This document shows, piece after piece, positions 1-64,000 of a DNA stretch of 64,000 nucleotides. Position 1 is the stretch's first letter, and each line of letters begins with the position of its first letter. Source of the DNA: Pseudobdellovibrionaceae bacterium (lineage in GTDB: Bacteria > Bdellovibrionota > Bdellovibrionia > Bdellovibrionales > Bdellovibrionaceae); NCBI GenBank assembly GCA_019637875.1, contig JAHBUW010000004.1, positions 62,001 to 126,000 on the forward strand. The letters run 5' to 3'. The position numbers and the translations under genes were made by a program. The notes under the pieces were generated by a model. It was given only the letters and a program-made list of their open reading frames with translations. It did no database searches and was not told the origin of the DNA.

Positions 1-2
1 GC

Positions 3-455
3 TATTGGGAAAGCTATCTGCGCACCTTGCCTGAAGGGGAGCGACCGAACGACGCGGTCGTCAGCGCGGGCTATGCGGGAAATCCGGAATTGACCGACGA
101 GCTGTTGGCCCTCTACTTCGCGGGAAAAAAGACGGCGGGCAGCAGCCTGCTCGAGGATTTTCAGTCGGCGGGGGATTCGCTGCCGCAAGTGGGCAACCAC
201 TGGATCTACCTCAACCGCCGTGGCGAGCCCTGCTGCATTCTGAAAACGGAAAGAATCGTGATGCACAAGTTCAAAGATGTTCCTCCTGAAATCGCCGCCG
301 CCGAAGGCGAGGGGGACGGCTCTTTGGAGTATTGGCGTCGCGTGCACCGCGAGATCTACACGCCGTTCTTGGCAAAGTGGGGCGTTCATGATTTGAACGA
401 GGCCACGGTCATCACGGAGTTCTTTCGCATCGTGTACCGCTCACCGAATCCCTGA
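3..455 (+). CDS. ASCH domain protein (5' end outside window)
   Basis: The reading frame is open from the first bases of the window, and the residues before the first internal start codon (YWESYLRTLPEGERP) fit the start of the ASCH fold, so the true start lies upstream and the gene is cut by the window edge. ASCH proteins are small beta-barrel proteins related to PUA domains and are predicted to bind RNA or nucleotides; some are amidohydrolases acting on modified cytidine. The central GNHWIYLNRRGEPCCILKT and the FRIVY near the C-terminus support the family. It heads a codirectional run with the VOC and GNAT genes. The exact substrate cannot be told from the sequence. Confidence 0.75.
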   Translation, partial: YWESYLRTLPEGERPNDAVVSAGYAGNPELTDELLALYFAGKKTAGSSLLEDFQSAGDSLPQVGNHWIYLNRRGEPCCILKTERIVMHKFKDVPPEIAAAEGEGDGSLEYWRRVHREIYTPFLAKWGVHDLNEATVITEFFRIVYRSPNP

Positions 456-465
456 CGAGGTCCCC

Positions 466-936
466 GTGTCCGGTACGCTTCTGTCCCACATCGAGCTCAA
501 TGTTTCCGATTACGCGAAAAGCATTCGCTTTTACGATCATGTTCTGGTGCCGCTGGGCTGGCGTCGCCTCGTCTGTCAGAAAACCCATACGGTTTACAGT
601 GACGGTCAGATGAAGATCGTCCTCGGACCGGTCGAAGAGAAATATCAAACGCCGAGCTATCACCGGAAAAGGGTGGGGCTGAACCATCTGGCGTTTTACG
701 CTCCGTCGCAATCCTCGGTCGACGACTATGTCGAGAAGGTTTTGAAGCCCCACCAGATCCCTTGCCTCTATGAAACCGAATCCAAAGGGGACGAGACCTA
801 CTACTCCGTTTTTTTCGAGGATCCCGACCGGATTAAAATTGAAGTCGTCTATTCGCCGGGCTATTGCTCGCCCCAGCACTGGACGAATCAGCTCGCAAGC
901 GACTTCGATCCCTATTTGAACCAAGGAGAAGCGTGA
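466..936 (+). CDS. VOC superfamily protein (glyoxalase/dioxygenase fold)
   Basis: This 156-residue protein has the VOC (vicinal oxygen chelate) layout, two beta-alpha-beta-beta-beta modules that bind a divalent metal. Likely ligands are His in LLSHIELNV (about residue 8), His in GLNHLAFY (about 70) and Glu in IKIEVVY (about 127). The N-terminal phrase VSDYAKSIRFYDHVLVPLGW is characteristic. The start is a GTG preceded by CGAGG. The stop overlaps the GTG of the next gene (GTGA), so the two are translationally coupled. Family members include glyoxalase I, antibiotic-binding proteins and dioxygenases; the substrate is not predictable here. Confidence 0.85.
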   Translation: MSGTLLSHIELNVSDYAKSIRFYDHVLVPLGWRRLVCQKTHTVYSDGQMKIVLGPVEEKYQTPSYHRKRVGLNHLAFYAPSQSSVDDYVEKVLKPHQIPCLYETESKGDETYYSVFFEDPDRIKIEVVYSPGYCSPQHWTNQLASDFDPYLNQGEA

Positions 937-1400
937 ACATCACGAAGATCACCGATCCCGAACAGAAGAGTCAGATCTGCGACTCGATTTTACGGAGCCT
1001 GCCGCTCTGGTTCGGCATCGAATCCGCCATCGTCGACTACGCGAACGATGTGAAACCCATGGACACCTGGGCGGTTCAAAAAGACGGCGAGTTCATCGGC
1101 TTCGCCAGCGTCAACGTGCACTTCCCCGAATCCGCCGAGATCCACGTCATGGGCATCGTGGAGCGCTTTCATCGCCAAGCCCTCGGACGTGAGCTGCTGC
1201 AGACGATCGAATTCGATCTGCGCGGGCGAGGCTTCAAATTCCTGACGGTGAAAACCCTCAGTGCCTCGCGCCCGAACAACGAATACGATCAGACGCGGAA
1301 CTTCTACCTGCGCGTGGGCTTCACTCCGCTCGAGGAATTCAAAACACTGTGGGGCGAGCACAACCCCTGCCTGCTTCTAGTGAAGAGTCTGCAAGTCTAG
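933..1400 (+). CDS. GNAT family N-acetyltransferase
   Basis: This is a 155-residue GNAT-fold acetyltransferase. The acetyl-CoA binding motif A is visible as HVMGIVERFHRQALGREL, and the C-terminal NFYLRVGFTPLEEF is the usual last strand and helix. I chose GTG at 933 because AAGGAG lies six bases upstream and the codon overlaps the VOC stop (GTGA). A TTG further upstream at 864 would extend far into the VOC gene and has no ribosome binding site. The acceptor substrate is unknown. It probably forms an operon with the ASCH and VOC genes. Confidence 0.85.
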   Translation: MNITKITDPEQKSQICDSILRSLPLWFGIESAIVDYANDVKPMDTWAVQKDGEFIGFASVNVHFPESAEIHVMGIVERFHRQALGRELLQTIEFDLRGRGFKFLTVKTLSASRPNNEYDQTRNFYLRVGFTPLEEFKTLWGEHNPCLLLVKSLQV

Positions 1401-1423
1401 ATCCCTGCGGCAAGGAGCCCCGT

Positions 1424-1948
1424 TTGCTTTTCCGTTTTCAAATCGAACTGTCGGATGTGGATCGCGGCGTCTACGAGACTCTGGATTTCCGCGTCGCTCA
1501 GCATCCCTCGGAAACTCATCCGTACCTGCTGACCCGCGTCCTGGCCTATGCGCTCGCGTACGAGGAAGGCCTTGAGTTCTCGGCGCAGGGACTGGGCGAT
1601 CCCGAAGCGCCTGCCATCTTGAAATACGGCGCGCACCAATCCGTCGCCACGTGGATCGAGATCGGGAATCCCACCTCCCGCAAACTACATAAGGCGACCA
1701 AATCCGCGTCCCGTGTTTCGGTCTTCACCTACAAAAATCCCGACGTCCTGCGCGCGGATATCCAAGAGAACCAAGTTCACCGCGCCTCCGAGATCGAAAT
1801 CGTCGCGGTGGAGCCCGCCTTTTTGGATGAACTCTCCGAGGCGCTCGAGAAAAACAATCGCTGGTCACTCCTGGTCCAGTCGGGGCAGGTCGACGTCACG
1901 GTCGCGGGGCGCACTCACTCGACGCAGCTTCGCCAAACTCACGCTTAA
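1424..1948 (+). CDS. yaeQ: YaeQ family protein
   Basis: This 174-residue protein matches Escherichia coli YaeQ in order and spacing of landmarks: the opening FQIELSDVDRGVYE, then AQHPSETHPYLLTRVLAYALAYEEGLEFS, a central WIEIGNP and VFTYKNP. YaeQ adopts a PD-(D/E)XK nuclease-like fold; its role is unclear, and it has been linked to suppression of transcription elongation defects. The start chosen is TTG at 1424 because AAGGAG sits at 1412-1417 with ideal spacing. Earlier in-frame codons overlap the GNAT gene. It closes the ASCH-VOC-GNAT-YaeQ run before a separate promoter at about 1982. Confidence 0.85.
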   Translation: MLFRFQIELSDVDRGVYETLDFRVAQHPSETHPYLLTRVLAYALAYEEGLEFSAQGLGDPEAPAILKYGAHQSVATWIEIGNPTSRKLHKATKSASRVSVFTYKNPDVLRADIQENQVHRASEIEIVAVEPAFLDELSEALEKNNRWSLLVQSGQVDVTVAGRTHSTQLRQTHA

Positions 1949-1981
1949 AGACGCCAAGGTGCTCCGTTCACCAGACGAAGC

Positions 1982-2010
1982 CTGACTTCGTGGCGGGTGC
2001 GGTTTAGAAT
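1982..2010 (+). promoter_or_regulatory. Candidate sigma-70 promoter with leaderless start
   Basis: CTGACT (1982-1987) and TAGAAT (2005-2010) are separated by exactly 17 bases. The -10 box ends six bases before the ATG at 2017, so transcription would start at or beside the start codon. No Shine-Dalgarno sequence exists between them. This suggests a leaderless message for the nitronate monooxygenase gene. Confidence 0.5.
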
Positions 2011-2016
2011 CCCGAC

Positions 2017-3051
2017 ATGAGCACGCTCCTGCGCCAACTCAAACTTCGCGTTCCTTTGATCGTCGCCCCGATGGCGGGCGGAACGTCCACGCCTGAGTTC
2101 GTCGCCGCATCTTGCGAGGCGGGGGCGCTCGGCTCCATGGGCGCGGCCTATTCCACGCCCGCGCAAATGGTGGAGTTTGTGCATCAGGTCCGCGCCCGCA
2201 CCGCGCGCTCATTCGCCATCAATCTGTTCGTGCCCACGGGGGAAGTGAAAGTCACATCCGAAAGGCTCGCCCGCGCAGAGGCGGCGACACAAAAACACCG
2301 CGACGAATGGGGGCTTCCGCGCCCCTCACTTCAGCCCCCTTTCGAAGAGGACTTCGACGCGCAATTCGAAGCCATGATCTCGCTTCGGCCGGATGTCTTC
2401 AGCTTCGTTTTCGGAATTCCCGACATCCACTATCTGCGCGAGGCCCAGCGCTGGGGCATCACCGTCATCGGTACGGCGACGACCCCCGAAGAGGCCGAGC
2501 GGCTCACCGAAGCGGGCGTCGACGCCATCACCTTGCAAGGGATTGAGGCGGGCGGTCACCGGGGGATTTTCTCGGCGACGGAGCCCGACGCCGAAATTCC
2601 GGCGCTCGATCTTTTGTGCGAGACCCGCTCGCGCGTGAAACTCCCGCTCATCGCGGCGGGGGGCTTGATGACGGCCGCGGACGTTCAAGCCGCGCTGAGT
2701 TTGGGCGCGGACGCCGTCCAGATGGGAACGCTCTTCCTCGCCACCCGCGAGGCGGGAACCTCGGCGCCCCACCGGCGGGCTCTGCTCGCAAGCGGCCAGC
2801 GCCGCACGAAAACCACGCGCGCGTTCTCGGGCCGCCTGGCCCGCGGGATCGAAAATCCGTTCATGCTTGAAATGGACGCCCAGCCCGACGCGATCCTGCC
2901 GTTCCCGGCGCAAAACAAATTCACCCGCGATCTGCGCACGGCCTCGGCGAAGGCCGACTCGGCCGACCACCTCTCGCTTTGGTGTGGAACGGGGACGGGC
3001 GCGCTCCCCACGGGCACGGTCGCCGAGGTGATCGACGGGCTGCTCCCCTAA
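2017..3051 (+). CDS. Nitronate monooxygenase (2-nitropropane dioxygenase family)
   Basis: This 344-residue FMN-dependent TIM-barrel enzyme oxidises alkyl nitronates such as propionate-3-nitronate to the aldehyde and nitrite. Family markers are the N-terminal PLIVAPMAGGTSTPEFVAA, the flavin/catalytic segment ITLQGIEAGGHRG (catalytic His about residue 187), LPLIAAGGLMTAADV and GADAVQMGTLFLATREA. The C-terminal WCGTGTGAL resembles the end of class I enzymes. It has its own promoter-like sequence and no upstream ribosome binding site, which fits leaderless translation. Such enzymes are cytoplasmic and usually protective. The family assignment is firm; the natural substrate is not known. Confidence 0.9.
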   Translation: MSTLLRQLKLRVPLIVAPMAGGTSTPEFVAASCEAGALGSMGAAYSTPAQMVEFVHQVRARTARSFAINLFVPTGEVKVTSERLARAEAATQKHRDEWGLPRPSLQPPFEEDFDAQFEAMISLRPDVFSFVFGIPDIHYLREAQRWGITVIGTATTPEEAERLTEAGVDAITLQGIEAGGHRGIFSATEPDAEIPALDLLCETRSRVKLPLIAAGGLMTAADVQAALSLGADAVQMGTLFLATREAGTSAPHRRALLASGQRRTKTTRAFSGRLARGIENPFMLEMDAQPDAILPFPAQNKFTRDLRTASAKADSADHLSLWCGTGTGALPTGTVAEVIDGLLP

Positions 3052-3159
3052 ACGGTGATCGCTCGAAGGCCACGGCATTTTTCCCTGCCCAAAGGTTCTC
3101 CTAGCGGAGCCCCGAAAATTCAGGTAATCGCCTTCGCACCCCCACCGGGAGTCGAAAGC

Positions 3160-3627
3160 GTGTTCGCGAAAATCAAAACGGTCGTTCGAAATCAGCTGAA
3201 GCAAGGCGCCTCGCCCGAAGGCCTCGCGCGCGCGTGCGCGGTCTCGGCTCTCGTGTCGGTCTTTCCGCTGCTCGGGACGACGGCGGTGCTGTGCCTGCTG
3301 GCGGGAATTCTGATTCGCGGCAACCAGCCCGTCATGCATATCGTGAACTACCTGCTTTATCCGGCGCAGATCCTGCTTTTGCCCGTTTATCTTTATCTGG
3401 GTGAGTGGCTGGTCGGTGCCCCGCACGTGACCATCCATCCCGTCGTGATCTTCCAGAAAATGACCACCGACTTCGGCGCCTTCCTTGCGGAGTACGGCTG
3501 GGCCGGCCTGTACGCGATCATGGCTTGGGCCCTCATTACGCCCCCTTGCGCTTGGATCCTGTACCACGCGCTTCGACCGGTTTTTCGACGCGTCCTTCGG
3601 CGCGCGGTTCCCGCTCCGGTGGCGTAA
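3160..3627 (+). CDS. DUF2062 membrane protein
   Basis: This 155-residue inner-membrane protein carries the DUF2062 signature: a short basic start (FAKIKTVVRNQLKQGASPEG), then LARACAVSALVSVFPLLGTTAVLCL, a polar NQPVMHIVNYLLYPAQ and two further hydrophobic stretches. The frame is open upstream to a GTG at 3055, but the extension is not family-like. GTG at 3160 starts exactly where homologues begin and has GGGAG eight bases upstream. No function is established for the family, although it sits near lipid or cell-envelope genes in some bacteria. The neighbours here give no extra clue. Confidence 0.75.
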   Translation: MFAKIKTVVRNQLKQGASPEGLARACAVSALVSVFPLLGTTAVLCLLAGILIRGNQPVMHIVNYLLYPAQILLLPVYLYLGEWLVGAPHVTIHPVVIFQKMTTDFGAFLAEYGWAGLYAIMAWALITPPCAWILYHALRPVFRRVLRRAVPAPVA

Positions 3628-3711
3628 ACGACGACGGCCCCCTTACTGCGGCGCGAATTCTCGACTTTCGTGGCTTTTTCGCGTTAAATCGAGGTTTTAG
3701 CGAGGCCCCCG

Positions 3712-5658
3712 ATGTCGCAGCCAGGAACGAAACCCGAGAACCGATTCACTCCGCCCACGGACGTTCCGTCCGCGCTCAAGCAGGCCAAAAAACCGAAGAA
3801 GGTCGTCGTCACGGCGGGCATGCCCTACGCGAACGGTCCCTTACACCTGGGGCACTTGGCGGGGGCGCATGTTCCCGCCGATATCTACGCCCGCTGGATG
3901 CGGATGCTGATCGGCGCCGAGAACGTGCTGTTCGTGAACGGCAATGACGATCACGGTTCGACCAGCGAGGTCGCGGCCGTTCGCGCCGGCAAAACGATCC
4001 GCGAGTTCATCGACACGATCCACGAAAAACAGAAAGAGACCCTGAAGAAATACTCGGTCCAGACCGACGTCTTCACCGGCACCTCGCGCCCCGAAACCTA
4101 TCCGAAGCACGAGAAGTACTCGCAGGATTTTCTGCGTAAACTCCACGCGAACGGCATGCTGGAAAAGCGCGTGACCGAGCAGTGGTTCGATCCCAAAGCG
4201 AATCGCTTTCTGCAGGACCGCTTCGTGCGCGGCACCTGCCCGAACTGCGGCGCCACCGAAGCCTACTCGGATGAGTGCGACACCTGCGGGACGACCTTTG
4301 ACCCGTCGACGCTAAAAAGCCCGCGCAGTGAAATCAGCGACGCCACCCCCGAGCTGCGCAAGACCGCGCACTGGTGGCTGGACATGTGGAAGGTCGCCGA
4401 TCCGCTGAAAACCTGGATCGACTCCAAAACCAAAGCTTGGCGTTCGGCCATCATTCAGGAAGTGACCAACGTCGTCCTGATCGGCTGTCGTTTCGAAAAC
4501 GTCCACGAAGAAAAATACAAAGAGATCAAGGACACGCTCCCGAAACACAAATCCCGCTACGTCCCCGGCAAAAAAGTCGAATGCCTGTTCGACTCCAAAG
4601 CGGACCTCGCCGCCGCGCAAGCGACGCTGGAAAGCCACGGCATTCCGTCCACCATCACCGACAAATGGGGCTATCGTCCCATCACCCGTGATGTGTCGTG
4701 GGGGATTCCGGTTCCGCCCGAACTTGATCCCGAGATGAACGGCAAGACCCTTTACGTCTGGCCGGATTCGCTGATCGCGCCCATCGTGTTCACGCAAGTG
4801 GCGCTGGAAAAATCGGGGCGTTCCGCCGAGTCCTTCAAGGACTTCTGGTGCGATCCCGAAGCGACCGTCGTGCAGTTCCTGGGACAGGACAACGTCTTCT
4901 TCTACGTCATCATGCAGGGCTCGATGTGGCTGGGTCACAAAAACGATCCGCAACAGCTGCCGCAACGGGGTGACTTGCAGATGACCGAAGTCTTGAGCTG
5001 CTATCACCTGCAGGTGAACGGCGAAAAGATGAGTAAATCCAAAGGCAACTTCTACACCGGCGATCAGCTGCTTGAAATGGGCTACGGACCGGATCAGGTC
5101 CGCTATTATCTGGCGATGTTGAGTCTTGCGGTGAAGGCGTCGAACTTCGACTTCGAGCACTTCAAAGAGCGCAACAAATTCCTGGCCGGGCCGATGAACG
5201 CGGCTTTTGAAAAACCCATTTCGGCCTGCCACTCGAAGTACGGCGGCCAGGTTCCCGAAGGGAAACTGATTGGGAAGGCCGAAGCGGAAACCTTGAAGAT
5301 CGTGCAGATGTATCTGCGCTCGATGCAGAAGGGGGACTACGCGGTCCTGCTGGGCCAGGTGGAAAACTACGCGCGCCAGATCAACTCGCTCTTCGCGCAG
5401 TTCAAACCCCACGACGACCGCGCGCCCGAGGCCGAGCGCAAAGACGCGCTCTTCACCTGCTTCTACGTGCTGAAGAACTTGATGATCATGCTGGCGCCCT
5501 TCGTTCCGCATACGATGAACGAGCTTCGCCAATCGCTGAATCTGCCCGAAAGCGCGCTGCGCGCCGAGGAGCTGGGAACGGGGTTACCCGCGGGTCACGT
5601 CATCGGCCCCAAGCGCACTTATTTCCCGGCGGTCGAGGGCGAAACGACCGAGGCCTGA
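3712..5658 (+). CDS. metG: Methionine-tRNA ligase
   Basis: This class I aminoacyl-tRNA synthetase (648 residues) charges tRNA-Met. The HIGH motif appears as HLGH (about residues 45-48), the zinc knuckle as CPNCG...CDTCG (about 176-193) and the KMSKS loop intact as KMSKSKGN (about 438-445). A helical anticodon-binding domain follows, and there is no C-terminal Trbp111-type tRNA-binding domain. Roughly 65-75 extra residues (about 250-320) lie between the connective region and ITRDVSWGIPVP compared with the usual enzyme. A GCGAGG just upstream may act as the ribosome binding site. The gene converges on the receiver gene with only 14 bases between stops. Confidence 0.96.
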   Translation: MSQPGTKPENRFTPPTDVPSALKQAKKPKKVVVTAGMPYANGPLHLGHLAGAHVPADIYARWMRMLIGAENVLFVNGNDDHGSTSEVAAVRAGKTIREFIDTIHEKQKETLKKYSVQTDVFTGTSRPETYPKHEKYSQDFLRKLHANGMLEKRVTEQWFDPKANRFLQDRFVRGTCPNCGATEAYSDECDTCGTTFDPSTLKSPRSEISDATPELRKTAHWWLDMWKVADPLKTWIDSKTKAWRSAIIQEVTNVVLIGCRFENVHEEKYKEIKDTLPKHKSRYVPGKKVECLFDSKADLAAAQATLESHGIPSTITDKWGYRPITRDVSWGIPVPPELDPEMNGKTLYVWPDSLIAPIVFTQVALEKSGRSAESFKDFWCDPEATVVQFLGQDNVFFYVIMQGSMWLGHKNDPQQLPQRGDLQMTEVLSCYHLQVNGEKMSKSKGNFYTGDQLLEMGYGPDQVRYYLAMLSLAVKASNFDFEHFKERNKFLAGPMNAAFEKPISACHSKYGGQVPEGKLIGKAEAETLKIVQMYLRSMQKGDYAVLLGQVENYARQINSLFAQFKPHDDRAPEAERKDALFTCFYVLKNLMIMLAPFVPHTMNELRQSLNLPESALRAEELGTGLPAGHVIGPKRTYFPAVEGETTEA

Positions 5659-5665
5659 GCCTCGG
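5648..5665. terminator. Hairpin between convergent metG and receiver gene
   Basis: A 7-bp GC-rich stem, CCGAGGC/GCCTCGG, encloses a CTGA loop that contains the metG stop codon. There is no T-run on either side, so intrinsic termination is uncertain. Its position between two convergent stops makes a shared transcript-end structure plausible. Confidence 0.35.
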
Positions 5666-5672
5666 GGGCGAC

Positions 5673-6008
5673 TCATTTCATCTGGTCGCGTAGAAACTGG
5701 AGCATCTCTTCCCGTTTGTAGGGTTTCGAGAAGATCGTTTTGAACGGAAAGTCCGTGTGCACGGCTAGATCCCCGGTGATCAGCGCGAGCGTCGGCCCCG
5801 GAGGGATACGTTTCGCGATTTCGTCGCCGGTCGTTCCCGGAAGCCGATAGTCCAAAAATACGACGTCAAATTTTTCCGACTGCAGACGCTTGAGGCCCGC
5901 GACCGCGTCGGCCGAAGTCGATATTTCGATCTCGGGGCTCGAGAACAGGTCCGCGAACATCTCGAGAAGATCCGGTTCGTCGTCGAGATAAAAAACCTTA
6001 AGCGCCAT
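5673..6008 (-). CDS. Single-domain response regulator (receiver only)
   Basis: This 111-residue CheY-like receiver domain has no output domain. The acidic pair is in VFYLDDEPD, the phospho-acceptor Asp is in DVVFLDYRLPG (about residue 50), the Thr is in ALITGD and the Lys in IFSKPY. The start chosen (MALKVFYLDDEP) overlaps the end of the upstream histidine kinase gene by 11 bases, so kinase and receiver are co-translated and almost certainly form a pair. A lone receiver usually acts through protein contacts or as a phosphorelay intermediate. The output partner is not in this window. Confidence 0.9.
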   Translation of the reverse strand: MALKVFYLDDEPDLLEMFADLFSSPEIEISTSADAVAGLKRLQSEKFDVVFLDYRLPGTTGDEIAKRIPPGPTLALITGDLAVHTDFPFKTIFSKPYKREEMLQFLRDQMK

Positions 6009-8277
6009 GCAGACTCGCCTCATTCCGTGGAGTCGGGGCCCGCGGGAAATCCAACTCGAAGCAGGTGTTCTTTTCGGCCCGGTTCAAACGAATCGAAGCC
6101 CGGTGCTGATCCAAAATTCCTTTCACGATCGAAAGACCCAAACCCGTGCCTTCGCCGACGGGTTTCGTCGTGAAGAAAGGTTGGAAGAGTTTCGGTTCCA
6201 CATCGTGAGAGATCCCTTTGCCGGCATCCACCACCCGCAAAGTGACGCCCGTCGGGGAAGAGTGAACCTCCATGCGGATCCAGCGCTCGGGAAGCTCTTT
6301 GATCGCATCGATCCCGTTGTTGAGCAAATTGACGATGACCTGCTCGATCTCGACGGCGTCGCAGTAGATGGCAGCGTCACCTTGGGCCTCGAATGAAATC
6401 GTCACGTCATGGCGACGGGCTTTGCCTTCGACCAAGATCAAAGCGTCTTGGATGACGGTGCGTAGATCCACGACCGAGAATTCGGTCGTGCCGGTGGTGC
6501 GGGCGAATTTCTGTAGACCCTTGACGATCTTTTCGATGCGGCCCGAGGCCCGGCGAATGATGTCGATTTTCTTTTGAAACTTTGCCGCATCCTCACGCGC
6601 CGTTTCGAGCAGCTCGGCCGAGCCCACGATCATCGCGAGGGGGTTATTGATTTCGTGGGCAACCCCGGCGGCCATTTCCCCCAGCGATGCGAGCTTTGCG
6701 TTGTGCAAAGACTTGGCCTTTTCGAACTCGAGCGCTTCGCGAATCGCCAACTCCTGCGTGAGGTCCCGCGCAATCCCGACGAATCCGTAAACTGCGCCCT
6801 GCGAATCCCGTAGGGGCGTGATGCTAAGGCGGGCTTGGAAATTCGTTCCGTCCTTGCGAACGAGCGTCCACTGCCGACTATCGGTGACGCCGTTGCGTGC
6901 GCGATAAGTAAAGGTGTCCAAGCAAGGTTTGGCGAGATTCAACCCGAACTCGCGGTTCAGCTCCAATGTCGCCTGCATCATCTCTTCGCGCAGGTGAAAG
7001 ATCGCTGAAGTGGATTTACCCACAAGTTCTTCGGGCTGGTACCCCAGCATTTTGACCGAATGCTCGTTCATTCCGGTGAGCACACCGTCGCGGTCCACCG
7101 TAACCAAAATCGCGTCGGCGCTGTCCATGACGGTGCGGTTGAAGTTCAGAAGTTGTTTCATCTTTTCTTCGCGGAAGACGGTTTCGGTCACGTCCGCGGC
7201 CGTTCCCAAGAAGCGGGTCCCCATTCGGTCCCGAACAAGATTCGCCCGACAGTCGAAGTATTTGATGCTGCCGTCGTCAAAGAGGAGGCGGTGGCGGACG
7301 TTGTAGTCGTTCCCAGTTTCCAGACTCTCTTTCATCGCGGCGTTGACCAGCGGCATATCGTCGGGATGGACGCGCATCTTGACGCAGTCCGCGAGGGCGC
7401 TTTCGTCATGGTCGGGGCTGACTTCATAGAGTCGGAAGAAGTTCTGCGACCCGGTGAATGAATTCGATTCGAAGTGGAATTCCCAGCTTCCCATCCGCGC
7501 CACTTCCTGCGCGTGATTCAATTTGTTCTGCGTTTCGGTCAGGCGGGTGAGGTCGGTCTGAATCGAAAGGTACTTCATGATCTTGCCGTGCATATCGCGA
7601 ATCGGCGTGATGACGGTGTTCACCCAATAGATGGATCCGTCTTTTGCTTGGTTGTTCAGAATCCCGGTCCAGTGCTTCCCCTGGGCTAGGACTTCCAGCA
7701 TTTGCGCGCGGAGCTCCGGCGGGCGACCGGGCGGGATCAGCTTTTCGTGGGTTTCGCCGATCAGCTCTTCACGGCGATATCCGCACTGAATGCAGTAGTA
7801 GTCGTTCACGTCGGTGATACGTCCTTCGGCGTCGGTCCAGCAGACGAGGGCGGTTTGATTGAGCGCCTCCATGATCTGGTTCATCTCGTGCTGTTGGGTT
7901 TGCAGTTGGCGCAGCGCCGTTTTTTCGCGGGTGACGTCCCGGCAGGTCGTTTGGATATAGGTTTTTCCGTCATGCGTGATCCGGCTCAGCAGCACGATGC
8001 AGTGGACCTCGGTCCCATCCTTACGCACATGCAACCAGTCGAAATAGTGACTGCCGGTTTCCATCGTGAGCGCCAAGATCCGCATGGCCTTGGTGCGCGA
8101 GCTTTCACCGTCCGGTTGGAACTCGGGCGACAGATCCCAAGGCGTTCTTGCGAAGAACTCCTCGCGGGAGGTGTATCCGAAGAGCGCCAAGGTTGCGTCG
8201 TTACATTCGACGAAACGGTGGTGCTCCACGGACAGTAGGGACATCGCATCCGAAAAGTGGGAATAAGTGAGTTCCAT
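5998..8277 (-). CDS. Multi-PAS sensor histidine kinase
   Basis: This 759-residue soluble-looking kinase has four tandem PAS domains at about residues 5-120, 130-250, 255-375 and 385-510. Each ends in the typical hand-over phrase (for example IQTTCRDVTREK, LSIQTDLT, FLGTAADVTE, VGIARDLTQE). These are followed by HisKA with the phospho-His in GVAHEINNPL and a HATPase domain with N-, G1- and G2-boxes (VDAGKGIS, GEGTGLGLSI). No membrane segment is visible, so the signal is probably cytoplasmic, such as redox, oxygen or a small ligand. I chose ATG at 8277 over a TTG six codons upstream. It is coupled to the receiver gene downstream. Confidence 0.93.
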   Translation of the reverse strand: MELTYSHFSDAMSLLSVEHHRFVECNDATLALFGYTSREEFFARTPWDLSPEFQPDGESSRTKAMRILALTMETGSHYFDWLHVRKDGTEVHCIVLLSRITHDGKTYIQTTCRDVTREKTALRQLQTQQHEMNQIMEALNQTALVCWTDAEGRITDVNDYYCIQCGYRREELIGETHEKLIPPGRPPELRAQMLEVLAQGKHWTGILNNQAKDGSIYWVNTVITPIRDMHGKIMKYLSIQTDLTRLTETQNKLNHAQEVARMGSWEFHFESNSFTGSQNFFRLYEVSPDHDESALADCVKMRVHPDDMPLVNAAMKESLETGNDYNVRHRLLFDDGSIKYFDCRANLVRDRMGTRFLGTAADVTETVFREEKMKQLLNFNRTVMDSADAILVTVDRDGVLTGMNEHSVKMLGYQPEELVGKSTSAIFHLREEMMQATLELNREFGLNLAKPCLDTFTYRARNGVTDSRQWTLVRKDGTNFQARLSITPLRDSQGAVYGFVGIARDLTQELAIREALEFEKAKSLHNAKLASLGEMAAGVAHEINNPLAMIVGSAELLETAREDAAKFQKKIDIIRRASGRIEKIVKGLQKFARTTGTTEFSVVDLRTVIQDALILVEGKARRHDVTISFEAQGDAAIYCDAVEIEQVIVNLLNNGIDAIKELPERWIRMEVHSSPTGVTLRVVDAGKGISHDVEPKLFQPFFTTKPVGEGTGLGLSIVKGILDQHRASIRLNRAEKNTCFELDFPRAPTPRNEASLHGA

Positions 8278-8401
8278 AACAATTATTATCCCCAATTTAA
8301 GCGACGTCGGGAAGTGCTACCAAGAGGGCACCTCGCGTCGCGGATCTGGGGCGAAGAAGATTTCTTCCGCGCCCCAGGAATGGAATGTTAATGTTCTCCC
8401 C

Positions 8402-9244
8402 ATGTCGCTCGAGAAGGGGCTCGTCTGGGCCCACCAAGACATTCGGTTGACGGGATATTCGCTCGCGGGAATCACGACCAGCGTGGGCTTTTCCGCCGCC
8501 GACGCGCTTTTTGACGTCGGCCAGGGCTTGCCGTGGCAAATCCCATTCGGAAACATCCTGATCACCCACGGCCATATGGACCACGCGGCGGGCCTTCCCT
8601 ATTTGATCGGGCAAAAGGCGATGCACGGGACCTCGCGTGCCCGTATCCACTTGCCCCCGCACTTGATCGAACCTTTAGGTGAAATCATGCGGATTTGGTC
8701 GGGGGTCGAAGAGCACACCTACAACTTCGAGTTCATTCCTGTTTTCCCGGGGCGGGACTATCCGCTCAAGGGGGACTACTTCGCGCGTAGCTTCCCGACG
8801 GTCCACCGGGTGCCTTCGACCGGGTACACGATCTTTGAACGCAAGAAACGCTTGAAAGAGGAGTTCCGCGGGCGTTCGCCGTCCGAGCTCGGTCGACTTC
8901 GTCATGGCGGCACCGTGATTGATGAATCCTACGAGGCCAACGTTCTTTCGTTCACCGGGGATACGCAGATCGAGTTTCTCGATTCCGCGCAGGCGCGGGA
9001 AAGTCAGGTCCTCGTGATGGAGTGCACGTTCTGGGACGACAAACGAAACGTCGCCCGGGCCCGGGAGTGGGGGCATATCCATCTCGATGAATTGATCCCC
9101 CGGCTGGACGACATTCGCGCGCAAAAAATTTTGCTCATTCACAGTTCGGTGCGCTACGCGCCGGCGGAGCTCGTGCGCATCTTGGACGAGAAAGTCCCGG
9201 CCGTGCATCGTGCGCGCGTCGAGGTCTTTCCTCGCGGTCGCTAG
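8402..9244 (+). CDS. tRNase Z-like metallo-beta-lactamase protein (plant TRZ1-like)
   Basis: The 280-residue protein carries the metallo-beta-lactamase metal motif THGHMDHAAGLP (about residues 55-66), a second His in PTVHRVPSTGY, the Asp in LSFTGDTQIEF and the late His in LLIHSSVRY. These are the zinc ligands of tRNase Z, which removes the 3' trailer of tRNA precursors. Several phrases (GYSLAG, IFERKKRLKEEFRGRSPSEL, VLVMECTFWDD, AREWGHIHLDE) resemble the short plant TRZ1 type from memory more than typical bacterial RNase Z. The ATG at 8402 lacks a ribosome binding site. Its stop shares a CTAG with the convergent GNAT gene. Confidence 0.82.
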   Translation: MSLEKGLVWAHQDIRLTGYSLAGITTSVGFSAADALFDVGQGLPWQIPFGNILITHGHMDHAAGLPYLIGQKAMHGTSRARIHLPPHLIEPLGEIMRIWSGVEEHTYNFEFIPVFPGRDYPLKGDYFARSFPTVHRVPSTGYTIFERKKRLKEEFRGRSPSELGRLRHGGTVIDESYEANVLSFTGDTQIEFLDSAQARESQVLVMECTFWDDKRNVARAREWGHIHLDELIPRLDDIRAQKILLIHSSVRYAPAELVRILDEKVPAVHRARVEVFPRGR

Positions 9245-9717
9245 AGGCGTAAACGCATCTCGATGTCGCCGCGTTCGTAATCGGGATGGGGACCTAGTCG
9301 GGTCGTCTCGAAGCCGTGCTTTTTGTAAAGGGCGATCGCGGGCGTCAAGAGGGTGTTGGAGATCAGGACGACTTCGCGCGCGCCCCGTTCACGTGCCCAA
9401 CCGATCGCGGCCCGCATCAGCAAATCGCCCGCGCCCCGGCCTTGCGCTTTGGGGGACACCGCCATTTTCGCGAGCTCATATTCGCTTTCGCCGTGGGGGA
9501 TCATCGCGCAGGTGCCGATCGCTTCTGCGCCATCCAGAATGAAAAGAATCTCGCCGCCGCGCTGAAGAATCGCGGTTTCGGCGTTCTCGAGCTGCAAGAC
9601 GTCGTTGGATTCGATCTTAAAAAATTTTTCGATCCACTCACGATTCAGGGCGATGAACGCGGGAAGGTATTGGGGATCATAGGTGACGACCCGCAGGTCG
9701 GCGGACTTTTCGGACAT
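9241..9717 (-). CDS. GNAT family N-acetyltransferase
   Basis: This 158-residue acetyltransferase has the acetyl-CoA loop in KMAVSPKAQGRGAGDLLM and the closing ALYKKHGFETTRLG strand. The opening ALNREWIEKFFKIE resembles GNAT enzymes found near MarR-type regulators. Start is the ATG at 9717, which has GAAGGAAT upstream; the frame is open further but without a better signal. It follows two small membrane-protein genes on the same strand by 14 bases and may be co-transcribed with them. It ends in a 4-bp CTAG overlap with the tRNase Z gene. The substrate is unknown. Confidence 0.85.
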   Translation of the reverse strand: MSEKSADLRVVTYDPQYLPAFIALNREWIEKFFKIESNDVLQLENAETAILQRGGEILFILDGAEAIGTCAMIPHGESEYELAKMAVSPKAQGRGAGDLLMRAAIGWARERGAREVVLISNTLLTPAIALYKKHGFETTRLGPHPDYERGDIEMRLRL

Positions 9718-9731
9718 CGGAATTCCTTCGG

Positions 9732-10151
9732 TTACTCGGCCGCTTCGGGGGTGCCCGTCGGCGCCGTGACGGGTTCCGCAGGGCGCGCGGCTTTCGCCAG
9801 ATACTCGCGCATCGCTGGGCATTCCCAGTCCTTTTGCCCCGACTGCGAGGCCGCAAGCTGTAAGAGCTGGTATTGATCGTCGGCGCTGGCGAACGCGATG
9901 GCGTTAACCGCCTGGCGGGCGGGACGTGTGAACGTGTGGCCATCGATATAGCGGGAAATTTCGTAAGCGATCGCGGCGGGGTCTTCGCTCAGTGCGAGCT
10001 CGGGGCCGCGCGAGTAAGCGTCGCAGATCACTTTGAAGTCCCGCGACAACAAGAGAGTGTAGCCAGCAAAAATGCCGACGCTCGCGACCAGGACGATCCC
10101 GGTGGCGAGCGCGACTTTCTGCCAAGAATTCAGGGGGCTCGACGTCCCCAT
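9732..10151 (-). CDS. Single-pass membrane protein, unknown function
   Basis: This 139-residue protein is not recognised. One transmembrane helix lies at about residues 10-35 (KVALATGIVLVASVGIFAGYT), followed by a charged region containing SEDPAAIAYEISRYIDGHTF and a Pro/Ala-rich tail. It is most likely inner-membrane anchored with the C-terminal part in the periplasm. The ATG overlaps the stop of the preceding two-helix membrane gene (TGATG), so the two are coupled and may work as a pair. A GTG one codon upstream is an alternative start. Confidence 0.6.
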   Translation of the reverse strand: MGTSSPLNSWQKVALATGIVLVASVGIFAGYTLLLSRDFKVICDAYSRGPELALSEDPAAIAYEISRYIDGHTFTRPARQAVNAIAFASADDQYQLLQLAASQSGQKDWECPAMREYLAKAARPAEPVTAPTGTPEAAE

Positions 10152-10435
10152 CACGCGTAGGGAGAGCCGGAAGCGACCGGGGGTTTCGCTGCACGAGAGG
10201 CCAGCGCGGCGCCCGCGCCCGCGAAGCCCAGCACGATCAGCAGCGGAAGCGCCACGAAGCCCGTGAAATCGCTCGAACCCGCCGTCGTGACGGTCTCGGA
10301 AATTCCAGAGACGTTGTAGCTGGTCGTACCTGCCATGAAAAGGACCACTTGAACCAGGGCGACCGCGATACCGATCACACCACCGAAAATAGCGCCGCTC
10401 AGGACTGCGCGCCGGGGAGACTTCTGTTCTGCCAT
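10151..10435 (-). CDS. Small two-helix membrane protein, unknown function
   Basis: This 94-residue protein has two hydrophobic segments, AVLSGAIFGGVIGIAVALVQ and a second around residues 60-80 (VALPLLIVLGFAGAGAALA). A short polar loop joins them. The ATG at 10435 has a perfect GGAGG six bases upstream, which rules out the longer open frame to 10567. It is first in a three-gene unit with the next membrane protein and a GNAT enzyme, and divergent from the copper-storage-like gene. No family was recognised. Confidence 0.6.
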   Translation of the reverse strand: MAEQKSPRRAVLSGAIFGGVIGIAVALVQVVLFMAGTTSYNVSGISETVTTAGSSDFTGFVALPLLIVLGFAGAGAALASRAAKPPVASGSPYA

Positions 10436-10544
10436 GGGAACCTCCATTCGCCTTTCAGGCGTTTTTGCAAGCTGGACTCCCGCGCGGCAAGGGAAAAATA
10501 CCCCCGGGACGGGATTTTCGGTGGATTTTTGGGTGGTTGGAATT

Positions 10545-10560
10545 CGTTCTATAGCGAACG
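10545..10560. promoter_or_regulatory. Weak inverted repeat between divergent genes
   Basis: CGTTC and GAACG flank a TATAGC centre in the 243-bp gap between the divergent membrane-protein and Csp-like genes. TATAG could be a -10 element for the rightward gene. The arms are only 5 bp, so this is a weak operator candidate for a metal-responsive regulator. Confidence 0.2.
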
Positions 10561-10678
10561 GGGACACTCGTTAGGACGGATCTTCGCCCGATTGGGGTTA
10601 ATGGACGCGTTTTTCACGGCGCCGATTTTGCGGGGTCATGGTCCGCCGGGAAGATCCGGCGCACCGAAGGGAGTCCTC

Positions 10679-11083
10679 ATGGCAACGACGATGAAGCACG
10701 ACGAGACGACAAAATTCCCCACCGCCGAGGCGCATGCCGCTCACGATCTTCTGATGGCCGAATGTCTCGAGAATTGTCAGCACTCCGCGCAGTTGTGTCG
10801 TTCGCTGGTGCCGCACTGTCTGAGCATGGGCGGCCCCCACGCGAGTGAAGATCATATCCGTCGTTTGTTAGTTTGCGCCGAGACCTGCGACGCCGCGGTC
10901 CGCTTGATGGCGTACAAATCGGAATTTCATGCGGAGATGTGTGGACTTTGCGCCAAGGTTTGCCGCGATTGCGCCGAAGAGTGCGCGCGGCTGGCGGGGG
11001 ACGACGAGCAGATGAAAACCTGCGCGCGTCAGTGTCGGGACTGCGCGGACACCTGCGAAAGGATGTCCGCGCACGCGCATTGA
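10679..11083 (+). CDS. Four-helix copper-storage-like protein (DUF326/Csp)
   Basis: This 134-residue protein has 15 cysteines, mostly spaced CxxxC or CxxC along predicted helices (ECLENC, VCAETC, MCGLCAKVCRDCAEEC, TCARQCRDCADTC). This is the hallmark of Csp/DUF326 proteins, where Cys residues line the core of a four-helix bundle and bind many Cu(I) ions. The absence of a signal peptide implies cytosolic storage. A GGGAG ribosome binding site precedes the ATG at 10679, and earlier in-frame codons lack one. The gene abuts yceI tail to tail with no gap. Copper buffering is inferred from the family. Confidence 0.85.
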   Translation: MATTMKHDETTKFPTAEAHAAHDLLMAECLENCQHSAQLCRSLVPHCLSMGGPHASEDHIRRLLVCAETCDAAVRLMAYKSEFHAEMCGLCAKVCRDCAEECARLAGDDEQMKTCARQCRDCADTCERMSAHAH

Positions 11084-11677
11084 TTACTTCGCGAGAGCGG
11101 CTTGGATATTGAGTTGGATTTCGACTTCGTCGCCGACGACGGGGCCGGCTTCGACCATATTACTCCAAGTCAGACCGAAGTCTTTGCGGTTGATCTTGGT
11201 TTTCGCTTTGAACGCGATTTTCTCGTTGCCGTAACCGTCCTTCACTTGTCCCAGATAGTTCGCATCAAGGGTCACGTCTTTGCTGACGCCTTTGATGGTC
11301 AGGGCGCCCTGAATCTTCAAACCGTTTCCGGTGACGGTGACTTTTTTCGAAACGAAGCTGAGTTTGGCGTGCTTCGCGACGTCAAAAAAGTCGGGACTTT
11401 TCAAATGCTCATCGCGTTTTTCGACGGCGGTATTGATCGACGCGGCGTCGATGTTGACCTCGACTTTAGATTTCGCAAGGTCTTTGTCGGCGACAATTTT
11501 ACCGTCGAATTTTTCGAATTTCCCTTCCACGGTCGAAATCACCAAGTGGGGAATTTCGAAACCGATTTTCGAGTGCATCGGATCGATGTTGTAGGTGCCC
11601 GGGGCGATTTGCACTTTGGCGAAAGACAGAACCGGCAGCGCCAGGGCGACGGTCAGGGTGGCGAGGGACATTTTCAT
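11084..11677 (-). CDS. YceI family periplasmic protein
   Basis: This 197-residue protein has a signal peptide (KMSLATLTVALALPVLSFA) followed by the YceI lipocalin-like barrel: GTYNIDPMHSKIGFEIPHLVISTVEGKF at the mature N-terminus, then SPDFFDVAKHAKLSF and LTIKGVSKDVTL. YceI proteins bind polyisoprenoids or other amphiphiles in the periplasm and are often induced by stress or base. AAGGAG precedes the ATG at 11677. It is divergent from a LysR regulator with a 148-bp shared control region that contains a palindrome repeated upstream of the pirin gene, so LysR control is likely. Confidence 0.92.
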   Translation of the reverse strand: MKMSLATLTVALALPVLSFAKVQIAPGTYNIDPMHSKIGFEIPHLVISTVEGKFEKFDGKIVADKDLAKSKVEVNIDAASINTAVEKRDEHLKSPDFFDVAKHAKLSFVSKKVTVTGNGLKIQGALTIKGVSKDVTLDANYLGQVKDGYGNEKIAFKAKTKINRKDFGLTWSNMVEAGPVVGDEVEIQLNIQAALAK

Positions 11678-11779
11678 GATGAAGCTCCTTGAGTTTTAGT
11701 TCGTATTCAAAATCTCTTTCAAGACGGATTCAGGCTACCCCCGACCGGGACTCCTGATTAGATCGTTAATTCTGGAATT

Positions 11780-11800
11780 ATCTTACGGATAACCGTATAA
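11780..11800. promoter_or_regulatory. Palindromic operator, copy 1 (yceI/lysR)
   Basis: A core ACGG-ATAA-CCGT (11785-11796) lies inside a 21-bp element that matches 18 of 21 positions of the element upstream of the pirin gene. Its right end merges with a perfect TATAAT (11796-11801) reading toward lysR, which fits autorepression. The consensus of both copies is TTRCGGATAWCCGTAW. Confidence 0.65.
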
Positions 11801-11825
11801 TGGTGTTTTCCAAAGGGGGCGCGTT

Positions 11826-12707
11826 TTGAACTTGGACGGCATCGATGTCTTCGTGAAGGTGGCCCAGGTCGGCAGCTTTAGCGGCGCGGCGCGGGTCATG
11901 AAAATGCCCGTGACGACGGTCAGCGGCAAAGTGGCTCAGCTCGAGAAACGTCTTGGCGTGACACTGATCCATCGTACGACCAGAAAGCTCAATCTGACTT
12001 CGGCGGGCGAGGCCTACTTCAAACGCTGCGTCCGCGCGCTCGAAGAGGTGCGGGCGGGGGAAAGTGAAATCGCGAGCTCCAAAACGGCGCCCGAAGGACT
12101 TCTGCGGATCACGGCTCCCGTGGATGCCGGCCACCTGCTTTTGGCCCCGATCATCCGGGACTACTTGAAGCAGTATCCGAAAACGCAAATCGAGATGATC
12201 CTGACCGGACGGCGGGTGGATTTGGTGACCGAAGGAGTGGACCTGGCCGTGCGCGCCGGTAAACTTCACGACTCCAATTTGATCGCGCGCAAGTTTATCG
12301 AAACGCAGGGACACTTCTACGCGTCGCCCGCGTACATCAAAAAAATGGGCGCGCCGAAACATCCCCGCGATCTGAAATCCCACCAGCTGATGCGGTTCAC
12401 GGTGCTGCCCGAGACGCTGCGGTTCACGAACGGGAAGGACGACTTCGACGTGAAATTCGACGGACGTTTAGCGGTCGACGACGTCGAGATGTTGAAGATC
12501 TTCGTGCAGGCGGGCGACGGGATCGGTTTGATCCCGCGCTTTTTGTGCCCCGCCGATGAAGCGTCGGGAAAGATGGTGCGCGTGCTGCCGCAGTGGAGCT
12601 TCGGCAGCTTTACGTTGAATTTCGTGTATCCGCCGCAGCGTTTTGTCGACCCACGCGTCCGTAGCTTCATGGAGTTCGCCCTGAAGCCCCAGTACCGGAT
12701 CGACTAG
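11826..12707 (+). CDS. LysR-type transcriptional regulator
   Basis: This 293-residue regulator has the winged helix-turn-helix at residues 1-60 (FVKVAQVGSFSGAARVM, TVSGKVAQLEKRLGVTLIHRTTRKLNLT) followed by the periplasmic-binding-protein-like effector domain (LRITAPVDAGHLLLAPIIRDYLK, GDGIGLIPRFLC). The start is TTG at 11826 behind AAGGGGG. A TATAAT at 11796-11801 overlaps a palindrome that recurs 65 bp upstream of the predicted pirin-gene transcription start, so this protein probably represses itself and activates pirin and perhaps yceI. The effector is unknown. The stop shares CTAG with the convergent CheX-like gene. Confidence 0.92.
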   Translation: MNLDGIDVFVKVAQVGSFSGAARVMKMPVTTVSGKVAQLEKRLGVTLIHRTTRKLNLTSAGEAYFKRCVRALEEVRAGESEIASSKTAPEGLLRITAPVDAGHLLLAPIIRDYLKQYPKTQIEMILTGRRVDLVTEGVDLAVRAGKLHDSNLIARKFIETQGHFYASPAYIKKMGAPKHPRDLKSHQLMRFTVLPETLRFTNGKDDFDVKFDGRLAVDDVEMLKIFVQAGDGIGLIPRFLCPADEASGKMVRVLPQWSFGSFTLNFVYPPQRFVDPRVRSFMEFALKPQYRID

Positions 12708-13198
12708 GCGGTTTTGGCTTTTAAGGACAACGTCATCAGGAAGGGGCCGAAGTCACTTTCGCCCTCGAAGAAGAGCGCTTGACCGGCCAGGTTTGATTTC
12801 GCCAGGTGCAGCGCGGTGCCGATGACGGTTGTCGGGATCGAAGGTTCGAAATCGAAGCCCGCCTCGTTCATCTCTTTGCGCGAATTCGCGTAGACGATGT
12901 TCAAAAGCTCGCTGGCGGCATCGGAATTTTCGGGCGTGATTTCGGTGTAGGGCTCACCGAGCATCGCCGTTAAGAGCGCCAGAAACGCCGGCGACCCGAA
13001 GCCCAGGGACAACGTCCCGGCCAGCGTCGAGGAGTTCAGCGTGATCGTGCTTAAACAATCGATGCGGAACTTGGACGCGACCGAGGCGTCCATGCTCATG
13101 CGGCCGATTTTGGCGTTGGCGTTCATCATGACTTTGAACGCGTTTTGAAGGGATTTTTCGAGAAGCGGGGGGATAATCGTGATGCTCGGGCGGCTCAT
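12704..13198 (-). CDS. CheX-like chemotaxis phosphatase domain protein
   Basis: This 164-residue protein is of the CheC/CheX/FliY superfamily. The catalytic helix pattern E-x2-N is visible in SELLNIVYANSRKEMN (about residues 94-109), preceded by LSLGFGSPAFLALLTAMLGEP, the usual strand-helix of this fold. CheX removes phosphate from CheY-type receivers. No chemotaxis operon surrounds it, so it may act on a distant CheY or a lone receiver. The pirin gene, on the same strand, is upstream. It overlaps the LysR gene by four bases at the stop. Confidence 0.75.
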   Translation of the reverse strand: MSRPSITIIPPLLEKSLQNAFKVMMNANAKIGRMSMDASVASKFRIDCLSTITLNSSTLAGTLSLGFGSPAFLALLTAMLGEPYTEITPENSDAASELLNIVYANSRKEMNEAGFDFEPSIPTTVIGTALHLAKSNLAGQALFFEGESDFGPFLMTLSLKAKTA

Positions 13199-13300
13199 GG
13201 CCCTAATTTTCCCGGGGACGTTTTACGAAATCAAGTCGTTTGATACCGAACCCGTGGCCAAGCTCCGCAGTGGAGGGGACTGGACCACCGGCCAGGAAAT

Positions 13301-13324
13301 GGCGCGCGTCAGGTGACGCGCGCC
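13301..13324 (-). terminator. Terminator-like hairpin after the pirin gene
   Basis: An 11-bp stem, GGCGCGCGTCA/TGACGCGCGCC, lies directly downstream of the pirin stop codon. On the minus strand it is followed by ATTTCC, a poor U-tract. The stem is strong enough to mark the transcript end even if termination is not purely intrinsic. Confidence 0.55.
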
Positions 13325-13331
13325 GAAGACT

Positions 13332-14030
13332 TTAGTTGAGGTCGAAGATCAAAGTCTCGGACTCGGTCAACGACCGTAGCTGGAGCATGGACTCTTCCTG
13401 AACAATCAACGCGTCGCCCGGTTGCAGAGTGTGTTCTCCAGCTTTCAGTTCGCCTTTCACGACTTGCACCCACACGCCGCGATCTTGACGGATCGGGAAT
13501 TCCAAAGTGCTACCCGCGGGACGTCGACTGACCCACAACTCCGCGTCTTGTTTGATCGCGATCGAACCGTCACGTCCGTCCTCCGAGACGACGAGAACTT
13601 TTTCTTCTTTGTTCAAGGCCTCGTCGAAGGACTTCTGCGCGTAAGTCGATTTTCCGCCGCGCACTTTCGGCATGATCCAGATTTGGTAAAGGTGGACCGT
13701 GTCGTTCGTATTCTCGTTGTACTCCGAGTGCGTGATGCCGGCGCCGGCGCTCATGCGTTGCACTTCGCCAGGGCGAATGACTTCACTCGTACCCATCGAG
13801 TCACGGTGCCGAAGCGCCCCTTCCACGACGTAGGTGATGATCTCCATATCGCGATGGGGGTGCATGCCGAAACCTTGACCGCCTTCGACGCGGTCATCGT
13901 TGATGACCCGAAGCGAACGAAAGCCCATACGACCCGGATCGTAGAAATCCGCGAACGAAAAACTATGGGCGGATTTCAACCAACCGTGGTCGGCATGGCC
14001 ACGCAGGCGAGCGGGGTAGTATTGAGTCAT
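13332..14030 (-). CDS. Pirin family protein
   Basis: This 232-residue bicupin of the pirin/YhhW family has metal ligands in FGMHPHRDMEIITYVVEG (His pair and Glu) and in GAGITHSEYNEN. YhhW-type members are iron-dependent quercetinases, while others act as regulators. Strong AAGGAGG precedes the ATG at 14030. A promoter with TTTTCA and TATATT (17-bp spacing) lies at 14054-14082, and the LysR palindrome is centred about 65 bp upstream of the predicted start of transcription, the classic activator position. I infer that the LysR protein at 11826 controls it. Confidence 0.92.
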   Translation of the reverse strand: MTQYYPARLRGHADHGWLKSAHSFSFADFYDPGRMGFRSLRVINDDRVEGGQGFGMHPHRDMEIITYVVEGALRHRDSMGTSEVIRPGEVQRMSAGAGITHSEYNENTNDTVHLYQIWIMPKVRGGKSTYAQKSFDEALNKEEKVLVVSEDGRDGSIAIKQDAELWVSRRPAGSTLEFPIRQDRGVWVQVVKGELKAGEHTLQPGDALIVQEESMLQLRSLTESETLIFDLN

Positions 14031-14053
14031 AGGGACCTCCTTGGTGTGCCCCT

Positions 14054-14082
14054 AATATAGGTATGAAATCGCTTTCTGAAAA
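14054..14082 (-). promoter_or_regulatory. Pirin-gene promoter
   Basis: On the minus strand TTTTCA (14082-14077) and TATATT (14059-14054) are spaced by 17 bases. This puts transcription start near 14047 and gives a short leader with AAGGAGG before the ATG at 14030. Confidence 0.55.
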
Positions 14083-14101
14083 GGTGAGGTAATCTGCAAT
14101 G

Positions 14102-14122
14102 ATCTTGCGGATATCCGTAAAA
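14102..14122. promoter_or_regulatory. Palindromic operator, copy 2 (pirin gene)
   Basis: TTGCGGATATCCGTAA (14105-14120) is a near-perfect palindrome. Together with flanking ATC and AA it matches the yceI/lysR element at 18 of 21 positions. Its centre is about 65 bp upstream of the predicted pirin transcription start, the position expected of a LysR-type recognition site. Confidence 0.65.
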
Positions 14123-14127
14123 TAGAA

Positions 14128-14152
14128 AAGGCCGGAGGGGGGATCCGGCCTT
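14128..14152 (-). terminator. Intrinsic terminator of the GDKGDPG lipoprotein gene
   Basis: The stem AAGGCCGGA/TCCGGCCTT (9 bp) has a 7-base loop. On the minus strand it is followed by TTCTATTTT. It lies 32 bases beyond the stop of the lipoprotein gene and just before the pirin control region, so it insulates the two genes. Confidence 0.7.
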
Positions 14153-14183
14153 GGGGGGTTAATTGAATATGGAGAGCGGAGTA

Positions 14184-14654
14184 TTACCAGTTCATCACCG
14201 TGCAGGCCGAGGCCGCAAACGGGATCACGACGTCTGCGTAACCCGAATCTTTGTAGACCGCGAGGGTTTCCAGGGTCACGCGATTCAGGGTCAGCTCCCA
14301 AGTTCCACCGTTGGCGGGTGAGCGTTGATCGAAGGTCACGAGGACCTTGCCGGTCGCGGCGCCGTTTTGGCCGGCGGCGTAGAATTCGGTGCCCGAAACT
14401 TGGCTCAACTCATCGATGATATTTCCGGTGACGTAAACGTCGCCACCCGAGGTCAGCACGGCGTTGTACTCAACACGGATTCCGTCAAGGGTCGTCGAAG
14501 TTCCCGCGACGTTGCCGCCGCAGTTGATGGTCGAAACGATGCGGCCCGAACCGGGATCTCCGGGATCGCCCTTGTCACCTTTCGCGCAGCCCGAAGCCAG
14601 CGCCATGATCGAGATCAGCGACAAAGCCGAGAGGGTTTTCAAAGATGATTTCAT
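14184..14654 (-). CDS. Lipoprotein with a collagen-like GxxGxPG stretch
   Basis: This 156-residue protein has a lipoprotein signal (ALSLISIMALASGC) followed immediately by KGDKGDPGDPGSG, a short collagen-like Gly-x-y run. The rest is predicted beta-rich with one Cys near each end (INCGGN, SACTVMNW) that could form a disulfide. The start at 14654 has GGAGG nine bases upstream; the longer open frame has no such signal. The function is unknown, and a small envelope-attached beta-sandwich is likely. A terminator follows it. Confidence 0.7.
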   Translation of the reverse strand: MKSSLKTLSALSLISIMALASGCAKGDKGDPGDPGSGRIVSTINCGGNVAGTSTTLDGIRVEYNAVLTSGGDVYVTGNIIDELSQVSGTEFYAAGQNGAATGKVLVTFDQRSPANGGTWELTLNRVTLETLAVYKDSGYADVVIPFAASACTVMNW

Positions 14655-14873
14655 AAGGGCCTCCGATGTTTCGTTCACCCCTCCGTATTTCAAAGCACGC
14701 ACCGGCCAGATCCCCTCCCTTTCGATTTGAGTCTCGTGCCGAAGGGGATCGCCCGAGGGGGTTCGGCAGCTGTCGAAAGCTTCGACACCCGGGGCAGGAG
14801 TCCCCATTCCTGTCCGTGAATTCCCCTCGCGTGGGGGCACCTCCGTTGCTCCCCTCCATTGAAGGGGGACCGG

Positions 14874-15977
14874 ATGCTCACCACGAATCATCGTAAAACC
14901 TTTCTGCTCGGCGCCGTTCTGGCGGCCTACCTTCTTCTGTTTGCGCCTTTCTGGAAGCCCGTCGTCCTGGGTTTCTTGCTCGCCAGCGCGAGCCAACCCC
15001 TCGTGCGCCGGGTGCGTGGTTACTGGCCGGGGCATCCGCAACTCGCGGCGTGGGGGATCTGGGGTTTGTTGACGTTGATCTTGGTGGGGTTGGTCGTCGC
15101 GATGGGGTGGAACGCGTATTCATTGGCCACGCAAATCATGGGCGACCCCGAAAGCGTCGCGGGCTATTCGGAGCGGTTGAACGGCATTAAGTCTTCGGTT
15201 CTGGGATGGATGCGCGAAATTCCGATGCTGGAGTCGGGAAGTGCCCTACGCCAAGTGGAGCAAGGTCTGGATGCGGCCGCCCTGTCCGCGCGCGATGCCG
15301 CGTTGGCGTTTGGGCGAACCGCGCTCGTCGAGACGCCCGTGTTCTTATTGGACGTTTTCATTTTCTTCGTCGCTTGGGCGGCGTTTTTACTGGTGGGGCC
15401 GAGTTTTTCGCGCGTCATCGGCTGGTTCACGAAAGATGAAGTCGAAGCCGAGCGCCGCTACTACGACTTTGAAGAGACCTGCTGGCTGTCTTTAGGGTCG
15501 GTGTTTCTGACGGCGGCCGTGCAGGCCGTGATCATCACCGTCGGCGCTTCGATGTCGGGCTTCGGCAGCTTGATGCTGATCGGATTGGTGACCTTCATCT
15601 TCGCCATGGTGCCGGTGCTGGGGGCGGGAGTCGCCGGGACTCTTTTGGCGCTCGGAGCCTTCGCCGAGGGAAACTCTCAAGGCGGCACGATCATGCTCGC
15701 GTTCGCGCTCTTCGCGGGGGTCACGGACAACCTGATGGTGGCTTATCTGTTTTCGCGCGCGGCGAAGAGTAACCCGCTCATTTCGTTGATTTCTTTTCTG
15801 GGTGGGATCGCGCTTTTTGGATTCGCGGGACTTTTCATCGCGCCCGTGCTTGAACAGCTCGTGATGAAAGAGATCGCCCCTTCCCAAGAGCGCCACCTGA
15901 CGCCGGCCGCATGGCGCGAAAGTTGGCGGAAGCTGAAAGCCTATTTCGCGGATCGAACCGTGCCGGGAGCCCGTTGA
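14874..15977 (+). CDS. AI-2E family (PerM-like) membrane transporter
   Basis: This 367-residue polytopic protein has paired hydrophobic helices at the N-terminus (FLLGAVLAAYLLLFAPFWKPVVLGFLLA), a long amphipathic central segment with SERLNGIKSSVLGWMREI, and several C-terminal helices including FGSLMLIGLVTFIFAMVPVLGAG and PLISLISFLGGIALFGFAGLFIAPVL. These are the hallmarks of the AI-2E/PerM family, whose members export signals or act as Na+/H+ antiporters. ATG at 14874 follows GAAGGGGG. The stop overlaps the start of the YihY gene (TGATG). Confidence 0.85.
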   Translation: MLTTNHRKTFLLGAVLAAYLLLFAPFWKPVVLGFLLASASQPLVRRVRGYWPGHPQLAAWGIWGLLTLILVGLVVAMGWNAYSLATQIMGDPESVAGYSERLNGIKSSVLGWMREIPMLESGSALRQVEQGLDAAALSARDAALAFGRTALVETPVFLLDVFIFFVAWAAFLLVGPSFSRVIGWFTKDEVEAERRYYDFEETCWLSLGSVFLTAAVQAVIITVGASMSGFGSLMLIGLVTFIFAMVPVLGAGVAGTLLALGAFAEGNSQGGTIMLAFALFAGVTDNLMVAYLFSRAAKSNPLISLISFLGGIALFGFAGLFIAPVLEQLVMKEIAPSQERHLTPAAWRESWRKLKAYFADRTVPGAR

Positions 15978-16909
15978 TGAAGAACCTGCAAAGTAAAGTC
16001 GTTGAATTCTTCACGCTCTTCGCGGATCGCAATCTTTTGGGGCTTTCGGCCTCGATCGGTTTCTACCTCGTGCTGTCGTTGACGCCATTTTTACTTTTGA
16101 TGTTCGCGCTCACCGCCGTCATCGGTTGGGAGAACAGCAGCGACTTCCGTTCGGCGGTGGCGGAAAGTCTGGGGCCTAGCGCCGCCATCGGTCTGGATGC
16201 CATCAGCCAAAGGCTGGATGCGGACCGCGGTAGTGGCCTGAGCTTTGGGCTGTTGGGTTTGATCGCGATCCTTTTTTCGAGCTCGGGCGTGGTGGGTGAG
16301 ATTCGTGACGCCCTCAATCGCGTGATTCTGCCGATGCCTCCGCAAGCGAGCGCGGCCGAAGTTTCGGCGGCCACCGAAGCCGCGCGTCTGGAGGCGGAAA
16401 GCGTCAGCACTTGGGGCGCCATTCGGCTTTGGGCCTGGGGGCGTGCATTCGCGATTTTGGCGGTGATCAGCTGCGTCTTGCTTGCGATCGTGAGCTTCGC
16501 GGGCAGCATCGCCTTACGTTGGTTGATCCCGGCCGACGAAAACTTCTGGCGCAACGTCAACTTCCTGGGTTCTTACGCCGTCTTTGCGCTGCTGTTCTAC
16601 GGCATGTTTCGTTTTCTTCCTTCCAAACAACCGCGCAAGGGTTTCGCGTCAAGCGCCGCGCTGATTTGTTCGGGTTTGTTTCATGTCGGAAACAAGATGC
16701 TCGAGATTTATTTCGCGAACTCGGGCTTTTCGAATTCTTACGGGGCGCTCGCCGGATTTATCATTTTGCTATTGTGGGCGCAGTACAATGGGCTCATCGT
16801 GCTGATCAGCGGGGTGGCGGCGCAGGTCTTCTTCACTCAAGGCAAAGTCGAAAACAAAACCGCAGCGAAGTCCAAGACCCCGCTGCGGGAAGAGTCGCTC
16901 CTTCACTAA
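15977..16909 (+). CDS. YihY/BrkB family inner-membrane protein
   Basis: This 310-residue protein has six hydrophobic segments in the YihY/BrkB (formerly ribonuclease BN) pattern: ASIGFYLVLSLTPFLLLMFAL at the start, LGLIAILFSSSGVVGEIRDALNRV, and the conserved SYGALAGFIILLLWAQYNGLIVLISG near the end. It is an envelope protein whose molecular function is unresolved. An Ala/Glu-rich loop of about 30 residues (around QASAAEVSAATEAARLEAES) is longer than usual. It is coupled to the AI-2E gene by a one-base overlap and ends in a CTAA shared with the convergent gene. Confidence 0.88.
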   Translation: MKNLQSKVVEFFTLFADRNLLGLSASIGFYLVLSLTPFLLLMFALTAVIGWENSSDFRSAVAESLGPSAAIGLDAISQRLDADRGSGLSFGLLGLIAILFSSSGVVGEIRDALNRVILPMPPQASAAEVSAATEAARLEAESVSTWGAIRLWAWGRAFAILAVISCVLLAIVSFAGSIALRWLIPADENFWRNVNFLGSYAVFALLFYGMFRFLPSKQPRKGFASSAALICSGLFHVGNKMLEIYFANSGFSNSYGALAGFIILLLWAQYNGLIVLISGVAAQVFFTQGKVENKTAAKSKTPLREESLLH

Positions 16910-17097
16910 CCCGGCAGCGGCAGCAGCCGGAGAGGGCGACGATTTTTCTTACGATCCACTTCATAAAGGTGATCGTCGTGCCAGCTATCCAGAACGCTCA
17001 TGATAATGAGTCCGAAGAGCGCGGCGAAAACCATGAGCAGTGTGATCGTGGTCATTAGGGCCGCGGTCGATGCGGCCCAAGGAATCTCTTGGATCAT
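16906..17097 (-). CDS. Small single-pass membrane protein, unknown
   Basis: This 63-residue protein has one long hydrophobic helix (TAALMTTITLLMVFAALFGLI) followed by a basic tail, DRKKNRRPLRLLP, so it is N-out/C-in by the positive-inside rule. The ATG overlaps the stop of the preceding gene (ATGA), implying a co-translated pair. The size and shape recall accessory subunits of respiratory or transport complexes, but no family match is visible. Confidence 0.6.
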   Translation of the reverse strand: MIQEIPWAASTAALMTTITLLMVFAALFGLIIMSVLDSWHDDHLYEVDRKKNRRPLRLLPLPG

Positions 17098-17555
17098 AAC
17101 TCCTCCTTCGGTATCAGTTGCGCGACTCCGTCCCGCACTTCGAGCACGCCCAAGAATCTTTGGTCGAGGGCATCCAGGATGTGGTAAGTGCCGTCATCCG
17201 GGCGCTCCAATTGGACGGTCAGACCGGTCGCTTCCATTTTCTGCGTGCAGTGACCATCGGTCACCAGCGCGTACTGTACGAGCTCGATCGTCTGACGGTC
17301 GCGCAGGCGACCGCCATTCAGATCCGCGCGAAAGCACGCATTGGGGAACAAGGTTCGTGCTTGGATTTGCACCGTGGAAGGATGGGTTTGTTGCGCTCCG
17401 GTCACCATCTGGATCGGGTAGGCGACCCGCTCGGTCTCACCGTAGGTTAGACCCGGCAGCAGAAACAGAACGCAGACAAGCACGGCCCAGAACCAGTCGG
17501 TCCACTGGAACTCTTCGACGGTGGCGGCGTTGTTGTTCAGTTTCATGGGGCCCAT
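17094..17555 (-). CDS. Membrane-anchored periplasmic protein, unknown
   Basis: This 153-residue protein has an N-terminal anchor at about residues 18-36 (WTDWFWAVLVCVLFLLPGL), then a predicted periplasmic domain with two cysteines (NACFRADLNG, DGHCTQKME). AAGGAG lies six bases before the ATG at 17555. The gene is the first of a two-gene unit with the 63-residue membrane protein. No homologous family was recognised, and the compact pairing suggests the two proteins form one complex. Confidence 0.6.
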   Translation of the reverse strand: MGPMKLNNNAATVEEFQWTDWFWAVLVCVLFLLPGLTYGETERVAYPIQMVTGAQQTHPSTVQIQARTLFPNACFRADLNGGRLRDRQTIELVQYALVTDGHCTQKMEATGLTVQLERPDDGTYHILDALDQRFLGVLEVRDGVAQLIPKEEL

Positions 17556-17720
17556 ATCGTACTCCTTCCGTGCAGTCCCTGGTTCAATTGATGTCCGGCT
17601 CCGCTTCTAAGTTATGCAAAACCGGCATCCGGTCCCATGTCCCAAAACAGAGGCGTGCTGGGACACTCCGTAACGGGTCGGGGTGGAAATTGGGTCCTGG
17701 ACCGGGCGCCGTGTCTCGCT

Positions 17721-17749
17721 TTGACAGAGTTTTGGGACTCGTGTTTGAT
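17721..17749 (+). promoter_or_regulatory. Promoter of the metal-efflux operon
   Basis: A perfect TTGACA (17721-17726) and TTTGAT (17744-17749) are separated by 17 bases. Transcription would start near 17756, leaving a 24-base leader with GGAG before the ATG at 17780. Confidence 0.6.
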
Positions 17750-17779
17750 TAGGCTTCATTTGGAGCGAAGATCATAGAT

Positions 17780-18157
17780 ATGAAGCGGTTCCGGCTTTCG
17801 TTTATCACTCTCATCGGAATTCTTTTTCTGGGTGGACCGGTGATGGCGGCCTTCGCGCAGCACGCTTGCGATCTTCATTCCCACGCGGAGGCTTCGGTCG
17901 AACGCGCGGACGGAACGCATACCCATACGCATGCCGACGGTCACCCGTCGGAGAAATCCGGAAACTCCGAAAATGGCAAAGAGAACTGCCATTGCCATTA
18001 CCCCTGTTCGGGGATCGCGCAGAATCTGCTGAATTTCGCTCCGCGTTTTTCGTGGAGTGAAAATTTCCAGTTATCGGCTTCGTGGAACCGCGTTCCCGAT
18101 GCCGAGCTGATCACCTCGCCCGATCTTGACGGCCCTTTCCAGCCGCCTCGAGCTTGA
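17780..18157 (+). CDS. Secreted His/Cys-rich protein heading the metal-efflux operon
   Basis: This 125-residue protein has a signal peptide (FITLIGILFLGGPVMAAFA) and then metal-binding clusters: CDLHSHAE, THTHTHADGH and CHCHYPC. Such His/Cys-rich periplasmic proteins often precede CzcA/CusA-type efflux pumps and are thought to bind the metal in the periplasm. It has a consensus promoter and GGAG before the ATG, and the RND gene follows 75 bases downstream. The metal identity is unknown; Zn, Co, Cd, Cu or Ag are possible. Confidence 0.75.
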   Translation: MKRFRLSFITLIGILFLGGPVMAAFAQHACDLHSHAEASVERADGTHTHTHADGHPSEKSGNSENGKENCHCHYPCSGIAQNLLNFAPRFSWSENFQLSASWNRVPDAELITSPDLDGPFQPPRA

Positions 18158-18232
18158 GTCCTGGCCGCAAGGCCCCCGTCCGTTTAAAATTCCACATCTT
18201 TATTATGTGATCATTACGCTCATGGAGCCGAC

Positions 18233-21200
18233 ATGCTCGACGCATTGATACGCCTCTCGTTGAATCATCGCCTTTTCGTCCTGATGGGGGCGGCGGCACT
18301 TCTTTTTTTCGGAGCCATCAGTTTTCAACGGCTGCCGATCGACGTTCTTCCCGACGTCACCAAACCCACGGTCACCATCATGACCGAAGCCCACGGGATG
18401 GCGCCGGAAGAGGTCGAAACCCGCGTCACCATGCCCATCGAAATGAACTTGAACGGACTGCCGGGCTTGGACCGACTGCGCTCGCAATCGGGGATCGGTC
18501 TGTCGGTCGTTTTCGTGGAGTTCACTTGGGGCACGGATATTTACCGCGCCCGTCAGCTGGTGCAGGAAAAACTGAATCTGGCACAGGGCCGGCTTCCCCG
18601 GGACGTGGTGCCGACCTTGGGGCCGGTGGGTTCTTTGATGGGGCAGATTCAGCAGATCGCGGTCTATTCCAAAGACAGCGCGAAGCCCTTCGACCCGCTG
18701 GCGTTAAGGGATATCGCCGAATGGCAGCTGCGTCCGCGCATCATGATGATCCCCGGGGTCGCGCAGGTGATTTCCATCGGTGGGGGTTTGAAGCAGTACC
18801 AGATTCAGGTCTCGGCGGAAAAACTCAACCGCTTCCAGCTGACCCTGGATCAGCTGGACGAAAAGTTGCGGACGATTTCGCAGAATACGACGGGCGGCTT
18901 CGTCGAAAAAGACGGCCAGGAAATCCTGGTTCGTAATATCGGTGTCGTCGAGTCCGTCGACGATATCTTGGCGACCCTGGTGGGACTGCACTTCGGGCGT
19001 CCCGTTTTGGTTTCGGATATCGCCGAGGTTCGCGTGGCGCCCCGGTTGAAACGCGGCGACGGCAGCTTCAACGGTCAGCCCTCGGTGGTCATGACCATCC
19101 AAAAGCAACCCGGTGCGGACACCGTGCGGATTTCCCGTGAGATCGACCGCGCCATCGAGGAGTTGCGGTCGGCTTTACCCGCGGACGTCGAAATCAATCC
19201 CCACGTCTTCCAGCAGGCGAACTTTATCGAGGCCTCGATCCAAGGCATCCAAGGAAAGCTGAAGGTCGGAAGCCTTCTGGTCTTCGTGATCCTGCTCGTG
19301 TTCTTGGCCAATATACGTTTGTCTTTGATCACCTTGACGGCGATCCCGCTGTCTTTCGTGGTGACCGCCATCGTCTTTCATTACCTGGGACTCAGCGTGA
19401 ATACGATGACGCTCGGGGGATTGGCCATCGCGATCGGTGAGCTGGTGGACGACGCCATCGTCGATGCGGAAAACGTCTTCCGCCGCCTGCGCGAGAACGC
19501 CAAGTTGGCTTCCCCGCGTCCGGCGTTGCGGGTGATTTTCGATGCGTCGAGCGAGGTACGAAACTCCATCGTTTTGGCGACGGTCATCGTGGCGCTGGTC
19601 TTCTTGCCGCTCTTCGCGTTGGACGGGCTGGAGGGGCGCTTGTTCACTCCGCTTGCCATCGCTTATCTGACGGCGCTCGGAGCTTCGCTGGTGGTGTCGC
19701 TCACGCTGACCCCCGTGCTTTGTTACTATCTGCTTCGCCAGGTTCCCCCCGGAGCCGATCATGGTGACACTCGTTTCGTGCGCGGGCTCAAAGCGATTCA
19801 CGGGCGGATTCTTTCCTGGAGCCTGGTGCGGCCGAAGCTCATCGGTGGGGGCGCGGCGCTGCTTTTTGTCGCGTCTTTGGGATTCATCCCTTTCATGGGG
19901 GTCGACTTCCTGCCGAAGATCAACGAGGGCACGGCCATGGTTTCGTTGGCGGCCCCTCCGGGGATTTCGCTGACGGAAAGTAACCGCATGGGGTTGGACG
20001 CGGAAAAGACGCTTCTGGAGATCTCGGAAGTGAAATCGGTTTCGCGCCGGACCGGAAGGGCCGAGCTGGACGAGCACGCCATGGGGGTGAATGTCAGCGA
20101 AATGGACGTGGATTTTAATCCCGGCGGCCGCGCGCGCGATCTGGTCATCGAAGAGATGCGCTTAAAACTCAAAGAAAAATTCCCGCAGGCGGGCGTCAAC
20201 GTCGGGCAGCCGATCTCGCACTTGATCGATCATATGATGTCCGGGGTGAATTCGGCCATCGCGATCAAAATCTTCGGTCCCGATTTGGCCAGCCTTCGTG
20301 AACACGCCGCCAGCATGCAAGAGGTGGTGAAGGACGTCCCGGGATTGGTGGACTTGAAAGTCGAAAGTCAGGGCCTGGTGCCCCAGCTGAAGATTCACGT
20401 CTTGCGCGACGAGGCGGCCAAGTTCGGGATGAGTCCGGGGGAAGTCACGCAGCTGCTCGAGGCCGCTTTCAACGGCGAGACACTCACCCAGGTGATCGAA
20501 GAGAACCGCAGCTATGATGTGTTCTTCCAGTATGATTCGAACTCGCGCGCGAATCTTGAGGCCATGCAGAAGACGGTGCTGAAGGTCATGCCCGACGGCC
20601 GGCGGGTTCTGGTGGAGCAGGTCGCCGACGTCTACGAAAGCCAAGGCCCGAACGAGATCAGTCGCGAAAACAACCAGCGGCGGATCGTGGTCAGCGCGAA
20701 CGTGGCGGGACGGGATCTGGGCTCGGTCATCGGCGACATTCAAGCGCGGGTGGCGGAAGAACTGAAGCTGCCCGAAGGCTACTACGTCGTTTACGGCGGG
20801 CAGTTTGAAAGTCAGCGTCAGGCCAGCCGCAACATCTTCACCTACGGACTGATCGCGCTTCTGGGCGTCGCCTTCGTTCTGTACGCGCACTTTCGTTCGA
20901 AGGTCATCACCGCGCAGATCATGGTGACCTTGCCCCTGGCTTTCATCGGCGGGGTCGTCGCGCTGTTCTTCACGGATCGTTCGTTCACGGTGGCAAGCCT
21001 TGTCGGCTTCATCACGCTGGCGGGCATCGCCTCGCGGAACTCGATCATGATGATCTCGCACTATCTGCACTTGATGGAGTTCGAGGGCGAAAAGTTCAGT
21101 TACGAGATGGTCGTGCGGGGTTCGCGCGAGCGTTTGGTGCCGGTGCTGATGACCGCGGCGGTCGCGGGTCTGGCGCTGATGCCGCTGGTCTTCGCGGCGG

Positions 21201-21367
21201 GGCAGCCCGGCTCCGAGATACTGCATCCCGTGGCCGTGGTGATCGTCGGGGGGCTGCTGACCTCGACGCTGCTGGATATCTTCGTGACGCCGGCGCTGTT
21301 TTTGAAGTGGGGCGGGGCCGCCTCCCATCGCTATTTGGAAAGAACAAAAAATGAAACCGAACTTTAA
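18233..21367 (+). CDS. RND heavy-metal efflux permease (CzcA/CusA type)
   Basis: This 1044-residue inner-membrane RND pump has two repeats of six transmembrane helices with large periplasmic loops. The HME-type proton-relay helix TM4 reads AIAIGELVDDAIVDAENVFRRL (about residues 400-420), and the typical N-terminal phrase SFQRLPIDVLPDVTKPTV is present. The pump exports metal ions or other cationic compounds using the proton gradient. A small His-rich protein lies upstream, and a His-rich periplasmic protein plus a TolC-like protein lie downstream. No membrane-fusion adaptor (CzcB type) is encoded here, which is unusual. The length is normal for the family. Confidence 0.95.
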   Translation: MLDALIRLSLNHRLFVLMGAAALLFFGAISFQRLPIDVLPDVTKPTVTIMTEAHGMAPEEVETRVTMPIEMNLNGLPGLDRLRSQSGIGLSVVFVEFTWGTDIYRARQLVQEKLNLAQGRLPRDVVPTLGPVGSLMGQIQQIAVYSKDSAKPFDPLALRDIAEWQLRPRIMMIPGVAQVISIGGGLKQYQIQVSAEKLNRFQLTLDQLDEKLRTISQNTTGGFVEKDGQEILVRNIGVVESVDDILATLVGLHFGRPVLVSDIAEVRVAPRLKRGDGSFNGQPSVVMTIQKQPGADTVRISREIDRAIEELRSALPADVEINPHVFQQANFIEASIQGIQGKLKVGSLLVFVILLVFLANIRLSLITLTAIPLSFVVTAIVFHYLGLSVNTMTLGGLAIAIGELVDDAIVDAENVFRRLRENAKLASPRPALRVIFDASSEVRNSIVLATVIVALVFLPLFALDGLEGRLFTPLAIAYLTALGASLVVSLTLTPVLCYYLLRQVPPGADHGDTRFVRGLKAIHGRILSWSLVRPKLIGGGAALLFVASLGFIPFMGVDFLPKINEGTAMVSLAAPPGISLTESNRMGLDAEKTLLEISEVKSVSRRTGRAELDEHAMGVNVSEMDVDFNPGGRARDLVIEEMRLKLKEKFPQAGVNVGQPISHLIDHMMSGVNSAIAIKIFGPDLASLREHAASMQEVVKDVPGLVDLKVESQGLVPQLKIHVLRDEAAKFGMSPGEVTQLLEAAFNGETLTQVIEENRSYDVFFQYDSNSRANLEAMQKTVLKVMPDGRRVLVEQVADVYESQGPNEISRENNQRRIVVSANVAGRDLGSVIGDIQARVAEELKLPEGYYVVYGGQFESQRQASRNIFTYGLIALLGVAFVLYAHFRSKVITAQIMVTLPLAFIGGVVALFFTDRSFTVASLVGFITLAGIASRNSIMMISHYLHLMEFEGEKFSYEMVVRGSRERLVPVLMTAAVAGLALMPLVFAAGQPGSEILHPVAVVIVGGLLTSTLLDIFVTPALFLKWGGAASHRYLERTKNETEL

Positions 21368-21377
21368 AGGAGACATC

Positions 21378-21791
21378 ATGAAACATCTGATCACGATCCT
21401 CATCTCGACACTTTTTGCCGCGAACGTCTTCGCCCACGAGGGCCACGATCACGACGCCCCGGTGTCGGTGAAGCCCGTGAAGGGCGGCATCGTACGTTCA
21501 TTGGAGGAGCTGAACGTCGAGGTCGTCACCAAAGGCAAAGACGTGACGATCTATATGTTCGATCACGATATGAAACCGCGTAAAACCGAGGGCCTGAAAG
21601 TGACCGCCGAAGCCGAGCTTCCGCGCAAGAAAGGCAAGTCGGTCTTGGTCTTGAAAGACAACGGCGATCACTACACGACCGTCTACGATGCGAAAAACGC
21701 CCATCGCTATGACCTGAAGCTCAAGATCTTCGATCCGAAGGTCGGTCACGACGACGACCTTAAGTTTACCATTGAACCGCGACGTAACTAA
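21378..21791 (+). CDS. Small periplasmic His-rich protein of the efflux operon
   Basis: This 137-residue protein has a signal peptide (ITILISTLFAANVFA) with the mature N-terminus starting HEGHDHD, a metal-binding stretch also seen at the start of some CzcB adaptors. The rest is a predicted beta-sandwich (GGIVRSLEELNVEVVTKGKD, VTAEAELPRKKGKSVLVLKD, VYDAKNAHRYDLKLKIFD). It lacks coiled-coil and lipoyl segments, so it is not a full membrane-fusion protein. AAAGGAG precedes the ATG 10 bases beyond the RND stop. It may be a metallochaperone delivering metal to the pump. Confidence 0.75.
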   Translation: MKHLITILISTLFAANVFAHEGHDHDAPVSVKPVKGGIVRSLEELNVEVVTKGKDVTIYMFDHDMKPRKTEGLKVTAEAELPRKKGKSVLVLKDNGDHYTTVYDAKNAHRYDLKLKIFDPKVGHDDDLKFTIEPRRN

Positions 21792-21800
21792 GGGGGACGG

Positions 21801-23042
21801 ATGATCCGCATGATGTTTTTCCTGATCTTTATCACCCTGACTTCCCCTGCGCGCGCGCAAGTGGCGGTGGATTCGACGAACCTGCGTACACTCGTCGAAG
21901 CGGGCAATACGAATCTGCAGGCCAAGCGTCTGGAGGTCGAAGCCAGCGAAACCCGTCGCGGCAGTCTGCTCCGGAGCTTTCTGCCGGAAGTGACGGCGGG
22001 CGTGGGGGGCGAGCACTTCAAAAAAGGCCGCGAAGAGGTGAAGACCCAACCCGAGTACGGAGTCGAAGCGCGCGTGAATCTGTGGAACGGGGGCCGTGAT
22101 GCCCTGACTTCGGATATTCGCGATCTGGCCGCCGAAGGCGAGAAGGCTTCGCTCCGTCGGGTCACCGCCGAAAGACTGTCCGAAGCTTACTCTGGCTATT
22201 GGCGAGCGCTTTATCTGCGCGACTGGATCGAAACGCTGAAAAAGGCGCGGGCGCTGAACGACGAAAGTTTGAAGGCCGCGGATCGGCGCATCGCGAGCGG
22301 GGTCGCGACCCGTATCGACCGCTTGGAGTTCGAGATGCAATCCGCCGAAATCGGGCGTCAGCTTCGGCAGGCAGAGCTGGAATTCGAGGTGGCGCGCGAC
22401 GACTTGGCGTTGATCTTGGGAACGCGCGAGGCGCTCGTCATCAACGAAAAATTGGCCCATGCCCACGACTACGAAAAGGAACTCGCGCACGACGAAAGCG
22501 CGATGGATTACTGGACCGCCGACACGCGGATCGCGGCCGATCGCTTGTCCGTGGAAAGTCGCCGGGATGCGCGCGGCTTCTGGCCGCGGGTCGAAGCGGT
22601 GGCGGGCTACTGGCAGTTGACCCAGCTCGAAGAGGATCCGCCGGACGCCGCCGATCGCACCGAGGCCTACGTGGGACTGAAAGTCCGCATGAACTTGTCG
22701 GCGGGTTTCGAAGAGCAGCGCGAGGCGCGCGCGAAAAGGCTTGAGGCCGAAGGGCTGAAGCTGCGTTCGGATAAGGATCGCCGGGCGATGGCGCTTCACA
22801 TGCGCACGGAAATGCGCGAACTCAAGCGGCTGCACGATCAGGTTCACGATTTCGAAGAGAACATCGGTCGGGCCGAGACCTATCACCGGATGACACTCAG
22901 TGAATACGGTCGGGGCGTGAAGAATAGCCCCGATGTTCTCGGAGCCAATCTGAAATTGCTCGAGGCGCGGCAAAAGCGCCTGGAAAGCATCCGCGACTTC
23001 CAAATCGCGAAGTCGCATGTGAAGGCAAAGCTGGGGCGCTAG
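21801..23042 (+). CDS. TolC family outer-membrane efflux protein
   Basis: This 413-residue protein has a signal peptide (FFLIFITLTSPARAQ) and the duplicated long-helix plus beta-strand design of TolC/CzcC: TLVEAGNTNLQAKRLEVEASETRRGSLLRSFLPEVTAGVG, a strand with VEARVNLWNGGRDA, and a second half with RDARGFWPRVEAVAGYW. Trimers form the outer-membrane tunnel for RND pumps. It starts 9 bases after the His-rich gene with AGGGGG upstream, so the operon order is pump, chaperone-like protein, outer-membrane channel. A 14-bp copy of its 3' end, including the stop, recurs 20 bp downstream. Confidence 0.9.
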   Translation: MIRMMFFLIFITLTSPARAQVAVDSTNLRTLVEAGNTNLQAKRLEVEASETRRGSLLRSFLPEVTAGVGGEHFKKGREEVKTQPEYGVEARVNLWNGGRDALTSDIRDLAAEGEKASLRRVTAERLSEAYSGYWRALYLRDWIETLKKARALNDESLKAADRRIASGVATRIDRLEFEMQSAEIGRQLRQAELEFEVARDDLALILGTREALVINEKLAHAHDYEKELAHDESAMDYWTADTRIAADRLSVESRRDARGFWPRVEAVAGYWQLTQLEEDPPDAADRTEAYVGLKVRMNLSAGFEEQREARAKRLEAEGLKLRSDKDRRAMALHMRTEMRELKRLHDQVHDFEENIGRAETYHRMTLSEYGRGVKNSPDVLGANLKLLEARQKRLESIRDFQIAKSHVKAKLGR

Positions 23043-23082
23043 GTGCCCTGGCTCACTCCACCAGCTGGGGCGCTAGCGCCCC
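23029..23082 (+). repeat. Direct repeat of the tolC-like gene 3' end with palindromic hairpin
   Basis: AGCTGGGGCGCTAG at 23029-23042 (containing the stop codon) is repeated exactly at 23063-23076. The second copy is part of a perfect palindrome, GGGGCGCTAGCGCCCC (23067-23082), between the convergent stops. It may serve as a bidirectional transcript-end hairpin, although no T-run follows. Confidence 0.55.
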
Positions 23083-23089
23083 TCAGCCT

Positions 23090-23596
23090 CTATTTCGTGA
23101 GTTCAGTGTACAGGGCGCGGACTTCGGCTTCGAAAGCGGCCTGGTCGGCGCTGGCTTCCGCTGCGGGTTCGCGCAGGATGTCTTTCAAACGGCCCGCGCC
23201 TTCGAAGACCAGGGTTTGCGCGAGGGCTTTGTACACGCGACCATCCAGGGTGACTTCGCGGATGTTCTGACCCACGTTCCAACCTTGTTCGGTTTTGCGC
23301 CAAGATTCGCTGACGGTGCTGATCATTTGCGGGAAGAACTCGCCGCTGGCGGGATCGACGAGGCCGATGACGCTGAAGTACTTCACGTCGCGGTCGACGT
23401 TCGTGTCAAAGCTCGTTCCCGAAGCGAAGTAGTAGTTCACGTACTGTTGGAAATCCGCGCGCTGTCCTTTTTGCGGAGCCGCAATAAGGATCGTGTTGAT
23501 CTGTTGTTGCAGGGCGGGCTCGCTTGCGTGAGCGCTCACGGACAGGGTGATTGCGGCGACGGACAGGGACCATGAAAGCAGGCTTTTCAGTGACAT
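23090..23596 (-). CDS. Secreted protein of unknown function
   Basis: This 168-residue protein has a clear signal peptide (SLKSLLSWSLSVAAITLSVSAHA). The mature part has a mixed alpha/beta look with FQQYVNYYFASGTSFD and WRKTEQGWNVGQNIREVTLDGRVYKA, and a helical C-terminus. The second segment resembles lumazine-binding/NTF2-like folds but is not close enough to name. GGAGG lies six bases before the ATG at 23596. It is monocistronic and convergent with the efflux operon. Confidence 0.65.
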   Translation of the reverse strand: MSLKSLLSWSLSVAAITLSVSAHASEPALQQQINTILIAAPQKGQRADFQQYVNYYFASGTSFDTNVDRDVKYFSVIGLVDPASGEFFPQMISTVSESWRKTEQGWNVGQNIREVTLDGRVYKALAQTLVFEGAGRLKDILREPAAEASADQAAFEAEVRALYTELTK

Positions 23597-23723
23597 TGTT
23601 TCCTCCAAGAGCTTTGGGCGTTAGTCGACCGATCCGGGACGGGCAACCGCCGCCTGTAAGAATTCCTTGATAAATCGTCCTTCGCGCTTTCCTTCATAAG
23701 CAAAACTGATTAAGCGGATAGGG

Positions 23724-24368
23724 ATGTCCGTTTGTCCCCTGTGCCAGGCTCCGAGTATTGCCTTTTTTGACGACACTCGCGGTCGCGTTTTCGATCGCTG
23801 TACCGAGGCGGAATGCGCCACGGTTCATGTGCGGCCAGAGTGTTGGTTGACCGAGCCCGACGAGGCCTCGCGCTACGATCAGCACGACAACGATCTGGAG
23901 CAGCCCGGCTACCTGAACTATTTGGCGCCACTGCTCGAGGCGATCCGTGCGGCGGCTTATCCGCGCATGACCCGTGCGCTCGATTTCGGCTGCGGACCCA
24001 CGAAAAGCATCGCGACGCTTCTGCGGGCCGAGCACGACTGGCGGGTGTACGACAAATACTTCGCGGCGGATGAAGGGGTATGGCGGGAAGATTTCGATCT
24101 GATCGCCGCGAGCGAAGTCTTGGAACATCTGCGCGAACCGGAAAAGGAGCTGCGGCGTCTGCTCGCGCGGCTGCGCCCCGGGGGTTCGCTTTTTATCATG
24201 ACTCAGCTGTACGAGGACGGGATCAACTTCGCGCGCTGGCATTACCAGCGCGATCCCACGCATTTGGTTTTTTTCACGAAGAGTGGGCTGACGCGTTTCA
24301 TGGGGCGCGCCGGCCTACGGCTCGAGCGGACGGGCCGTCACGTTTTGCATTTTAAACGAAAAGACTAA
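23724..24368 (+). CDS. Class I SAM-dependent methyltransferase
   Basis: This 214-residue protein has an N-terminal cysteine cluster (CPLCQ, then RCTEAEC) that may bind zinc, followed by a methyltransferase fold. Motif I is ALDFGCGPTKSIATLL (about residues 85-100), the acidic strand is WRVYDKYFAADE, and motif IV-like residues are FDLIAASEVLEHLREP. LRPGGSLFIMTQLY is motif VI. The target is unknown. Its stop shares CTAA with the convergent secreted-protein gene. Confidence 0.85.
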   Translation: MSVCPLCQAPSIAFFDDTRGRVFDRCTEAECATVHVRPECWLTEPDEASRYDQHDNDLEQPGYLNYLAPLLEAIRAAAYPRMTRALDFGCGPTKSIATLLRAEHDWRVYDKYFAADEGVWREDFDLIAASEVLEHLREPEKELRRLLARLRPGGSLFIMTQLYEDGINFARWHYQRDPTHLVFFTKSGLTRFMGRAGLRLERTGRHVLHFKRKD

Positions 24369-24865
24369 TCGCGACCGTCGCCATCGGCGGGGGCTTTGGG
24401 GCCACCGTCGATCGATTTGCGGCCCCCGTCAACGGGCGGACGAGCCCCCGTGGCGGGAGTGTTCACCTTTTCGATGAAGGCGAGTTTGTCTTCCAGATAA
24501 TGGGTCCAGCACTTGCGTGCGGAATCGCAGTTGGTTTCACGCATTCCGCAGACCAGATACAAATCCGAATGCCAACGCTCGCCTTTGATGTCGCATTCGA
24601 TGGTGCCGCGGCAAAGGCGTTTCACCTTGGGGCCCTCGTCTTGGCCGACGAAATTCAAAACTTCCGGAGCGAGGTTTTCGGGACGCACGGATTCGGGACC
24701 CGCTTTCCAGCGGCAGTCGCGCTCTTTCGTTGAACGAAGCGCCTCGAGTCCTTTTTGGATTCCCTGCGGGGTTGAGCCCACGAGGTGAGTCATCTGCGCG
24801 GTCGCGCTCAGGCTCAGCAGAAGACAAACTCCGAAGGTCACGATGGATTTGATCATAGTCCTCAT
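24365..24865 (-). CDS. Secreted Cys-containing protein, unknown
   Basis: This 166-residue protein has a signal peptide (IKSIVTFGVCLLLSLSATAQ), six cysteines in the mature part (DCRWK, LCRGTIECD, VCGMRETNC, KCWTHY) likely paired as disulfides, and a Gly/Pro/Asp-rich tail. A TATAAT lies only five bases before the ATG at 24865, so the message is probably leaderless. An ATG three codons later is the alternative start. No family was recognised. Confidence 0.6.
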   Translation of the reverse strand: MRTMIKSIVTFGVCLLLSLSATAQMTHLVGSTPQGIQKGLEALRSTKERDCRWKAGPESVRPENLAPEVLNFVGQDEGPKVKRLCRGTIECDIKGERWHSDLYLVCGMRETNCDSARKCWTHYLEDKLAFIEKVNTPATGARPPVDGGRKSIDGGPKAPADGDGRD

Positions 24866-24870
24866 TTTAT

Positions 24871-24876
24871 ATTATA
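24871..24876 (-). promoter_or_regulatory. Perfect TATAAT beside a start codon
   Basis: On the minus strand TATAAT ends five bases before ATG 24865. Transcription starting 6-7 bases beyond the box would begin at the start codon. No convincing -35 hexamer is present at 16-18 bases. Confidence 0.45.
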
Positions 24877-24926
24877 CCCGAAATTCAGGGGCGGCTAGGC
24901 GACTGGACTTTTGTCAGGACGTGAAC

Positions 24927-25724
24927 TCAGTAGGCCATCCAGCAGCGCGTTCCGGACTGGGTTTGATTGTCCAGGGTGACGCTGGCGCCTTCGGCGGCGC
25001 GGTTCGCGAAGAACAAACCCGAAACCGAAAGAGGCCGCGCGGCCCCGGCCGAAGAGTCGAGAATCTTCAGGATCCCTTTGCCGTAGGCATCCGGGACATC
25101 GCCCAGATGGGGGGATGGCGTATTGTCGACCATCCCCACATTGGTGACGCCGTCTTCGGGTTCCCCTTCTTCGAAGAGCTCACTGAACAAACCGGTTCCC
25201 GATGACGTCGTCGACGAAACCCCTTCGGGGAGTGTGCTGTTCCGCAGGCGCGCCTCACCCACGCGATTGTGGCCCCGACTCCAGGTACAGAGGACTTCGG
25301 CGACGAGGCCCCGTTCGAGGTGCCGATTCACGTCGAGTGCGGCGTACTGGAACAGTCGTCCCGACTCGACGAAACTGTCGCTCGCTTTCGCGCGGTACTC
25401 GAGATCGCTGGCGCGTACGGGTTCCGGCACGGGAAGTGTTTGGCAGTCGCGTACGGTGCGGCTCATGCCGCCGTCTTTATCGACGACGATGACTTGTTTG
25501 GCGGTGACGGTGGTCGCGGTCGAAGATTTACATTCGTCACCCAAATCGGCGAGCACGTAGGTGCCGGGTTTCCCGTCGTAACCACCGCCGTTTCCGCCGC
25601 CGCTGCCTTTCCCCTGAACGTTCAGACCGTCGGCGATATTGAAGGACTCGCCGCAATTTTGAAATGCGAGCGGCACGATCATGAGCATCAGCAGAATGAT
25701 GAAGTGCGGACGACGGAGCATCAT
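24927..25724 (-). CDS. Lipoprotein with FQNC signal end, unknown
   Basis: This 265-residue protein has a signal segment IILLMLMIVPLAFQNCGE ending in the FQNC form shared by three other proteins in this window. The lipid-modified residue would be that Cys. A Gly-rich linker (GKGSGGGNGGGYDGKPG) follows, then a globular region with four cysteines (DECKSST, VRDCQTL, VLCTWS, TRCWMAY). The start chosen is the ATG at 25724, nine bases after GAGGA. It follows the TPR-protein gene on the same strand. The function is unknown. Confidence 0.65.
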   Translation of the reverse strand: MMLRRPHFIILLMLMIVPLAFQNCGESFNIADGLNVQGKGSGGGNGGGYDGKPGTYVLADLGDECKSSTATTVTAKQVIVVDKDGGMSRTVRDCQTLPVPEPVRASDLEYRAKASDSFVESGRLFQYAALDVNRHLERGLVAEVLCTWSRGHNRVGEARLRNSTLPEGVSSTTSSGTGLFSELFEEGEPEDGVTNVGMVDNTPSPHLGDVPDAYGKGILKILDSSAGAARPLSVSGLFFANRAAEGASVTLDNQTQSGTRCWMAY

Positions 25725-25784
25725 GGAGTTCATTCCTCGTCTTTCCATTTTAGCGAAAAGCTTGGCGATTTCCCAGTTGGTGTC

Positions 25785-27275
25785 TCAGGTTGGGGCGATG
25801 TTCGCGCCGAGGTCCGAGTAGGGCCGTACCCGATAGCGCGTCTGCGGTCCGCCGCCGCGTTTTTCCAGAATCAGGGGATTGAGCGTGGGATCCAGGAAGC
25901 GGGTCGCCACGCTCTTCGCGCAGCCTAAAAGCTCCTGCGTCTCTTGGCGAGACCAGTAGTGTTCGGGCCCGGGGGCGGCCAGCTCCATGCGGTACTGATA
26001 GATTTGCATCTCGGTGACGGGCAAGACGGGCTCGCGGACGCGCAGACGATAGTGGTCGCCCCAATTCAGGCGAAAGCGCGTGCCGCGCGCATCGATGCGG
26101 AAGTTGAATTGGTGCTTCGTCAGCCACGCGCGGGTCGCGTGCAACGATTGGTGAACGCGATTCGGAGAGTGATCGGGATCGAAGAACTCTTCCGGGTGCA
26201 GCAGTCCAAAAATCTCGGCGACCCGGAACGGATGATAAAAGTCGCGCAGGAAAAGTTGCAACGTTCGGTGCGGTAGACTTCCCAGGTCGGGAACGTCGAT
26301 CATCGGATCGAAGTCCGTCAGCTTCGCGGTCGAGCCGGGAATCTGCGCCCAAGCTTCCGCCGTCCGCGGCGCGCCGAACTCGTGAAGTCGGCGCCGGTAA
26401 GAGCGGTGGGGCGTGCCGAAGTAAAGATAACGGAAGCGTTCCTCGTCGAAGCGGGTGCGCAAGAGATGAAAGTCGATATCGCGTAAGCTTTCGAAATGTC
26501 CCGTGCCTTCGACTTCGCTGCGGAGGTGCAAGAGTTCCCCGGCGTCGCGATCTTTCAGTGCGCGCAAGATCCCGCGCCATTTGCGGATGTAAAGCTGATC
26601 CCACGCCTTTTCGTCGGCGTGAAGGTCGGCGGCGGCGTTCAGCTGCGCTTCGCCGGCTTTCAATTCCCCGCTCAGCAGATGCACTTGCGACAAAAGCTCT
26701 AAGGCGTTCGCTTGAAGACGACGTGCCCCTTGGGTGGCCAGCTCATTGGCGAACTCTTGCAAGGGACCTGCGAGGTTCGCGATGTCGCCGACTGCGATGC
26801 GCGCGGCGAAGTCGTTGATCAAGATGATCTGACGCAAGTAAGGATCGAGATCGGCTTGAGAGAGGCTGGACTGCAGCACCCCGAGCGCTTCGTCGTACTT
26901 CCACTGACTGACGAGGCAAAACGAAACGTAAAGCCCCCACTGCGGAATGCTCTTGCGGGTGGCTTCGGGAAGACCGCGCAGAATCTCGAGGGCTTCGCGG
27001 TTGGCGCCGAGACGCTGCAAAGCCACGGCGTACTCGGCCAGTTCAGCGGGAGTCGCGGGCGCATCGGTGGGCGATTCGTGGCGCACGAGGGGAAAAAGCG
27101 CGCGCGCGGCCTGCGCCGGGATCTGGGCGCGTCGACAGAGGTTCGCGAAGTGGACGAGTTCGGAACGCGGCAAAGATTTCCAGCGAATCGCCATCAGCGC
27201 TTGACGGGCGCGACGGGTTTCCCCCGCGCGGATCGTTTGGTCGATGCTTGAAAGCTCCGCATTCATGAAAATCAT
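25785..27275 (-). CDS. TPR-like repeat protein with C-terminal winged-helix-like domain
   Basis: This 496-residue protein is not matched to a named family. The first half is helical and Ala/Leu-rich with TPR-like pairs (ELAEYAVALQRLGANREALEILRGLP, LANALELLSQVHLLSGELKAGEAQL type). A middle module follows (YLYFGTPHRSYRRRLHEFG), and the C-terminal about 60 residues (SRQETQELLGCAKSVATRFL, then GPQTRYRV) look like a winged helix. It could be a cytoplasmic regulator sensing protein partners. AAGGA stands near two possible ATGs (27275 and 27266). A hairpin terminator lies just upstream of it. Confidence 0.6.
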   Translation of the reverse strand: MIFMNAELSSIDQTIRAGETRRARQALMAIRWKSLPRSELVHFANLCRRAQIPAQAARALFPLVRHESPTDAPATPAELAEYAVALQRLGANREALEILRGLPEATRKSIPQWGLYVSFCLVSQWKYDEALGVLQSSLSQADLDPYLRQIILINDFAARIAVGDIANLAGPLQEFANELATQGARRLQANALELLSQVHLLSGELKAGEAQLNAAADLHADEKAWDQLYIRKWRGILRALKDRDAGELLHLRSEVEGTGHFESLRDIDFHLLRTRFDEERFRYLYFGTPHRSYRRRLHEFGAPRTAEAWAQIPGSTAKLTDFDPMIDVPDLGSLPHRTLQLFLRDFYHPFRVAEIFGLLHPEEFFDPDHSPNRVHQSLHATRAWLTKHQFNFRIDARGTRFRLNWGDHYRLRVREPVLPVTEMQIYQYRMELAAPGPEHYWSRQETQELLGCAKSVATRFLDPTLNPLILEKRGGGPQTRYRVRPYSDLGANIAPT

Positions 27276-27290
27276 TGTCCTTCGAAAAGC

Positions 27291-27320
27291 GACCGGAGTG
27301 AAGTCGCCTTCACTCCGGTC
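27291..27320 (-). terminator. Hairpin after the FQNC lipoprotein gene
   Basis: A perfect 13-bp stem, GACCGGAGTGAAG/CTTCACTCCGGTC, has a GCGA-type tetraloop on the minus strand and is followed by GCTTTTCG. It ends the transcript of the lipoprotein gene at 27360-27917. Confidence 0.65.
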
Positions 27321-27359
27321 GGGGTCGGTGGGATTGTCGTTGTCGGTTGTGGGTTCAAA

Positions 27360-27917
27360 TCAGTAGGGCGCAGACAGTTCTTCGTTCAGGACGATGAAGT
27401 TCTTGATCGCCTGGCGAAGTTGATCGCGTTTTTTGCCGCAAAGGTCCTGGACCCAGGTACAGCCACTGGTTTGCGTCCCCAAGTCCATCGAGCTGCCTTT
27501 GGTTTCCAGGCGGGCGTAGGGGCCGCTTGCGATCATCGTGCAGGCCAGATCAGCGCGGATACTCTTCGGGTCTTGTTCACAAAGTTTCGCATTCGAGAGC
27601 GCTTGGACAAATTGCAGGCGCAGTCTTTCGGGCAAGTTCGCTTTCGCCGTTCCACGCGTCGCCGTCGCGGCCTTCAGGTCCACCAGATATTCGCCATGTC
27701 GACCGTCGAAACGAACTTTCAATGTTGGTGCGGAGAGAATGGCGAGCACGGGAACCTCGCCCGCGGACGGGGCGATGATGAAGTCGTCGACGACGGGTTT
27801 CAAAGAGGCTTCGTTATTGGTCTCGTCAGCGAGGGAGGTGGTTTGCAGGTTCGTGCCGCAGTTTTGGAAGAAGAGTGCCGTAGTCACGAGTCCTAGAGTG
27901 CAGATGAGTTTCTTCAT
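27360..27917 (-). CDS. Lipoprotein with FQNC signal end, unknown
   Basis: This 185-residue protein has signal peptide KKLICTLGLVTTALFFQNCG, again ending FQNC. The mature protein has five further cysteines (LCEQ, ACTM, GCTWVQDLCG) and no recognisable domain. AAAGGAG sits seven bases before the ATG at 27917. It is flanked by two strong terminators and so is transcribed alone. An envelope lipoprotein is likely; the function is unknown. Confidence 0.65.
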   Translation of the reverse strand: MKKLICTLGLVTTALFFQNCGTNLQTTSLADETNNEASLKPVVDDFIIAPSAGEVPVLAILSAPTLKVRFDGRHGEYLVDLKAATATRGTAKANLPERLRLQFVQALSNAKLCEQDPKSIRADLACTMIASGPYARLETKGSSMDLGTQTSGCTWVQDLCGKKRDQLRQAIKNFIVLNEELSAPY

Positions 27918-28032
27918 TTTGTTCTCCTTTGATGAATTCAGTTTGCCGTGACGGGGAGGGGATTCGAACTTAGAAACCCGTGTCGATCCACTGCTTAAGT
28001 CCGCGTTCGCGCGTCGGCGTGCTTCACCCTGA

Positions 28033-28093
28033 GACAAAAAAAGGACGGAAAGCACCGCCCGGCCCTCGAATCACGAGGGGCGATGCTTTCCGT
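28033..28093 (-). terminator. Strong intrinsic terminator of the S8 protease transcript
   Basis: A 16-bp arm (28045-28060) pairs with 28078-28093 with one wobble. An inner CCCTCG/CGAGGG extension follows, and on the minus strand the stem runs into CCTTTTTTTG. This ends the Rhs-fragment/protease operon. Confidence 0.85.
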
Positions 28094-28154
28094 AAAGGTG
28101 GGATGCCGGTTCCCGGTGCCGCGAGGACCGCGGGCGGCGGGTTCCGGGGTGGGA

Positions 28155-29360
28155 TTAGTTCGGTCTGTTCCGTTCGTCGAGGGCCTGTAAACTTTCATCC
28201 GGATGGTGCGAGAAGTACTTCGCGGGAATCCGCGCTGAACTTCGTGAGCTTTCGCCGGTGAGTGTGGTTTGTGAATCGCGCTGGGTCGCCGCGCGAAGGG
28301 CATCGAGGTGAGCGCCGCTGCGGGTGCGTCCCTCGAGATGGGCGAAGATCCGTCCCGTACCGAGCACGCGATCGATGACGCGTTCGACGGGTGGGGGCGT
28401 GCGGTGCTCGCTCATGATGAGCGCGGCCGCCGCGGTGACGAAGGCGGTGGCCTGCGAGGTGCCGGTCATGCGGCCGGTACGTCCCTCGGGAAGATCCGAC
28501 AGAACCTGCGCGCCCGGTGCGGTCACATCAACGCTGTGACGACCGAAGTTCGAGGACGGAACGGCGCCCAGGCGATCGTCGGTAGCGCCGACGGACAGAA
28601 TATTGGGCGTACCGTAGCTTGCGGGGTAGAATGGCGCGTCGTCCGAGTCGAGACCTTCGTTCCCGGCCGCCGCGACCAGGAGGATGTTGCGACGAGCGGC
28701 TTCGACGAGCAGGGCTTCTTCTTCCGCGCTGGGGACCGCGCCGCCGCCCGAATAGTTGATGATGTCGGCGCCGCGATCGATGGCGTAGCGGAAGGCTTCG
28801 AGGCTCGCGCGCATCGTGCGTCCGGCGGGGACTCCGGGATCGAAGTATTTCAGGATCATCAGGCGGATGGGGCGTCCCTCGATGCCGAGGGCTTCCCGTA
28901 ACCGCAGCTCGCGGCGGACGATGCCCGCGACGTGGGTGCCGTGACCGTGGCGGTCGTCGATGCGGTGGTTGTCGCCGATAAAATTGTAACCGTGGACGTC
29001 GTCGATCAGTCCGTTTCCGTCGTTGTCGATGCCGTCGGCGGTTTCGAAAGGATTGGTCCAAAGGAGATCGCGGAAGGCTTCTTGGTCGATGCCGGTATCG
29101 ATGATGGCGATGACGACGGGGCGCGGAGGTTCGCCTCCCCCAAAGGCCGCCCGCGCGTCTTTCTTTTCCGGCGGCGCGGGCGGTTGGGCTTTCTCTCCTC
29201 GAGGTAGGTTGTGGATCGGGAGGTCCCCGGATCCGAACATCATCCAAGTGAGGAGTCCCCCGGTTCCCAGAACCAGCGCGGCCTGACGTAGTCTTCGGTA
29301 CAGAAGCGCGCGGGTATCGGGGACGGGAGCAAGGATGCGTTTTTGCGGAATGGATCTCAT
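28155..29360 (-). CDS. Subtilisin-like (S8) serine protease, membrane-anchored or secreted
   Basis: This 401-residue protease of the subtilase family has catalytic Asp in IAIIDTGIDQ, His in RHGHGTHVAG and Ser in MTGTSQATAF, all intact. The N-terminus has one hydrophobic helix (RQAALVLGTGGLLTWMMFG) after about 20 residues, which may be an uncleaved anchor or a signal peptide. The DNDGNGLIDDVHG stretch is a calcium-binding-like loop common in secreted subtilases. GGGAGG lies seven bases before the ATG at 29360. The Rhs/YD-type gene is 20 bases upstream on the same strand, and a strong terminator follows. It probably acts outside the cytoplasm. Confidence 0.92.
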   Translation of the reverse strand: MRSIPQKRILAPVPDTRALLYRRLRQAALVLGTGGLLTWMMFGSGDLPIHNLPRGEKAQPPAPPEKKDARAAFGGGEPPRPVVIAIIDTGIDQEAFRDLLWTNPFETADGIDNDGNGLIDDVHGYNFIGDNHRIDDRHGHGTHVAGIVRRELRLREALGIEGRPIRLMILKYFDPGVPAGRTMRASLEAFRYAIDRGADIINYSGGGAVPSAEEEALLVEAARRNILLVAAAGNEGLDSDDAPFYPASYGTPNILSVGATDDRLGAVPSSNFGRHSVDVTAPGAQVLSDLPEGRTGRMTGTSQATAFVTAAAALIMSEHRTPPPVERVIDRVLGTGRIFAHLEGRTRSGAHLDALRAATQRDSQTTLTGESSRSSARIPAKYFSHHPDESLQALDERNRPN

Positions 29361-29380
29361 AGGGACCTCCCGGTGTTTCA

Positions 29381-30463
29381 TTATTCCGAAGCCAGCCGAG
29401 TTTTCGGGCGGGCGACGGGTGCGAATTGATGCGATTGCGGATTCGGTTCGCGGCGTTCGGATTCCACGCTCCCCAAGAGGGGATGGAACCGGCGGCGCAG
29501 GATCTGGTCTTGGCTGATGCGGCGGCTTTCGGTCAGCAGCAGCTCGTTCGTTTCGGTGCGGAGATAGTCGTTCTCGATCTGCAGGATCAGCTGTTCCGTC
29601 GTAGGGCACTGTCGTATGACCCTGGATCTTTCGGTTAAAACGGCCGCGGGCCCGTTTGGCGGGCCCGCGTGATGGTCGTAGTCATATCTTTCCGCGCATT
29701 CGTTCTGCCCGCTCACCGTCCGCACCCGATCGGCGCGACGGTCGTAGCCGATGAAGACCGGGTTCCCCCCGTCGCGCGACTCTTGGGTCATATTGTCCTC
29801 GGTGTCGTAGGCGTAGGTCGCGATTTCGGAGGTGATCTTGAGCGCGCTCTCGTTCACCGCCACCAGACGGGCTCCGTCGTAACGGAACTCGAGCGTCGGC
29901 GCCTTCGGCGTCGAAAGCCGCGTGAGTTTGTCCTTATTAAAGGTCAGATCCATGAGTTCCCCGCGGACCTGGGCGCGCAGGCTGCGCACGCCCCCGACGC
30001 GGCGGTCATCGAGTCGCCGATAGACGGTGGCGCCGTCTTCGGTGGTCTCGGTGAGTTGTCCGTATTTGTCGAAGCGGTAACGGCGCTGTTCGCTCTCGAC
30101 TCGGAAACCGTTGGCGTCGCGTTCGAGGCGGGCCGGGTTGCCGTCATCGTCACTGGCGACGTAAGTTTTGGGCCCGTTCGCGAGGGCCGTGGTTTTGACG
30201 GGCTCGAAGCGCGTGATGCGGTCGCAGTCGCGCAGCTCGAAACGGTCGCCGCGACCGGGACGGATTTCGCGATCCAGTTCCGAACACCAACCCGCACCGA
30301 AGACTCCGGTGATATTGCGGCGGCTGGAGTAGTCGAGCGCGAGGCGCTGCAGACGTTCCGGACTGGGTTGGGTTTGGTAGGAGCCATCCTTGAGATTCAC
30401 GAAGCCCGACGATCCTTCGGCGAGCGCTGTTCCGAGAAGGAACAAGAGCGCTTGAGTTTTCAT
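29381..30463 (-). CDS. Secreted Rhs/YD-repeat N-terminal-type fragment
   Basis: This 360-residue protein has a signal peptide (TQALLFLLGTALAEGSSG) and features of the Rhs/YD-repeat shell: the DUF6531-like LDYSSRRNITGVFGAGWCSELD near the start and several YD-type strands (RYRFDKYGQLTET, LEFRYDGARLVAV, TYAYDTEDNMTQES, FIGYDRRADRVRTV). It is far shorter than full Rhs proteins and has no core/toxin junction. It is either a stand-alone domain or a degraded Rhs. The downstream S8 protease is probably co-transcribed. I chose the ATG at 30463; the ribosome binding site is weak. Confidence 0.7.
   Translation of the reverse strand: MKTQALLFLLGTALAEGSSGFVNLKDGSYQTQPSPERLQRLALDYSSRRNITGVFGAGWCSELDREIRPGRGDRFELRDCDRITRFEPVKTTALANGPKTYVASDDDGNPARLERDANGFRVESEQRRYRFDKYGQLTETTEDGATVYRRLDDRRVGGVRSLRAQVRGELMDLTFNKDKLTRLSTPKAPTLEFRYDGARLVAVNESALKITSEIATYAYDTEDNMTQESRDGGNPVFIGYDRRADRVRTVSGQNECAERYDYDHHAGPPNGPAAVLTERSRVIRQCPTTEQLILQIENDYLRTETNELLLTESRRISQDQILRRRFHPLLGSVESERREPNPQSHQFAPVARPKTRLASE
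29637..29669 (-). terminator. Terminator-like hairpin inside the Rhs-type gene
   Basis: A perfect 10-bp stem, CGCGGGCCCG/CGGGCCCGCG, has a 5-base loop and is followed on the minus strand by GCCGTTTTAACC. It lies within the coding sequence about 800 bases from the start, so it could cause partial termination before the protease gene. Confidence 0.35.
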
Positions 30464-30699
30464 ACTCGAGGTGAATTGCAACCGCGAGGCCAGCGCGGCG
30501 AGCGCGTGACGCGTTCGCCGCGAGGGACGCGGGTGTCACTCGGGATTTTGTGACAGACACGAGAATCTTTGGAACAGGGGTGTTCGGAATTTTCCGACAG
30601 GGTGAAAGGCTTCGACGGCGGTGTCGAAGTTTTTCGGGCGCCGTCTCAGCGGGAGATGCCGGGTGGAGCGTGGTTGGGGGTAGGGGTTTTGATCGGGGT

Positions 30700-30736
30700 G
30701 GGAATGGGATTGGGATTGGGATTGGGATTGGGGGGG
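30700..30736 (+). repeat. (GGGATT)n tandem repeat, G-quadruplex-prone
   Basis: GGGAAT is followed by four exact GGGATT units and a run of seven G. Six G-tracts separated by three bases match the standard pattern for an intramolecular G-quadruplex. Shorter G-tracts continue upstream (30661-30699). Confidence 0.85.
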
Positions 30737-30887
30737 CGGACTTAGATTGAGGTTAACGATCAGGAGCCAGGGGTGAGCGACCAAGAATCAAAATCAGAAC
30801 GGATTCAAAAAAACATAAGAATGAAAATTCAGACTTCGATCTTGAATTGGGTGTCCGCGACCAACCCGATCCGACGAAGGAATGCAA

Positions 30888-30905
30888 ACACTGGATATCC
30901 AGTGT
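30888..30905. promoter_or_regulatory. Perfect 18-bp palindrome upstream of the HNH gene
   Basis: ACACTGGATATCCAGTGT is fully self-complementary. Fourteen bases of it (CACTGGATATCCAG) recur inside the HNH gene at 31429-31442. It could be an operator or a protein target. Confidence 0.5.
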
Positions 30906-31127
30906 GCCGGAGGGAGGAGATGAATTCGGGGAATTGACGCCGTGATCAAACAAAAATTCATTTGACCGAATTTTCGAAGCACGAGGATCGCCATAACGAA
31001 GACAACTCTCTTCGACTCAAAAATTTCCGATTCTTCCGCAGAAAACGGCACGACGGCTTCACGGTTCGCTTTAGAAGGGGCCTAGATCACCCTTCTCCTT
31101 GGAGCGAAAACGACGTCGGGAAAAGCC

Positions 31128-31982
31128 ATGTTAAACAAACCCATGACGAATCAAGAGCTGCACCTCAAAACCAAGTCTGTCGCGAAAACTTATCTGCAGA
31201 TCGAAGCGGATCTGGTCACGCTCCTCATTGAGATGGATCGACGGCGGGCCTTCCGTGAACTCGGGTACGCGAGTCTCTTTCAATACTGCGTCCTCGAACT
31301 CAAACTCTCTGAAGCGGTGACCTCGGCCTTCATCACGGTTTCACGCAAGGCCGCGGTCGTTCCCGATTTGATGGAGGCCCTCGAAACGCAAACGCTCACC
31401 GTATCGAAAGCCGCGAAGATCACCTCCGCACTGGATATCCAGCACGTCGAAGAAACCAAACAAGTCATCGAGTTCGCGTCCCAGCACTCCACCGCCGAAA
31501 CCGAAAGATGGCTCCGCGAGAAAAAGGGGATCGACACCCTCCATACGCTGAAGCTCGACTCCGCGACGATGGGAAAACTCAAGAAAGCACGCAATCTCAT
31601 CAAACGCGATCTCACGCTCGAAGAAACCCTCGGCCTCGTGCTTGATGAGTATATTCAAAAACACGACCCGCTGGAAAAAGCGAAACGCAGCTTGAATCGG
31701 AAAAGCTCGCCCGGGAAGTCTTCCTTGCAGAAGGACGAAACTCCAAAACTCAAATCGGAACCTTCGTCACGGTCCACGCGCCGGCCCCTTCCCGCCGCGA
31801 TCAAACACATCGTGATCCACCGGGACCAAAACCGCTGCACGCACCAGATCCGCCAAGGGATCCGCTGCGAGAATACGAAATTTCTAGAGATTCATCATCG
31901 GAGACCGGTCCATGCCGGAGGTACGAACGCGCCACAAAATCTCGAGATTCTGTGCGCCGCCCATCACCGACTTAGACATTGA
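31128..31982 (+). CDS. HNH endonuclease-domain protein (DUF222-like architecture)
   Basis: In this 284-residue protein the first about 170 residues form a helical region with ELGYASLFQYCVLELKLSEAVTSAFITVSRKA and VSKAAKITSALD, as in DUF222/13E12-type HNH proteins. A basic linker follows (SSRSTRRPLPAAIKHIV). The C-terminal HNH is complete: HRDQNRCTH, LEIHHRRPVHAGGTNAPQNLEILCAAHH. Such genes occur in multiple copies in some genomes and may be mobile or phage-linked. ATG at 31128 has only a weak GGGA upstream; an ATG five codons later is possible. Its target is unknown. Confidence 0.8.
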   Translation: MLNKPMTNQELHLKTKSVAKTYLQIEADLVTLLIEMDRRRAFRELGYASLFQYCVLELKLSEAVTSAFITVSRKAAVVPDLMEALETQTLTVSKAAKITSALDIQHVEETKQVIEFASQHSTAETERWLREKKGIDTLHTLKLDSATMGKLKKARNLIKRDLTLEETLGLVLDEYIQKHDPLEKAKRSLNRKSSPGKSSLQKDETPKLKSEPSSRSTRRPLPAAIKHIVIHRDQNRCTHQIRQGIRCENTKFLEIHHRRPVHAGGTNAPQNLEILCAAHHRLRH

Positions 31983-32005
31983 GGCCTAAAACCACACCGC
32001 GCGAA

Positions 32006-33103
32006 TTAAACCGCGGTTTTCACGGCGGCCAGACCCGCGATGGTGAAACGGTCGCGTCCTGCGGACTTCGAATCGTACAGGGCCTTATCGGCGCGTTTGA
32101 GCCAATCGCTGGGAGACTCGTCCGTCAACCACTGCGCAATGCCCATCGAGACGGTGAAACGCAGGGTGTGCTCATTGATGACGAGCGCGTCTTTGCGGAT
32201 CTTCGCCAGGCACAGCTCGGCGCGTTTGACGGCTTCGTGAACCGAGGTTTCGCTCATGACGACCACGAACTCCTCACCGCCGATGCGGGCGACGAAATCG
32301 GTGTCGCGGTTGAACTGCGATTGGAGCATCTTCACGCATTCGACCAGAACCACGTCACCCACGGCATGACCGTAAGAGTCGTTGATCTTCTTGAAGTGAT
32401 CGATATCGATGGCGATCATGGACGCGGGCTTCTTCGAGATCTCGATCAAACCACGCAGCTGCTTCATGTGCTCATCAAAAGCCTTGCGGTTCATGGCCTT
32501 GGTCAGGTGATCCACGTTCACCGAGGCCGAAACGTCGGTCAGTTGCTTTTTCACCGTGTCCAGGTTCTTCTTCACGTTTTCCATCCGGCGCGAGCGGCGG
32601 CTGTCTTTACGTGACTGGTATTCGACGTAGCTGTTGATGAACTCGCGGGCCTGCGCTTTCAAACTGTCGATGGAGTTCGCCTCGACCGCTTCTTTCAGGT
32701 TTTCCAAGCCCAAACGCAGATCGCGGTCTTCTTTTTTCTCGTCGCCGAAGTCTTCGGCCAGCTGATCCACGAAACCCCAGATGATACCGCGGAAATCCTC
32801 GAAGGTCTTTTGGACGTAGGCGCTTTCCTCGATGCGGTAAGAGGCGAAGAACTGACGGATGCGGAACAGCACCTTCTCCAGCTCGACGTCGTCGGCGGCG
32901 AGCAGCTCTTTCGAAAAACCGTCGAGCGTTTCGCGCACCTTGCGCACGGGCTGCGAATCGAATTCGATCAGGTGTTTGGAGTAGTTATCGATGAAGAACA
33001 AGATCGTGGCGCGGTCCTCGGAGATTTGGGGCGCGCTGCCGCCGGATTTCTCGGACCAGTCCATGTCGAACTGGGCGATCAATTTTTGCATCCACTTTTT
33101 CAA
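32006..33103 (-). CDS. Diguanylate cyclase (GGDEF domain, active-site GGEEF)
   Basis: The 365-residue protein has an N-terminal helical region (about residues 1-190) of unknown fold, followed by a GGDEF domain starting VDHLTKAMNRKAFDEHM. The active-site loop is RIGGEEF, and the inhibitory site RxxD (RDTD) sits five residues before it, so the enzyme should make c-di-GMP and be product-inhibited. No membrane segment is visible. I chose the TTG at 33103 because AGGAG precedes it by seven bases. In Bdellovibrio c-di-GMP enzymes control predation and motility, which fits the presumed host. Confidence 0.92.
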   Translation of the reverse strand: MKKWMQKLIAQFDMDWSEKSGGSAPQISEDRATILFFIDNYSKHLIEFDSQPVRKVRETLDGFSKELLAADDVELEKVLFRIRQFFASYRIEESAYVQKTFEDFRGIIWGFVDQLAEDFGDEKKEDRDLRLGLENLKEAVEANSIDSLKAQAREFINSYVEYQSRKDSRRSRRMENVKKNLDTVKKQLTDVSASVNVDHLTKAMNRKAFDEHMKQLRGLIEISKKPASMIAIDIDHFKKINDSYGHAVGDVVLVECVKMLQSQFNRDTDFVARIGGEEFVVVMSETSVHEAVKRAELCLAKIRKDALVINEHTLRFTVSMGIAQWLTDESPSDWLKRADKALYDSKSAGRDRFTIAGLAAVKTAV

Positions 33104-33199
33104 GAGGTAACTCCTGTCGATCGGGGGACCCCCAAGGTCCACAGGAGTTATCGGTCGATCCGCCCCCGCCGACAACGGCCGAAGGTCCGGTCTCGCGTT

Positions 33200-33240
33200 T
33201 TAAGCGAGCTCTTGAATGTCTCGCCTCAGGCGAGCTCCTG
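33200..33240 (-). repeat. Imperfect duplication of the antiporter gene 3' end
   Basis: On the minus strand ATTCAGGAGCTCGCCTGA, the gene end encoding IQELA-stop, is followed by ATTCAAGAGCTCGCTTAA after six bases. Differences are synonymous third positions or the other stop codon. It reads like a tandem copy of the last five codons plus stop. Confidence 0.6.
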
Positions 33241-35439
33241 AATCAGATCCCGCCGGCCCACGATCCAGAGCAGATCACCCTCTTCCAGGGCGATGGTCGA
33301 GTCGGGGTTCAGAATCCGCGAACCCGCGCGCTCCATGCCCACGATCAAGCCGTGAGTCGCCTCACGCAAGCCCGAGTCGCGAATGGATTTCTTCAAGAAC
33401 GGCGAGTCCGACCCCAGCTTCAGCGGAGCCAACCCGATGTTCTCTTCGGCGTGGGATTCGGGCAAAACGAACTCCAGATCGCCGCGCGCGCGTTCGATCT
33501 GCTCTTCGGTCCCGATCATGTAAAGCGTGTCGCCGGGAAGAAGCAATTCGTCGCGACCGGGAGTCATGATCTGACGCGAGCCCCGATCGATCAATGCGAC
33601 CATGACGCCATAAGCTTCGCGCAGATTCGCCTCGAGCAGCGTATGCGCGGCCCATTTGGAATCCGGACTGACCTGTACTTTTTTGAGCTGCGCGTCCCAA
33701 GGGGTCAGGTGCATAAGCGGTTTCGCGGCGGGTCCGGGCTCTCCGTGCGGCCCCTCGGCCAACAGATTCTCGAGGAAGCGGCCTTCGAAGCGACGGTACG
33801 CGGGCTCGAGCCAACGACGACCGAAGAAGAGCGCCAAGAAAACCATCGTGATCAAGATCAGCGACACGAGCGAGTCGGTGATGAAGGTCCCGAAGATGAA
33901 GAAGACCAAGACGAGGCTCAAAAACGCGCGGGCGATTAGGACGCCGAAGAAGACGGCACGCATATCCGTGCCTTCCAGGTCGCGGCGCACGCGGGCGCGC
34001 GAGTGCATGATGCCCCACAGGAAGGGCGCGACGAGGAGCAAGGTTCCGAACGCGTAGATGTAGGGACGCACGACGGGCGGGAAAAGGTCTTCCGTCCACG
34101 GCACGACCCAGTTGCGGATTCCGTAGATCGACGCGATGACGAGCACCATGTTGATGAGCGGCGCGAAACCGAAAGCCTGGAAGATCAGCGATTTCAGATC
34201 CGAACCCGAGGCCGTATTGACGGCCTGACGGTAATCCGAGATGCGCTCGCGCAGACGATCGCTCATCCGGTTCTCGAGCCAGGTGGCGATCGGTCCCGAC
34301 CAGATCATCAGGTAGGGCGTCGTGAAGGTGGTGATGACCGAAACGGCGACCGTGATGGGATACAGGAAGGGGCTCGTGAGTTTCAGCGTCACGCCCAGCG
34401 TGGCGATGATGAAACCGAATTCCCCGATCTGCGCCATGGACAGTCCCGCACGCATCGAGTCCCGGGGGGTCAGGCCCGAAACGACCGCGCCGAGCGCCGT
34501 CGAGAAGCCTTTTCCGATGATGGTGATCGCGATGATGATCAGGATCGAAGCCCAGTATTCGACAAGGTAGCGCGGCTCGAGCAGCATCCCCACCGAGACG
34601 AAGAAGACCGCGGAGAAAAGATTTTTAACCGGCTGCAGGAGGAGTTCGATGCGGTGGGCTTCTTTGGTGCCGCCGATGATCGAGCCCATCAGGAAGGCGC
34701 CGAGGGCGGGAGAGAATCCGGATTTGGTCGCGAGGACCACGAGAACAAGGCAAAGACCGATGCTGAGGATGGTGAGGGTCTCGTCGGTCATCTCTTTCTT
34801 CAGGCGTTTGAACACCTGGGGGACCATGTAGACGCCGATAGTGAAAGTCAGGATCAGGAAGAAGAGCAGGAAGGGAATGACGCTAAGCCAGCCGAGTCCG
34901 AGTTCGCCACTTGAAGCTCCGATCGCCGAGAAGGCGACGAGCAGCAAGATGGCAAATAAATCCTCGAAGACGAGGACCCCGAAGACGAACTGCGCGAAGG
35001 CTTTGGACTTCAGGTTCAGTTCGTCAAAGGCCCGCACGATGATCGACGTCGAAGACATCGCGAGGATTCCGCCCAGGAAGATCGAGTCCCAGTGGCTCCA
35101 GCCGAGTCCGCGTCCCGTGAGGTATCCGAGCCCCATCATGAAGACGATCTCGACGGTCGCCGTCATCCCGGCGCTTTTTCCGTACTGCGCGAGCTTCGAG
35201 TAGCTGAACTCGAGACCCAGACCGAACAGCAGGAAGATCACCCCGATTTCCGCCCAAACTTGGATGGACTGGGGGTCTTGGATGTCCGGGAATATCGAAA
35301 CGGAACTGCCGACCAGGACCCCGGCGAGCAGGTATCCCAGAACGAGAGGCTGTTTGAGTTTTTGGAAAATGACGGTGACGATGGCGGCGGTGATCAGGAT
35401 CAACGCCAAATCCGAAATTAAATCAGGCAAATGGGTCAT
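33226..35439 (-). CDS. Cation:proton antiporter with two C-terminal RCK-C/TrkA-C domains
   Basis: This 737-residue member of the CPA2/KefB superfamily has about 12 transmembrane helices, beginning LALILITAAIVTVIFQKLKQPLVLGYLLAGVL. Conserved GLEFS, GILAMSSTSIIV, LVFEDLFAILLL and GFSPALGAFLMG segments are present. Two TrkA-C modules follow (about residues 580-660 and 665-737; DSKWAAHTLLEANLRE, DSPFLKKSIRDSG), which bind regulatory nucleotides. No TrkA-N/Rossmann domain lies between. It exchanges K+ or Na+ for H+. The last codons and stop are imperfectly repeated just downstream (33200-33240). Confidence 0.92.
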   Translation of the reverse strand: MTHLPDLISDLALILITAAIVTVIFQKLKQPLVLGYLLAGVLVGSSVSIFPDIQDPQSIQVWAEIGVIFLLFGLGLEFSYSKLAQYGKSAGMTATVEIVFMMGLGYLTGRGLGWSHWDSIFLGGILAMSSTSIIVRAFDELNLKSKAFAQFVFGVLVFEDLFAILLLVAFSAIGASSGELGLGWLSVIPFLLFFLILTFTIGVYMVPQVFKRLKKEMTDETLTILSIGLCLVLVVLATKSGFSPALGAFLMGSIIGGTKEAHRIELLLQPVKNLFSAVFFVSVGMLLEPRYLVEYWASILIIIAITIIGKGFSTALGAVVSGLTPRDSMRAGLSMAQIGEFGFIIATLGVTLKLTSPFLYPITVAVSVITTFTTPYLMIWSGPIATWLENRMSDRLRERISDYRQAVNTASGSDLKSLIFQAFGFAPLINMVLVIASIYGIRNWVVPWTEDLFPPVVRPYIYAFGTLLLVAPFLWGIMHSRARVRRDLEGTDMRAVFFGVLIARAFLSLVLVFFIFGTFITDSLVSLILITMVFLALFFGRRWLEPAYRRFEGRFLENLLAEGPHGEPGPAAKPLMHLTPWDAQLKKVQVSPDSKWAAHTLLEANLREAYGVMVALIDRGSRQIMTPGRDELLLPGDTLYMIGTEEQIERARGDLEFVLPESHAEENIGLAPLKLGSDSPFLKKSIRDSGLREATHGLIVGMERAGSRILNPDSTIALEEGDLLWIVGRRDLIQELA

Positions 35440-35598
35440 AGGACATCTTTGCCAATGATCGGCGCCTTCGGCAAACCTTAACCCATAGCTGAAAAACGAA
35501 TTCCAGACCTGAATAAAAATTCCGAAATTTTCCGCACGAAAATTCCGAAACTGGAGTTAAGATTTTTAGATGGGCTTTGGCAAGGGGAGGGCCGCGAG

Positions 35599-35826
35599 TT
35601 GAGTCAAGACACCAAATCACCAGAAAATCTGTATCTGATCGGCAGCTTGCTCTTGTTCGTCCTGTTGCCTTTCCAGAACTGTACGTACTCTCCCGTCAGC
35701 GTCCAATTCACGTCCGCGATCGCGGGTGAGGACCCGGGGTTTCGTTGTGAGACGAAAAAAAGACGGACGCCCTCGATGGACGTCCACTCGGTCGAGGGTG
35801 TTCATCCCCTCGATTTCATCGATTAG
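35599..35826 (+). CDS. Short lipoprotein with FQNC signal end
   Basis: This 75-residue protein starts at TTG 35599, eight bases after GGGGAGG. The hydrophobic segment LIGSLLLFVLLPFQNCTYS ends in the FQNC motif shared with three larger lipoproteins here. Only about 47 residues follow the Cys, rich in basic and acidic residues. It could be a small lipoprotein or a truncated remnant. Its last third coincides with the terminator of the tiny minus-strand gene opposite it. Confidence 0.55.
   Translation: MSQDTKSPENLYLIGSLLLFVLLPFQNCTYSPVSVQFTSAIAGEDPGFRCETKKRRTPSMDVHSVEGVHPLDFID
35751..35801 (-). terminator. Intrinsic terminator of the 35-residue gene
   Basis: A 10-bp stem (35767-35776 with 35792-35801, one wobble) carries an inner GGACGTCC palindrome and is followed on the minus strand by GTCCGTCTTTTTTT. 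It lies 34 bases beyond the stop of the small gene at 35835-35942. Confidence 0.75.
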
Positions 35827-35834
35827 CTTAGCGC

Positions 35835-35942
35835 TTAAGCACTAAACAGAACCGAAGCCGTGCTCCAGATCGTCGCCAGCGCGAATCCGTGCAGGACGAG
35901 CGAATTCCAAGAGAAGTAGGAGCGGACATGGGCTTTCTTCAT
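35835..35942 (-). CDS. 35-residue small protein, unknown
   Basis: A short frame on the minus strand starts at ATG 35942 with GGAGG six bases upstream and ends at TAA 35835. It encodes MKKAHVRSYFSWNSLVLHGF and then a hydrophobic LATIWSTASVLFSA. The basic start and single hydrophobic stretch look like a small membrane or exported peptide. A convincing intrinsic terminator follows, so promoter-proximal signals and end are both in place. No homologue was recognised. Confidence 0.6.
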   Translation of the reverse strand: MKKAHVRSYFSWNSLVLHGFALATIWSTASVLFSA

Positions 35943-36176
35943 AAATCCTCCGTGTGTTCATCCCAATTCAAGAGCAAGTTCCAGGCCGGGCCCCGCGCCA
36001 ATCCAGCACGGGTGCAGGGCCCCTTCGCGTCCACGAAGCGGGGGAAAACGCCGTGACGCTCTGCCTAAGTCACCAAACCGGCTCATGAATCGCGGGAAAG
36101 TGGCGTCGGTTTGACGTCTGTGTAAATGATGAACGAGTTGTGAAAGCGTCGCGAATTGAGATAGGCTCAGCCCCAC

Positions 36177-37280
36177 ATGAAGCTGAAGCGCCGTATCTTG
36201 AAGTCTCCGTTTAAAGTCAGTGAACGCCTCCGCTTTCAACGATTCTCGCTCGTCGTGATCGTGGTGCTGGCGCTACTCCTTTTAGGCCCCTGGGGTCTTT
36301 ACTTGAAGAGCTTCGACCCCGAGGACTACCAGGGGGCCCGTGCGCGGGGCCAGCTGCTCGAGAAGATCTTCAGCTTCAACTCTTCCGCCGTCGAGCCGGG
36401 GACCCGCAATCGCTTTTTGAGCGAGCATTTCCAATTGGAAGAGGGGACCGTCGCGGGCCTTCTGCCGGGAGCCGAAAAGCTCGTGCAGTTCCCGCCGGGC
36501 ACCGAAGCCCTCGCGAATCCGCGCGCGCTCATTTCGTTTCACGGTTTTCAGGCGAACCGCCAAGAGATCTCGCCCGTCATCGAGGACGTCTCGACGCAAA
36601 CGGGGATGCCCGTGTTTTTCAGTCGTGTGAATCATCACGGCGTTCAGGGGGATGATCTCGCGGGCCTGAGTTTGGACGACTACATGCAAGCCGTGATCGA
36701 AGCCGAGGTCACCGCGAAACAGCTGGCGCCCGAAGCCGCGGTGATTGGCGTTTCGACGGGCGCGCCGATGGCGATGCTGATGGCCGCGCGTTCGAAACTC
36801 AACGGCCGCGCGCCGGTGAAGACGTTGATCCTGGTTTCCCCGAACTTCGGTCTGCCGCGCTGGGACTGGAAGTTCATGATCGGCCCCCTCGGCACCGTGA
36901 TCGCGCGCGTGGCGACCGGCGGGCATCACGAATGGAAACCGCTCAATGAAGAGCAGGCCAAGTTCTGGGTTCACCGCACGAGCGCGTTCGCGCTGCGCGC
37001 GATGGCCGAGATCGTGGACCTCGGCATGCGGGCGGGGAAAACCCGCGCCGATTGGCATGACGTCGACGTGCTGTGGGTGCGAAATCCCCAAGATGACGTG
37101 GTCGACGCCCGGAAGGCGGAAGCCTACCTGCGCGGTTTTCAATTTCGTCGTTTGGAGATCTTCGATCTGGCGGCGGACAATCATATCCTCGCGGGTCGGA
37201 TCGTAAAGCCCGAGAACTCCGCCCGGTTGACCGAGCGGATCGTGCAGTTCCTCAAAGAATCAAAAACGGAATCGAACTAG
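36177..37280 (+). CDS. Alpha/beta hydrolase, membrane-anchored
   Basis: In this 367-residue protein an N-terminal helix (FSLVVIVVLALLLLGPWGLYL) anchors or exports it, and an alpha/beta hydrolase domain follows. Likely catalytic residues are Ser in the nucleophile elbow GVSTGAPMA (about residue 195), Asp in VRNPQDDVVDA and His in AADNHILAG. The oxyanion-region phrase LISFHGFQANRQEI is typical of esterases and lipases. The substrate is unknown; a periplasmic carboxylesterase is a reasonable guess. Its stop shares CTAG with the convergent repeat lipoprotein gene. Confidence 0.8.
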   Translation: MKLKRRILKSPFKVSERLRFQRFSLVVIVVLALLLLGPWGLYLKSFDPEDYQGARARGQLLEKIFSFNSSAVEPGTRNRFLSEHFQLEEGTVAGLLPGAEKLVQFPPGTEALANPRALISFHGFQANRQEISPVIEDVSTQTGMPVFFSRVNHHGVQGDDLAGLSLDDYMQAVIEAEVTAKQLAPEAAVIGVSTGAPMAMLMAARSKLNGRAPVKTLILVSPNFGLPRWDWKFMIGPLGTVIARVATGGHHEWKPLNEEQAKFWVHRTSAFALRAMAEIVDLGMRAGKTRADWHDVDVLWVRNPQDDVVDARKAEAYLRGFQFRRLEIFDLAADNHILAGRIVKPENSARLTERIVQFLKESKTESN

Positions 37281-38653
37281 TTCGTGGTGCAGGCGCGGTG
37301 CTGGGCATCGCCCTCGAGCGTTCCGTTGTTGCAGGTCCGCTGTTGGATGTTCGACGCCGCCTCGCAGGCCGCCGTCGAATTCTTCGTGTTGTCGCGATAA
37401 GCCTTCACCGAGTCGCCGTGCTTCACTGTCGTGTTCCAAGGCGTCTTGCAGTTCGCGGGCGTGTACGTGCACGTCTTGAACTTCCAAGCCGGATTGGTCA
37501 GCGCGCCGTCGATACATTGACGGGCGGTGCAGTTACACATCTGCGAGCCGTAAGCGGTGTCGGTGGTGCAGCCCTCGACGATCGCGAGATGCTCGTAAAC
37601 TTCGCCCGCCACCCAAGGCGAAGCGCAGCTGCGGGTCGAGACCGAACACTTTTCGAACTTGTGCGTGTCTTTCGGTCCCTTCAGGACGCCGTTCGTGCAC
37701 GAGAAGACCTTCTTATCGCAGGTCGAGCCGTTGTAAGCGGTCCGCACGTTGTAGCCGTCCACCGACTGTCCGTGGCCGAGCTCTTTCCCCCACGGCAGCA
37801 TGCAAGGATTGCGATCTTGGAAGCAGTGCGGGCGATCATACGAGGTATCGCCGCCCAGAACGCCGTTCGTGCATTTGCGCGAAATCTTGTTGCCCGCGCA
37901 GTTCGTCGCGATCTCCACGCGGTAAGCGTCGACGGATTTTCCGTTACTGACGTTTTCGCCCCAAGGCGCGGAGCAGGCGCCGGGATCGCAAGAGTTCGCC
38001 GAGGGCGTCTCGACAATTTTACCGGCCGAACAAGTCCACTTGATCGTGGGCTTACCGCAGGTGCCGGGCTTCAGCGGGGTGCCGTCGCGATCGGTGGTGA
38101 CGATGTGGCCACCTTCCGCCAGCTGCAGTCCCCAAGGCAGAACGCAGGTGGGCGTATCGGGGCAGGACGGCAGATTGCCCCGACCGCTCAGAACACCGCC
38201 CGTACAAGTGCGGGTCGAGGTTTTACAGGTGAAGTTCGCATCCAGGTAGTAGGCGCGCACCGACTTCCCCTCGGCCACGGGGTTTCCGCCCGGGAAAGGG
38301 GAGCCGCAATAGCCGCTCAAAACTTCGTTCGAGCAACTTTCAAAACGAAAGTTCCCGAAGACTTTGCCGCTCGAGCAAACGCGTTTCTGCGCGTGGCAGT
38401 ACTCGTCGGGCGCGACGGTCGGGGTGCGGAAAGCCAAACGCCACTCGCCTTCGTTCAGATTGCGGGACGAATCGAGAGGATCGGCACAGGTATTGTCCGA
38501 AGAGAGGTTCCGGTTGATTTCATTGAAACCGAGGTCGTTTTCAAAGAGGCCATTGTTTTGGCAATTCTGAAACGACAGAGTGATCGCGAAGGCCGCGAGA
38601 ACGGATGTAATGCTCGAAAAGTTCCAACTGAAGCCGTTGGTGATTTTAGACAT
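37277..38653 (-). CDS. Cysteine-rich lipoprotein with seven about 50-residue repeats
   Basis: This 458-residue protein has a signal ending ITLSFQNCQ (FQNC type), then seven tandem units of about 50 residues from about residue 55. The unit consensus is C-x2-PWG-x5-G-xSV-xAY, then a Cys, then R-x-CTNGVL-x-G and a closing Cys. Four Cys per unit could form two disulfides each. Units 4, 5 and 7 fit best; unit 1 and unit 6 are divergent. This resembles a surface rod or binding repeat. No named family was recognised. Lipid anchoring would place it at the outer membrane. Confidence 0.7.
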   Translation of the reverse strand: MSKITNGFSWNFSSITSVLAAFAITLSFQNCQNNGLFENDLGFNEINRNLSSDNTCADPLDSSRNLNEGEWRLAFRTPTVAPDEYCHAQKRVCSSGKVFGNFRFESCSNEVLSGYCGSPFPGGNPVAEGKSVRAYYLDANFTCKTSTRTCTGGVLSGRGNLPSCPDTPTCVLPWGLQLAEGGHIVTTDRDGTPLKPGTCGKPTIKWTCSAGKIVETPSANSCDPGACSAPWGENVSNGKSVDAYRVEIATNCAGNKISRKCTNGVLGGDTSYDRPHCFQDRNPCMLPWGKELGHGQSVDGYNVRTAYNGSTCDKKVFSCTNGVLKGPKDTHKFEKCSVSTRSCASPWVAGEVYEHLAIVEGCTTDTAYGSQMCNCTARQCIDGALTNPAWKFKTCTYTPANCKTPWNTTVKHGDSVKAYRDNTKNSTAACEAASNIQQRTCNNGTLEGDAQHRACTTN

Positions 38654-38823
38654 GGTTCCCCACTCGTTGCCCCGTGAATTTCATTCTAGAAATGATCGGC
38701 TTTTATCGCCCGAAATTTCAGAGCGCTGTCTCAAAGCGGAGCGTGTTCTCAGTTCATTTTCAATTTGAGGCAGGGGGTGGGCCCAGGGGGACGAAAGCTT
38801 CGGAAAAGTTTAAGGATTCCCGA

Positions 38824-39084
38824 ATGTCGAACCCCCAAATTTTGAGCCAATTGAAGCCGCAAGACGGTTGGGCGGAGGTCCTCGGTTTTACCGCGGACGG
38901 CGCCCTCAAAGACCTGCTGATGTCCTTCGGCGTCATCCCGGGCGTTCGCCTGAAATGCGTGGGCCACGTGCCCGGCTCCTCCAGTTTGATTCTGGATTTC
39001 GAATCCTGGCAGGGGGCGCTTCGTGAAGACGAGGCCGCGATCGTGAAAATCGCGAAAGTCCAAACCACGAAGGAGAACGCGTGA
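38824..39084 (+). CDS. feoA: FeoA family protein
   Basis: This 86-residue SH3-like FeoA has landmarks DGALKDLLMSFGVIPGVRLKCV and SSLILDFESWQGALREDEAAIVKI, which match the usual LxxLGIxPG and alignment with the FeoB-interacting barrel. The ATG at 38824 was chosen because upstream in-frame codons (from 38674) are not family-like. It overlaps feoB by four bases (GTGA), so the two are coupled. FeoA assists FeoB in ferrous iron uptake. I saw no clear Fur box in the 170 bases upstream. Confidence 0.85.
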   Translation: MSNPQILSQLKPQDGWAEVLGFTADGALKDLLMSFGVIPGVRLKCVGHVPGSSSLILDFESWQGALREDEAAIVKIAKVQTTKENA

Positions 39085-40952
39085 AGGTCCTTCTCGTCGG
39101 CGCACCCAACTGCGGAAAAACCACGCTCTTCAACTGGCTGACGGGCCTGTCCGCCAAAGCCGTGAACTATCCCGGCTCCACCGTCGAGATCAGTCGCGGT
39201 CCGCTCGCCGCTCACTGGAACAAAAGCAAAGAGGACGTCGGTCCCATCCAGATCGTCGACAGTCCCGGGGTCTTCGGTTTGGCCGCGCGTGAAGTGACCG
39301 CCGATGAAGAGGTCACGCGTCGCGCTTTGCGCGCGGAAAAGGCTGGCGCTTTGCGCGGGGACGCGACGGGCGACGCTCCGAATCTCGTCGTCGGCGTCGT
39401 CGACGCGACTCAGCTGGAGCGCCAACTCATCGTGCCCGAGCAGCTCGTCGCCATGGGCGTGCGGCCGCTTCTGGTCTTCACGATGACGGATCTGCTCGGC
39501 GAGGACGAACGTCGCCACTTGAAAGCCCGCTTCCCCGAAGCCTTGTGGATCGAAGGTCGCCTGGGCGGCGGCGTCGACACCTTGGCCGCGAAAATCATCG
39601 AGCTTCGTAAAACGCCGGCCCTCTCGGGACTACGCGATCTGCAGTGGACGGAAGCCGACTACGTGGCCGCGCAAAAACGCATCCGCGAAAAGCTCAGCCG
39701 CGCGCGCGTCGAAATTCCCAAAGCACGCAAGATCACCCAAGCGATCGATGCGCTTTTCCTGAATCCCTACCTCGCGCTGCCGCTGCTTTTCCTGGTGATG
39801 TCCGCGCTGTTCACGGCGGTTTTCGTATTGGCCGCGCCGGCGATGGATTTCGTCGACGGCGGCTTCGCTTCGCTCGCCGAGTGGACGCTCGCGCAGACGG
39901 GGGAAAATCTGTTCGGGCTTTTCTTGAGTGAAGGTCTGATCACGGGCTTCGGCGCGTTTCTGGTTTTCGTTCCGCAGATCGCGATTTTGTTCGTCGTGAT
40001 TTCGTTTCTCGAAGCCAGCGGCTATCTGGCCCGCACGGTGATCCTGATGGATCGTCCGCTTTCGAAGTTCGGCCTCAGCGGCCGTTCCCTCGTCCCGGTG
40101 CTGGTCGGCTTCGCGTGCGCGGTCCCCGCGATCATGGCGACCCGCACGATCAGCTCAAAGCGCGATCGTTGGATCACGAACTTTGTGATTCCGCTCATGA
40201 CCTGTTCGGCGCGTCTGCCGGTCTTCGCGCTGCTCATCGGCTTTTTGTTCGTCGATGCGCCCGCTTGGAAAAAGGGGATGGCGATGGCGGGGATGTACCT
40301 GCTTTCGCTCGTGGTGGGCGGAATCGCGGCCTTGATCCTGGACAAGATGCTTCCCCGCGGCCCGGTGAACCCGCTCGCGTTGGAACTTCCGCTCTACCGT
40401 TGGCCGCAGTGGCGTTTGATCGCGCGCCAAACTTGGTACCGTACGCGCGCGTTCATCGAAAACGCCGCGCCCGTGATCTTCGTTTTGACCGTCTTGATCT
40501 GGGCGGCGTCGCGTTTCCCGCGGCACGAGGGCGTCAGCGCCGAGCAGCAGCTCGAACTCAGCTACCTGGGGCAGATCGGGCAGTTCTTGGATCCGATCTT
40601 CCATCCGATGGGCGTCGACTGGCGGGTGGGCATCGCGCTCTTGTCGGCGTTCGCGGCGCGCGAGGTCTTCGTCGCGACGCTCGCGCTCGTGGTCAGCGGC
40701 AGCACCGAAACCGAAGAGGGCTCTTTGATCCAGACGCTCGCGAAAGTTCCCGACGCGGGCGGCGAGCCCATCTTGAACTTCGCTTCGGCCTGCGCGCTTT
40801 TGATTTTCTTCGTGATCGCGCTGCAATGCCTCAGCACCGTCGCGGTCGCCTTTCGTGAAAGCGGCTCGTGGAAGTTTGCCTTGGGGCAGCTCGTGGCCCT
40901 GAACGGCGTGGCCTATATTCTGGCCGTCGCCGTTTACCAGGTTCTGTCTTAA
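39081..40952 (+). CDS. feoB: Ferrous iron transporter FeoB
   Basis: This 623-residue protein has an N-terminal G-domain with G1 GAPNCGKTT (residues 7-15) and G3 DSPGVFGL, followed by a transmembrane region with the two Gate motifs, GFACAVPAIMATRTI and LMTCSARLPVFALL. It imports Fe(II) across the inner membrane. It is shorter than the about 770-residue Escherichia coli protein mainly because the linker and C-terminal tail are reduced. It starts with GTG inside the feoA stop and ends in a TTAA shared with the convergent Old Yellow Enzyme gene. Confidence 0.95.
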   Translation: MKVLLVGAPNCGKTTLFNWLTGLSAKAVNYPGSTVEISRGPLAAHWNKSKEDVGPIQIVDSPGVFGLAAREVTADEEVTRRALRAEKAGALRGDATGDAPNLVVGVVDATQLERQLIVPEQLVAMGVRPLLVFTMTDLLGEDERRHLKARFPEALWIEGRLGGGVDTLAAKIIELRKTPALSGLRDLQWTEADYVAAQKRIREKLSRARVEIPKARKITQAIDALFLNPYLALPLLFLVMSALFTAVFVLAAPAMDFVDGGFASLAEWTLAQTGENLFGLFLSEGLITGFGAFLVFVPQIAILFVVISFLEASGYLARTVILMDRPLSKFGLSGRSLVPVLVGFACAVPAIMATRTISSKRDRWITNFVIPLMTCSARLPVFALLIGFLFVDAPAWKKGMAMAGMYLLSLVVGGIAALILDKMLPRGPVNPLALELPLYRWPQWRLIARQTWYRTRAFIENAAPVIFVLTVLIWAASRFPRHEGVSAEQQLELSYLGQIGQFLDPIFHPMGVDWRVGIALLSAFAAREVFVATLALVVSGSTETEEGSLIQTLAKVPDAGGEPILNFASACALLIFFVIALQCLSTVAVAFRESGSWKFALGQLVALNGVAYILAVAVYQVLS

Positions 40953-42013
40953 ACGTTCAAGTAGCCCTCGGGTCCGGGAGTGTAGGCCTTCGTCATGTCG
41001 GGAGCCTTCAGCGCGGCGCCCGATTTGAGTTTCGCCACCAGATCCGGATTTGAAATGAGCGGACGTCCGAACGCGACCAGATCACCAAAACCTTCGTTCA
41101 GCTCTTTCTCGGCGCGTTCGCGGTCGTAACCTCCCGACAGAATATAAGTGCCTTGGAAGTTGTCGCGAATGAGTTTCTTCACTTCGGGGCTGACCGCCGG
41201 GGCGCCCATCGCCGAGTGATCGACGACGTGAACGTAGGCAAGTTTCAACTCCGAAAGACGTTTCGCGAGTTCGCCGAAAAAGGCGTCGACGCCCTCGAAA
41301 GCCGAGGTGCCGGCGTTCGTACCGTAAGGTGAAAGACGGATCGCCGTTTTGTTCGCGCCGATGGCCCGCGCGACGTCGGCCGCGACCTCCAGGACGAAAC
41401 GCATCCGTTTTTCGGGCGTGCCGCCGTAGTCGTCCGTGCGTTCATTGGTCACGGGGCTAAGGAACTGCTCCAGCAGATAGCCGTTCGCGCCGTGCAGCTC
41501 GACGCCGTCGAAGCCCGCGCGGATCGCGTTCTTCGCGGCGGTGACGAATTCCTCGCGTGCGGCTTCAATATCCGCCAAGCTCATCTCTTGGGGCGTGCCG
41601 TAGTCTTGCATTTGTTTTTGATCCGTCCATACCTGACCCGCGAGTTTTTTGGCCGAGGGCGCGACGCCCTTCGCGCCGGGGGGCAGATTCAGCTCGTGAA
41701 AGACGCGTCCGGTGTGCATGAGCTGCACGAAGATGTGACCGCCTTCGGCGTGAACCGCATCGGTGACCTTTCGCCAACCCGCGACCTGCGCGTCGCTATA
41801 AAGACCCGGGATGCGCGAGTAACCCACGCCATTCGGCGAAGGGGAGGTGCCCTCGGTGACGATGAGTCCGACGGACGCGCGCTCGCGGTAGTATTCGACC
41901 ATCATCTCATTGGGCACGTTGCCTTCGGCGCGTGAGCGGGTCATGGGCGCCATGACGACGCGGTTTTTCAGCTTCAACCCCGCGAGGTCGTACGAATCAA
42001 AAAGTGTTTTCAT
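40949..42013 (-). CDS. Old Yellow Enzyme family alkene reductase (FMN)
   Basis: This 354-residue TIM-barrel flavoenzyme of the NemA/OYE group has LKNRVVMAPMTRSRA at the N-terminus, FVQLMHTGR, the substrate pair in HGANGYLLEQFLSP, TAIRLSPYGT and GFGDLVAFGRPLISNPDL. It reduces activated C=C bonds (enones, maleimides) or nitro-esters with NAD(P)H. The start is the ATG at 42013; the preceding frame to 42112 lacks family similarity. A GGGAAAGG/CCTTTCCC inverted repeat covers the AAGGAA ribosome binding site, suggesting control of initiation or an operator. Confidence 0.93.
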   Translation of the reverse strand: MKTLFDSYDLAGLKLKNRVVMAPMTRSRAEGNVPNEMMVEYYRERASVGLIVTEGTSPSPNGVGYSRIPGLYSDAQVAGWRKVTDAVHAEGGHIFVQLMHTGRVFHELNLPPGAKGVAPSAKKLAGQVWTDQKQMQDYGTPQEMSLADIEAAREEFVTAAKNAIRAGFDGVELHGANGYLLEQFLSPVTNERTDDYGGTPEKRMRFVLEVAADVARAIGANKTAIRLSPYGTNAGTSAFEGVDAFFGELAKRLSELKLAYVHVVDHSAMGAPAVSPEVKKLIRDNFQGTYILSGGYDRERAEKELNEGFGDLVAFGRPLISNPDLVAKLKSGAALKAPDMTKAYTPGPEGYLNV

Positions 42014-42016
42014 GTG

Positions 42017-42034
42017 GGGAAAGGTTCCTTTCCC
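42017..42034. promoter_or_regulatory. Inverted repeat over the OYE ribosome binding site
   Basis: GGGAAAGG-TT-CCTTTCCC sits three bases before the OYE start codon and contains the AAGGAA ribosome binding site in one arm. It is either a hairpin that hides the site or a repressor palindrome. Confidence 0.5.
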
Positions 42035-42113
42035 GAAGAAGCTGGTCGCGTCTTGGCCAAGCGCAAGGTCGGGGCGGCTCGATATTTTTGAAGCTGCCAC
42101 TTTCGTACGCAAA

Positions 42114-43712
42114 TCAGCGATGCACGAGGCGGCAGGACTTCACCGGGGGCGCCAAACGTTCAAAAACCCGGGGCGCGAAGTTCTCCAGAAGCCGCATATG
42201 GGCGAAACCCGCGATTGGGGGATGGGTCTTCAGGAAGGCGTCGAAGGATTCGATCGCGTAGCCGTTGCGGCTCAGCCAGCTGTCGAGCACCAAAAGCACA
42301 CGCGGGTTTTTCGCGCGATTGCTCTTCCGAAGCTCCAAGGTCAGGGCATCCCCTTCGCCAAGGTTTTCGGAAAGCTGCGGGGTGTACTTTCCGTCCTGGG
42401 CCAAACGCCAGCGCCGCAGATCCGCGAAAAGCTTCTCGGCTTCACGGAGCGTCGTCTCGAACATCATGACTTCGCCGGGGAAAGGGTAAAAGCCACGTAC
42501 GTCCCCGCGGGTCAGCGCGCCTTCGCGGACGGGATCGTCGCGGCGGTAGCTACTGGAGTTGTACATCGCGACGACCGGCAGACGCGCTTTTCCCAAACGC
42601 CGCGCTTCCTCTTCGCCCCAGGCCCGCAACGACTCGGCGAGCGCGGTCCCCAGCGGACGACGACCGTCTTTCAGCGTCAGTTTATAATCTTCGAAGCCGG
42701 CCATCTCGGCCAGGACTTCGCCGCTTTGGCGCGCGGTTTTCGCGATCAGGCTTTCGGTCGTGCGGATGAAACGCTCAAGTCCGTCATCCAGACGCGCGGC
42801 GCGGGCGGCGACCGTTTGCTGACGGCTTTGATCGTAGAATTCGGCGTTGCGGAATTTGAAATCGCGGTCGAGCGTCACGGTGCTGAGGTCGAAATTCGAA
42901 CGACTATCGACGACCTCGGTGCCTTGCACTTGAAAGCGCGCAAGCTCATGGTCATGGGCCGCGAACACGACCGGAAGGTTTGGCCCCGCGCGACCTTCCC
43001 GATACGTCCCGAGGCGCCGCACGCGCTCGGCGACCTCGCGGTGACCGTCGTGTTGAAAGAAAACGAGCGAGTGCACGCCGTCGCGGGCGGCACGGTCCCA
43101 GACCTCCGCGAGCGCGCGGTCGGTGTCGAGCATGCGGTTCACGATGGGATGAACCGGATCGTTCACCCAGTTCGATTTCACGAAGAAGTTCTCAAGGCCC
43201 AGGGCGGCGATCCGGAGCGTTTTTCCGTGGGCGCGCAGATCGAAGTGGGGCTCGGTCAGCTGACGGACCGAATCGCCGAACTCCATGTTGGCGCCCAGGA
43301 CTTTGACGCCGACCTGGTGCAGACGGGCGAGCTGTCGCTGAACGAGCTCGTTCCCGCGTTTGTTGTCGGACCAATCGAAGGCATCGTGGTTTCCCAGCAC
43401 GAACAGCACGGGCGCTTGACGTCGCAGATGCTCGAGCGCCTTGATGCCCAGCCAACCGTCCTCGTTGGTCCAGGCGCTCAGTCCCGAGTAGTCGCCGTTC
43501 ACCAGAATGACGGCTTGGCCTTGGGGATTTTGCGCGCGGAATTCGCGGATCGACTCACCGACCGTGCGCAGGAAGTTCGGCAAGCGGTCGTAGGCCGAGT
43601 GCGCGTCCGAGAACTCGACAACCAACGTCTGCCCGTGCGCGCGCGCGACCATCAGGCCCATGAGCAGCATCAGCAGCGCCGGTAAAAGAGGGGCCAGGAC
43701 GCGTAACTTCAC
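42114..43712 (-). CDS. Secreted 5'-nucleotidase / metallophosphoesterase (UshA-like)
   Basis: This 532-residue protein has a signal peptide (KLRVLAPLLPALLMLLMGLM then ARAHG) and a calcineurin-like metallophosphoesterase domain with dimetal motifs in EFSDAHSAYD, VNGDYSG, LGNHDAFDW, FQHDGH and FAAHDHE. A C-terminal 5'-nucleotidase domain follows (VAMYNSSSYRRDD, RGDVRGFYPFPGEVMMFE). It would hydrolyse nucleotides in the periplasm to scavenge nucleosides and phosphate. The first metal motif has SDAH in place of the common NDxH. The GTG start overlaps the stop of the ChaN/TraB-like gene (GTGA). Confidence 0.85.
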   Translation of the reverse strand: MKLRVLAPLLPALLMLLMGLMVARAHGQTLVVEFSDAHSAYDRLPNFLRTVGESIREFRAQNPQGQAVILVNGDYSGLSAWTNEDGWLGIKALEHLRRQAPVLFVLGNHDAFDWSDNKRGNELVQRQLARLHQVGVKVLGANMEFGDSVRQLTEPHFDLRAHGKTLRIAALGLENFFVKSNWVNDPVHPIVNRMLDTDRALAEVWDRAARDGVHSLVFFQHDGHREVAERVRRLGTYREGRAGPNLPVVFAAHDHELARFQVQGTEVVDSRSNFDLSTVTLDRDFKFRNAEFYDQSRQQTVAARAARLDDGLERFIRTTESLIAKTARQSGEVLAEMAGFEDYKLTLKDGRRPLGTALAESLRAWGEEEARRLGKARLPVVAMYNSSSYRRDDPVREGALTRGDVRGFYPFPGEVMMFETTLREAEKLFADLRRWRLAQDGKYTPQLSENLGEGDALTLELRKSNRAKNPRVLLVLDSWLSRNGYAIESFDAFLKTHPPIAGFAHMRLLENFAPRVFERLAPPVKSCRLVHR

Positions 43713-44620
43713 TCGAGATCCGGATCCTTCGCCAAGAGGGTAAAGTCGAAAGCTCCCCAATTGGCGCGCTCGTTGATTTTCGGCCACAGGACAAGTTGGG
43801 GATCAAGTTTGCGGCTCAGAAAGATTTGCGGCGCGGAAGGGCTCGGCAATTTTTTGCCGCGCGCGCAGATGCCGTTCCAGCTTTGCACTTCACGTGCGTG
43901 CTCTTCGCCCCAAAAGCGTGTCATCCGGTGATCGTCGGGATCTTGCAGATTGATCGAGCGGGTCGTGACGCCGAGTTTGCGCAGACGTTCGTTCAAATTC
44001 ACGCGTCCGCGTTTTTCGTTCACGAGATGCGCTTTGCCGACGAACATGATCGCCGTGTCGCAGTCCTTTTTCAGAAGTCGCGCGATCTCTTTGGCCATCT
44101 CCAGATCGCGGCGATTGATTTCGCCGACGCTGGTATCTTCGGGCGAGGACTCGGTGTCGACCGTGAAGGACTTCAAACCTTGTTCACGCGCGAGCGTGCG
44201 CATGCGCTTCATGTGTTTCGCGACGTCTTCGAAGCCCGGTTGGCTGAAATTTTGGATGTGCTCTTCGAGCGTCATTTCACGATTGAGTTCGACGAACAAG
44301 CAGGCGTTCCCTTTGCGGGTGGCGCCCAGCGCTTTCATCAGCGCCGCGCGAAAGCCGTAGTGCGTGCGGTGGACTTCACCCAGCAGAAGAACCTGCGCGC
44401 CTTCCACCATCCGGGGGAGGTCCGTCAAGGGCCGGTAATTCGCCGGGTCCTCGAGGGCTTGGCGATCCTTCGCGGAGGAGCACAGGGTGGCTGCGGGCTT
44501 GGCCCAGACGACCGTGGCCGTCAGACTGACGCCGATCAGGACTGTGAAGCTCGTAAGCACCAGCGCCCAAAATGAGCCTCCACGGGACTTCAGCTCCGAT
44601 TCGTTCGAATGGGACGACAT
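43709..44620 (-). CDS. ChaN/TraB-like protein, exported
   Basis: This 303-residue protein has one hydrophobic segment after a short polar start (FWALVLTSFTVLIGVSLTATVVWA), suggesting an anchor or signal. The body matches the TraB/ChaN/erythromycin-esterase superfamily: LLLGEVHRTHYGFR (the GExH motif), a second acidic-helix segment FVELNREMTLEEH, and the late FVGKAHLVNEKRGRVN. ChaN binds haem and other members are metalloproteases. GAGG precedes the ATG at 44620. It is coupled to the 5'-nucleotidase gene. The function here is unproven. Confidence 0.75.
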   Translation of the reverse strand: MSSHSNESELKSRGGSFWALVLTSFTVLIGVSLTATVVWAKPAATLCSSAKDRQALEDPANYRPLTDLPRMVEGAQVLLLGEVHRTHYGFRAALMKALGATRKGNACLFVELNREMTLEEHIQNFSQPGFEDVAKHMKRMRTLAREQGLKSFTVDTESSPEDTSVGEINRRDLEMAKEIARLLKKDCDTAIMFVGKAHLVNEKRGRVNLNERLRKLGVTTRSINLQDPDDHRMTRFWGEEHAREVQSWNGICARGKKLPSPSAPQIFLSRKLDPQLVLWPKINERANWGAFDFTLLAKDPDLE

Positions 44621-44673
44621 ACGCACCTCTTCGGCCCCAGATAAGGCAAAGAGTCTGCCGTGTCAGCGTTCGG

Positions 44674-46473
44674 TTAGGCCTTGGCTTCGAGCTCTTGCCA
44701 GCGCGTGAATTTGCGTTCGAGTTCCTGCTCGGCGGCGCTCAGTTCCGCGCCGATCTTGGCGAGCTCTTGGTGGTTCGCGATGACGGCGGGATCTTGCATC
44801 TTCGCGGAGAGGTCACTGACGCGGGCTTCGAGTTTTTTGATCGTGCCTTCCATCTCGTCGAGCTCTTTTTTCTCTTTGAAGCTGAGCTTGCCTTTGACGG
44901 GGGCGGGGGCCGGTGCGTCGGCGGCTTTTTTTACGTTCTTCTTGTCGCTTTCGCCTTGGCCTTCGATCCAGTCTTCCCATTGGAAGTAGCTCGCGAACTT
45001 CACGAGTTCACCGCTGCCGTCGCGCGGGAAAGCCAGGATCTGATCGCAGGTCGCATCCATGAAGTAACGATCGTGCGTCGTCAGGACGATGGCGCCGCGG
45101 AAGTTCGCCAGCGCCTCTTCCAAAACTTCGAGGGTTTCGAGATCGAGATCGTTCGTCGGCTCATCGAGGACCAGGACCTGCGCGGGCTCGAGCATCAGCT
45201 GCGCGATCCGTAGACGGGCCTTTTCTCCGCCCGAGAGCTTCATGACGGGCAGTTCCGCCTTGTTGCCGAAGAACAAAAAGCGGTCCAGGTACGAACGCAC
45301 GTGCACGAAGCTGCCTTGGAAGTTCACGTAGTCGCCGCCCGGCGCGATGTTTTCGAGGACGGACTTCGACGGATCCAGGCGGTCGCGGGTCTGTTCGAAG
45401 TAGGCGACCTTCAAACCTTCAAGTCGCTTCACGCGACCCTCGGTCCCTTCGCCTTCGCCGATGAGCGTCCGCATCAACGTCGTTTTTCCCGAGCCGTTGT
45501 CTCCCAGAAGGGCCAAACGGGTGCGCGGCGTGATCAGCAAATTGAGGTGCTGGTAAAGCCAGGTTTCGCCGCCGTCGAACGACTGTCCCAAGTCTTCGGC
45601 GTCGATCAAACGTTCCGGTGTCTTGTCGTTTTCGCCGAAGTTGATGCCGCTGACCTGCACGCGATTTCGCTCGCGCAAAAGTCCCACTTCTTCCTTCAAG
45701 TCGCCCGCGGCCTGAATGCGCGCCTGCTGTTTGGTTTGACGGGCCTTGGCCCCCCGGCGCAGCCATTCGGTCTCGCGGCGCAAAGTATTGCGCAGCGATT
45801 TTTCGCGGCTTTTTTGCCCTTCCGTGATCTGTTCGCGCGCTTCGAGATAGCCCGAATAGTCGCCTTTGAAATCGAGCAGTCCGCCCTGGTAGCGCGGATC
45901 CAGATCGAGGATGCGGGTGGTGACCCGCTGAAGGAACAAACGATCGTGCGTGACGACGATCTGGGTGATGCGCGACTCGGCCAGGAACTCCTCCAGCCAA
46001 CGCACGCTCGTCACGTCCAGGTGGTTCGTCGGTTCATCGAGGATGAGGAGCTGCGGGTCTTTCATGAGCTCGCGCGCCAGCGCCAAACGTTTCTTCCAGC
46101 CTCCGGAAAGGTCCGCGACGGGCGAGTTTTCATCAAAACGGGAAAGACCCATCGTCGAGATCAGCTCGAAAGCTTTGCTGTAACCGCCGTCGTCATGGTG
46201 CGAGTCTTCGATCATGGCGTCCAGAATGGTCTGACCGTCTTTGAACAGCGGGTCTTGATCCAAAAATCCCAGCACGAGGCCGCGGCGGTGGACGATGTCC
46301 CCGCCATCGGGAACTAAACGTTGCGAAAGGATTTTGACGAGCGTGGATTTACCGGCGCCGTTCGGTCCTAAAAGGCCGACGCGATCGCCTTCGTTGATGC
46401 CGAATTGAAGATTGCGAAAAAGGGTTCTACCGGCGAATCCGTGATTCAAACCGCGCACACTGATCAAACTCAT
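44674..46473 (-). CDS. uup: ABC-F family ATPase (Uup type)
   Basis: This 599-residue soluble protein has two ABC ATPase domains and no membrane segment. Walker A motifs are GPNGAGKST (about residue 36) and GDNGSGKTT, signatures are LSGGWKKR and LSGGEKAR, and Walker B motifs are LLILDEPTNHLD and VLVLDEPTNDLDL. The C-terminal about 70 residues form a coiled coil (KEKKELDEMEGTIKKLEARV), as in Uup. ABC-F proteins act at the ribosome or on branched DNA, and Uup loss raises transposon excision. It lies 13 bases before the hybrid kinase gene on the same strand. Confidence 0.9.
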   Translation of the reverse strand: MSLISVRGLNHGFAGRTLFRNLQFGINEGDRVGLLGPNGAGKSTLVKILSQRLVPDGGDIVHRRGLVLGFLDQDPLFKDGQTILDAMIEDSHHDDGGYSKAFELISTMGLSRFDENSPVADLSGGWKKRLALARELMKDPQLLILDEPTNHLDVTSVRWLEEFLAESRITQIVVTHDRLFLQRVTTRILDLDPRYQGGLLDFKGDYSGYLEAREQITEGQKSREKSLRNTLRRETEWLRRGAKARQTKQQARIQAAGDLKEEVGLLRERNRVQVSGINFGENDKTPERLIDAEDLGQSFDGGETWLYQHLNLLITPRTRLALLGDNGSGKTTLMRTLIGEGEGTEGRVKRLEGLKVAYFEQTRDRLDPSKSVLENIAPGGDYVNFQGSFVHVRSYLDRFLFFGNKAELPVMKLSGGEKARLRIAQLMLEPAQVLVLDEPTNDLDLETLEVLEEALANFRGAIVLTTHDRYFMDATCDQILAFPRDGSGELVKFASYFQWEDWIEGQGESDKKNVKKAADAPAPAPVKGKLSFKEKKELDEMEGTIKKLEARVSDLSAKMQDPAVIANHQELAKIGAELSAAEQELERKFTRWQELEAKA

Positions 46474-46486
46474 GTGGTCGTTTGTC

Positions 46487-48424
46487 TCACAGGCCCAGCG
46501 CGCTGAAAAGGCTTGATTTCAGAATGTGCTGATCGAAGGGCTTGAAGAAGTGTCCGTCGATCATGCCCTGAAGTTTGGCGTCCTCCGAACCGAGGTTGCC
46601 GGTGATTCCGCCCGTGATGATGAAGATTTTCAGGCGTTGGTTACCGTGTTCCTCGCGAATCAGGCGGATCAACTCGCCGCCTTTGGGGGCGGGCATATTC
46701 ATATCGGTGATGAGCGCATCGTATTCGCCGGTCGTGATGCGCGCGAGCGCGTCTTTGCCGGTGCCGACGCTGTCGACATCGAAGCCGATCTGCTCAAGCA
46801 CCATGCAGAGGATCTCTTGAATGTCGATCTCGTCGTCGGCCACCAAGATGCGCGCCAGCCCCTTCGGCCGGACCGCGGGAGCCGGGGCGGGGGCGACCGC
46901 GACCGCGGTGTCGGTGACTTCGATATTCTTGAGGTGCAGGGGAAGCGTCACGGTGAACTCGCTGCCGCCTTCCGGGCGACGCGTGTAGTGGATGTCGCCA
47001 CCGTGGTCCTTTACGATCGAATGCGCGATGGGGAGTCCCAGGCCCGTGCCTTTGGTCATCTCTTTCGTCGTGAAAAAGGGATCGAAGATCCGCGCCAGGT
47101 GCACGGGTTCGATCCCGGGCCCCGAATCGCGCACCACGATCAGGACGTGTTGATCTTTCCTTTCGACGGCTACGTGGATCTGTCGCAGTTTCATCGGCAG
47201 GACCGCGTCGCGCGCGTTCGAAAGCAGATTCATCACGACCTGCTGGATCTGTCCCTCGTCGCCGTGGCAGGCGGGCTGTCCGTCGCAAGGTTTGAACTCG
47301 AGATCGACGCCGTCTTTGGCGTAGATCTCTTTCACCATGTTCACCGAGTTCGCGACGGCGCGCAGGACCGGAAAGGCCTGCTTCGCGTCCGCGCTCGCCC
47401 GCGCGAAGGTCCGCAGTCCCCCGACGATGCTGCGAATGCGCTCGCTGGCTTTACGCGCTTTCGAGATCATCTCCAGATTGCGTTGCCGGGTCACGGTGCC
47501 GATCGCGGGTTCGGATAAGTTCTCTTCGATCTGCGAAAGGTAAGACATCACGATCGTGAGCGGGTTGTTGATCTCGTGACCGACTCCGGCCGCAAGTTCG
47601 CCGATCGAGGCCAGGCGCGATTGATGAAGGGCCAGGGCGCGCTGGCGATCCAGATCGTCCTGCATGCGCTTTTTCTCGGTGATGTCGACCGAGACGCCGG
47701 TGATACCCGTGATCTCGCCGCGCGCGTTACGGGTCGGGAACTTATAGGAGTCGAAGTAACGGACCGTGCCGTCGGCCTGCGGGACGTGCTCGATCGAGTG
47801 AAGCGTCTTTCCCGTACGCACGACCTCTAAGTCATTTGCGATGTGCTCACGCGAGGTCTCTTCCGGCAGAATATCGTTGGAGTGCATCCCGGTCACCGAG
47901 GCGCGTCCGCCCGTGGGCACGACCTCGTAAAAAAGCGGATTCGCGAATTGGAAGTATCCTTCTTTGGTTTTCGAGTAGATGACCGCCGGCACTTCGTCCA
48001 AAATATTTTGCAGGCGCGTGCGGGTTTCCAGAAGCTCTTGCTCTTGGCGCATCTGCGCGGTGATGTCCTGGCAAAGACCGTAAACGCAAGGCTCTCCGTC
48101 CTCGTCTTTTTCGCGCAGACCCCAGATCGCCAGGCAATGGGGAACGCGCGCGGTGCGGACGGTCAGGTGAAAGCTCGCGCCATCCTTCAGGCAGCTTTCA
48201 ACGGCCTCGGCGAAGGCGCGAGCGGCGGCAGGCTCCAGATAGCTCATGAACTCGGCGACGGTGGGATGCGCTTCGGACGGGACTCCCACCAGCTCGCTCA
48301 TCCCCGCCGACCACCGGAACGCATCCTTCGCGAGCGACAGCGACCAACCCGACATGCGGGCTTCGCGATGGACGCGGTCCAGAAGGCGCATGAGCTCCGA
48401 ATCGCTCGGGGGGGAGTTGATCAT
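46487..48424 (-). CDS. Hybrid sensor histidine kinase (PAS-PAS-HisKA-HATPase-REC)
   Basis: This is a 645-residue protein. Two PAS domains (about residues 15-130 and 140-265; ends CQDITAQM and GVSVDITEKK) are followed by HisKA with phospho-His in GVGHEINNPL. HATPase_c then follows with RDSGPGI and GTGLGLPIAHS, a Pro/Ala linker (VAVAPAPAPAVRP), and a receiver domain with the Asp in ALITDMNMP and Lys in FFKPF. No transmembrane segment is seen, so the input is cytoplasmic. The start at 48424 overlaps the stop of the secreted-protein gene (ATGA). Phosphate may pass to a partner outside the window. Confidence 0.92.
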   Translation of the reverse strand: MINSPPSDSELMRLLDRVHREARMSGWSLSLAKDAFRWSAGMSELVGVPSEAHPTVAEFMSYLEPAAARAFAEAVESCLKDGASFHLTVRTARVPHCLAIWGLREKDEDGEPCVYGLCQDITAQMRQEQELLETRTRLQNILDEVPAVIYSKTKEGYFQFANPLFYEVVPTGGRASVTGMHSNDILPEETSREHIANDLEVVRTGKTLHSIEHVPQADGTVRYFDSYKFPTRNARGEITGITGVSVDITEKKRMQDDLDRQRALALHQSRLASIGELAAGVGHEINNPLTIVMSYLSQIEENLSEPAIGTVTRQRNLEMISKARKASERIRSIVGGLRTFARASADAKQAFPVLRAVANSVNMVKEIYAKDGVDLEFKPCDGQPACHGDEGQIQQVVMNLLSNARDAVLPMKLRQIHVAVERKDQHVLIVVRDSGPGIEPVHLARIFDPFFTTKEMTKGTGLGLPIAHSIVKDHGGDIHYTRRPEGGSEFTVTLPLHLKNIEVTDTAVAVAPAPAPAVRPKGLARILVADDEIDIQEILCMVLEQIGFDVDSVGTGKDALARITTGEYDALITDMNMPAPKGGELIRLIREEHGNQRLKIFIITGGITGNLGSEDAKLQGMIDGHFFKPFDQHILKSSLFSALGL

Positions 48425-48894
48425 CTGGGCGCCAGTTGGAAGGACAGCAGACGGGTGGTGGTTCCGGCTTTCGGGTGCAGCGGGCTCTTTTTCTCCGAGA
48501 AGTAGGTCGCGAACGGCACGCCCGCCATCCAGAAGTCCTCTTGTTTCAAAACGCCGTTGTCCTTCAACGTGTAGCATGCGGGTTGTTGCCGGCGCTCGAA
48601 TTCGACCTGGGTCAGCTGGCCTCCGCGCTCGGCGCAAAACGCGCCGAGGTCCCCGACGTAGACGGCCTTCACTTTCGCGGCGTCGATCCATTCCACTTGT
48701 TTTTTCTCTTGGCCGTTCGCCTCTTGGTAGATCGCGACTTCGTATTTGTCTTTCGTTTCATCGAAGTTTTCGATCACGCGGCGGTGCAGGGTCGAACCGA
48801 TGGGGGTCGTGACCTCGTAGCTGGCTTCGTCGCCCACGTGGGGGGTGAAGGCGGACGCGAGTTGCACGGTCAGTAGGGATGCGAGAATCAGCAT
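48421..48894 (-). CDS. Secreted protein of unknown function
   Basis: This 157-residue protein has a short signal peptide (LILASLLTVQLASA). The mature part begins FTPHVGDEASYEVTTPIGST and has two cysteines (AFCAERGG, ACYTLKD). The strands suggest a beta-rich domain. GGAGG precedes the ATG at 48894. It is coupled to the hybrid kinase gene by a four-base overlap, so it might be the periplasmic partner of that system, although the kinase has no membrane segment. It is divergent from the peptide cluster. Confidence 0.65.
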   Translation of the reverse strand: MLILASLLTVQLASAFTPHVGDEASYEVTTPIGSTLHRRVIENFDETKDKYEVAIYQEANGQEKKQVEWIDAAKVKAVYVGDLGAFCAERGGQLTQVEFERRQQPACYTLKDNGVLKQEDFWMAGVPFATYFSEKKSPLHPKAGTTTRLLSFQLAPR

Positions 48895-49109
48895 GGGGAC
48901 CTCCGGTTTAAGGCTATCCCTCCCTTATGGAGAGGCAAGCCGTCCCGCGCCGAACAGGCAATCCCGGAACCGAGACCGGTCCGTCCGCGGGTCCGGACTT
49001 CGGGACCCTCAAATCAAATTTACGCGGTCACCGCGGCGCCGGGCGCTGGGCCCCGCTTTGCTTTGGACTCCTCGCGGGCGCTGATGCCCACCAACAACGG
49101 AGGTCCAAA

Positions 49110-49271
49110 ATGGACAAACAACAAACTCAAGCTGCCGTCGAAACTTCGAACGCGATGTCGGCCGGTCCCTCGATCATTCGCCGCCTGTTGAACACGGTTC
49201 CCGACGAGCTTCTGAAGCTGCTGGCGGAAATCGAAGCGCAAGAGTCGTCGCAGGATCAAGACGCGCAGTAG
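49110..49271 (+). CDS. Candidate RiPP precursor peptide (53 residues)
   Basis: ATG 49110 follows GGAGG by seven bases, while the frame is open 183 bases upstream without such a signal and with a low-quality Arg/Pro-rich translation. The peptide has a Gln/Thr/Ala-rich start, an amphipathic helix around SIIRRLLNTVPDELLKLLAE (residues 21-40) and a polar tail EAQESSQDQDAQ. It directly precedes the methyltransferase gene (66 bases), as precursor genes often do. The helix suits leader recognition, and the Asp/Gln-rich tail suits beta-hydroxylation. No core cleavage site is evident. It could also be a small accessory or recognition protein. Confidence 0.6.
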   Translation: MDKQQTQAAVETSNAMSAGPSIIRRLLNTVPDELLKLLAEIEAQESSQDQDAQ

Positions 49272-49336
49272 TTTTTCTTGCCTCGGTTCGCGAAGGGATG
49301 CGCGGACCGAAGCCCCCACTTTTTCCGGAGTCCCCC

Positions 49337-50155
49337 ATGACCCTCTATCTCGTCGGCATCGGTACCAAAGGCCTCGAACAGATCACTTTGGAAGGCCTGA
49401 ACGTTCTTAAACGCAGCGAAAAAATTCTGAGTTTTCAGGTCCGTCCCTTCGAGATGCTCGAGTTCGCGACCGCGCAGGATCTGGTCGACCCCGAGTTCAT
49501 CGACGATCTTTACCAAGACGGCGCCGTCGACAACGACAATTACGCCCGTATCCTCAACCATATTCACGCCGTCGGTCGCGAGTTCGGCACCGTTTCGCTT
49601 CTCGTGCAAGGACATCCGCTTCTGGGCGTCACCATCGCCCAACGTTTGAAGGCGGCTTACGGCACGCAGGTCCGCGCGATCGCGGCGCCTTCGAGTCTCG
49701 ACAATCTTTTCATCGAACGCTGGCGCGACCCTTTGGACCGCGGATCTTTGATGATCGACGCGAACCGCCTGCTGCTTTTCAATCAAAACCTCAATCCCGA
49801 AATGGACACCTACATCTACCATGTCTGCTCGGTCGGAAACTCCGCCACGGATTTTCTGGAGCCCTGGCGGGGGAACCGTTTGGAACTTCTGCGCGATCAG
49901 CTTCGCAAGTTCTGGCCCGGCGATCACGTGATCGAATTTCTGCACTCGCCCGAAGACGAGACCGGCGCGGCGGGCCCCGTGCGGGTCATCACCACCACGA
50001 TCAATGAGATGACGACCGCGGTGAAGAACGTGCACTTCGGGATGACGTTACTCGTTCCCGGCGTGAAGCCGAAACACGTCGACCGCGAGTTCCTGCGCCT
50101 GCTGGTGCCGGTGAAGCCGGCGGTGGATCACGTCACCGACGGAGCCGTCCGGTGA
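49337..50155 (+). CDS. Tetrapyrrole-methylase-fold methyltransferase, borosin-like
   Basis: This 272-residue protein has the TP-methylase fold with TLYLVGIGTKGLEQ (SAM loop) and LLVQGHPLLGVTIAQ. Order and spacing follow the split borosin N-methyltransferases from memory: ANRLLLFNQNLNPEMDTYIY corresponds to their FMFFNHxxDP segment, and LRDQLRKFWPGDHVIEF to their LxxxYPLDHEVVIYE. Borosin enzymes methylate backbone amides of a peptide. GGAG stands nine bases before the ATG at 49337. The stop overlaps the oxygenase start (GTGA). No cobalamin or haem pathway genes are present. Peptide methylation is inferred. Confidence 0.72.
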   Translation: MTLYLVGIGTKGLEQITLEGLNVLKRSEKILSFQVRPFEMLEFATAQDLVDPEFIDDLYQDGAVDNDNYARILNHIHAVGREFGTVSLLVQGHPLLGVTIAQRLKAAYGTQVRAIAAPSSLDNLFIERWRDPLDRGSLMIDANRLLLFNQNLNPEMDTYIYHVCSVGNSATDFLEPWRGNRLELLRDQLRKFWPGDHVIEFLHSPEDETGAAGPVRVITTTINEMTTAVKNVHFGMTLLVPGVKPKHVDREFLRLLVPVKPAVDHVTDGAVR

Positions 50156-50706
50156 TTAACCCCGCTGCCGAAATCCAAATGCGCCGCGCGCCTTGGACCT
50201 GTCTCATCGTCGACGATTTTCTGGACGCCGCCTTTCTGGGCGAGGCCCTTCAGGCATTACGCATCGGCGAGTTCGAGCAGGCTCCGGACGACCGTCTCGG
50301 GGTTCGCTTTCAGGCTTTGGGTTCGCTTCCGCTCGCGCGCTTTTTTATGGGCCGTGAGTTTCGTGAGTTCGTCTCGGCGCGTACCCAAACTCCGTGGAAA
50401 TTCGATGCGACCAGTTGGATCCAGCTGCGCCAGATGACATCCGCCTCGACGCCGCTCCCGCGTCACACGGACCGTCTGCCCGGGCGTCAGGCCGTGGCGC
50501 TGTTTTACCTGAACGAGGCGTGGCCGACCGCCAATGGCGGCGAACTCTGCCTGCACGCGGGCGAGACGGGCGCGGACGAGGTGCGGATCGCGCCGAAGCT
50601 GAATCGGCTCGTGTTTTTCGAATCGAACGAGCGCACCTGGCACAGCGTGCGGCCCGTCCGGGCGGGAACGCGTTTGAACGTCAGCTGGGAAATGAGCGCG
50701 CGATGA
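50152..50706 (+). CDS. 2-oxoglutarate/Fe(II) oxygenase (prolyl-4-hydroxylase-like)
   Basis: In this 184-residue double-stranded beta-helix enzyme, Fe(II) ligands are His105 and Asp107 in PRHTDRLPGRQ and His164 in ERTWHSVRP. Arg174 in TRLNVSWE is positioned to bind 2-oxoglutarate. The phrase ALFYLNEAWPTANGGELCLH is typical of the P4H-like group. It would hydroxylate a carbon of a peptide or other substrate using O2. It is coupled on both sides (GTGA and ATGA overlaps). It shares the WHSVRP/WHAVRP core with the second oxygenase at the operon's end, but the two are otherwise diverged. Confidence 0.82.
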   Translation: MINPAAEIQMRRAPWTCLIVDDFLDAAFLGEALQALRIGEFEQAPDDRLGVRFQALGSLPLARFFMGREFREFVSARTQTPWKFDATSWIQLRQMTSASTPLPRHTDRLPGRQAVALFYLNEAWPTANGGELCLHAGETGADEVRIAPKLNRLVFFESNERTWHSVRPVRAGTRLNVSWEMSAR

Positions 50707-51401
50707 TTTTGCGAACCTCCGCCGAGCTGCAACGCCTTTTCGACGATCGTCGCGAGACGCTGCGTCTGCTGTGGGACGAAGACTTTCGCGTGGCCGCCGA
50801 AGCGCTGCGCGCCCCGCTTTTGCGCGCGGCGCGGGCGGACGGATCCATCGTCGTGGGCCGGGACTCCGCGCGGGGTGCGGCGACGGACGTCTCGCCGGAA
50901 TTTCCGGTCGAGCCCGAGTTTTTCGCGCGGCCGATCGCGGTCGAGACCCTTGGTCCGCTCGTGGCGGGGCTCCGTTTAGTCGAGGGCGCGAACGCCTCCT
51001 GCGCTCAAGGCGTCGTCACGGTGCCCGCGCGGGGGATGACCTTGGGGTGGCTCCGGATGGTCGCGCACGAAGCGGGGCACGCGCGGTTCGACGCCCTTCA
51101 TCCGGGCGAGGACTTCGCGACCGTGCTGGCGTCCGAGGTCGCGGCGCTCGAAACCGAACGCCGATTCATGCAGACCCAAACGTTGCCCGCGGAATTCGCG
51201 GCGTACCTCGCGTACCAACGCGCTTGGGACCGCGTGAACTTGTGGGCGCGCGGCTGGGAGCTGCGCGAGATCGAGGCGGGGCACGCCCGCGCCAGGCCCC
51301 GCAAGCTGTGGGCGCTCGAATGGGCGAGTTCGCGCGTGGGATTCACCGAAGTTTTAACGGCCGCCGTGCCCTTGGTTTTTCCGGAATTGGGATTGGAGTA
51401 A
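50703..51401 (+). CDS. HEAGH metallopeptidase-like protein of the peptide operon
   Basis: This 232-residue protein has zinc-binding HEAGH at residues 122-126 and, 18 residues later, an acidic segment LASEVAALETERR that can supply the third ligand (Glu145 or Glu150), as in gluzincin-type peptidases. The N-terminal half is unlike known peptidases, and a Trp/Arg-rich C-terminus follows (LWARGWELREIEAGHARARPRKLW). It has no signal peptide, so it is cytoplasmic. In its operon it could remove the leader from the modified peptide. It may instead be another HExxH hydroxylase. The ATG overlaps the oxygenase stop. Confidence 0.6.
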   Translation: MILRTSAELQRLFDDRRETLRLLWDEDFRVAAEALRAPLLRAARADGSIVVGRDSARGAATDVSPEFPVEPEFFARPIAVETLGPLVAGLRLVEGANASCAQGVVTVPARGMTLGWLRMVAHEAGHARFDALHPGEDFATVLASEVAALETERRFMQTQTLPAEFAAYLAYQRAWDRVNLWARGWELREIEAGHARARPRKLWALEWASSRVGFTEVLTAAVPLVFPELGLE

Positions 51402-51404
51402 TCG

Positions 51405-52772
51405 ATGAAAGAGTTGATCGCGTTTTTTCCGAAGTCGTCTTGGTTTCGCATGTCGTTCTGGCTTTTCCTGGAGCAGGGACTGGTCGCGCTTTCGACCTAC
51501 GCGCTGATTCGCGCCTCGGGGCTCGCGGCGACGGACGTCGCGGCGGCTTCCCCGTGGGTGCTCGTCTTTTTGTTCGCGCTGAGCGCGCCTTACGTTCCCG
51601 GTATCTTCGGTCGGCGCGAACTGGAGTCGGGGGTCCAATCGGCGTACCGCAACTTCCTGAGCGCGAATTTTCCCGCGGACGGCGAGGGGATCCGCCGCTG
51701 GGCGCGCCGCGATCAGCGTGAAACTTTTCTGGCGAGCGTGACGGGCGAAGCGCTGGGGCAGCTGCGCCAGGTCGCCGCGACCGTGTTCGACATCACGGCG
51801 GTGCTCCTGAACGTGACTTTGAATCTCGCGGTTCTGGGCTATCACTTTCATCCCGTGATCGCGGCGGCGTTCGCGCTCGGAACGGGCGTGGCGTTTTTGA
51901 TTTTCCGCCGGATGCTCCCGCGCATCGACGCCGTCTCGGAAGAGGCGCAGGTCTCACGCACGGCGCTGTTCGCGAAACTCCAGCGTTCGTGGGACAATAT
52001 GTTCGCGGCCCACGCCGTCCACCGGGGCGCGTTCCGCACGTCGCTGGACGCGGACCTGGGGCGTCACCGGACAAAGGCCATGGGCGCGGTCACGCTGTCC
52101 GAGCTCGTCTCGGTGGGAACGACCTTCGCGATCCTGACGCCGGTGCTGGTGTCGGTGGTCGTGCTTCTGCAAATGAATCCGACGGCGGCGTTTCTGGCGT
52201 CGATGCTCGCGACCTTGCCGCGGCAATTTCAGGTGATGGGGAACCTGCAGGTGTTCTTGAGCTACATGACGGCGCTCACGGGAATTTCGGCGCAGGCCCG
52301 TCAGGTGCTCGCGCAGTGCCGGATCGAAGAGCTTCGCACGGAAGACTTCGTTAGCCTCGATCAATTGCGTCTGAGCTTCCGTCGCGAGTCCGAAGGCGAG
52401 GTCGTCGCGGCTTTGGGCGCCCGCGAGATGCTGGCGGGACGTCTGCCCGCGAAGGGACGTTTGGTCGTGCGCGGCCCCAACGGCGCCGGTAAATCGAGCC
52501 TGCTGTTGAGTCTGAAAGGAAAGCTTGGCGACGGGGCTTACTATTTGCCCGCGCATTCGGACTTCTGGGTCGAAACCGAGAATCGCACCTCGTCCTCGGG
52601 CGAAAAGATCCTGCGGACTTTGGAGTTCGCCGAGAAGCGGGGCCTGCCCCCCGTGATCCTGCTCGACGAGTGGGACGCGAACCTGGACGCCGAAAACCGC
52701 GCGCGGATCGCCGATCGACTCGAAGCCCTCGCGGGCGCGCATTTGATCGTCGAGGTTCGCCATCATGCCTAA
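51405..52772 (+). CDS. ABC exporter with unusually short ATPase domain
   Basis: In this 455-residue protein residues 1-330 contain several hydrophobic helices (FWLFLEQGLVALSTYALIRA, AASPWVLVFLFALSAPY, VFDITAVLLNVTLNLAVLGY, ISELVSVGTTFAILTPVLV type), as in a half-transporter. A compact ATPase domain of about 110 residues follows: Walker A RGPNGAGKSS (about 356), signature-like SSSGEK (about 396), Walker B VILLDEWDAN (about 417) and a terminal His pair VRHHA. Only about 40 residues separate Walker A from the signature, against about 100 normally, so the helical subdomain is mostly missing. It probably dimerises and exports the peptide. Confidence 0.75.
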   Translation: MKELIAFFPKSSWFRMSFWLFLEQGLVALSTYALIRASGLAATDVAAASPWVLVFLFALSAPYVPGIFGRRELESGVQSAYRNFLSANFPADGEGIRRWARRDQRETFLASVTGEALGQLRQVAATVFDITAVLLNVTLNLAVLGYHFHPVIAAAFALGTGVAFLIFRRMLPRIDAVSEEAQVSRTALFAKLQRSWDNMFAAHAVHRGAFRTSLDADLGRHRTKAMGAVTLSELVSVGTTFAILTPVLVSVVVLLQMNPTAAFLASMLATLPRQFQVMGNLQVFLSYMTALTGISAQARQVLAQCRIEELRTEDFVSLDQLRLSFRRESEGEVVAALGAREMLAGRLPAKGRLVVRGPNGAGKSSLLLSLKGKLGDGAYYLPAHSDFWVETENRTSSSGEKILRTLEFAEKRGLPPVILLDEWDANLDAENRARIADRLEALAGAHLIVEVRHHA

Positions 52773-53418
52773 TTCCACGGAGAGGGCCCGTGACTTCTTG
52801 CCGACGGGCTTTCCGGGCTACCGGCTGCAAAGTCTCAAACCGACGACGGAAGTCTTCGAACATGAACTGGCGGATTTCGCGGCGGGGCTGCCCGGGGCGT
52901 TGGACTTCATTCGCGCACACTCCCCTTGGGCGGCGAAACTCCGTCGGGAAGGTGACGTCGCCGAGGCTTTTTCCTCGGCCGCTTATCCCGAGTGCCCGGG
53001 GATTGTCTTCTACACCGAGCTGATTCGTTTTCACCTGCCGCCCTCGCAAATCTGGGGACCGGGACGCGCTTGGGGGAGCTATCCGGTTCTCGAAAATCTG
53101 GTGCACGAGAGCGTTCATCATTGGTGGGGGCGCGAGTGCACGCGCTTCGCGGAATTGGCCCCGCTTCTGCAAAACGAAATTCGGGTCTCCTGGCGCGAGC
53201 AAGCCTGGAGCGTGGATAAGGCGCTGCACGCGGGAATGGTTTATCTCGCGGCGACGGAGCTGCGCTGGATGTACGCTCCGGAAGAGGTCGAGGTCGCCCG
53301 TCGGGCCGCCGCCGAGATCTTCGCCGCGCTTCCGCCGGGTGAGTGGAACGTCGGGGCGCGGGCGACGTTGGAATCGCCGAGCGCGGGTCGATTTTTAGAA
53401 AGGTTGGGGATCAAATGA
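52765..53418 (+). CDS. HExxH protein resembling 2OG-dependent peptide beta-hydroxylases
   Basis: In this 217-residue protein HExxH is at residues 114-118 (LVHESVHHW), followed by VSWREQAWSVDKALHAGMVYLAATEL at 141-166. From memory, the order HExxH, then Trp-Arg, then Leu-His-Gly/Ala and a Tyr-Leu helix matches the HExxH-motif modification domain found in RiPP loci, whose members are Fe(II)/2OG-dependent peptide beta-hydroxylases. His155 could be the third metal ligand. The start overlaps the exporter stop by eight bases. No signal peptide is seen, so it acts in the cytoplasm before export. A conventional protease is the alternative. Confidence 0.65.
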   Translation: MPNSTERARDFLPTGFPGYRLQSLKPTTEVFEHELADFAAGLPGALDFIRAHSPWAAKLRREGDVAEAFSSAAYPECPGIVFYTELIRFHLPPSQIWGPGRAWGSYPVLENLVHESVHHWWGRECTRFAELAPLLQNEIRVSWREQAWSVDKALHAGMVYLAATELRWMYAPEEVEVARRAAAEIFAALPPGEWNVGARATLESPSAGRFLERLGIK

Positions 53419-53957
53419 CAACGGGATATCAAGCGACGCCTTTTCAACATTGGATCGCGGACGACTTTTTACCGACGGCGATTCTGGCGCGTGCGGAAAA
53501 CGCGTTCGCGGGCCTCGGCGACGCGGATTTCCTGCCGCATCCCACGGGTTATCGTTTCGGCGTTTGTCGGGACGTCGAAGTCTTGAAGTTCCTGTACTCC
53601 TCCGAAATGAAGTCCCGCTTGGAATCCCTCTTCGGTCGCAAGGTGAAACGTTCCTCGCGTTATCCGGTGCCGCAGTATTACGACTATCCGGAAAACTCGA
53701 ACGGTCTTCCGCCCCACACTGACGCGGACGAGAAGCGCGACCTCGCGATGATCATCTATTTGAACGAGGACTGGAGCTCGGCCTCGGGTGGTGAGCTCGT
53801 GGTGATGAATTCACCTGTGGACGTGGCGACGACGATCGCGCCGCTGAAGAACCGCATGGCTTGCCTGGAGCTTCATCCCGGCGCCTGGCACGCGGTGCGC
53901 CCGACCGCGGCGGGCTTTCGCCGCCGCACGCTCATCGTGGATTGGGATTTCGTTTAA
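53415..53957 (+). CDS. Second 2-oxoglutarate/Fe(II) oxygenase of the operon
   Basis: This 180-residue enzyme has His101 and Asp103 in PPHTDADEKRDL, His159 in GAWHAVRP and an Arg cluster RRRTLIVDWD for 2-oxoglutarate. The core MIIYLNEDWSSASGGELVV is P4H-like. It shares fold and motif order with the first oxygenase of the operon, but its substrate-side loops differ (RYPVPQYYDYPENSNG). Its ATG overlaps the HExxH gene stop (ATGA). It closes the operon, sharing TTAA with the convergent DUF885 gene. A peptide-modifying role is inferred from context. Confidence 0.82.
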   Translation: MTTGYQATPFQHWIADDFLPTAILARAENAFAGLGDADFLPHPTGYRFGVCRDVEVLKFLYSSEMKSRLESLFGRKVKRSSRYPVPQYYDYPENSNGLPPHTDADEKRDLAMIIYLNEDWSSASGGELVVMNSPVDVATTIAPLKNRMACLELHPGAWHAVRPTAAGFRRRTLIVDWDFV

Positions 53958-55936
53958 CGATCGCCCGCCATTTCGGCTTTGACGAGCTCGCGAATCTGAT
54001 CGGGCGGCAGAAAGCCCATCTTCACGACCGCGTCGTTGAAGCGCATGAGGTCGAACTTCGCGCCGAACTCTTTGCGCATGTCTTCGCGCAGCCGCAAGAG
54101 AAGCTCGTAACCGTACAGATAAGAGGCGTCACTCGGGAAGTCGCGGTCGAGGTAGCGGGTCTTCACCTCATCCGCCGCGGTGGACTCGTCCAGACCGACG
54201 TGTTCGATCAGAAATTGGACGGCCTCTTCCGCGGGGAGAGCTTCGCGGTAAAGACGGCTTTCCAAAACCACGCGCGCCGCACGCCATTGACGTAGGCGCA
54301 GGAACTCGGCGCGCAGATCGTTCGAGATCTCTCCCATCGCCTCTTCCACGAGTTTTTCGGCGTAGAGCGCCCAGCCCTCGACGCTCAGTCGTTGCTCGGC
54401 CAGGAACGAGCGGGCGAGCGTGCTTTGTCCGTTTGCGAAGCTGCGGAACTGAAGCTCGTGGCCGGGGCGGGCCTCGTGCGCCATGATCGGAAACGCGACT
54501 TCGGGTTTGAGCAGTTTCGGCGCTTTGTCTTGCAGATACTCGAAGGCCGGGAAGGTCACGCGCGGAATGGAAAGTCCGTTCGAGATCGGCGAGTGGGCCA
54601 AATAGTTTTCGGCCGACATCGACGGTACAAGATTCGAACAGAAACGCATTTTCTCTTTGTAAGGGTAGTTGGCGACGTTGCACTCGACGATTTTGACCGG
54701 CTCTTCGGGAAGGGTGATGATCCGCTCCGCGCGTAAAAGCGCGTCGATCCGGTCGGCCATGCGGTGGAAGGCGTCGAGCATATCTTCGCTGGAGCGTAAG
54801 GTGGGGAGCGCCAGAAGTTGGGCCTGTCGCGCGGGCGCCGGGCCGGAGTTCGGTCCGAGCGCTTTCATCTCGGCTTCGATTTCACGCAGTTTGCGTTCAC
54901 CGAAGGCGTAAACCTCGGCGGGCGTGGCGTTGATGCCGGCCGTGCGGTACTTGACGAGCAGGTCGGCCTCGGTGCGCGCTTTGTCTTGCGTGCGAGGCTG
55001 TGCATCGAGTTCTGCTTGGTGGGATTTCATCCAGTCCCCGAATTGAGCCAAGTCTAACTCCAGCCGAGCGAGGGCTTCGGTGTCTTTGGGAGAGGGATTT
55101 TCGAAGGGCTTACTCAAGGTTTTCATGTACGCCGCGCGCTGCTCATCCAGGATGAAGAAGTTCAGCATTTCTTTCGAGACCCGCAGCGCATTTTTCGCGA
55201 GCTGCGTTTCGATCTTGCGACGGAGCTCCGTGAAATAGCCGGGGCCTTGGGCGGGTGCCATTTGGCGAAGCATTCCGGACATCGCTTCCGGAGTTTGGGT
55301 GGTGTGCACGTTCCAGATGGGGTTGAGGATCAGGTCCTTGATGTCGCCGCGCTGGAGGTCGTTCTCGACGCTTAGAATTTCGCGCGCGATCATCGCGCGG
55401 AGGGAACGGACGTCGGCTTCGAGGTGAAGTTTTTCGAGACGGGAAAGCTCGCGGGGCGTTTTGAATTCCGCGAGCCGCGTTTCCCATCTCCGCAGGAGGG
55501 AGAGGCGTTTTTCGCTCTGGAACGGGTCGAGGGGATAGCGGGGAACGTCGGGACGGAAGTTACGGACGTACCAGCGGATTCGGGAGTCGTTGATGAGGGC
55601 GAGGTCGTTGATGAGCTGAAGGCTCAGGGCATTGGAGTGCTGTTTCCATCCCTGGGCGCCCGAGACGTCCAGCTGCGCCATCGGGAATGTGAGTTTCGAA
55701 GCGGTCAACGGAGAGTTCGAGATCGTCGAACCGCGCCCGCCCGGGAAGTGAATGCCGACGACGGAGTCGAGGTCGGGCAGGTGGGCCTCATGATTGTGGG
55801 GCCGGGGGACCGGATGCTCCAGAAAAAGATTCGCGCTGGAGGTGGGCGCGGACGAGGGCGTGCAGGCTTGGGCGAAGAGCGCCAAGCAGACGAGGCCGAG
55901 CTGCGGAAGCCAAGATGTCGGACGAGGGTAAGCCAT
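53954..55936 (-). CDS. DUF885 family metallopeptidase-like lipoprotein
   Basis: This 660-residue protein has a lipoprotein signal (LPQLGLVCLALFAQAC) and the DUF885 domain: the zinc motif MAHEARPGHELQFRSF (HExxPGH) and the downstream EGWALYAEKLVEEA supplying the third ligand. This family contains peptidase-like proteins of the M32-related type. The mature N-terminal about 60 residues are Ser/Pro/His-rich (SSANLFLEHPVPRPHNHE), a linker from the membrane. It ends in a shared TTAA with the peptide operon, to which it is convergent. It is likely a periplasmic or outer-membrane peptidase, and its substrates are unknown. Confidence 0.85.
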   Translation of the reverse strand: MAYPRPTSWLPQLGLVCLALFAQACTPSSAPTSSANLFLEHPVPRPHNHEAHLPDLDSVVGIHFPGGRGSTISNSPLTASKLTFPMAQLDVSGAQGWKQHSNALSLQLINDLALINDSRIRWYVRNFRPDVPRYPLDPFQSEKRLSLLRRWETRLAEFKTPRELSRLEKLHLEADVRSLRAMIAREILSVENDLQRGDIKDLILNPIWNVHTTQTPEAMSGMLRQMAPAQGPGYFTELRRKIETQLAKNALRVSKEMLNFFILDEQRAAYMKTLSKPFENPSPKDTEALARLELDLAQFGDWMKSHQAELDAQPRTQDKARTEADLLVKYRTAGINATPAEVYAFGERKLREIEAEMKALGPNSGPAPARQAQLLALPTLRSSEDMLDAFHRMADRIDALLRAERIITLPEEPVKIVECNVANYPYKEKMRFCSNLVPSMSAENYLAHSPISNGLSIPRVTFPAFEYLQDKAPKLLKPEVAFPIMAHEARPGHELQFRSFANGQSTLARSFLAEQRLSVEGWALYAEKLVEEAMGEISNDLRAEFLRLRQWRAARVVLESRLYREALPAEEAVQFLIEHVGLDESTAADEVKTRYLDRDFPSDASYLYGYELLLRLREDMRKEFGAKFDLMRFNDAVVKMGFLPPDQIRELVKAEMAGDR

Positions 55937-56076
55937 GGGGGCGGGAGGAGCAAAGCCCGCGCCGCGTGAGGGATGGTGAGCTCGAGGAGGGGGCGGCGCG
56001 GTCGTCTAAATCTTCGACGGGAGGACCCTTTTCGCGGGATGGGGGATGGGCACGGAACTTGAGTTGGGTAGAGCTT

Positions 56077-56685
56077 ATGAAGTCGTGGAAGATCTGGATT
56101 CAAGCCGTCTTGCTCGTGACCTTGGTTTCAACCGGGGCGGGGGCGCAATCCGTGTCACTGCCGTCACAATATGTACAGCAGGGGCAGCACAATTCACATT
56201 TGCTGTTCGGATTGAACGCGCAGGTGCTGGGCAGCTATTGCAACCTGGAGTGGGCTCCGGGCGAGGCCCGTTGTTACCTGGATTTCCGCGATGAGGACGG
56301 CGAGCGGCGAAACATTTTCGTGCGCTACGAGCACCTGGAACAGAGTCACGCGCGGATTTTGAGCCGGCTGAAGGAATTGTCGACTCGTTGGAAGAGAAAG
56401 TATCCGCTCGATTTCTGGGGTCGCACGGTTTTCTTCATGTACCGCGCGGCGGACCATAAAGCGCTCGACGAATTGATCACGGGCCTCGAGGCGGAGGGCC
56501 TTTCTCAACGTGTCTTGATGCCGGTGAGTGGGAATGAGCGCAAGATTCCGTATTTTTACTCGGATGAACTTGTGCGCGGAGTCTTCCACATCTTCATCGA
56601 GGCCTTCAGCCGCTATGACCTACGTGAGGGGCTCTGGGGGCCCTCGGAGATGGCGGTGTATGGGGATGCGGCGGCGGAGCTTTGA
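56077..56685 (+). CDS. Secreted protein of unknown function
   Basis: This 202-residue protein has a signal peptide (IWIQAVLLVTLVSTGAGAQ). The mature part has two cysteines (SYCNLEW, ARCYLDF), a basic helix (ILSRLKELSTRWKRKYPLDF) and an aromatic-rich C-terminal half (RKIPYFYSDELVRGVFHIFI). The start is the ATG at 56077; no clear ribosome binding site stands before it. It is monocistronic and ends seven bases before the convergent kinase gene, at the edge of the A+T-richer segment. Confidence 0.6.
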   Translation: MKSWKIWIQAVLLVTLVSTGAGAQSVSLPSQYVQQGQHNSHLLFGLNAQVLGSYCNLEWAPGEARCYLDFRDEDGERRNIFVRYEHLEQSHARILSRLKELSTRWKRKYPLDFWGRTVFFMYRAADHKALDELITGLEAEGLSQRVLMPVSGNERKIPYFYSDELVRGVFHIFIEAFSRYDLREGLWGPSEMAVYGDAAAEL

Positions 56686-56692
56686 GCTTGGC

Positions 56693-57880
56693 TTAAGCAA
56701 CTACACGACGGAGCGAAAGTCGCACCATCGTGCCGCGGTTCACGCGGCTCGAGATCGAGAAGGTTCCTCCGATAGACTCGACGTACCGGCGGGCGTGGAG
56801 GATACCAATACCGGATCCGGCATTTCCCTTGCCATGACTGAGAGGTTCTTTTCCGAGCTGCTCGAGGATGTGCACGGGAATGCCACACCCTTTGTCGACG
56901 ATGCTTACTTCGAGGAACTTTGCGTAACGTCGCACGGAAATCGTGATGCGTCCGCCTCGTTCCTGCATCGATTCCACGGAGTTGTTTAGAATGTTGGAAA
57001 GAACGCGAGCTAGGTCTGTTCGTGACCCTAAAATTATCGTCGGTTCGGGATACGGGGTGTCGACCGCGAAATCGATATTTGTATGGTTCGAATACTCCAA
57101 CTTCTTTTCATTGAGCAACGAACTCAGAACCACTTCGAACGGGATTTCTTCAGAGACTGTATTTGGGGTGGGTTCGCCGCTCGCGGAATCTTGTATCGCC
57201 CCATGCCTGCTTTTCATGAGCAAATCTGACGCGATCTCGTTGATTCGGTTGACGGCCGAATGGAGTATTTCCTTCTGATTTAACTGAACACCGGTCAATT
57301 GCCCGGCGATCAAATTTATCGCTGACAGGGGAGAGCGTATATCGTGGGCTACTTGTTTAGCCAGTTCAGCTCGTGAAGTGGCTGTGAGAAGAAGGACGTG
57401 ATTTTGATTGATCCGGCAAGCCAAAGCGAGAGCGCCTACGGCGAGTAAGGCGCAGGCCAAGGATATCAGAAGCGATTCGGCGAGGACCTTGTGGGAGATG
57501 GTCGCGGCTCCCTGAATCTGGAAGTTCCCGAGGTCGGTTTGAAAGCGCGGGCTGAGCCCCAAATTTTCCGACCATGAGAATTCCTTGGAGGGCGGAAATG
57601 TCCGCTCTAAACTCGTTTGTCCCGTTGAGCTCAACTTCAGTTGAGTGACCTGATAACGCCCGTCCGATTCAACCAATTTGAGGAACAAAGAGGAGGCTCC
57701 GTAATGGCCAATAGCGACGCCTTGGCTTCCCTCCTGGGTGCGGATGAGCTGGGTGCTCTGATTTACGAGGTCTTTAAAATTACTTAATTCTGTATAGGTT
57801 AGAAGCCCGAGAGTTGAAGTCCAAACGACGCCCGCTACGAGCATGATTTTAAACGAGAGTGCCTTCGTTCGGAGAGTCAT
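56693..57880 (-). CDS. Membrane sensor histidine kinase, paired with an SBP gene
   Basis: This 395-residue kinase has two transmembrane helices (about residues 12-30 and 145-165; LISLACALLAVGALALAC) enclosing a periplasmic sensor domain of about 110 residues. HisKA has VAHDIRSPLSAINL (phospho-His about 187), and the ATPase domain has VDKGCGIP and AGSGIGILHARR. No receiver gene is nearby. It is divergent from a membrane-anchored family-5 solute-binding protein, with only 42 bases between starts. I chose ATG 57880; a TTG at 57898 is possible. It resembles the second kinase of the segment in its HDxRSPxSAI motif. Confidence 0.88.
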   Translation of the reverse strand: MTLRTKALSFKIMLVAGVVWTSTLGLLTYTELSNFKDLVNQSTQLIRTQEGSQGVAIGHYGASSLFLKLVESDGRYQVTQLKLSSTGQTSLERTFPPSKEFSWSENLGLSPRFQTDLGNFQIQGAATISHKVLAESLLISLACALLAVGALALACRINQNHVLLLTATSRAELAKQVAHDIRSPLSAINLIAGQLTGVQLNQKEILHSAVNRINEIASDLLMKSRHGAIQDSASGEPTPNTVSEEIPFEVVLSSLLNEKKLEYSNHTNIDFAVDTPYPEPTIILGSRTDLARVLSNILNNSVESMQERGGRITISVRRYAKFLEVSIVDKGCGIPVHILEQLGKEPLSHGKGNAGSGIGILHARRYVESIGGTFSISSRVNRGTMVRLSLRRVVA

Positions 57881-57922
57881 CCGTAGAAAATAACGCAAAG
57901 GATCATTCTTTGTCCAGAAGCA

Positions 57923-59533
57923 ATGGGGAAGAGGAGGGGTGACCAGAAAAGGCTGCTATCATATCTTCAAAACGAGGACGATTTACCGACGGGCCAACGC
58001 GAAACGAGAGAGCCTTTTCTATTGAAGCTTCGGAATAGCATCCCCTTTTTCATTTTGAGTTTACTGCTCTTAGCCTTGTTGGCTTCGTTAGTTCGTTCTT
58101 TACTCGGGGGCGGCGCCGATTCCCGAGCTCCGAATTTGGAAACCTTCCGTGCCTATTTCCCTTTCACTTATAGAGAGCAAGTGGATCCACGCTCGGTTTT
58201 TTCAGTGGGTGAGCAGGTGCAATCAGAATATCTATTCGCCAGTCATGCCCGCACGTCGTTAAAGTTGGGATTCGCTTCCGTGTTTTCGAATATTCGGATC
58301 GATCATGAAAGTCAGATTGTGACGGTTGCTCCGCGTTTTCCTTTACTTCAGGCGAACGGAAACATTCTTTCGATGAGTGCAATGTGTGATGGCGTCGAGT
58401 CCGGCCTGCGGGGTACGCGACATGCACCCTACGGATCAATCCTCAAACGTGTCGAGTGCGATGACGTGAAGAATGAGCTACGAATTCATTTTTCGAAGAT
58501 TCCGCTCAATATGAAGTTCCTGTTCACGATTCCCGATTTCAGCATATTTAATCCTGCTCAACTTCCGATGTATACCGACATAGGCGAGACCGCCACCGGA
58601 CCATATTTGTTGGAGTCGGTCTCGGCGGACTTGGTCAAGCTTCGAATCAATCGAAATTATCCGAAAGAGCTAAGATCCAATACGATCCCGAAGGCGGAAC
58701 TTGTTCGATACAATCCTGCGGAAACGAAGGCCTTTGTGGCCTCAATGAATCCGGACGTTCATCACGCGGCATATTTTTATGGTCAGGCATTGGACGTCCA
58801 GGACCGATCTTTACTTGAACAAAAAGGCTATAAAATCGATGTCTTCCCGACGGAGTGGTTCGTCTATTTGATCGTAAAACGCCAAATTCCCCTGAAATTA
58901 AGACGTGCCCTTCAGGCAACCGTTTACCGCTTTCAGCGTGAAGAAGGGAATCAGCTTCATCTCGGGATGCCGGCCTACTCCATCTCACCAGCCGACCGTG
59001 AGTTTTCCTTGAACGACAAAGAGTACGAACGGGCCGCTGGATTTGACGTTTTGAAAACCGCGTACGACGGTTCTTTCGTCGTTTATACGCTTGAAAGTTG
59101 GGCGCAGATCCCGATTTACGCGCGACTCATAGAAGAACTGAAAAAGAATTTTCCGAACGTTCGCCTCGAGCTGTTGGCTCGCGGTGAAGGGAAACGAATT
59201 TTTGCGGACGACGAAGTGGAAATCGCAATCTCTCTGTTGGGAATTTCGCCCTCCGATCCGTTGACCCATTTTTCGTTTCTGGAGACAACCTTGACAGGAT
59301 TCTCTGACATCCTCGCGAAGAACGAGATCGCCTCGCTCGCGATCATTGCGGATGGAGTCGAGTTCGACCGTAAGGTAAGGGAACTGGAAATCAAGGTGGC
59401 TCAGCAGGGTTTAATCGTTCCTGTGGCTCATTATCCAGGGGTGGTCGCATATCGAGGTGACCTATACCGTGATGAAGAACACGCATTCGGGTGGGGAATT
59501 CAGGCGTGGAGCTTTCGGAAAAGCGCCCGTTAA
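57923..59533 (+). CDS. Membrane-anchored family-5 solute-binding-like protein
   Basis: This 536-residue protein has a cytoplasmic basic start, one membrane helix at about residues 37-58 (PFFILSLLLLALLASLVRSL), and then a periplasmic domain. The phrase IGETATGPYLLESVSADLVKLRINRNYPKE is the classic SBP_bac_5 (oligopeptide/nickel-binding, DppA/OppA-type) signature. The usual WSDGxP start is degenerate, and no permease or ATPase genes accompany it, so uptake is unlikely. Divergent placement beside a sensor kinase suggests it presents a peptide ligand to the sensor. Composition is A+T-richer than the left part of the window. Confidence 0.7.
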   Translation: MGKRRGDQKRLLSYLQNEDDLPTGQRETREPFLLKLRNSIPFFILSLLLLALLASLVRSLLGGGADSRAPNLETFRAYFPFTYREQVDPRSVFSVGEQVQSEYLFASHARTSLKLGFASVFSNIRIDHESQIVTVAPRFPLLQANGNILSMSAMCDGVESGLRGTRHAPYGSILKRVECDDVKNELRIHFSKIPLNMKFLFTIPDFSIFNPAQLPMYTDIGETATGPYLLESVSADLVKLRINRNYPKELRSNTIPKAELVRYNPAETKAFVASMNPDVHHAAYFYGQALDVQDRSLLEQKGYKIDVFPTEWFVYLIVKRQIPLKLRRALQATVYRFQREEGNQLHLGMPAYSISPADREFSLNDKEYERAAGFDVLKTAYDGSFVVYTLESWAQIPIYARLIEELKKNFPNVRLELLARGEGKRIFADDEVEIAISLLGISPSDPLTHFSFLETTLTGFSDILAKNEIASLAIIADGVEFDRKVRELEIKVAQQGLIVPVAHYPGVVAYRGDLYRDEEHAFGWGIQAWSFRKSAR

Positions 59534-59561
59534 GTGCATGGTACAGGGAGCGAGAAGTGCT

Positions 59562-60329
59562 TTAGCTTTCCTGTTTTAATGCTTTCAACGCGACTATGGA
59601 TTCCTCAATGAGCTCATCCAAATTTTGCGAGAAGCTTTCCATGTCATAGTCTTTGTATTTAGCGCGGGCAAGAGCTCGGGCCGGGTGAGCAGCAAAGCCA
59701 CGAGCCGACAATTCTGGTCGCTGCTTGAGATAAATCGCATCAGCAGCTTCTTTGCCAGATGCTTCATAAATTTCGGCACCGGTTTTCCATGGGGCTGCTC
59801 CCCGAATACAGAAGTCTTCGATCTTGAGATGGAATCGCGGATGAGTCAAAACGGGGAGACCTTTGCCAATAGTAAGGATCAGTGTCGGTATCACCCCGGG
59901 CGGACAGAAGAAGACTTTGCTCGCAGCTTTGGATCGTTGCAGGCAATGGGACAGAATTCGAGTTTGGAGACCTAGCCCTTCGGCGGTACTCGCCGCGGCT
60001 TGCATGGAGATCGCTGCATCTGCGTAGGCATATTGGAAGCCAATGCGATTGAGAAACGGAGATATTTCGCCACGTGACCTCATCCACTCTGCCGTCGACC
60101 GCAAATCGACAAAAAAGAAGAGTGCCATGGAACAACGGCCCAGGTATTCATGATCGCCAAACATAGTCGCTAGTTGACTCAGCTCTTCGCCAGAAACGTA
60201 GTATCGGATCTGGAAGTGCTGCAAGTTCGCCGCACGCGGAGATTCACAGGTCGCAGCTAGGATTGTGGAAATTTGCTCGGAAGGAATTATAAATTCGGGT
60301 TCGTAAGCATCTGCACTTGAGCGACTCAT
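59562..60329 (-). CDS. Nitroreductase-fold flavoprotein
   Basis: This 255-residue protein has ESPRAANLQHFQIRYYVSGEEL (FMN-binding Ser-x-x-Asn-x-Gln region), then YLGRCSMALFFFVDL, YAYADAAISMQAAASTAEGLGLQTRI and PGVIPTLILTIGKG. This is the full order of the nitroreductase superfamily, which binds FMN and oxidises or reduces varied substrates. Members serve as azoline dehydrogenases with YcaO enzymes, and a YcaO-like gene lies four genes upstream on this strand. Its ATG overlaps the kinase stop (ATGA). The typical nitroreductase C-terminus is replaced by a helical tail. Azoline oxidation is only an inference. Confidence 0.75.
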   Translation of the reverse strand: MSRSSADAYEPEFIIPSEQISTILAATCESPRAANLQHFQIRYYVSGEELSQLATMFGDHEYLGRCSMALFFFVDLRSTAEWMRSRGEISPFLNRIGFQYAYADAAISMQAAASTAEGLGLQTRILSHCLQRSKAASKVFFCPPGVIPTLILTIGKGLPVLTHPRFHLKIEDFCIRGAAPWKTGAEIYEASGKEAADAIYLKQRPELSARGFAAHPARALARAKYKDYDMESFSQNLDELIEESIVALKALKQES

Positions 60330-61588
60330 GCGAGTGCCTTTCTCGGTATTTGTAGCTCGACTTCGAATTCCCCACTCGGCACACGCCCAAAGTTTACTTG
60401 GCCGCCCCAGGATTTGACCAAACGGTAAGTCGAAGAAAGGCCAATTCCGTGCCCTTTTACTTTTGTCGACAGTCCGTCGCGCAAGACTTTAGCCTGCAGC
60501 TCCTGAGGGATACCCGCCCCCTGATCCTGAACTTGGATAAAGATGTCATCTTGTTCCACACGTACTCTGAGAATGACCATGCCGTGCATTGGAGAGGCCT
60601 CCGCGGCGTTGTTCAATACATTTGAGATCGAGCGAACAAAGTCTATTGCATGGTCAGATGTCAAAATAACATCGCCAACCAAGTTCAGTTCCCAGCGCAG
60701 GTCGAAAGATCTGTGTTCGGAGATTTTCTCCTGAATAAGGGAATTTAAAGCCTCCCTCATGGATACTTTTGCCCCCGTGGGCTTTTCCAGAAGTGATGTA
60801 GTCATAGTACTCATCCGCGTGAAGGCATTGTCCATGAGTCGGCGCGCAGGAGCTGGAAGATTCTCGATGGTTCCCAGCGCCAGAGAAATTGCTGACATAG
60901 GACTTCGGAGATCGTGAGCAAAGCGCCTCATCTCTTCAGGAGATTTGAAGGTAGTTCTTACTTCGACAAGTTGCTTCTGCATTTGGTTGAGAGAAGTTGC
61001 GATCTCGCTCAATTCCGTAATATCTGCGACTGAGTCCGCATTCTGTCCTCTTAAAGCCTTGAACTTGGCAGTCAAATCCTGGCTGACTTCTTTGAGTGCG
61101 GAAGAGAAGAAATATCCGGCGATAGCCTGACTTAGTAAAAGGGCGATAAACATAGTCAAAAACAAGAACCAGTTCATACGTAGCTCTTGCTGCGCACGAA
61201 CGGTTCCAAAGAGGTTTTGTTTACCGGAATCAAAGAAAATCGGCTGCTCCGCACGCAAACTAAGAGAGGGGGAAGAACTCTGCGGAGACATATCGGGGAA
61301 GAGACTGCCACCGATTTCGTCAAAGAATTCTATGCGAGCTGGAGCTCCATTGGCCAAAATCTCTTTAAGAACGAGTTGAGTCCGCTTGAGATCCCCCGCA
61401 AGAATTTGCATTCGATAGACATTTATGGCGGCGTCAAGTTGAGACTCAAATATCTGTTTGGAGGTCGCGTAGACATTTATCATCACAACGGCGAACGCGA
61501 TCAAAGCAGCGAATAGCATTGCCTGAGTCATTTTTATGAACCCCAGGGACGCCATGTAGCTTTGAAAAGAACGTTCGCTTCTGATCAT
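60326..61588 (-). CDS. Membrane sensor histidine kinase, second of the pair
   Basis: This 420-residue kinase has two transmembrane helices (about residues 20-40 and 140-165; FLFLTMFIALLLSQAIAGYFF) around a periplasmic domain of about 95 residues, then HAMP-like residues, HisKA with FAHDLRSPMSAISLAL and a HATPase domain with QDQGAGIP and GHGIGLSSTYRL. It lies between the solute-binding-protein gene (overlap ATGA) and the nitroreductase gene (overlap ATGA), so one message encodes all three. No response regulator is in the window. The HDxRSPxSAI box is like that of the first kinase. Confidence 0.88.
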   Translation of the reverse strand: MIRSERSFQSYMASLGFIKMTQAMLFAALIAFAVVMINVYATSKQIFESQLDAAINVYRMQILAGDLKRTQLVLKEILANGAPARIEFFDEIGGSLFPDMSPQSSSPSLSLRAEQPIFFDSGKQNLFGTVRAQQELRMNWFLFLTMFIALLLSQAIAGYFFSSALKEVSQDLTAKFKALRGQNADSVADITELSEIATSLNQMQKQLVEVRTTFKSPEEMRRFAHDLRSPMSAISLALGTIENLPAPARRLMDNAFTRMSTMTTSLLEKPTGAKVSMREALNSLIQEKISEHRSFDLRWELNLVGDVILTSDHAIDFVRSISNVLNNAAEASPMHGMVILRVRVEQDDIFIQVQDQGAGIPQELQAKVLRDGLSTKVKGHGIGLSSTYRLVKSWGGQVNFGRVPSGEFEVELQIPRKALA

Positions 61589-63078
61589 TTTCTCGCCTTT
61601 AGAATTGTATAGTAGGGCAGCGTTTCGATGGTTAACGGCGCTTCGGATAAATCTACGGACGATTTTCCAAGAAAAGTGGTCGATACATGGAAAAGCGGAA
61701 GGATTGAATGTGTTTCAATCACTTCCTTCATTAAATCTCGATATGCCGGGATCGGATCCGACACTTTTGACGTCCGAATTTCATGCATACGTCGCTTGAA
61801 ATTCCCTTTCATGCTGTCGTCAGACGGAATTATATTCGGTTCGGTTTCGAAGTAGTAAGAAAGGGCACCGTCGAAATTGATTGCGTCTACTCCGACGCCA
61901 GCAAGCACGAGGTCGGCAACACCCGCTTGGCGTTGATTTTCAATTTCCTGGATTTTTGTTTCGATGAACACGCAAGGAAAAGGCAGCGTACGGCATAGTG
62001 ACTGCTCGACGGCCTTGATCATTTCGTTCGGAATTCGGTCCGGAGCATAAAGGATCTTCACATCTTTGTGTTTCCAGGATTTTTTTAAGTCATCCATCGA
62101 GTTTTTTTCTATCTTGGGAGGCGTAGAGGAGTATAGCTGTTGGCCTTTCGGATAGACTTGGTCGGCAGGCACCGCAAATTCGACGATTTCGGAGAGAGCT
62201 TTAAAATCTCCGTGAGTTCTTAGATACTGAATAAGGGTACGGAATTCTCGGACATCTGATCGGCCCGCGAAACGTAGAGAAATTAGCCCATCTAGATGAC
62301 GTCGCCAAGACGTAGGCATTGGCCCGAGAAGCGCAACGTCTTTTTTTAGTGCGAAGCTAGGGATGTTGATAACCATTGGCCATGTGTCATCTTTCAATGT
62401 CCGGACAGAGACTGGCGCTTTTGGGCGACGGACAATTACCGTATCGAACATACGATCGTGCGTATGAATCCAGTAGGGATTTTTGGAAAGCTCAAGTTCT
62501 GTTTCTGATGCGCGCTTTAGAACGTATGCGCCTGAGCTAACGTTCGTACTCATTTCTCCATTTTCAATTCGAGCCAATCCGTACATTGGCTCACAGAGCC
62601 TTTCGAGAAACTTCATGGCCGATATATTTTCACGTAGCTCGAAGTTAACTTCGCGCGGCGATTGAGCCTTGATGCTAACATAGGAGTTGAAGACGCTTGG
62701 AACGTCTTTCGAAATTGCTCGCTTGGCGTTGTTGAAGCTGGATACAACATCGGAGGCCGTGATGGCTTCTCCATTGGACCACTTAGTATCTCTAAGGCGG
62801 AACGTTAAAGATCTTTTCGAGGCATCGATCTTCCATGATTCGGCGAGCGCGGCAGTAATTCCGCCGCGCCCGTCAAACTCCACGAGACCCGTACCGATAG
62901 AATACGATATCTGAACGTCCGGCATAATCGCCACTCGCCGTAAATCGACGGGAAGGCGATAGTCCTGATAGATATGCAATGTACTTCTATCCACGTTCGA
63001 GCCTTTCGCCGCGAAAGAGAGGATCATCGCGGATGAAACCGTTTTCAAAAGCTTAAAAAGTTGTAGTCGGATTGACAT
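61585..63078 (-). CDS. Family-5 extracellular solute-binding protein
   Basis: This 497-residue protein has a hydrophobic N-terminus (SAMILSFAAKG) acting as a signal and then the SBP_bac_5 fold: GITAALAESWKIDASKRSLTFRL, the conserved TKWSNGEAITASDVV, NVSSGAYVLKRASETELELSKNPYW and a late DINFDGALSYY-like segment (VDAINFDGALSYYFE). These proteins bind peptides, nickel or sugars in the periplasm. No transporter genes accompany it. The next gene on the strand is a sensor kinase, so a sensing role is inferred. It overlaps the 118-residue gene by 26 bases. Confidence 0.85.
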   Translation of the reverse strand: MSIRLQLFKLLKTVSSAMILSFAAKGSNVDRSTLHIYQDYRLPVDLRRVAIMPDVQISYSIGTGLVEFDGRGGITAALAESWKIDASKRSLTFRLRDTKWSNGEAITASDVVSSFNNAKRAISKDVPSVFNSYVSIKAQSPREVNFELRENISAMKFLERLCEPMYGLARIENGEMSTNVSSGAYVLKRASETELELSKNPYWIHTHDRMFDTVIVRRPKAPVSVRTLKDDTWPMVINIPSFALKKDVALLGPMPTSWRRHLDGLISLRFAGRSDVREFRTLIQYLRTHGDFKALSEIVEFAVPADQVYPKGQQLYSSTPPKIEKNSMDDLKKSWKHKDVKILYAPDRIPNEMIKAVEQSLCRTLPFPCVFIETKIQEIENQRQAGVADLVLAGVGVDAINFDGALSYYFETEPNIIPSDDSMKGNFKRRMHEIRTSKVSDPIPAYRDLMKEVIETHSILPLFHVSTTFLGKSSVDLSEAPLTIETLPYYTILKARK

Positions 63079-63409
63079 CACGAACGCCAGCGATCAGTAT
63101 CTGCAATCTTTGAACTTCTGACTTCATCAGCTCGAGTTCTTCGCGGGTTCCAAGAGATTCGATTTCTCCTTTTTCGTTCAGGCCAAAAATTTCGCCTTGT
63201 AGTCGAGATTTTTCTGCCGTGATCGCCAGCGAGCGCAGCAGATCTTCGACGTCTCGGCTTTCGCTTACGACTTTGCGAGGTGCATGGAATAGCGAGCTTT
63301 TAAGTAAACCTGTTTGGTCTCCTTGGATCTCGCTTTTGCTGAGAGCAGCATGTACGTTGGGACCTGTAGCCAGGATTCCCGTTAAGCTAAGAATCAGTTT
63401 TTTCAGCAT
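63053..63409 (-). CDS. Small secreted helical protein
   Basis: This 118-residue protein has a signal peptide (KKLILSLTGILATGPNVHA). The mature part is mostly helical with a coiled-coil-like C-terminal half (EELELMKSEVQRLQILIAG) and a final DVNPTTTF. AGGAGG stands before the ATG. It lies between the YcaO-like gene and the solute-binding protein in one run, so it could be a periplasmic partner. A modified-peptide substrate is also conceivable, but the signal peptide is unusual for that. No family was recognised. Confidence 0.6.
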   Translation of the reverse strand: MLKKLILSLTGILATGPNVHAALSKSEIQGDQTGLLKSSLFHAPRKVVSESRDVEDLLRSLAITAEKSRLQGEIFGLNEKGEIESLGTREELELMKSEVQRLQILIAGVRDVNPTTTF

Positions 63410-63418
63410 CTAGCCTCC

Positions 63419-64000
63419 TCAGGCGACAAAGTGCCTTTTTAGTTTGAGATTTGGACTTTCCTTGAATTCCAGTTTCAAAAAGTCAGGAGACGTGGCTTTC
63501 ACCACATGTAAATCCCCCTGCGCTAAGCGTTGGATATTGGCGGCTGCGATCACGGGCATCGGTAAACCGCGCCAAGATTTCTCGACTTTATGCCAGCTCC
63601 ATACTTCGCCATTCATCCACTCGATCTCTGTTGGGGAGGCTTTCCATAGGGCTGTGATGTGCTTGAATATCTCGTCCTTTGGATCTTTGGACTGGGCAAG
63701 CCAAGGTAAAAGCTCAGCGCACGCGACGCTACGAGAGAGTTCCGTATGGGATCGCATATAGGCTTTATGTGCAGTCTCTCCGGAACCGTGCGATATCAAT
63801 GGCCGCCCCGGTTGAACTAGCGACTCCGCGAGAAGGCTGATGGTCGAAGTTCGACCGGCAGTCCCCAACATGACTTGAGTTATTAGATAGCCATGTGCCA
63901 GCATCCGGTTCGTTTCGAACTGCTTAGGCAAAGTTTCTAGAGAGATATGAACAAATGGGATCTGACCGTAGTAATGTCTTAACACGGTATCACGTTCTGC
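63419..64000 (-). CDS. C-terminal part of a YcaO-like protein (start outside window)
   Basis: The frame is open to the right edge, so the gene is cut; the visible 193 residues are its C-terminus. The first visible residues AERDTVLRHYYGQIPF match the ERDxxLxxW/Y stretch in the middle of YcaO domains, and HGSGETAHKAYMRSHTELSRSV fits the conserved GxGxxxxxAxxxAxxEl segment. The end VVKATSPDFLKLEF resembles the usual C-terminal strand. YcaO enzymes activate peptide amides with ATP to form azolines, thioamides or amidines. This assignment rests on a partial protein. Confidence 0.55.
   Translation of the reverse strand, partial: AERDTVLRHYYGQIPFVHISLETLPKQFETNRMLAHGYLITQVMLGTAGRTSTISLLAESLVQPGRPLISHGSGETAHKAYMRSHTELSRSVACAELLPWLAQSKDPKDEIFKHITALWKASPTEIEWMNGEVWSWHKVEKSWRGLPMPVIAAANIQRLAQGDLHVVKATSPDFLKLEFKESPNLKLKRHFVA

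Follow-up and report, generated by a model that had tools for sequence, protein, structure and literature searches.

A candidate RiPP-type operon with a borosin-related methyltransferase and peptide oxygenases in Bdellovibrionota

The operon described here is best read as a RiPP-type pathway, in which a 53-residue precursor peptide would be modified by a methyltransferase, two prolyl-hydroxylase-like oxygenases (P4H1 and P4H2) and an HExxH protein, and then exported. We put the probability of this reading at roughly 0.8. The operon lies within the 64,000-nucleotide stretch of DNA that was analysed (the window), in a genome of 3.98 Mb in 30 contigs. Apparently, it is one of a small group of pathways for peptide modification that has not been described so far and has further members in chlamydiae and on Serratia plasmids.

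The initial annotation had described a tight operon of a peptide, a methyltransferase, two P4H-like oxygenases, a HEAGH protein, an ABC exporter and an HExxH protein, and all seven open reading frames were found on one strand between positions 49110 and 53957 (Table 1). A GGAGG box is located a few nucleotides upstream of the ATG of the peptide gene. From the methyltransferase gene onward, the junctions overlap by a few bases or have a gap of 3 nt. The gap between the peptide and methyltransferase genes contains a GC-rich hairpin, which was considered as a terminator and rejected, as its z-score is only −0.63 and a clear U-tract is absent; a terminator scan did not pick up this hairpin either. 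Hairpins at the same position in three related loci (L006, L018 and L026) score better than that of the window, and the element is, tentatively, a possible attenuator or processing element. A gene for a DUF885 protein (53954–55936, minus strand) is convergent with the operon and its end overlaps the P4H2 gene by 4 nt; it was not counted as an operon member.

Table 1. Features of the operon, in window coordinates.
Feature	Position	Strand	Remarks
Precursor peptide gene	49110..49271	+	53 aa; leave-one-out profile rank 1 of 1375 window ORFs; homologs in 6/6 other assessable methyltransferase loci
GC-rich hairpin between peptide and methyltransferase genes	49268..49336	+	Folding energy −20.8 kcal/mol, z −0.63
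TP-methylase-fold methyltransferase, sister family of borosin peptide N-methyltransferases	49337..50155	+	272 aa; PDB profile, tree, Foldseek
P4H1, prolyl-hydroxylase-like 2OG-Fe(II) oxygenase	50152..50706	+	GTG start; Pfam; HxD...H...R intact
HEAGH zincin-like protein	50703..51401	+	Probable metallopeptidase (from motif); HExxH and downstream Glu
ABC half-exporter, TMD and NBD	51405..52772	+	BmrA/PCAT1-like by profile
HExxH protein, aKG-HExxH peptide beta-hydroxylase-like	52765..53418	+	TIGR04267 match below cut-off
P4H2, prolyl-hydroxylase-like 2OG-Fe(II) oxygenase	53415..53957	+	Pfam 2OG-FeII_Oxy_3

The peptide (MDKQQTQAAVETSNAMSAGPSIIRRLLNTVPDELLKLLAEIEAQESSQDQDAQ) carries a conserved motif at approximately residues 19–44. 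A profile calculated from five related loci, with the window peptide excluded, placed the window peptide first among the 1375 ORFs of the 64 kb (E-value 1e-4, next 0.2), which rules out a chance small ORF. Six loci were treated in this way, and in all of them the excluded peptide ranked first among the ORFs; the profile of all six peptides ranks the Serratia peptide first. The expectation that related operons would also contain a peptide gene was borne out, since a homologous small peptide is encoded in all seven assessable methyltransferase loci, the window included. A small precursor gene is thus kept beside the modifying enzymes, as in RiPP pathways. Among 359 Bdellovibrionota genomes, strong matches to the peptide profile occur only in the four that contain the methyltransferase; the peptides were originally found beside methyltransferases, so that this co-occurrence is partly circular and its independent part is only the absence of extra copies. 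Four weaker matches from the same search fall within ORFs of 472–646 residues. The Pfam NepR match of the window peptide (0.032) is below the cut-off.

The peptides are of two flavours that have one motif in common. The first, GPS[IV][IV]RRLLN.[VI]P...LL.E, is present in the window and in a Bdellovibrio sp. MAG (G046), together with P4H and HEAGH genes; the second, PRCL..LP.NI...I..F, accompanies radical SAM genes. The precursor on the Serratia plasmid NZ_CP033895.1 contains three HPRLQAAAPMNLAKVIGGF units separated by short linkers, an arrangement that agrees with the release of a modified core from a leader. Between any two of these copies, 13 of 19 codons differ without a single amino-acid change, which points to strong selection on the unit, and therefore the conserved motif is probably the modified core. 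Conserved parts of RiPP precursors are usually recognition parts, and the unit could be such a part instead of the core, or may hold recognition and core residues together. This property of RiPP precursors, together with the apparently helical character of the conserved part (judged from its sequence) and its C-terminal position in G030, would also suit a small protein with a regulatory or scaffold role in the enzyme complex, with the enzymes acting on another molecule. We consider such a role improbable, because three tandem identical units with short linkers, as in Serratia, are typical of multi-core precursors, because the methyltransferase, HExxH and 2OG enzymes are of the kinds that act on RiPPs, and because the exporter and hydroxylases are repeatedly accompanied by small peptides.

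The methyltransferase matches Pfam TP_methylase with 37.9 bits (cut-off 27.8), and every one of its nearest relatives among solved structures is a borosin enzyme. When the PDB was searched with the single sequence, dbOphM came first, followed by MroMA, OphMA and SonM. The profile of five family methyltransferases matched MroMA at 2e-21 and SonM at approximately 3e-14, whereas the best non-borosin TP methylase reached 1e-6. The best 50 Foldseek matches of the AlphaFold2 model (pLDDT 68.5, five sequences) were all borosin enzymes, with SonM first at 1e-13. In a maximum-likelihood tree of eight family methyltransferases, eleven borosins, RsmI and CysG, from which YabN and SonM were left out, the family forms one group (97/98) and the borosins another (85/92), and RsmI and CysG are placed outside both on long branches. 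In this tree, the family stands beside the sampled borosins as their sister group and not within them. No relative of the methyltransferase was found in the viral contigs and phage records searched. The literature searched does not describe the family; its coverage lacked key borosin surveys (e.g. Imani 2022), and an earlier mention is possible.

A cobalamin/siroheme or RsmI-type enzyme in a chance neighbourhood would have the same fold superfamily. Such an origin could account for the weak match to the CbiL profile and for YabN being the nearest curated profile (33–55 bits to the family and 41 to dbOphM). The VIA-align scores of the model, Z 14.6 for SonM and 13.6 for uroporphyrin-III methyltransferase, are nearly tied and too close to separate the two by fold alone. 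However, the PDB profile search favours borosins by approximately 15 orders of magnitude in E-value, the tree sets RsmI and CysG apart, and the linkage to peptide and exporter is conserved in Bdellovibrionota and Chlamydiota. Clustering with CobA/CysG- or RsmI-type enzymes, for which the initial annotation had wanted the methyltransferase checked, was not found. The RsmI/CysG-type origin is largely refuted by the profile search and the tree, and we give this explanation almost no weight.

The label of a split borosin-like methyltransferase holds with regard to the relationship, but not for membership in the borosins proper. The catalytic arginine of borosins (SonM R67, OphMA R72) is present in all eleven borosins compared and is replaced by aspartate in all eight family methyltransferases. 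In SonM, the R67A variant has only trace activity and is essentially dead, and R67K is approximately 100-fold less active (PMC8429565). The tyrosine of the YGHP box (SonM Y93, OphMA Y98), found in ten of the eleven borosins, is A, P or Q in 8/8 family members, the Trp-Gln of borosins has become Tyr-His, and E.[TS][DE] has become D.NR. The pocket thus looks remodelled relative to that of the borosins. Family members retain the GHP box, two N-terminal glycines and, in 8/8 cases, the tyrosine equivalent to SonM Y71 and OphMA Y76; the Y71F substitution lowers the activity of SonM approximately 100-fold (PMC8429565). The borosin-binding domain (BBD) of SonA comprises residues 1–53 (PMC8429565), and, judged by length only, the family peptides (35–77 aa) and methyltransferases (257–272 aa) leave little room for such a domain.

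We did not file the methyltransferase as a borosin, because the tested defining residue, the catalytic arginine, is missing. Backbone N-methylation is a plausible reaction, but should not be taken for granted in view of the change of Arg to Asp, the loss of the YGHP tyrosine, the sister-clade placement and the short precursors, the length of which leaves little room for a BBD. An ordinary split borosin alpha-N-methyltransferase that has no binding domain, yielding a backbone N-methylated and hydroxylated product, is nevertheless a serious possibility, although we would not bet on it. It would agree with the borosin identity of the closest solved relatives and the retained tyrosine, and borosins in which no BBD is recognised have already been described as a class (PMC11395268). 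The invariant aspartate, at a position where SonM does not tolerate even lysine well, the accompanying substitutions and the separate clade of the eight enzymes argue against it. We give slightly less than even odds to a new RiPP class common to Bdellovibrionota, Chlamydiota and Serratia plasmids, in which the Arg-to-Asp, Tyr-less borosin-related methyltransferase performs a methylation other than classical backbone N-methylation, and 2OG, HExxH or radical SAM enzymes carry out further oxidation of the conserved peptide unit.

Relatives of the methyltransferase are rare, with the known loci few and mostly from MAGs. They were detected in 3 of 66 genomes of the family, 3 of 141 of the order and 4 of 369 of the phylum, in 4 of 234 genomes of the class of a Parachlamydiales MAG (one with a fragment only), and in two further Chlamydiae MAGs by a scan of genome contigs. 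A tblastn search of plasmids located the gene on p2-125 of Serratia liquefaciens and a degraded copy on pE17 of S. marcescens. On pE17 (L075, 5666–6419), the three-unit precursor is nearly intact and the methyltransferase is broken. In G046, the ABC and peptide genes are divergent from the methyltransferase, P4H and HELGH genes. The order peptide, methyltransferase, ABC, small radical SAM protein is found in G030, G328, L009 and G467, and the proteins of G030 and G328 exceed the Radical_SAM cut-off. L010 has the order methyltransferase, ABC, radical SAM, and its contig begins too near the methyltransferase gene to show a peptide. In G444 (L022, 6139–12758; from the Chlamydiae-class search), a transposase gene cuts the methyltransferase gene and a second pair of HExxH and ABC genes follows. 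The Serratia plasmid NZ_CP033895.1 encodes the peptide, methyltransferase, HExxH protein and 2OG oxygenase, and an MFS transporter is encoded on the other strand. Small radical SAM proteins of 197–229 aa replace the oxygenases in PRCL-type clusters (L006 4296–4889, L009 3226–3846, L018 3362–4051, and L021 8351–8980 on the minus strand), and those scanned did not fit curated radical SAM maturase families. Two further plasmids carry borosin-like methyltransferases: one from Haloarcula (L025, 1728–4747) encodes an archaeal enzyme, preceded by a small gene and accompanied by a prolyl oligopeptidase, and that of Bradyrhizobium sp. 155 (L077, 1757–6769) encodes two, of which one is followed by a TauD-type dioxygenase, whereas the other is preceded by a small gene and has a prolyl oligopeptidase gene on the other strand.

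Two P4H-like oxygenases had been proposed, and both pass the cut-off of Pfam 2OG-FeII_Oxy_3 (57.9 bits for P4H1 and 52.4 for P4H2). The HxD...H...R motif is present in both, with its H, D, H and R invariant in the alignment. P4H2 also matches the NCBIfam YhhC family at 9.5e-9, below the cut-off. Prolyl hydroxylation is the first guess for these enzymes, because their family profile is closest to OGFOD1 (2e-19), followed by the putative hydroxylase 9blq and HIF prolyl hydroxylases. The invariant proline need not be the hydroxylation site, since PRCL-type loci retain it without a P4H gene. The HExxH protein had been likened to 2OG-dependent peptide beta-hydroxylases; the kind of enzyme is right, but the window protein itself (TIGR04267, 5.8e-8, 32.9 bits) does not reach the curated cut-off of 40, whereas related proteins of the same exporter-linked set exceed it with 41.9–58.1 bits. 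The HExxH motif and the second His/Arg region are kept in the alignment, and the family profile weakly matches ChlH (8s5f). Characterised enzymes of the TIGR04267 family hydroxylate beta-carbons and can also cleave the backbone oxidatively (PMC12636437), and therefore the HExxH protein could also perform trimming.

The HEAGH protein is probably a metallopeptidase, as its HExxH motif and downstream glutamate are conserved in the G046 homolog. It has no match in Pfam, NCBIfam or PHROG, and its AlphaFold2 model from two sequences (pLDDT 41) is unusable. The ABC half-exporter is probably a peptide exporter; its profile is of the BmrA/PCAT1 type, the peptidase domain is absent, and the family matches are sub-threshold only. 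Its gene is conserved with all methyltransferase loci except that of Serratia. In PADLOC, the ABC protein matches mad3 (2.9e-12), which was taken as generic ATPase similarity.

Of 359 genomes of the phylum, 24 contain matches to the ABC family, many of which are surrounded by one of two further kinds of cluster, without the methyltransferase, in which small peptides accompany a hydroxylase. Clusters of the first kind combine P4H, ABC and peptides of 35–49 aa with a motif like R..L....IP.E[IV]..L, and are likely another peptide-hydroxylation cluster. Peptides with this or a close motif occur with P4H and ABC genes in L058, L061, L063, L067, L069 and L070; L071 has a similar peptide and ABC, and a P4H was not detected there. 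Kinship of the window peptide with these IPxEI peptides is only suggestive, as the two families align with an hhalign probability of 12% (E 0.0023) and the IPxEI profile did not find the window peptide. The second kind combines an HExxH protein, in some cases an approximately 365-aa protein without known function, ABC and small peptides, several of which end in or near MIMIAFD. Peptides ending in or near MIMIAFD or MIAF are encoded in L059 (3831–4010), L065 (9461–9592, minus strand), L066 (8285–8443, minus strand), L068 (3930–4052) and L056 (9315–9455, minus strand), and three of these loci also carry the protein of approximately 365 aa. The HExxH proteins of L055, L065 and L066, and that beside the second ABC of G444, are above the TIGR04267 cut-off. 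The combination of MIMIAFD/MIAF peptides, a TIGR04267-like HExxH protein and ABC is a candidate RiPP class of its own. The operon of the window looks like a combination of both chemistries, P4H and HExxH, with a methyltransferase.

Based on these comparisons, a pathway can be proposed, in which the chemical steps, their order, the export and the peptidase roles are predictions from sequence. The precursor would consist of a variable N-terminal leader (approximately residues 1–18) and the conserved core unit GPSIIRRLLNTVPDELLKLLAEIEAQ. The methyltransferase, which may descend from the same stock as the borosin backbone N-methyltransferases with its active site remodelled, would methylate the core unit with SAM at a backbone amide or another position. 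P4H1 and P4H2 would hydroxylate the unit, most naturally at the invariant Pro31 and Pro20. The HExxH enzyme may contribute beta-hydroxylation of a side chain or oxidative cleavage. Trimming of the peptide is the probable task of the HEAGH protein, and the product would be secreted through the ABC half-exporter.

The family would provide a second, catalytically rewired branch of the enzymes behind peptide backbone N-methylation. How borosin enzymes deprotonate an amide is an unsolved question, for which the family offers a natural Arg-to-Asp contrast. The exporter also marks small oxidised peptides as a set, both in chlamydiae and in predatory bacteria, a group with little-explored natural products. 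Owing to the Serratia plasmid, the pathway is found in a genus that can be cultured, with a precursor of evident multi-core type.

Among known systems, the split borosins of type IV (SonM-SonA of Shewanella) similarly have a discrete TP-methylase-fold methyltransferase of similar length and an adjoining small peptide gene, and the GHP box and the equivalent of Tyr71 are kept in the window family. In contrast to SonM, the family has Asp in place of Arg67, has lost Tyr93 and shows concerted changes at further pocket residues; the family precursors, judged by their length, leave little room for the five-helix BBD of SonA, and the operon adds P4H, HExxH and ABC genes. The fused fungal borosins (OphMA, dbOphMA, MroMA) include the best sequence-profile matches (2e-21), whereas the window methyltransferase is not fused to a core and its active site is different. 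With the aKG-HExxH beta-hydroxylases (TIGR04267; ChlH, PflC/PosC, BpmH), the window protein shares the HExxH motif, the conserved downstream His and Arg and the RiPP context, but it is shorter, scores below the family cut-off and occurs together with a methyltransferase and a pair of 2OG oxygenases. P4H1 and P4H2 have the HxD...H...R arrangement of the 2OG-Fe(II) prolyl hydroxylases (OGFOD1, PHD2, P4H, and the RiPP relative YhhC), but are short, single-domain proteins, present in two copies and coupled to a small peptide and an ABC exporter. The exporter resembles ABC bacteriocin exporters such as PCAT1 in the TMD-NBD half-transporter architecture indicated by its profile, and differs from them in its lack of a C39 peptidase domain, its compact NBD with an LDEWDANL box and its weak similarity.
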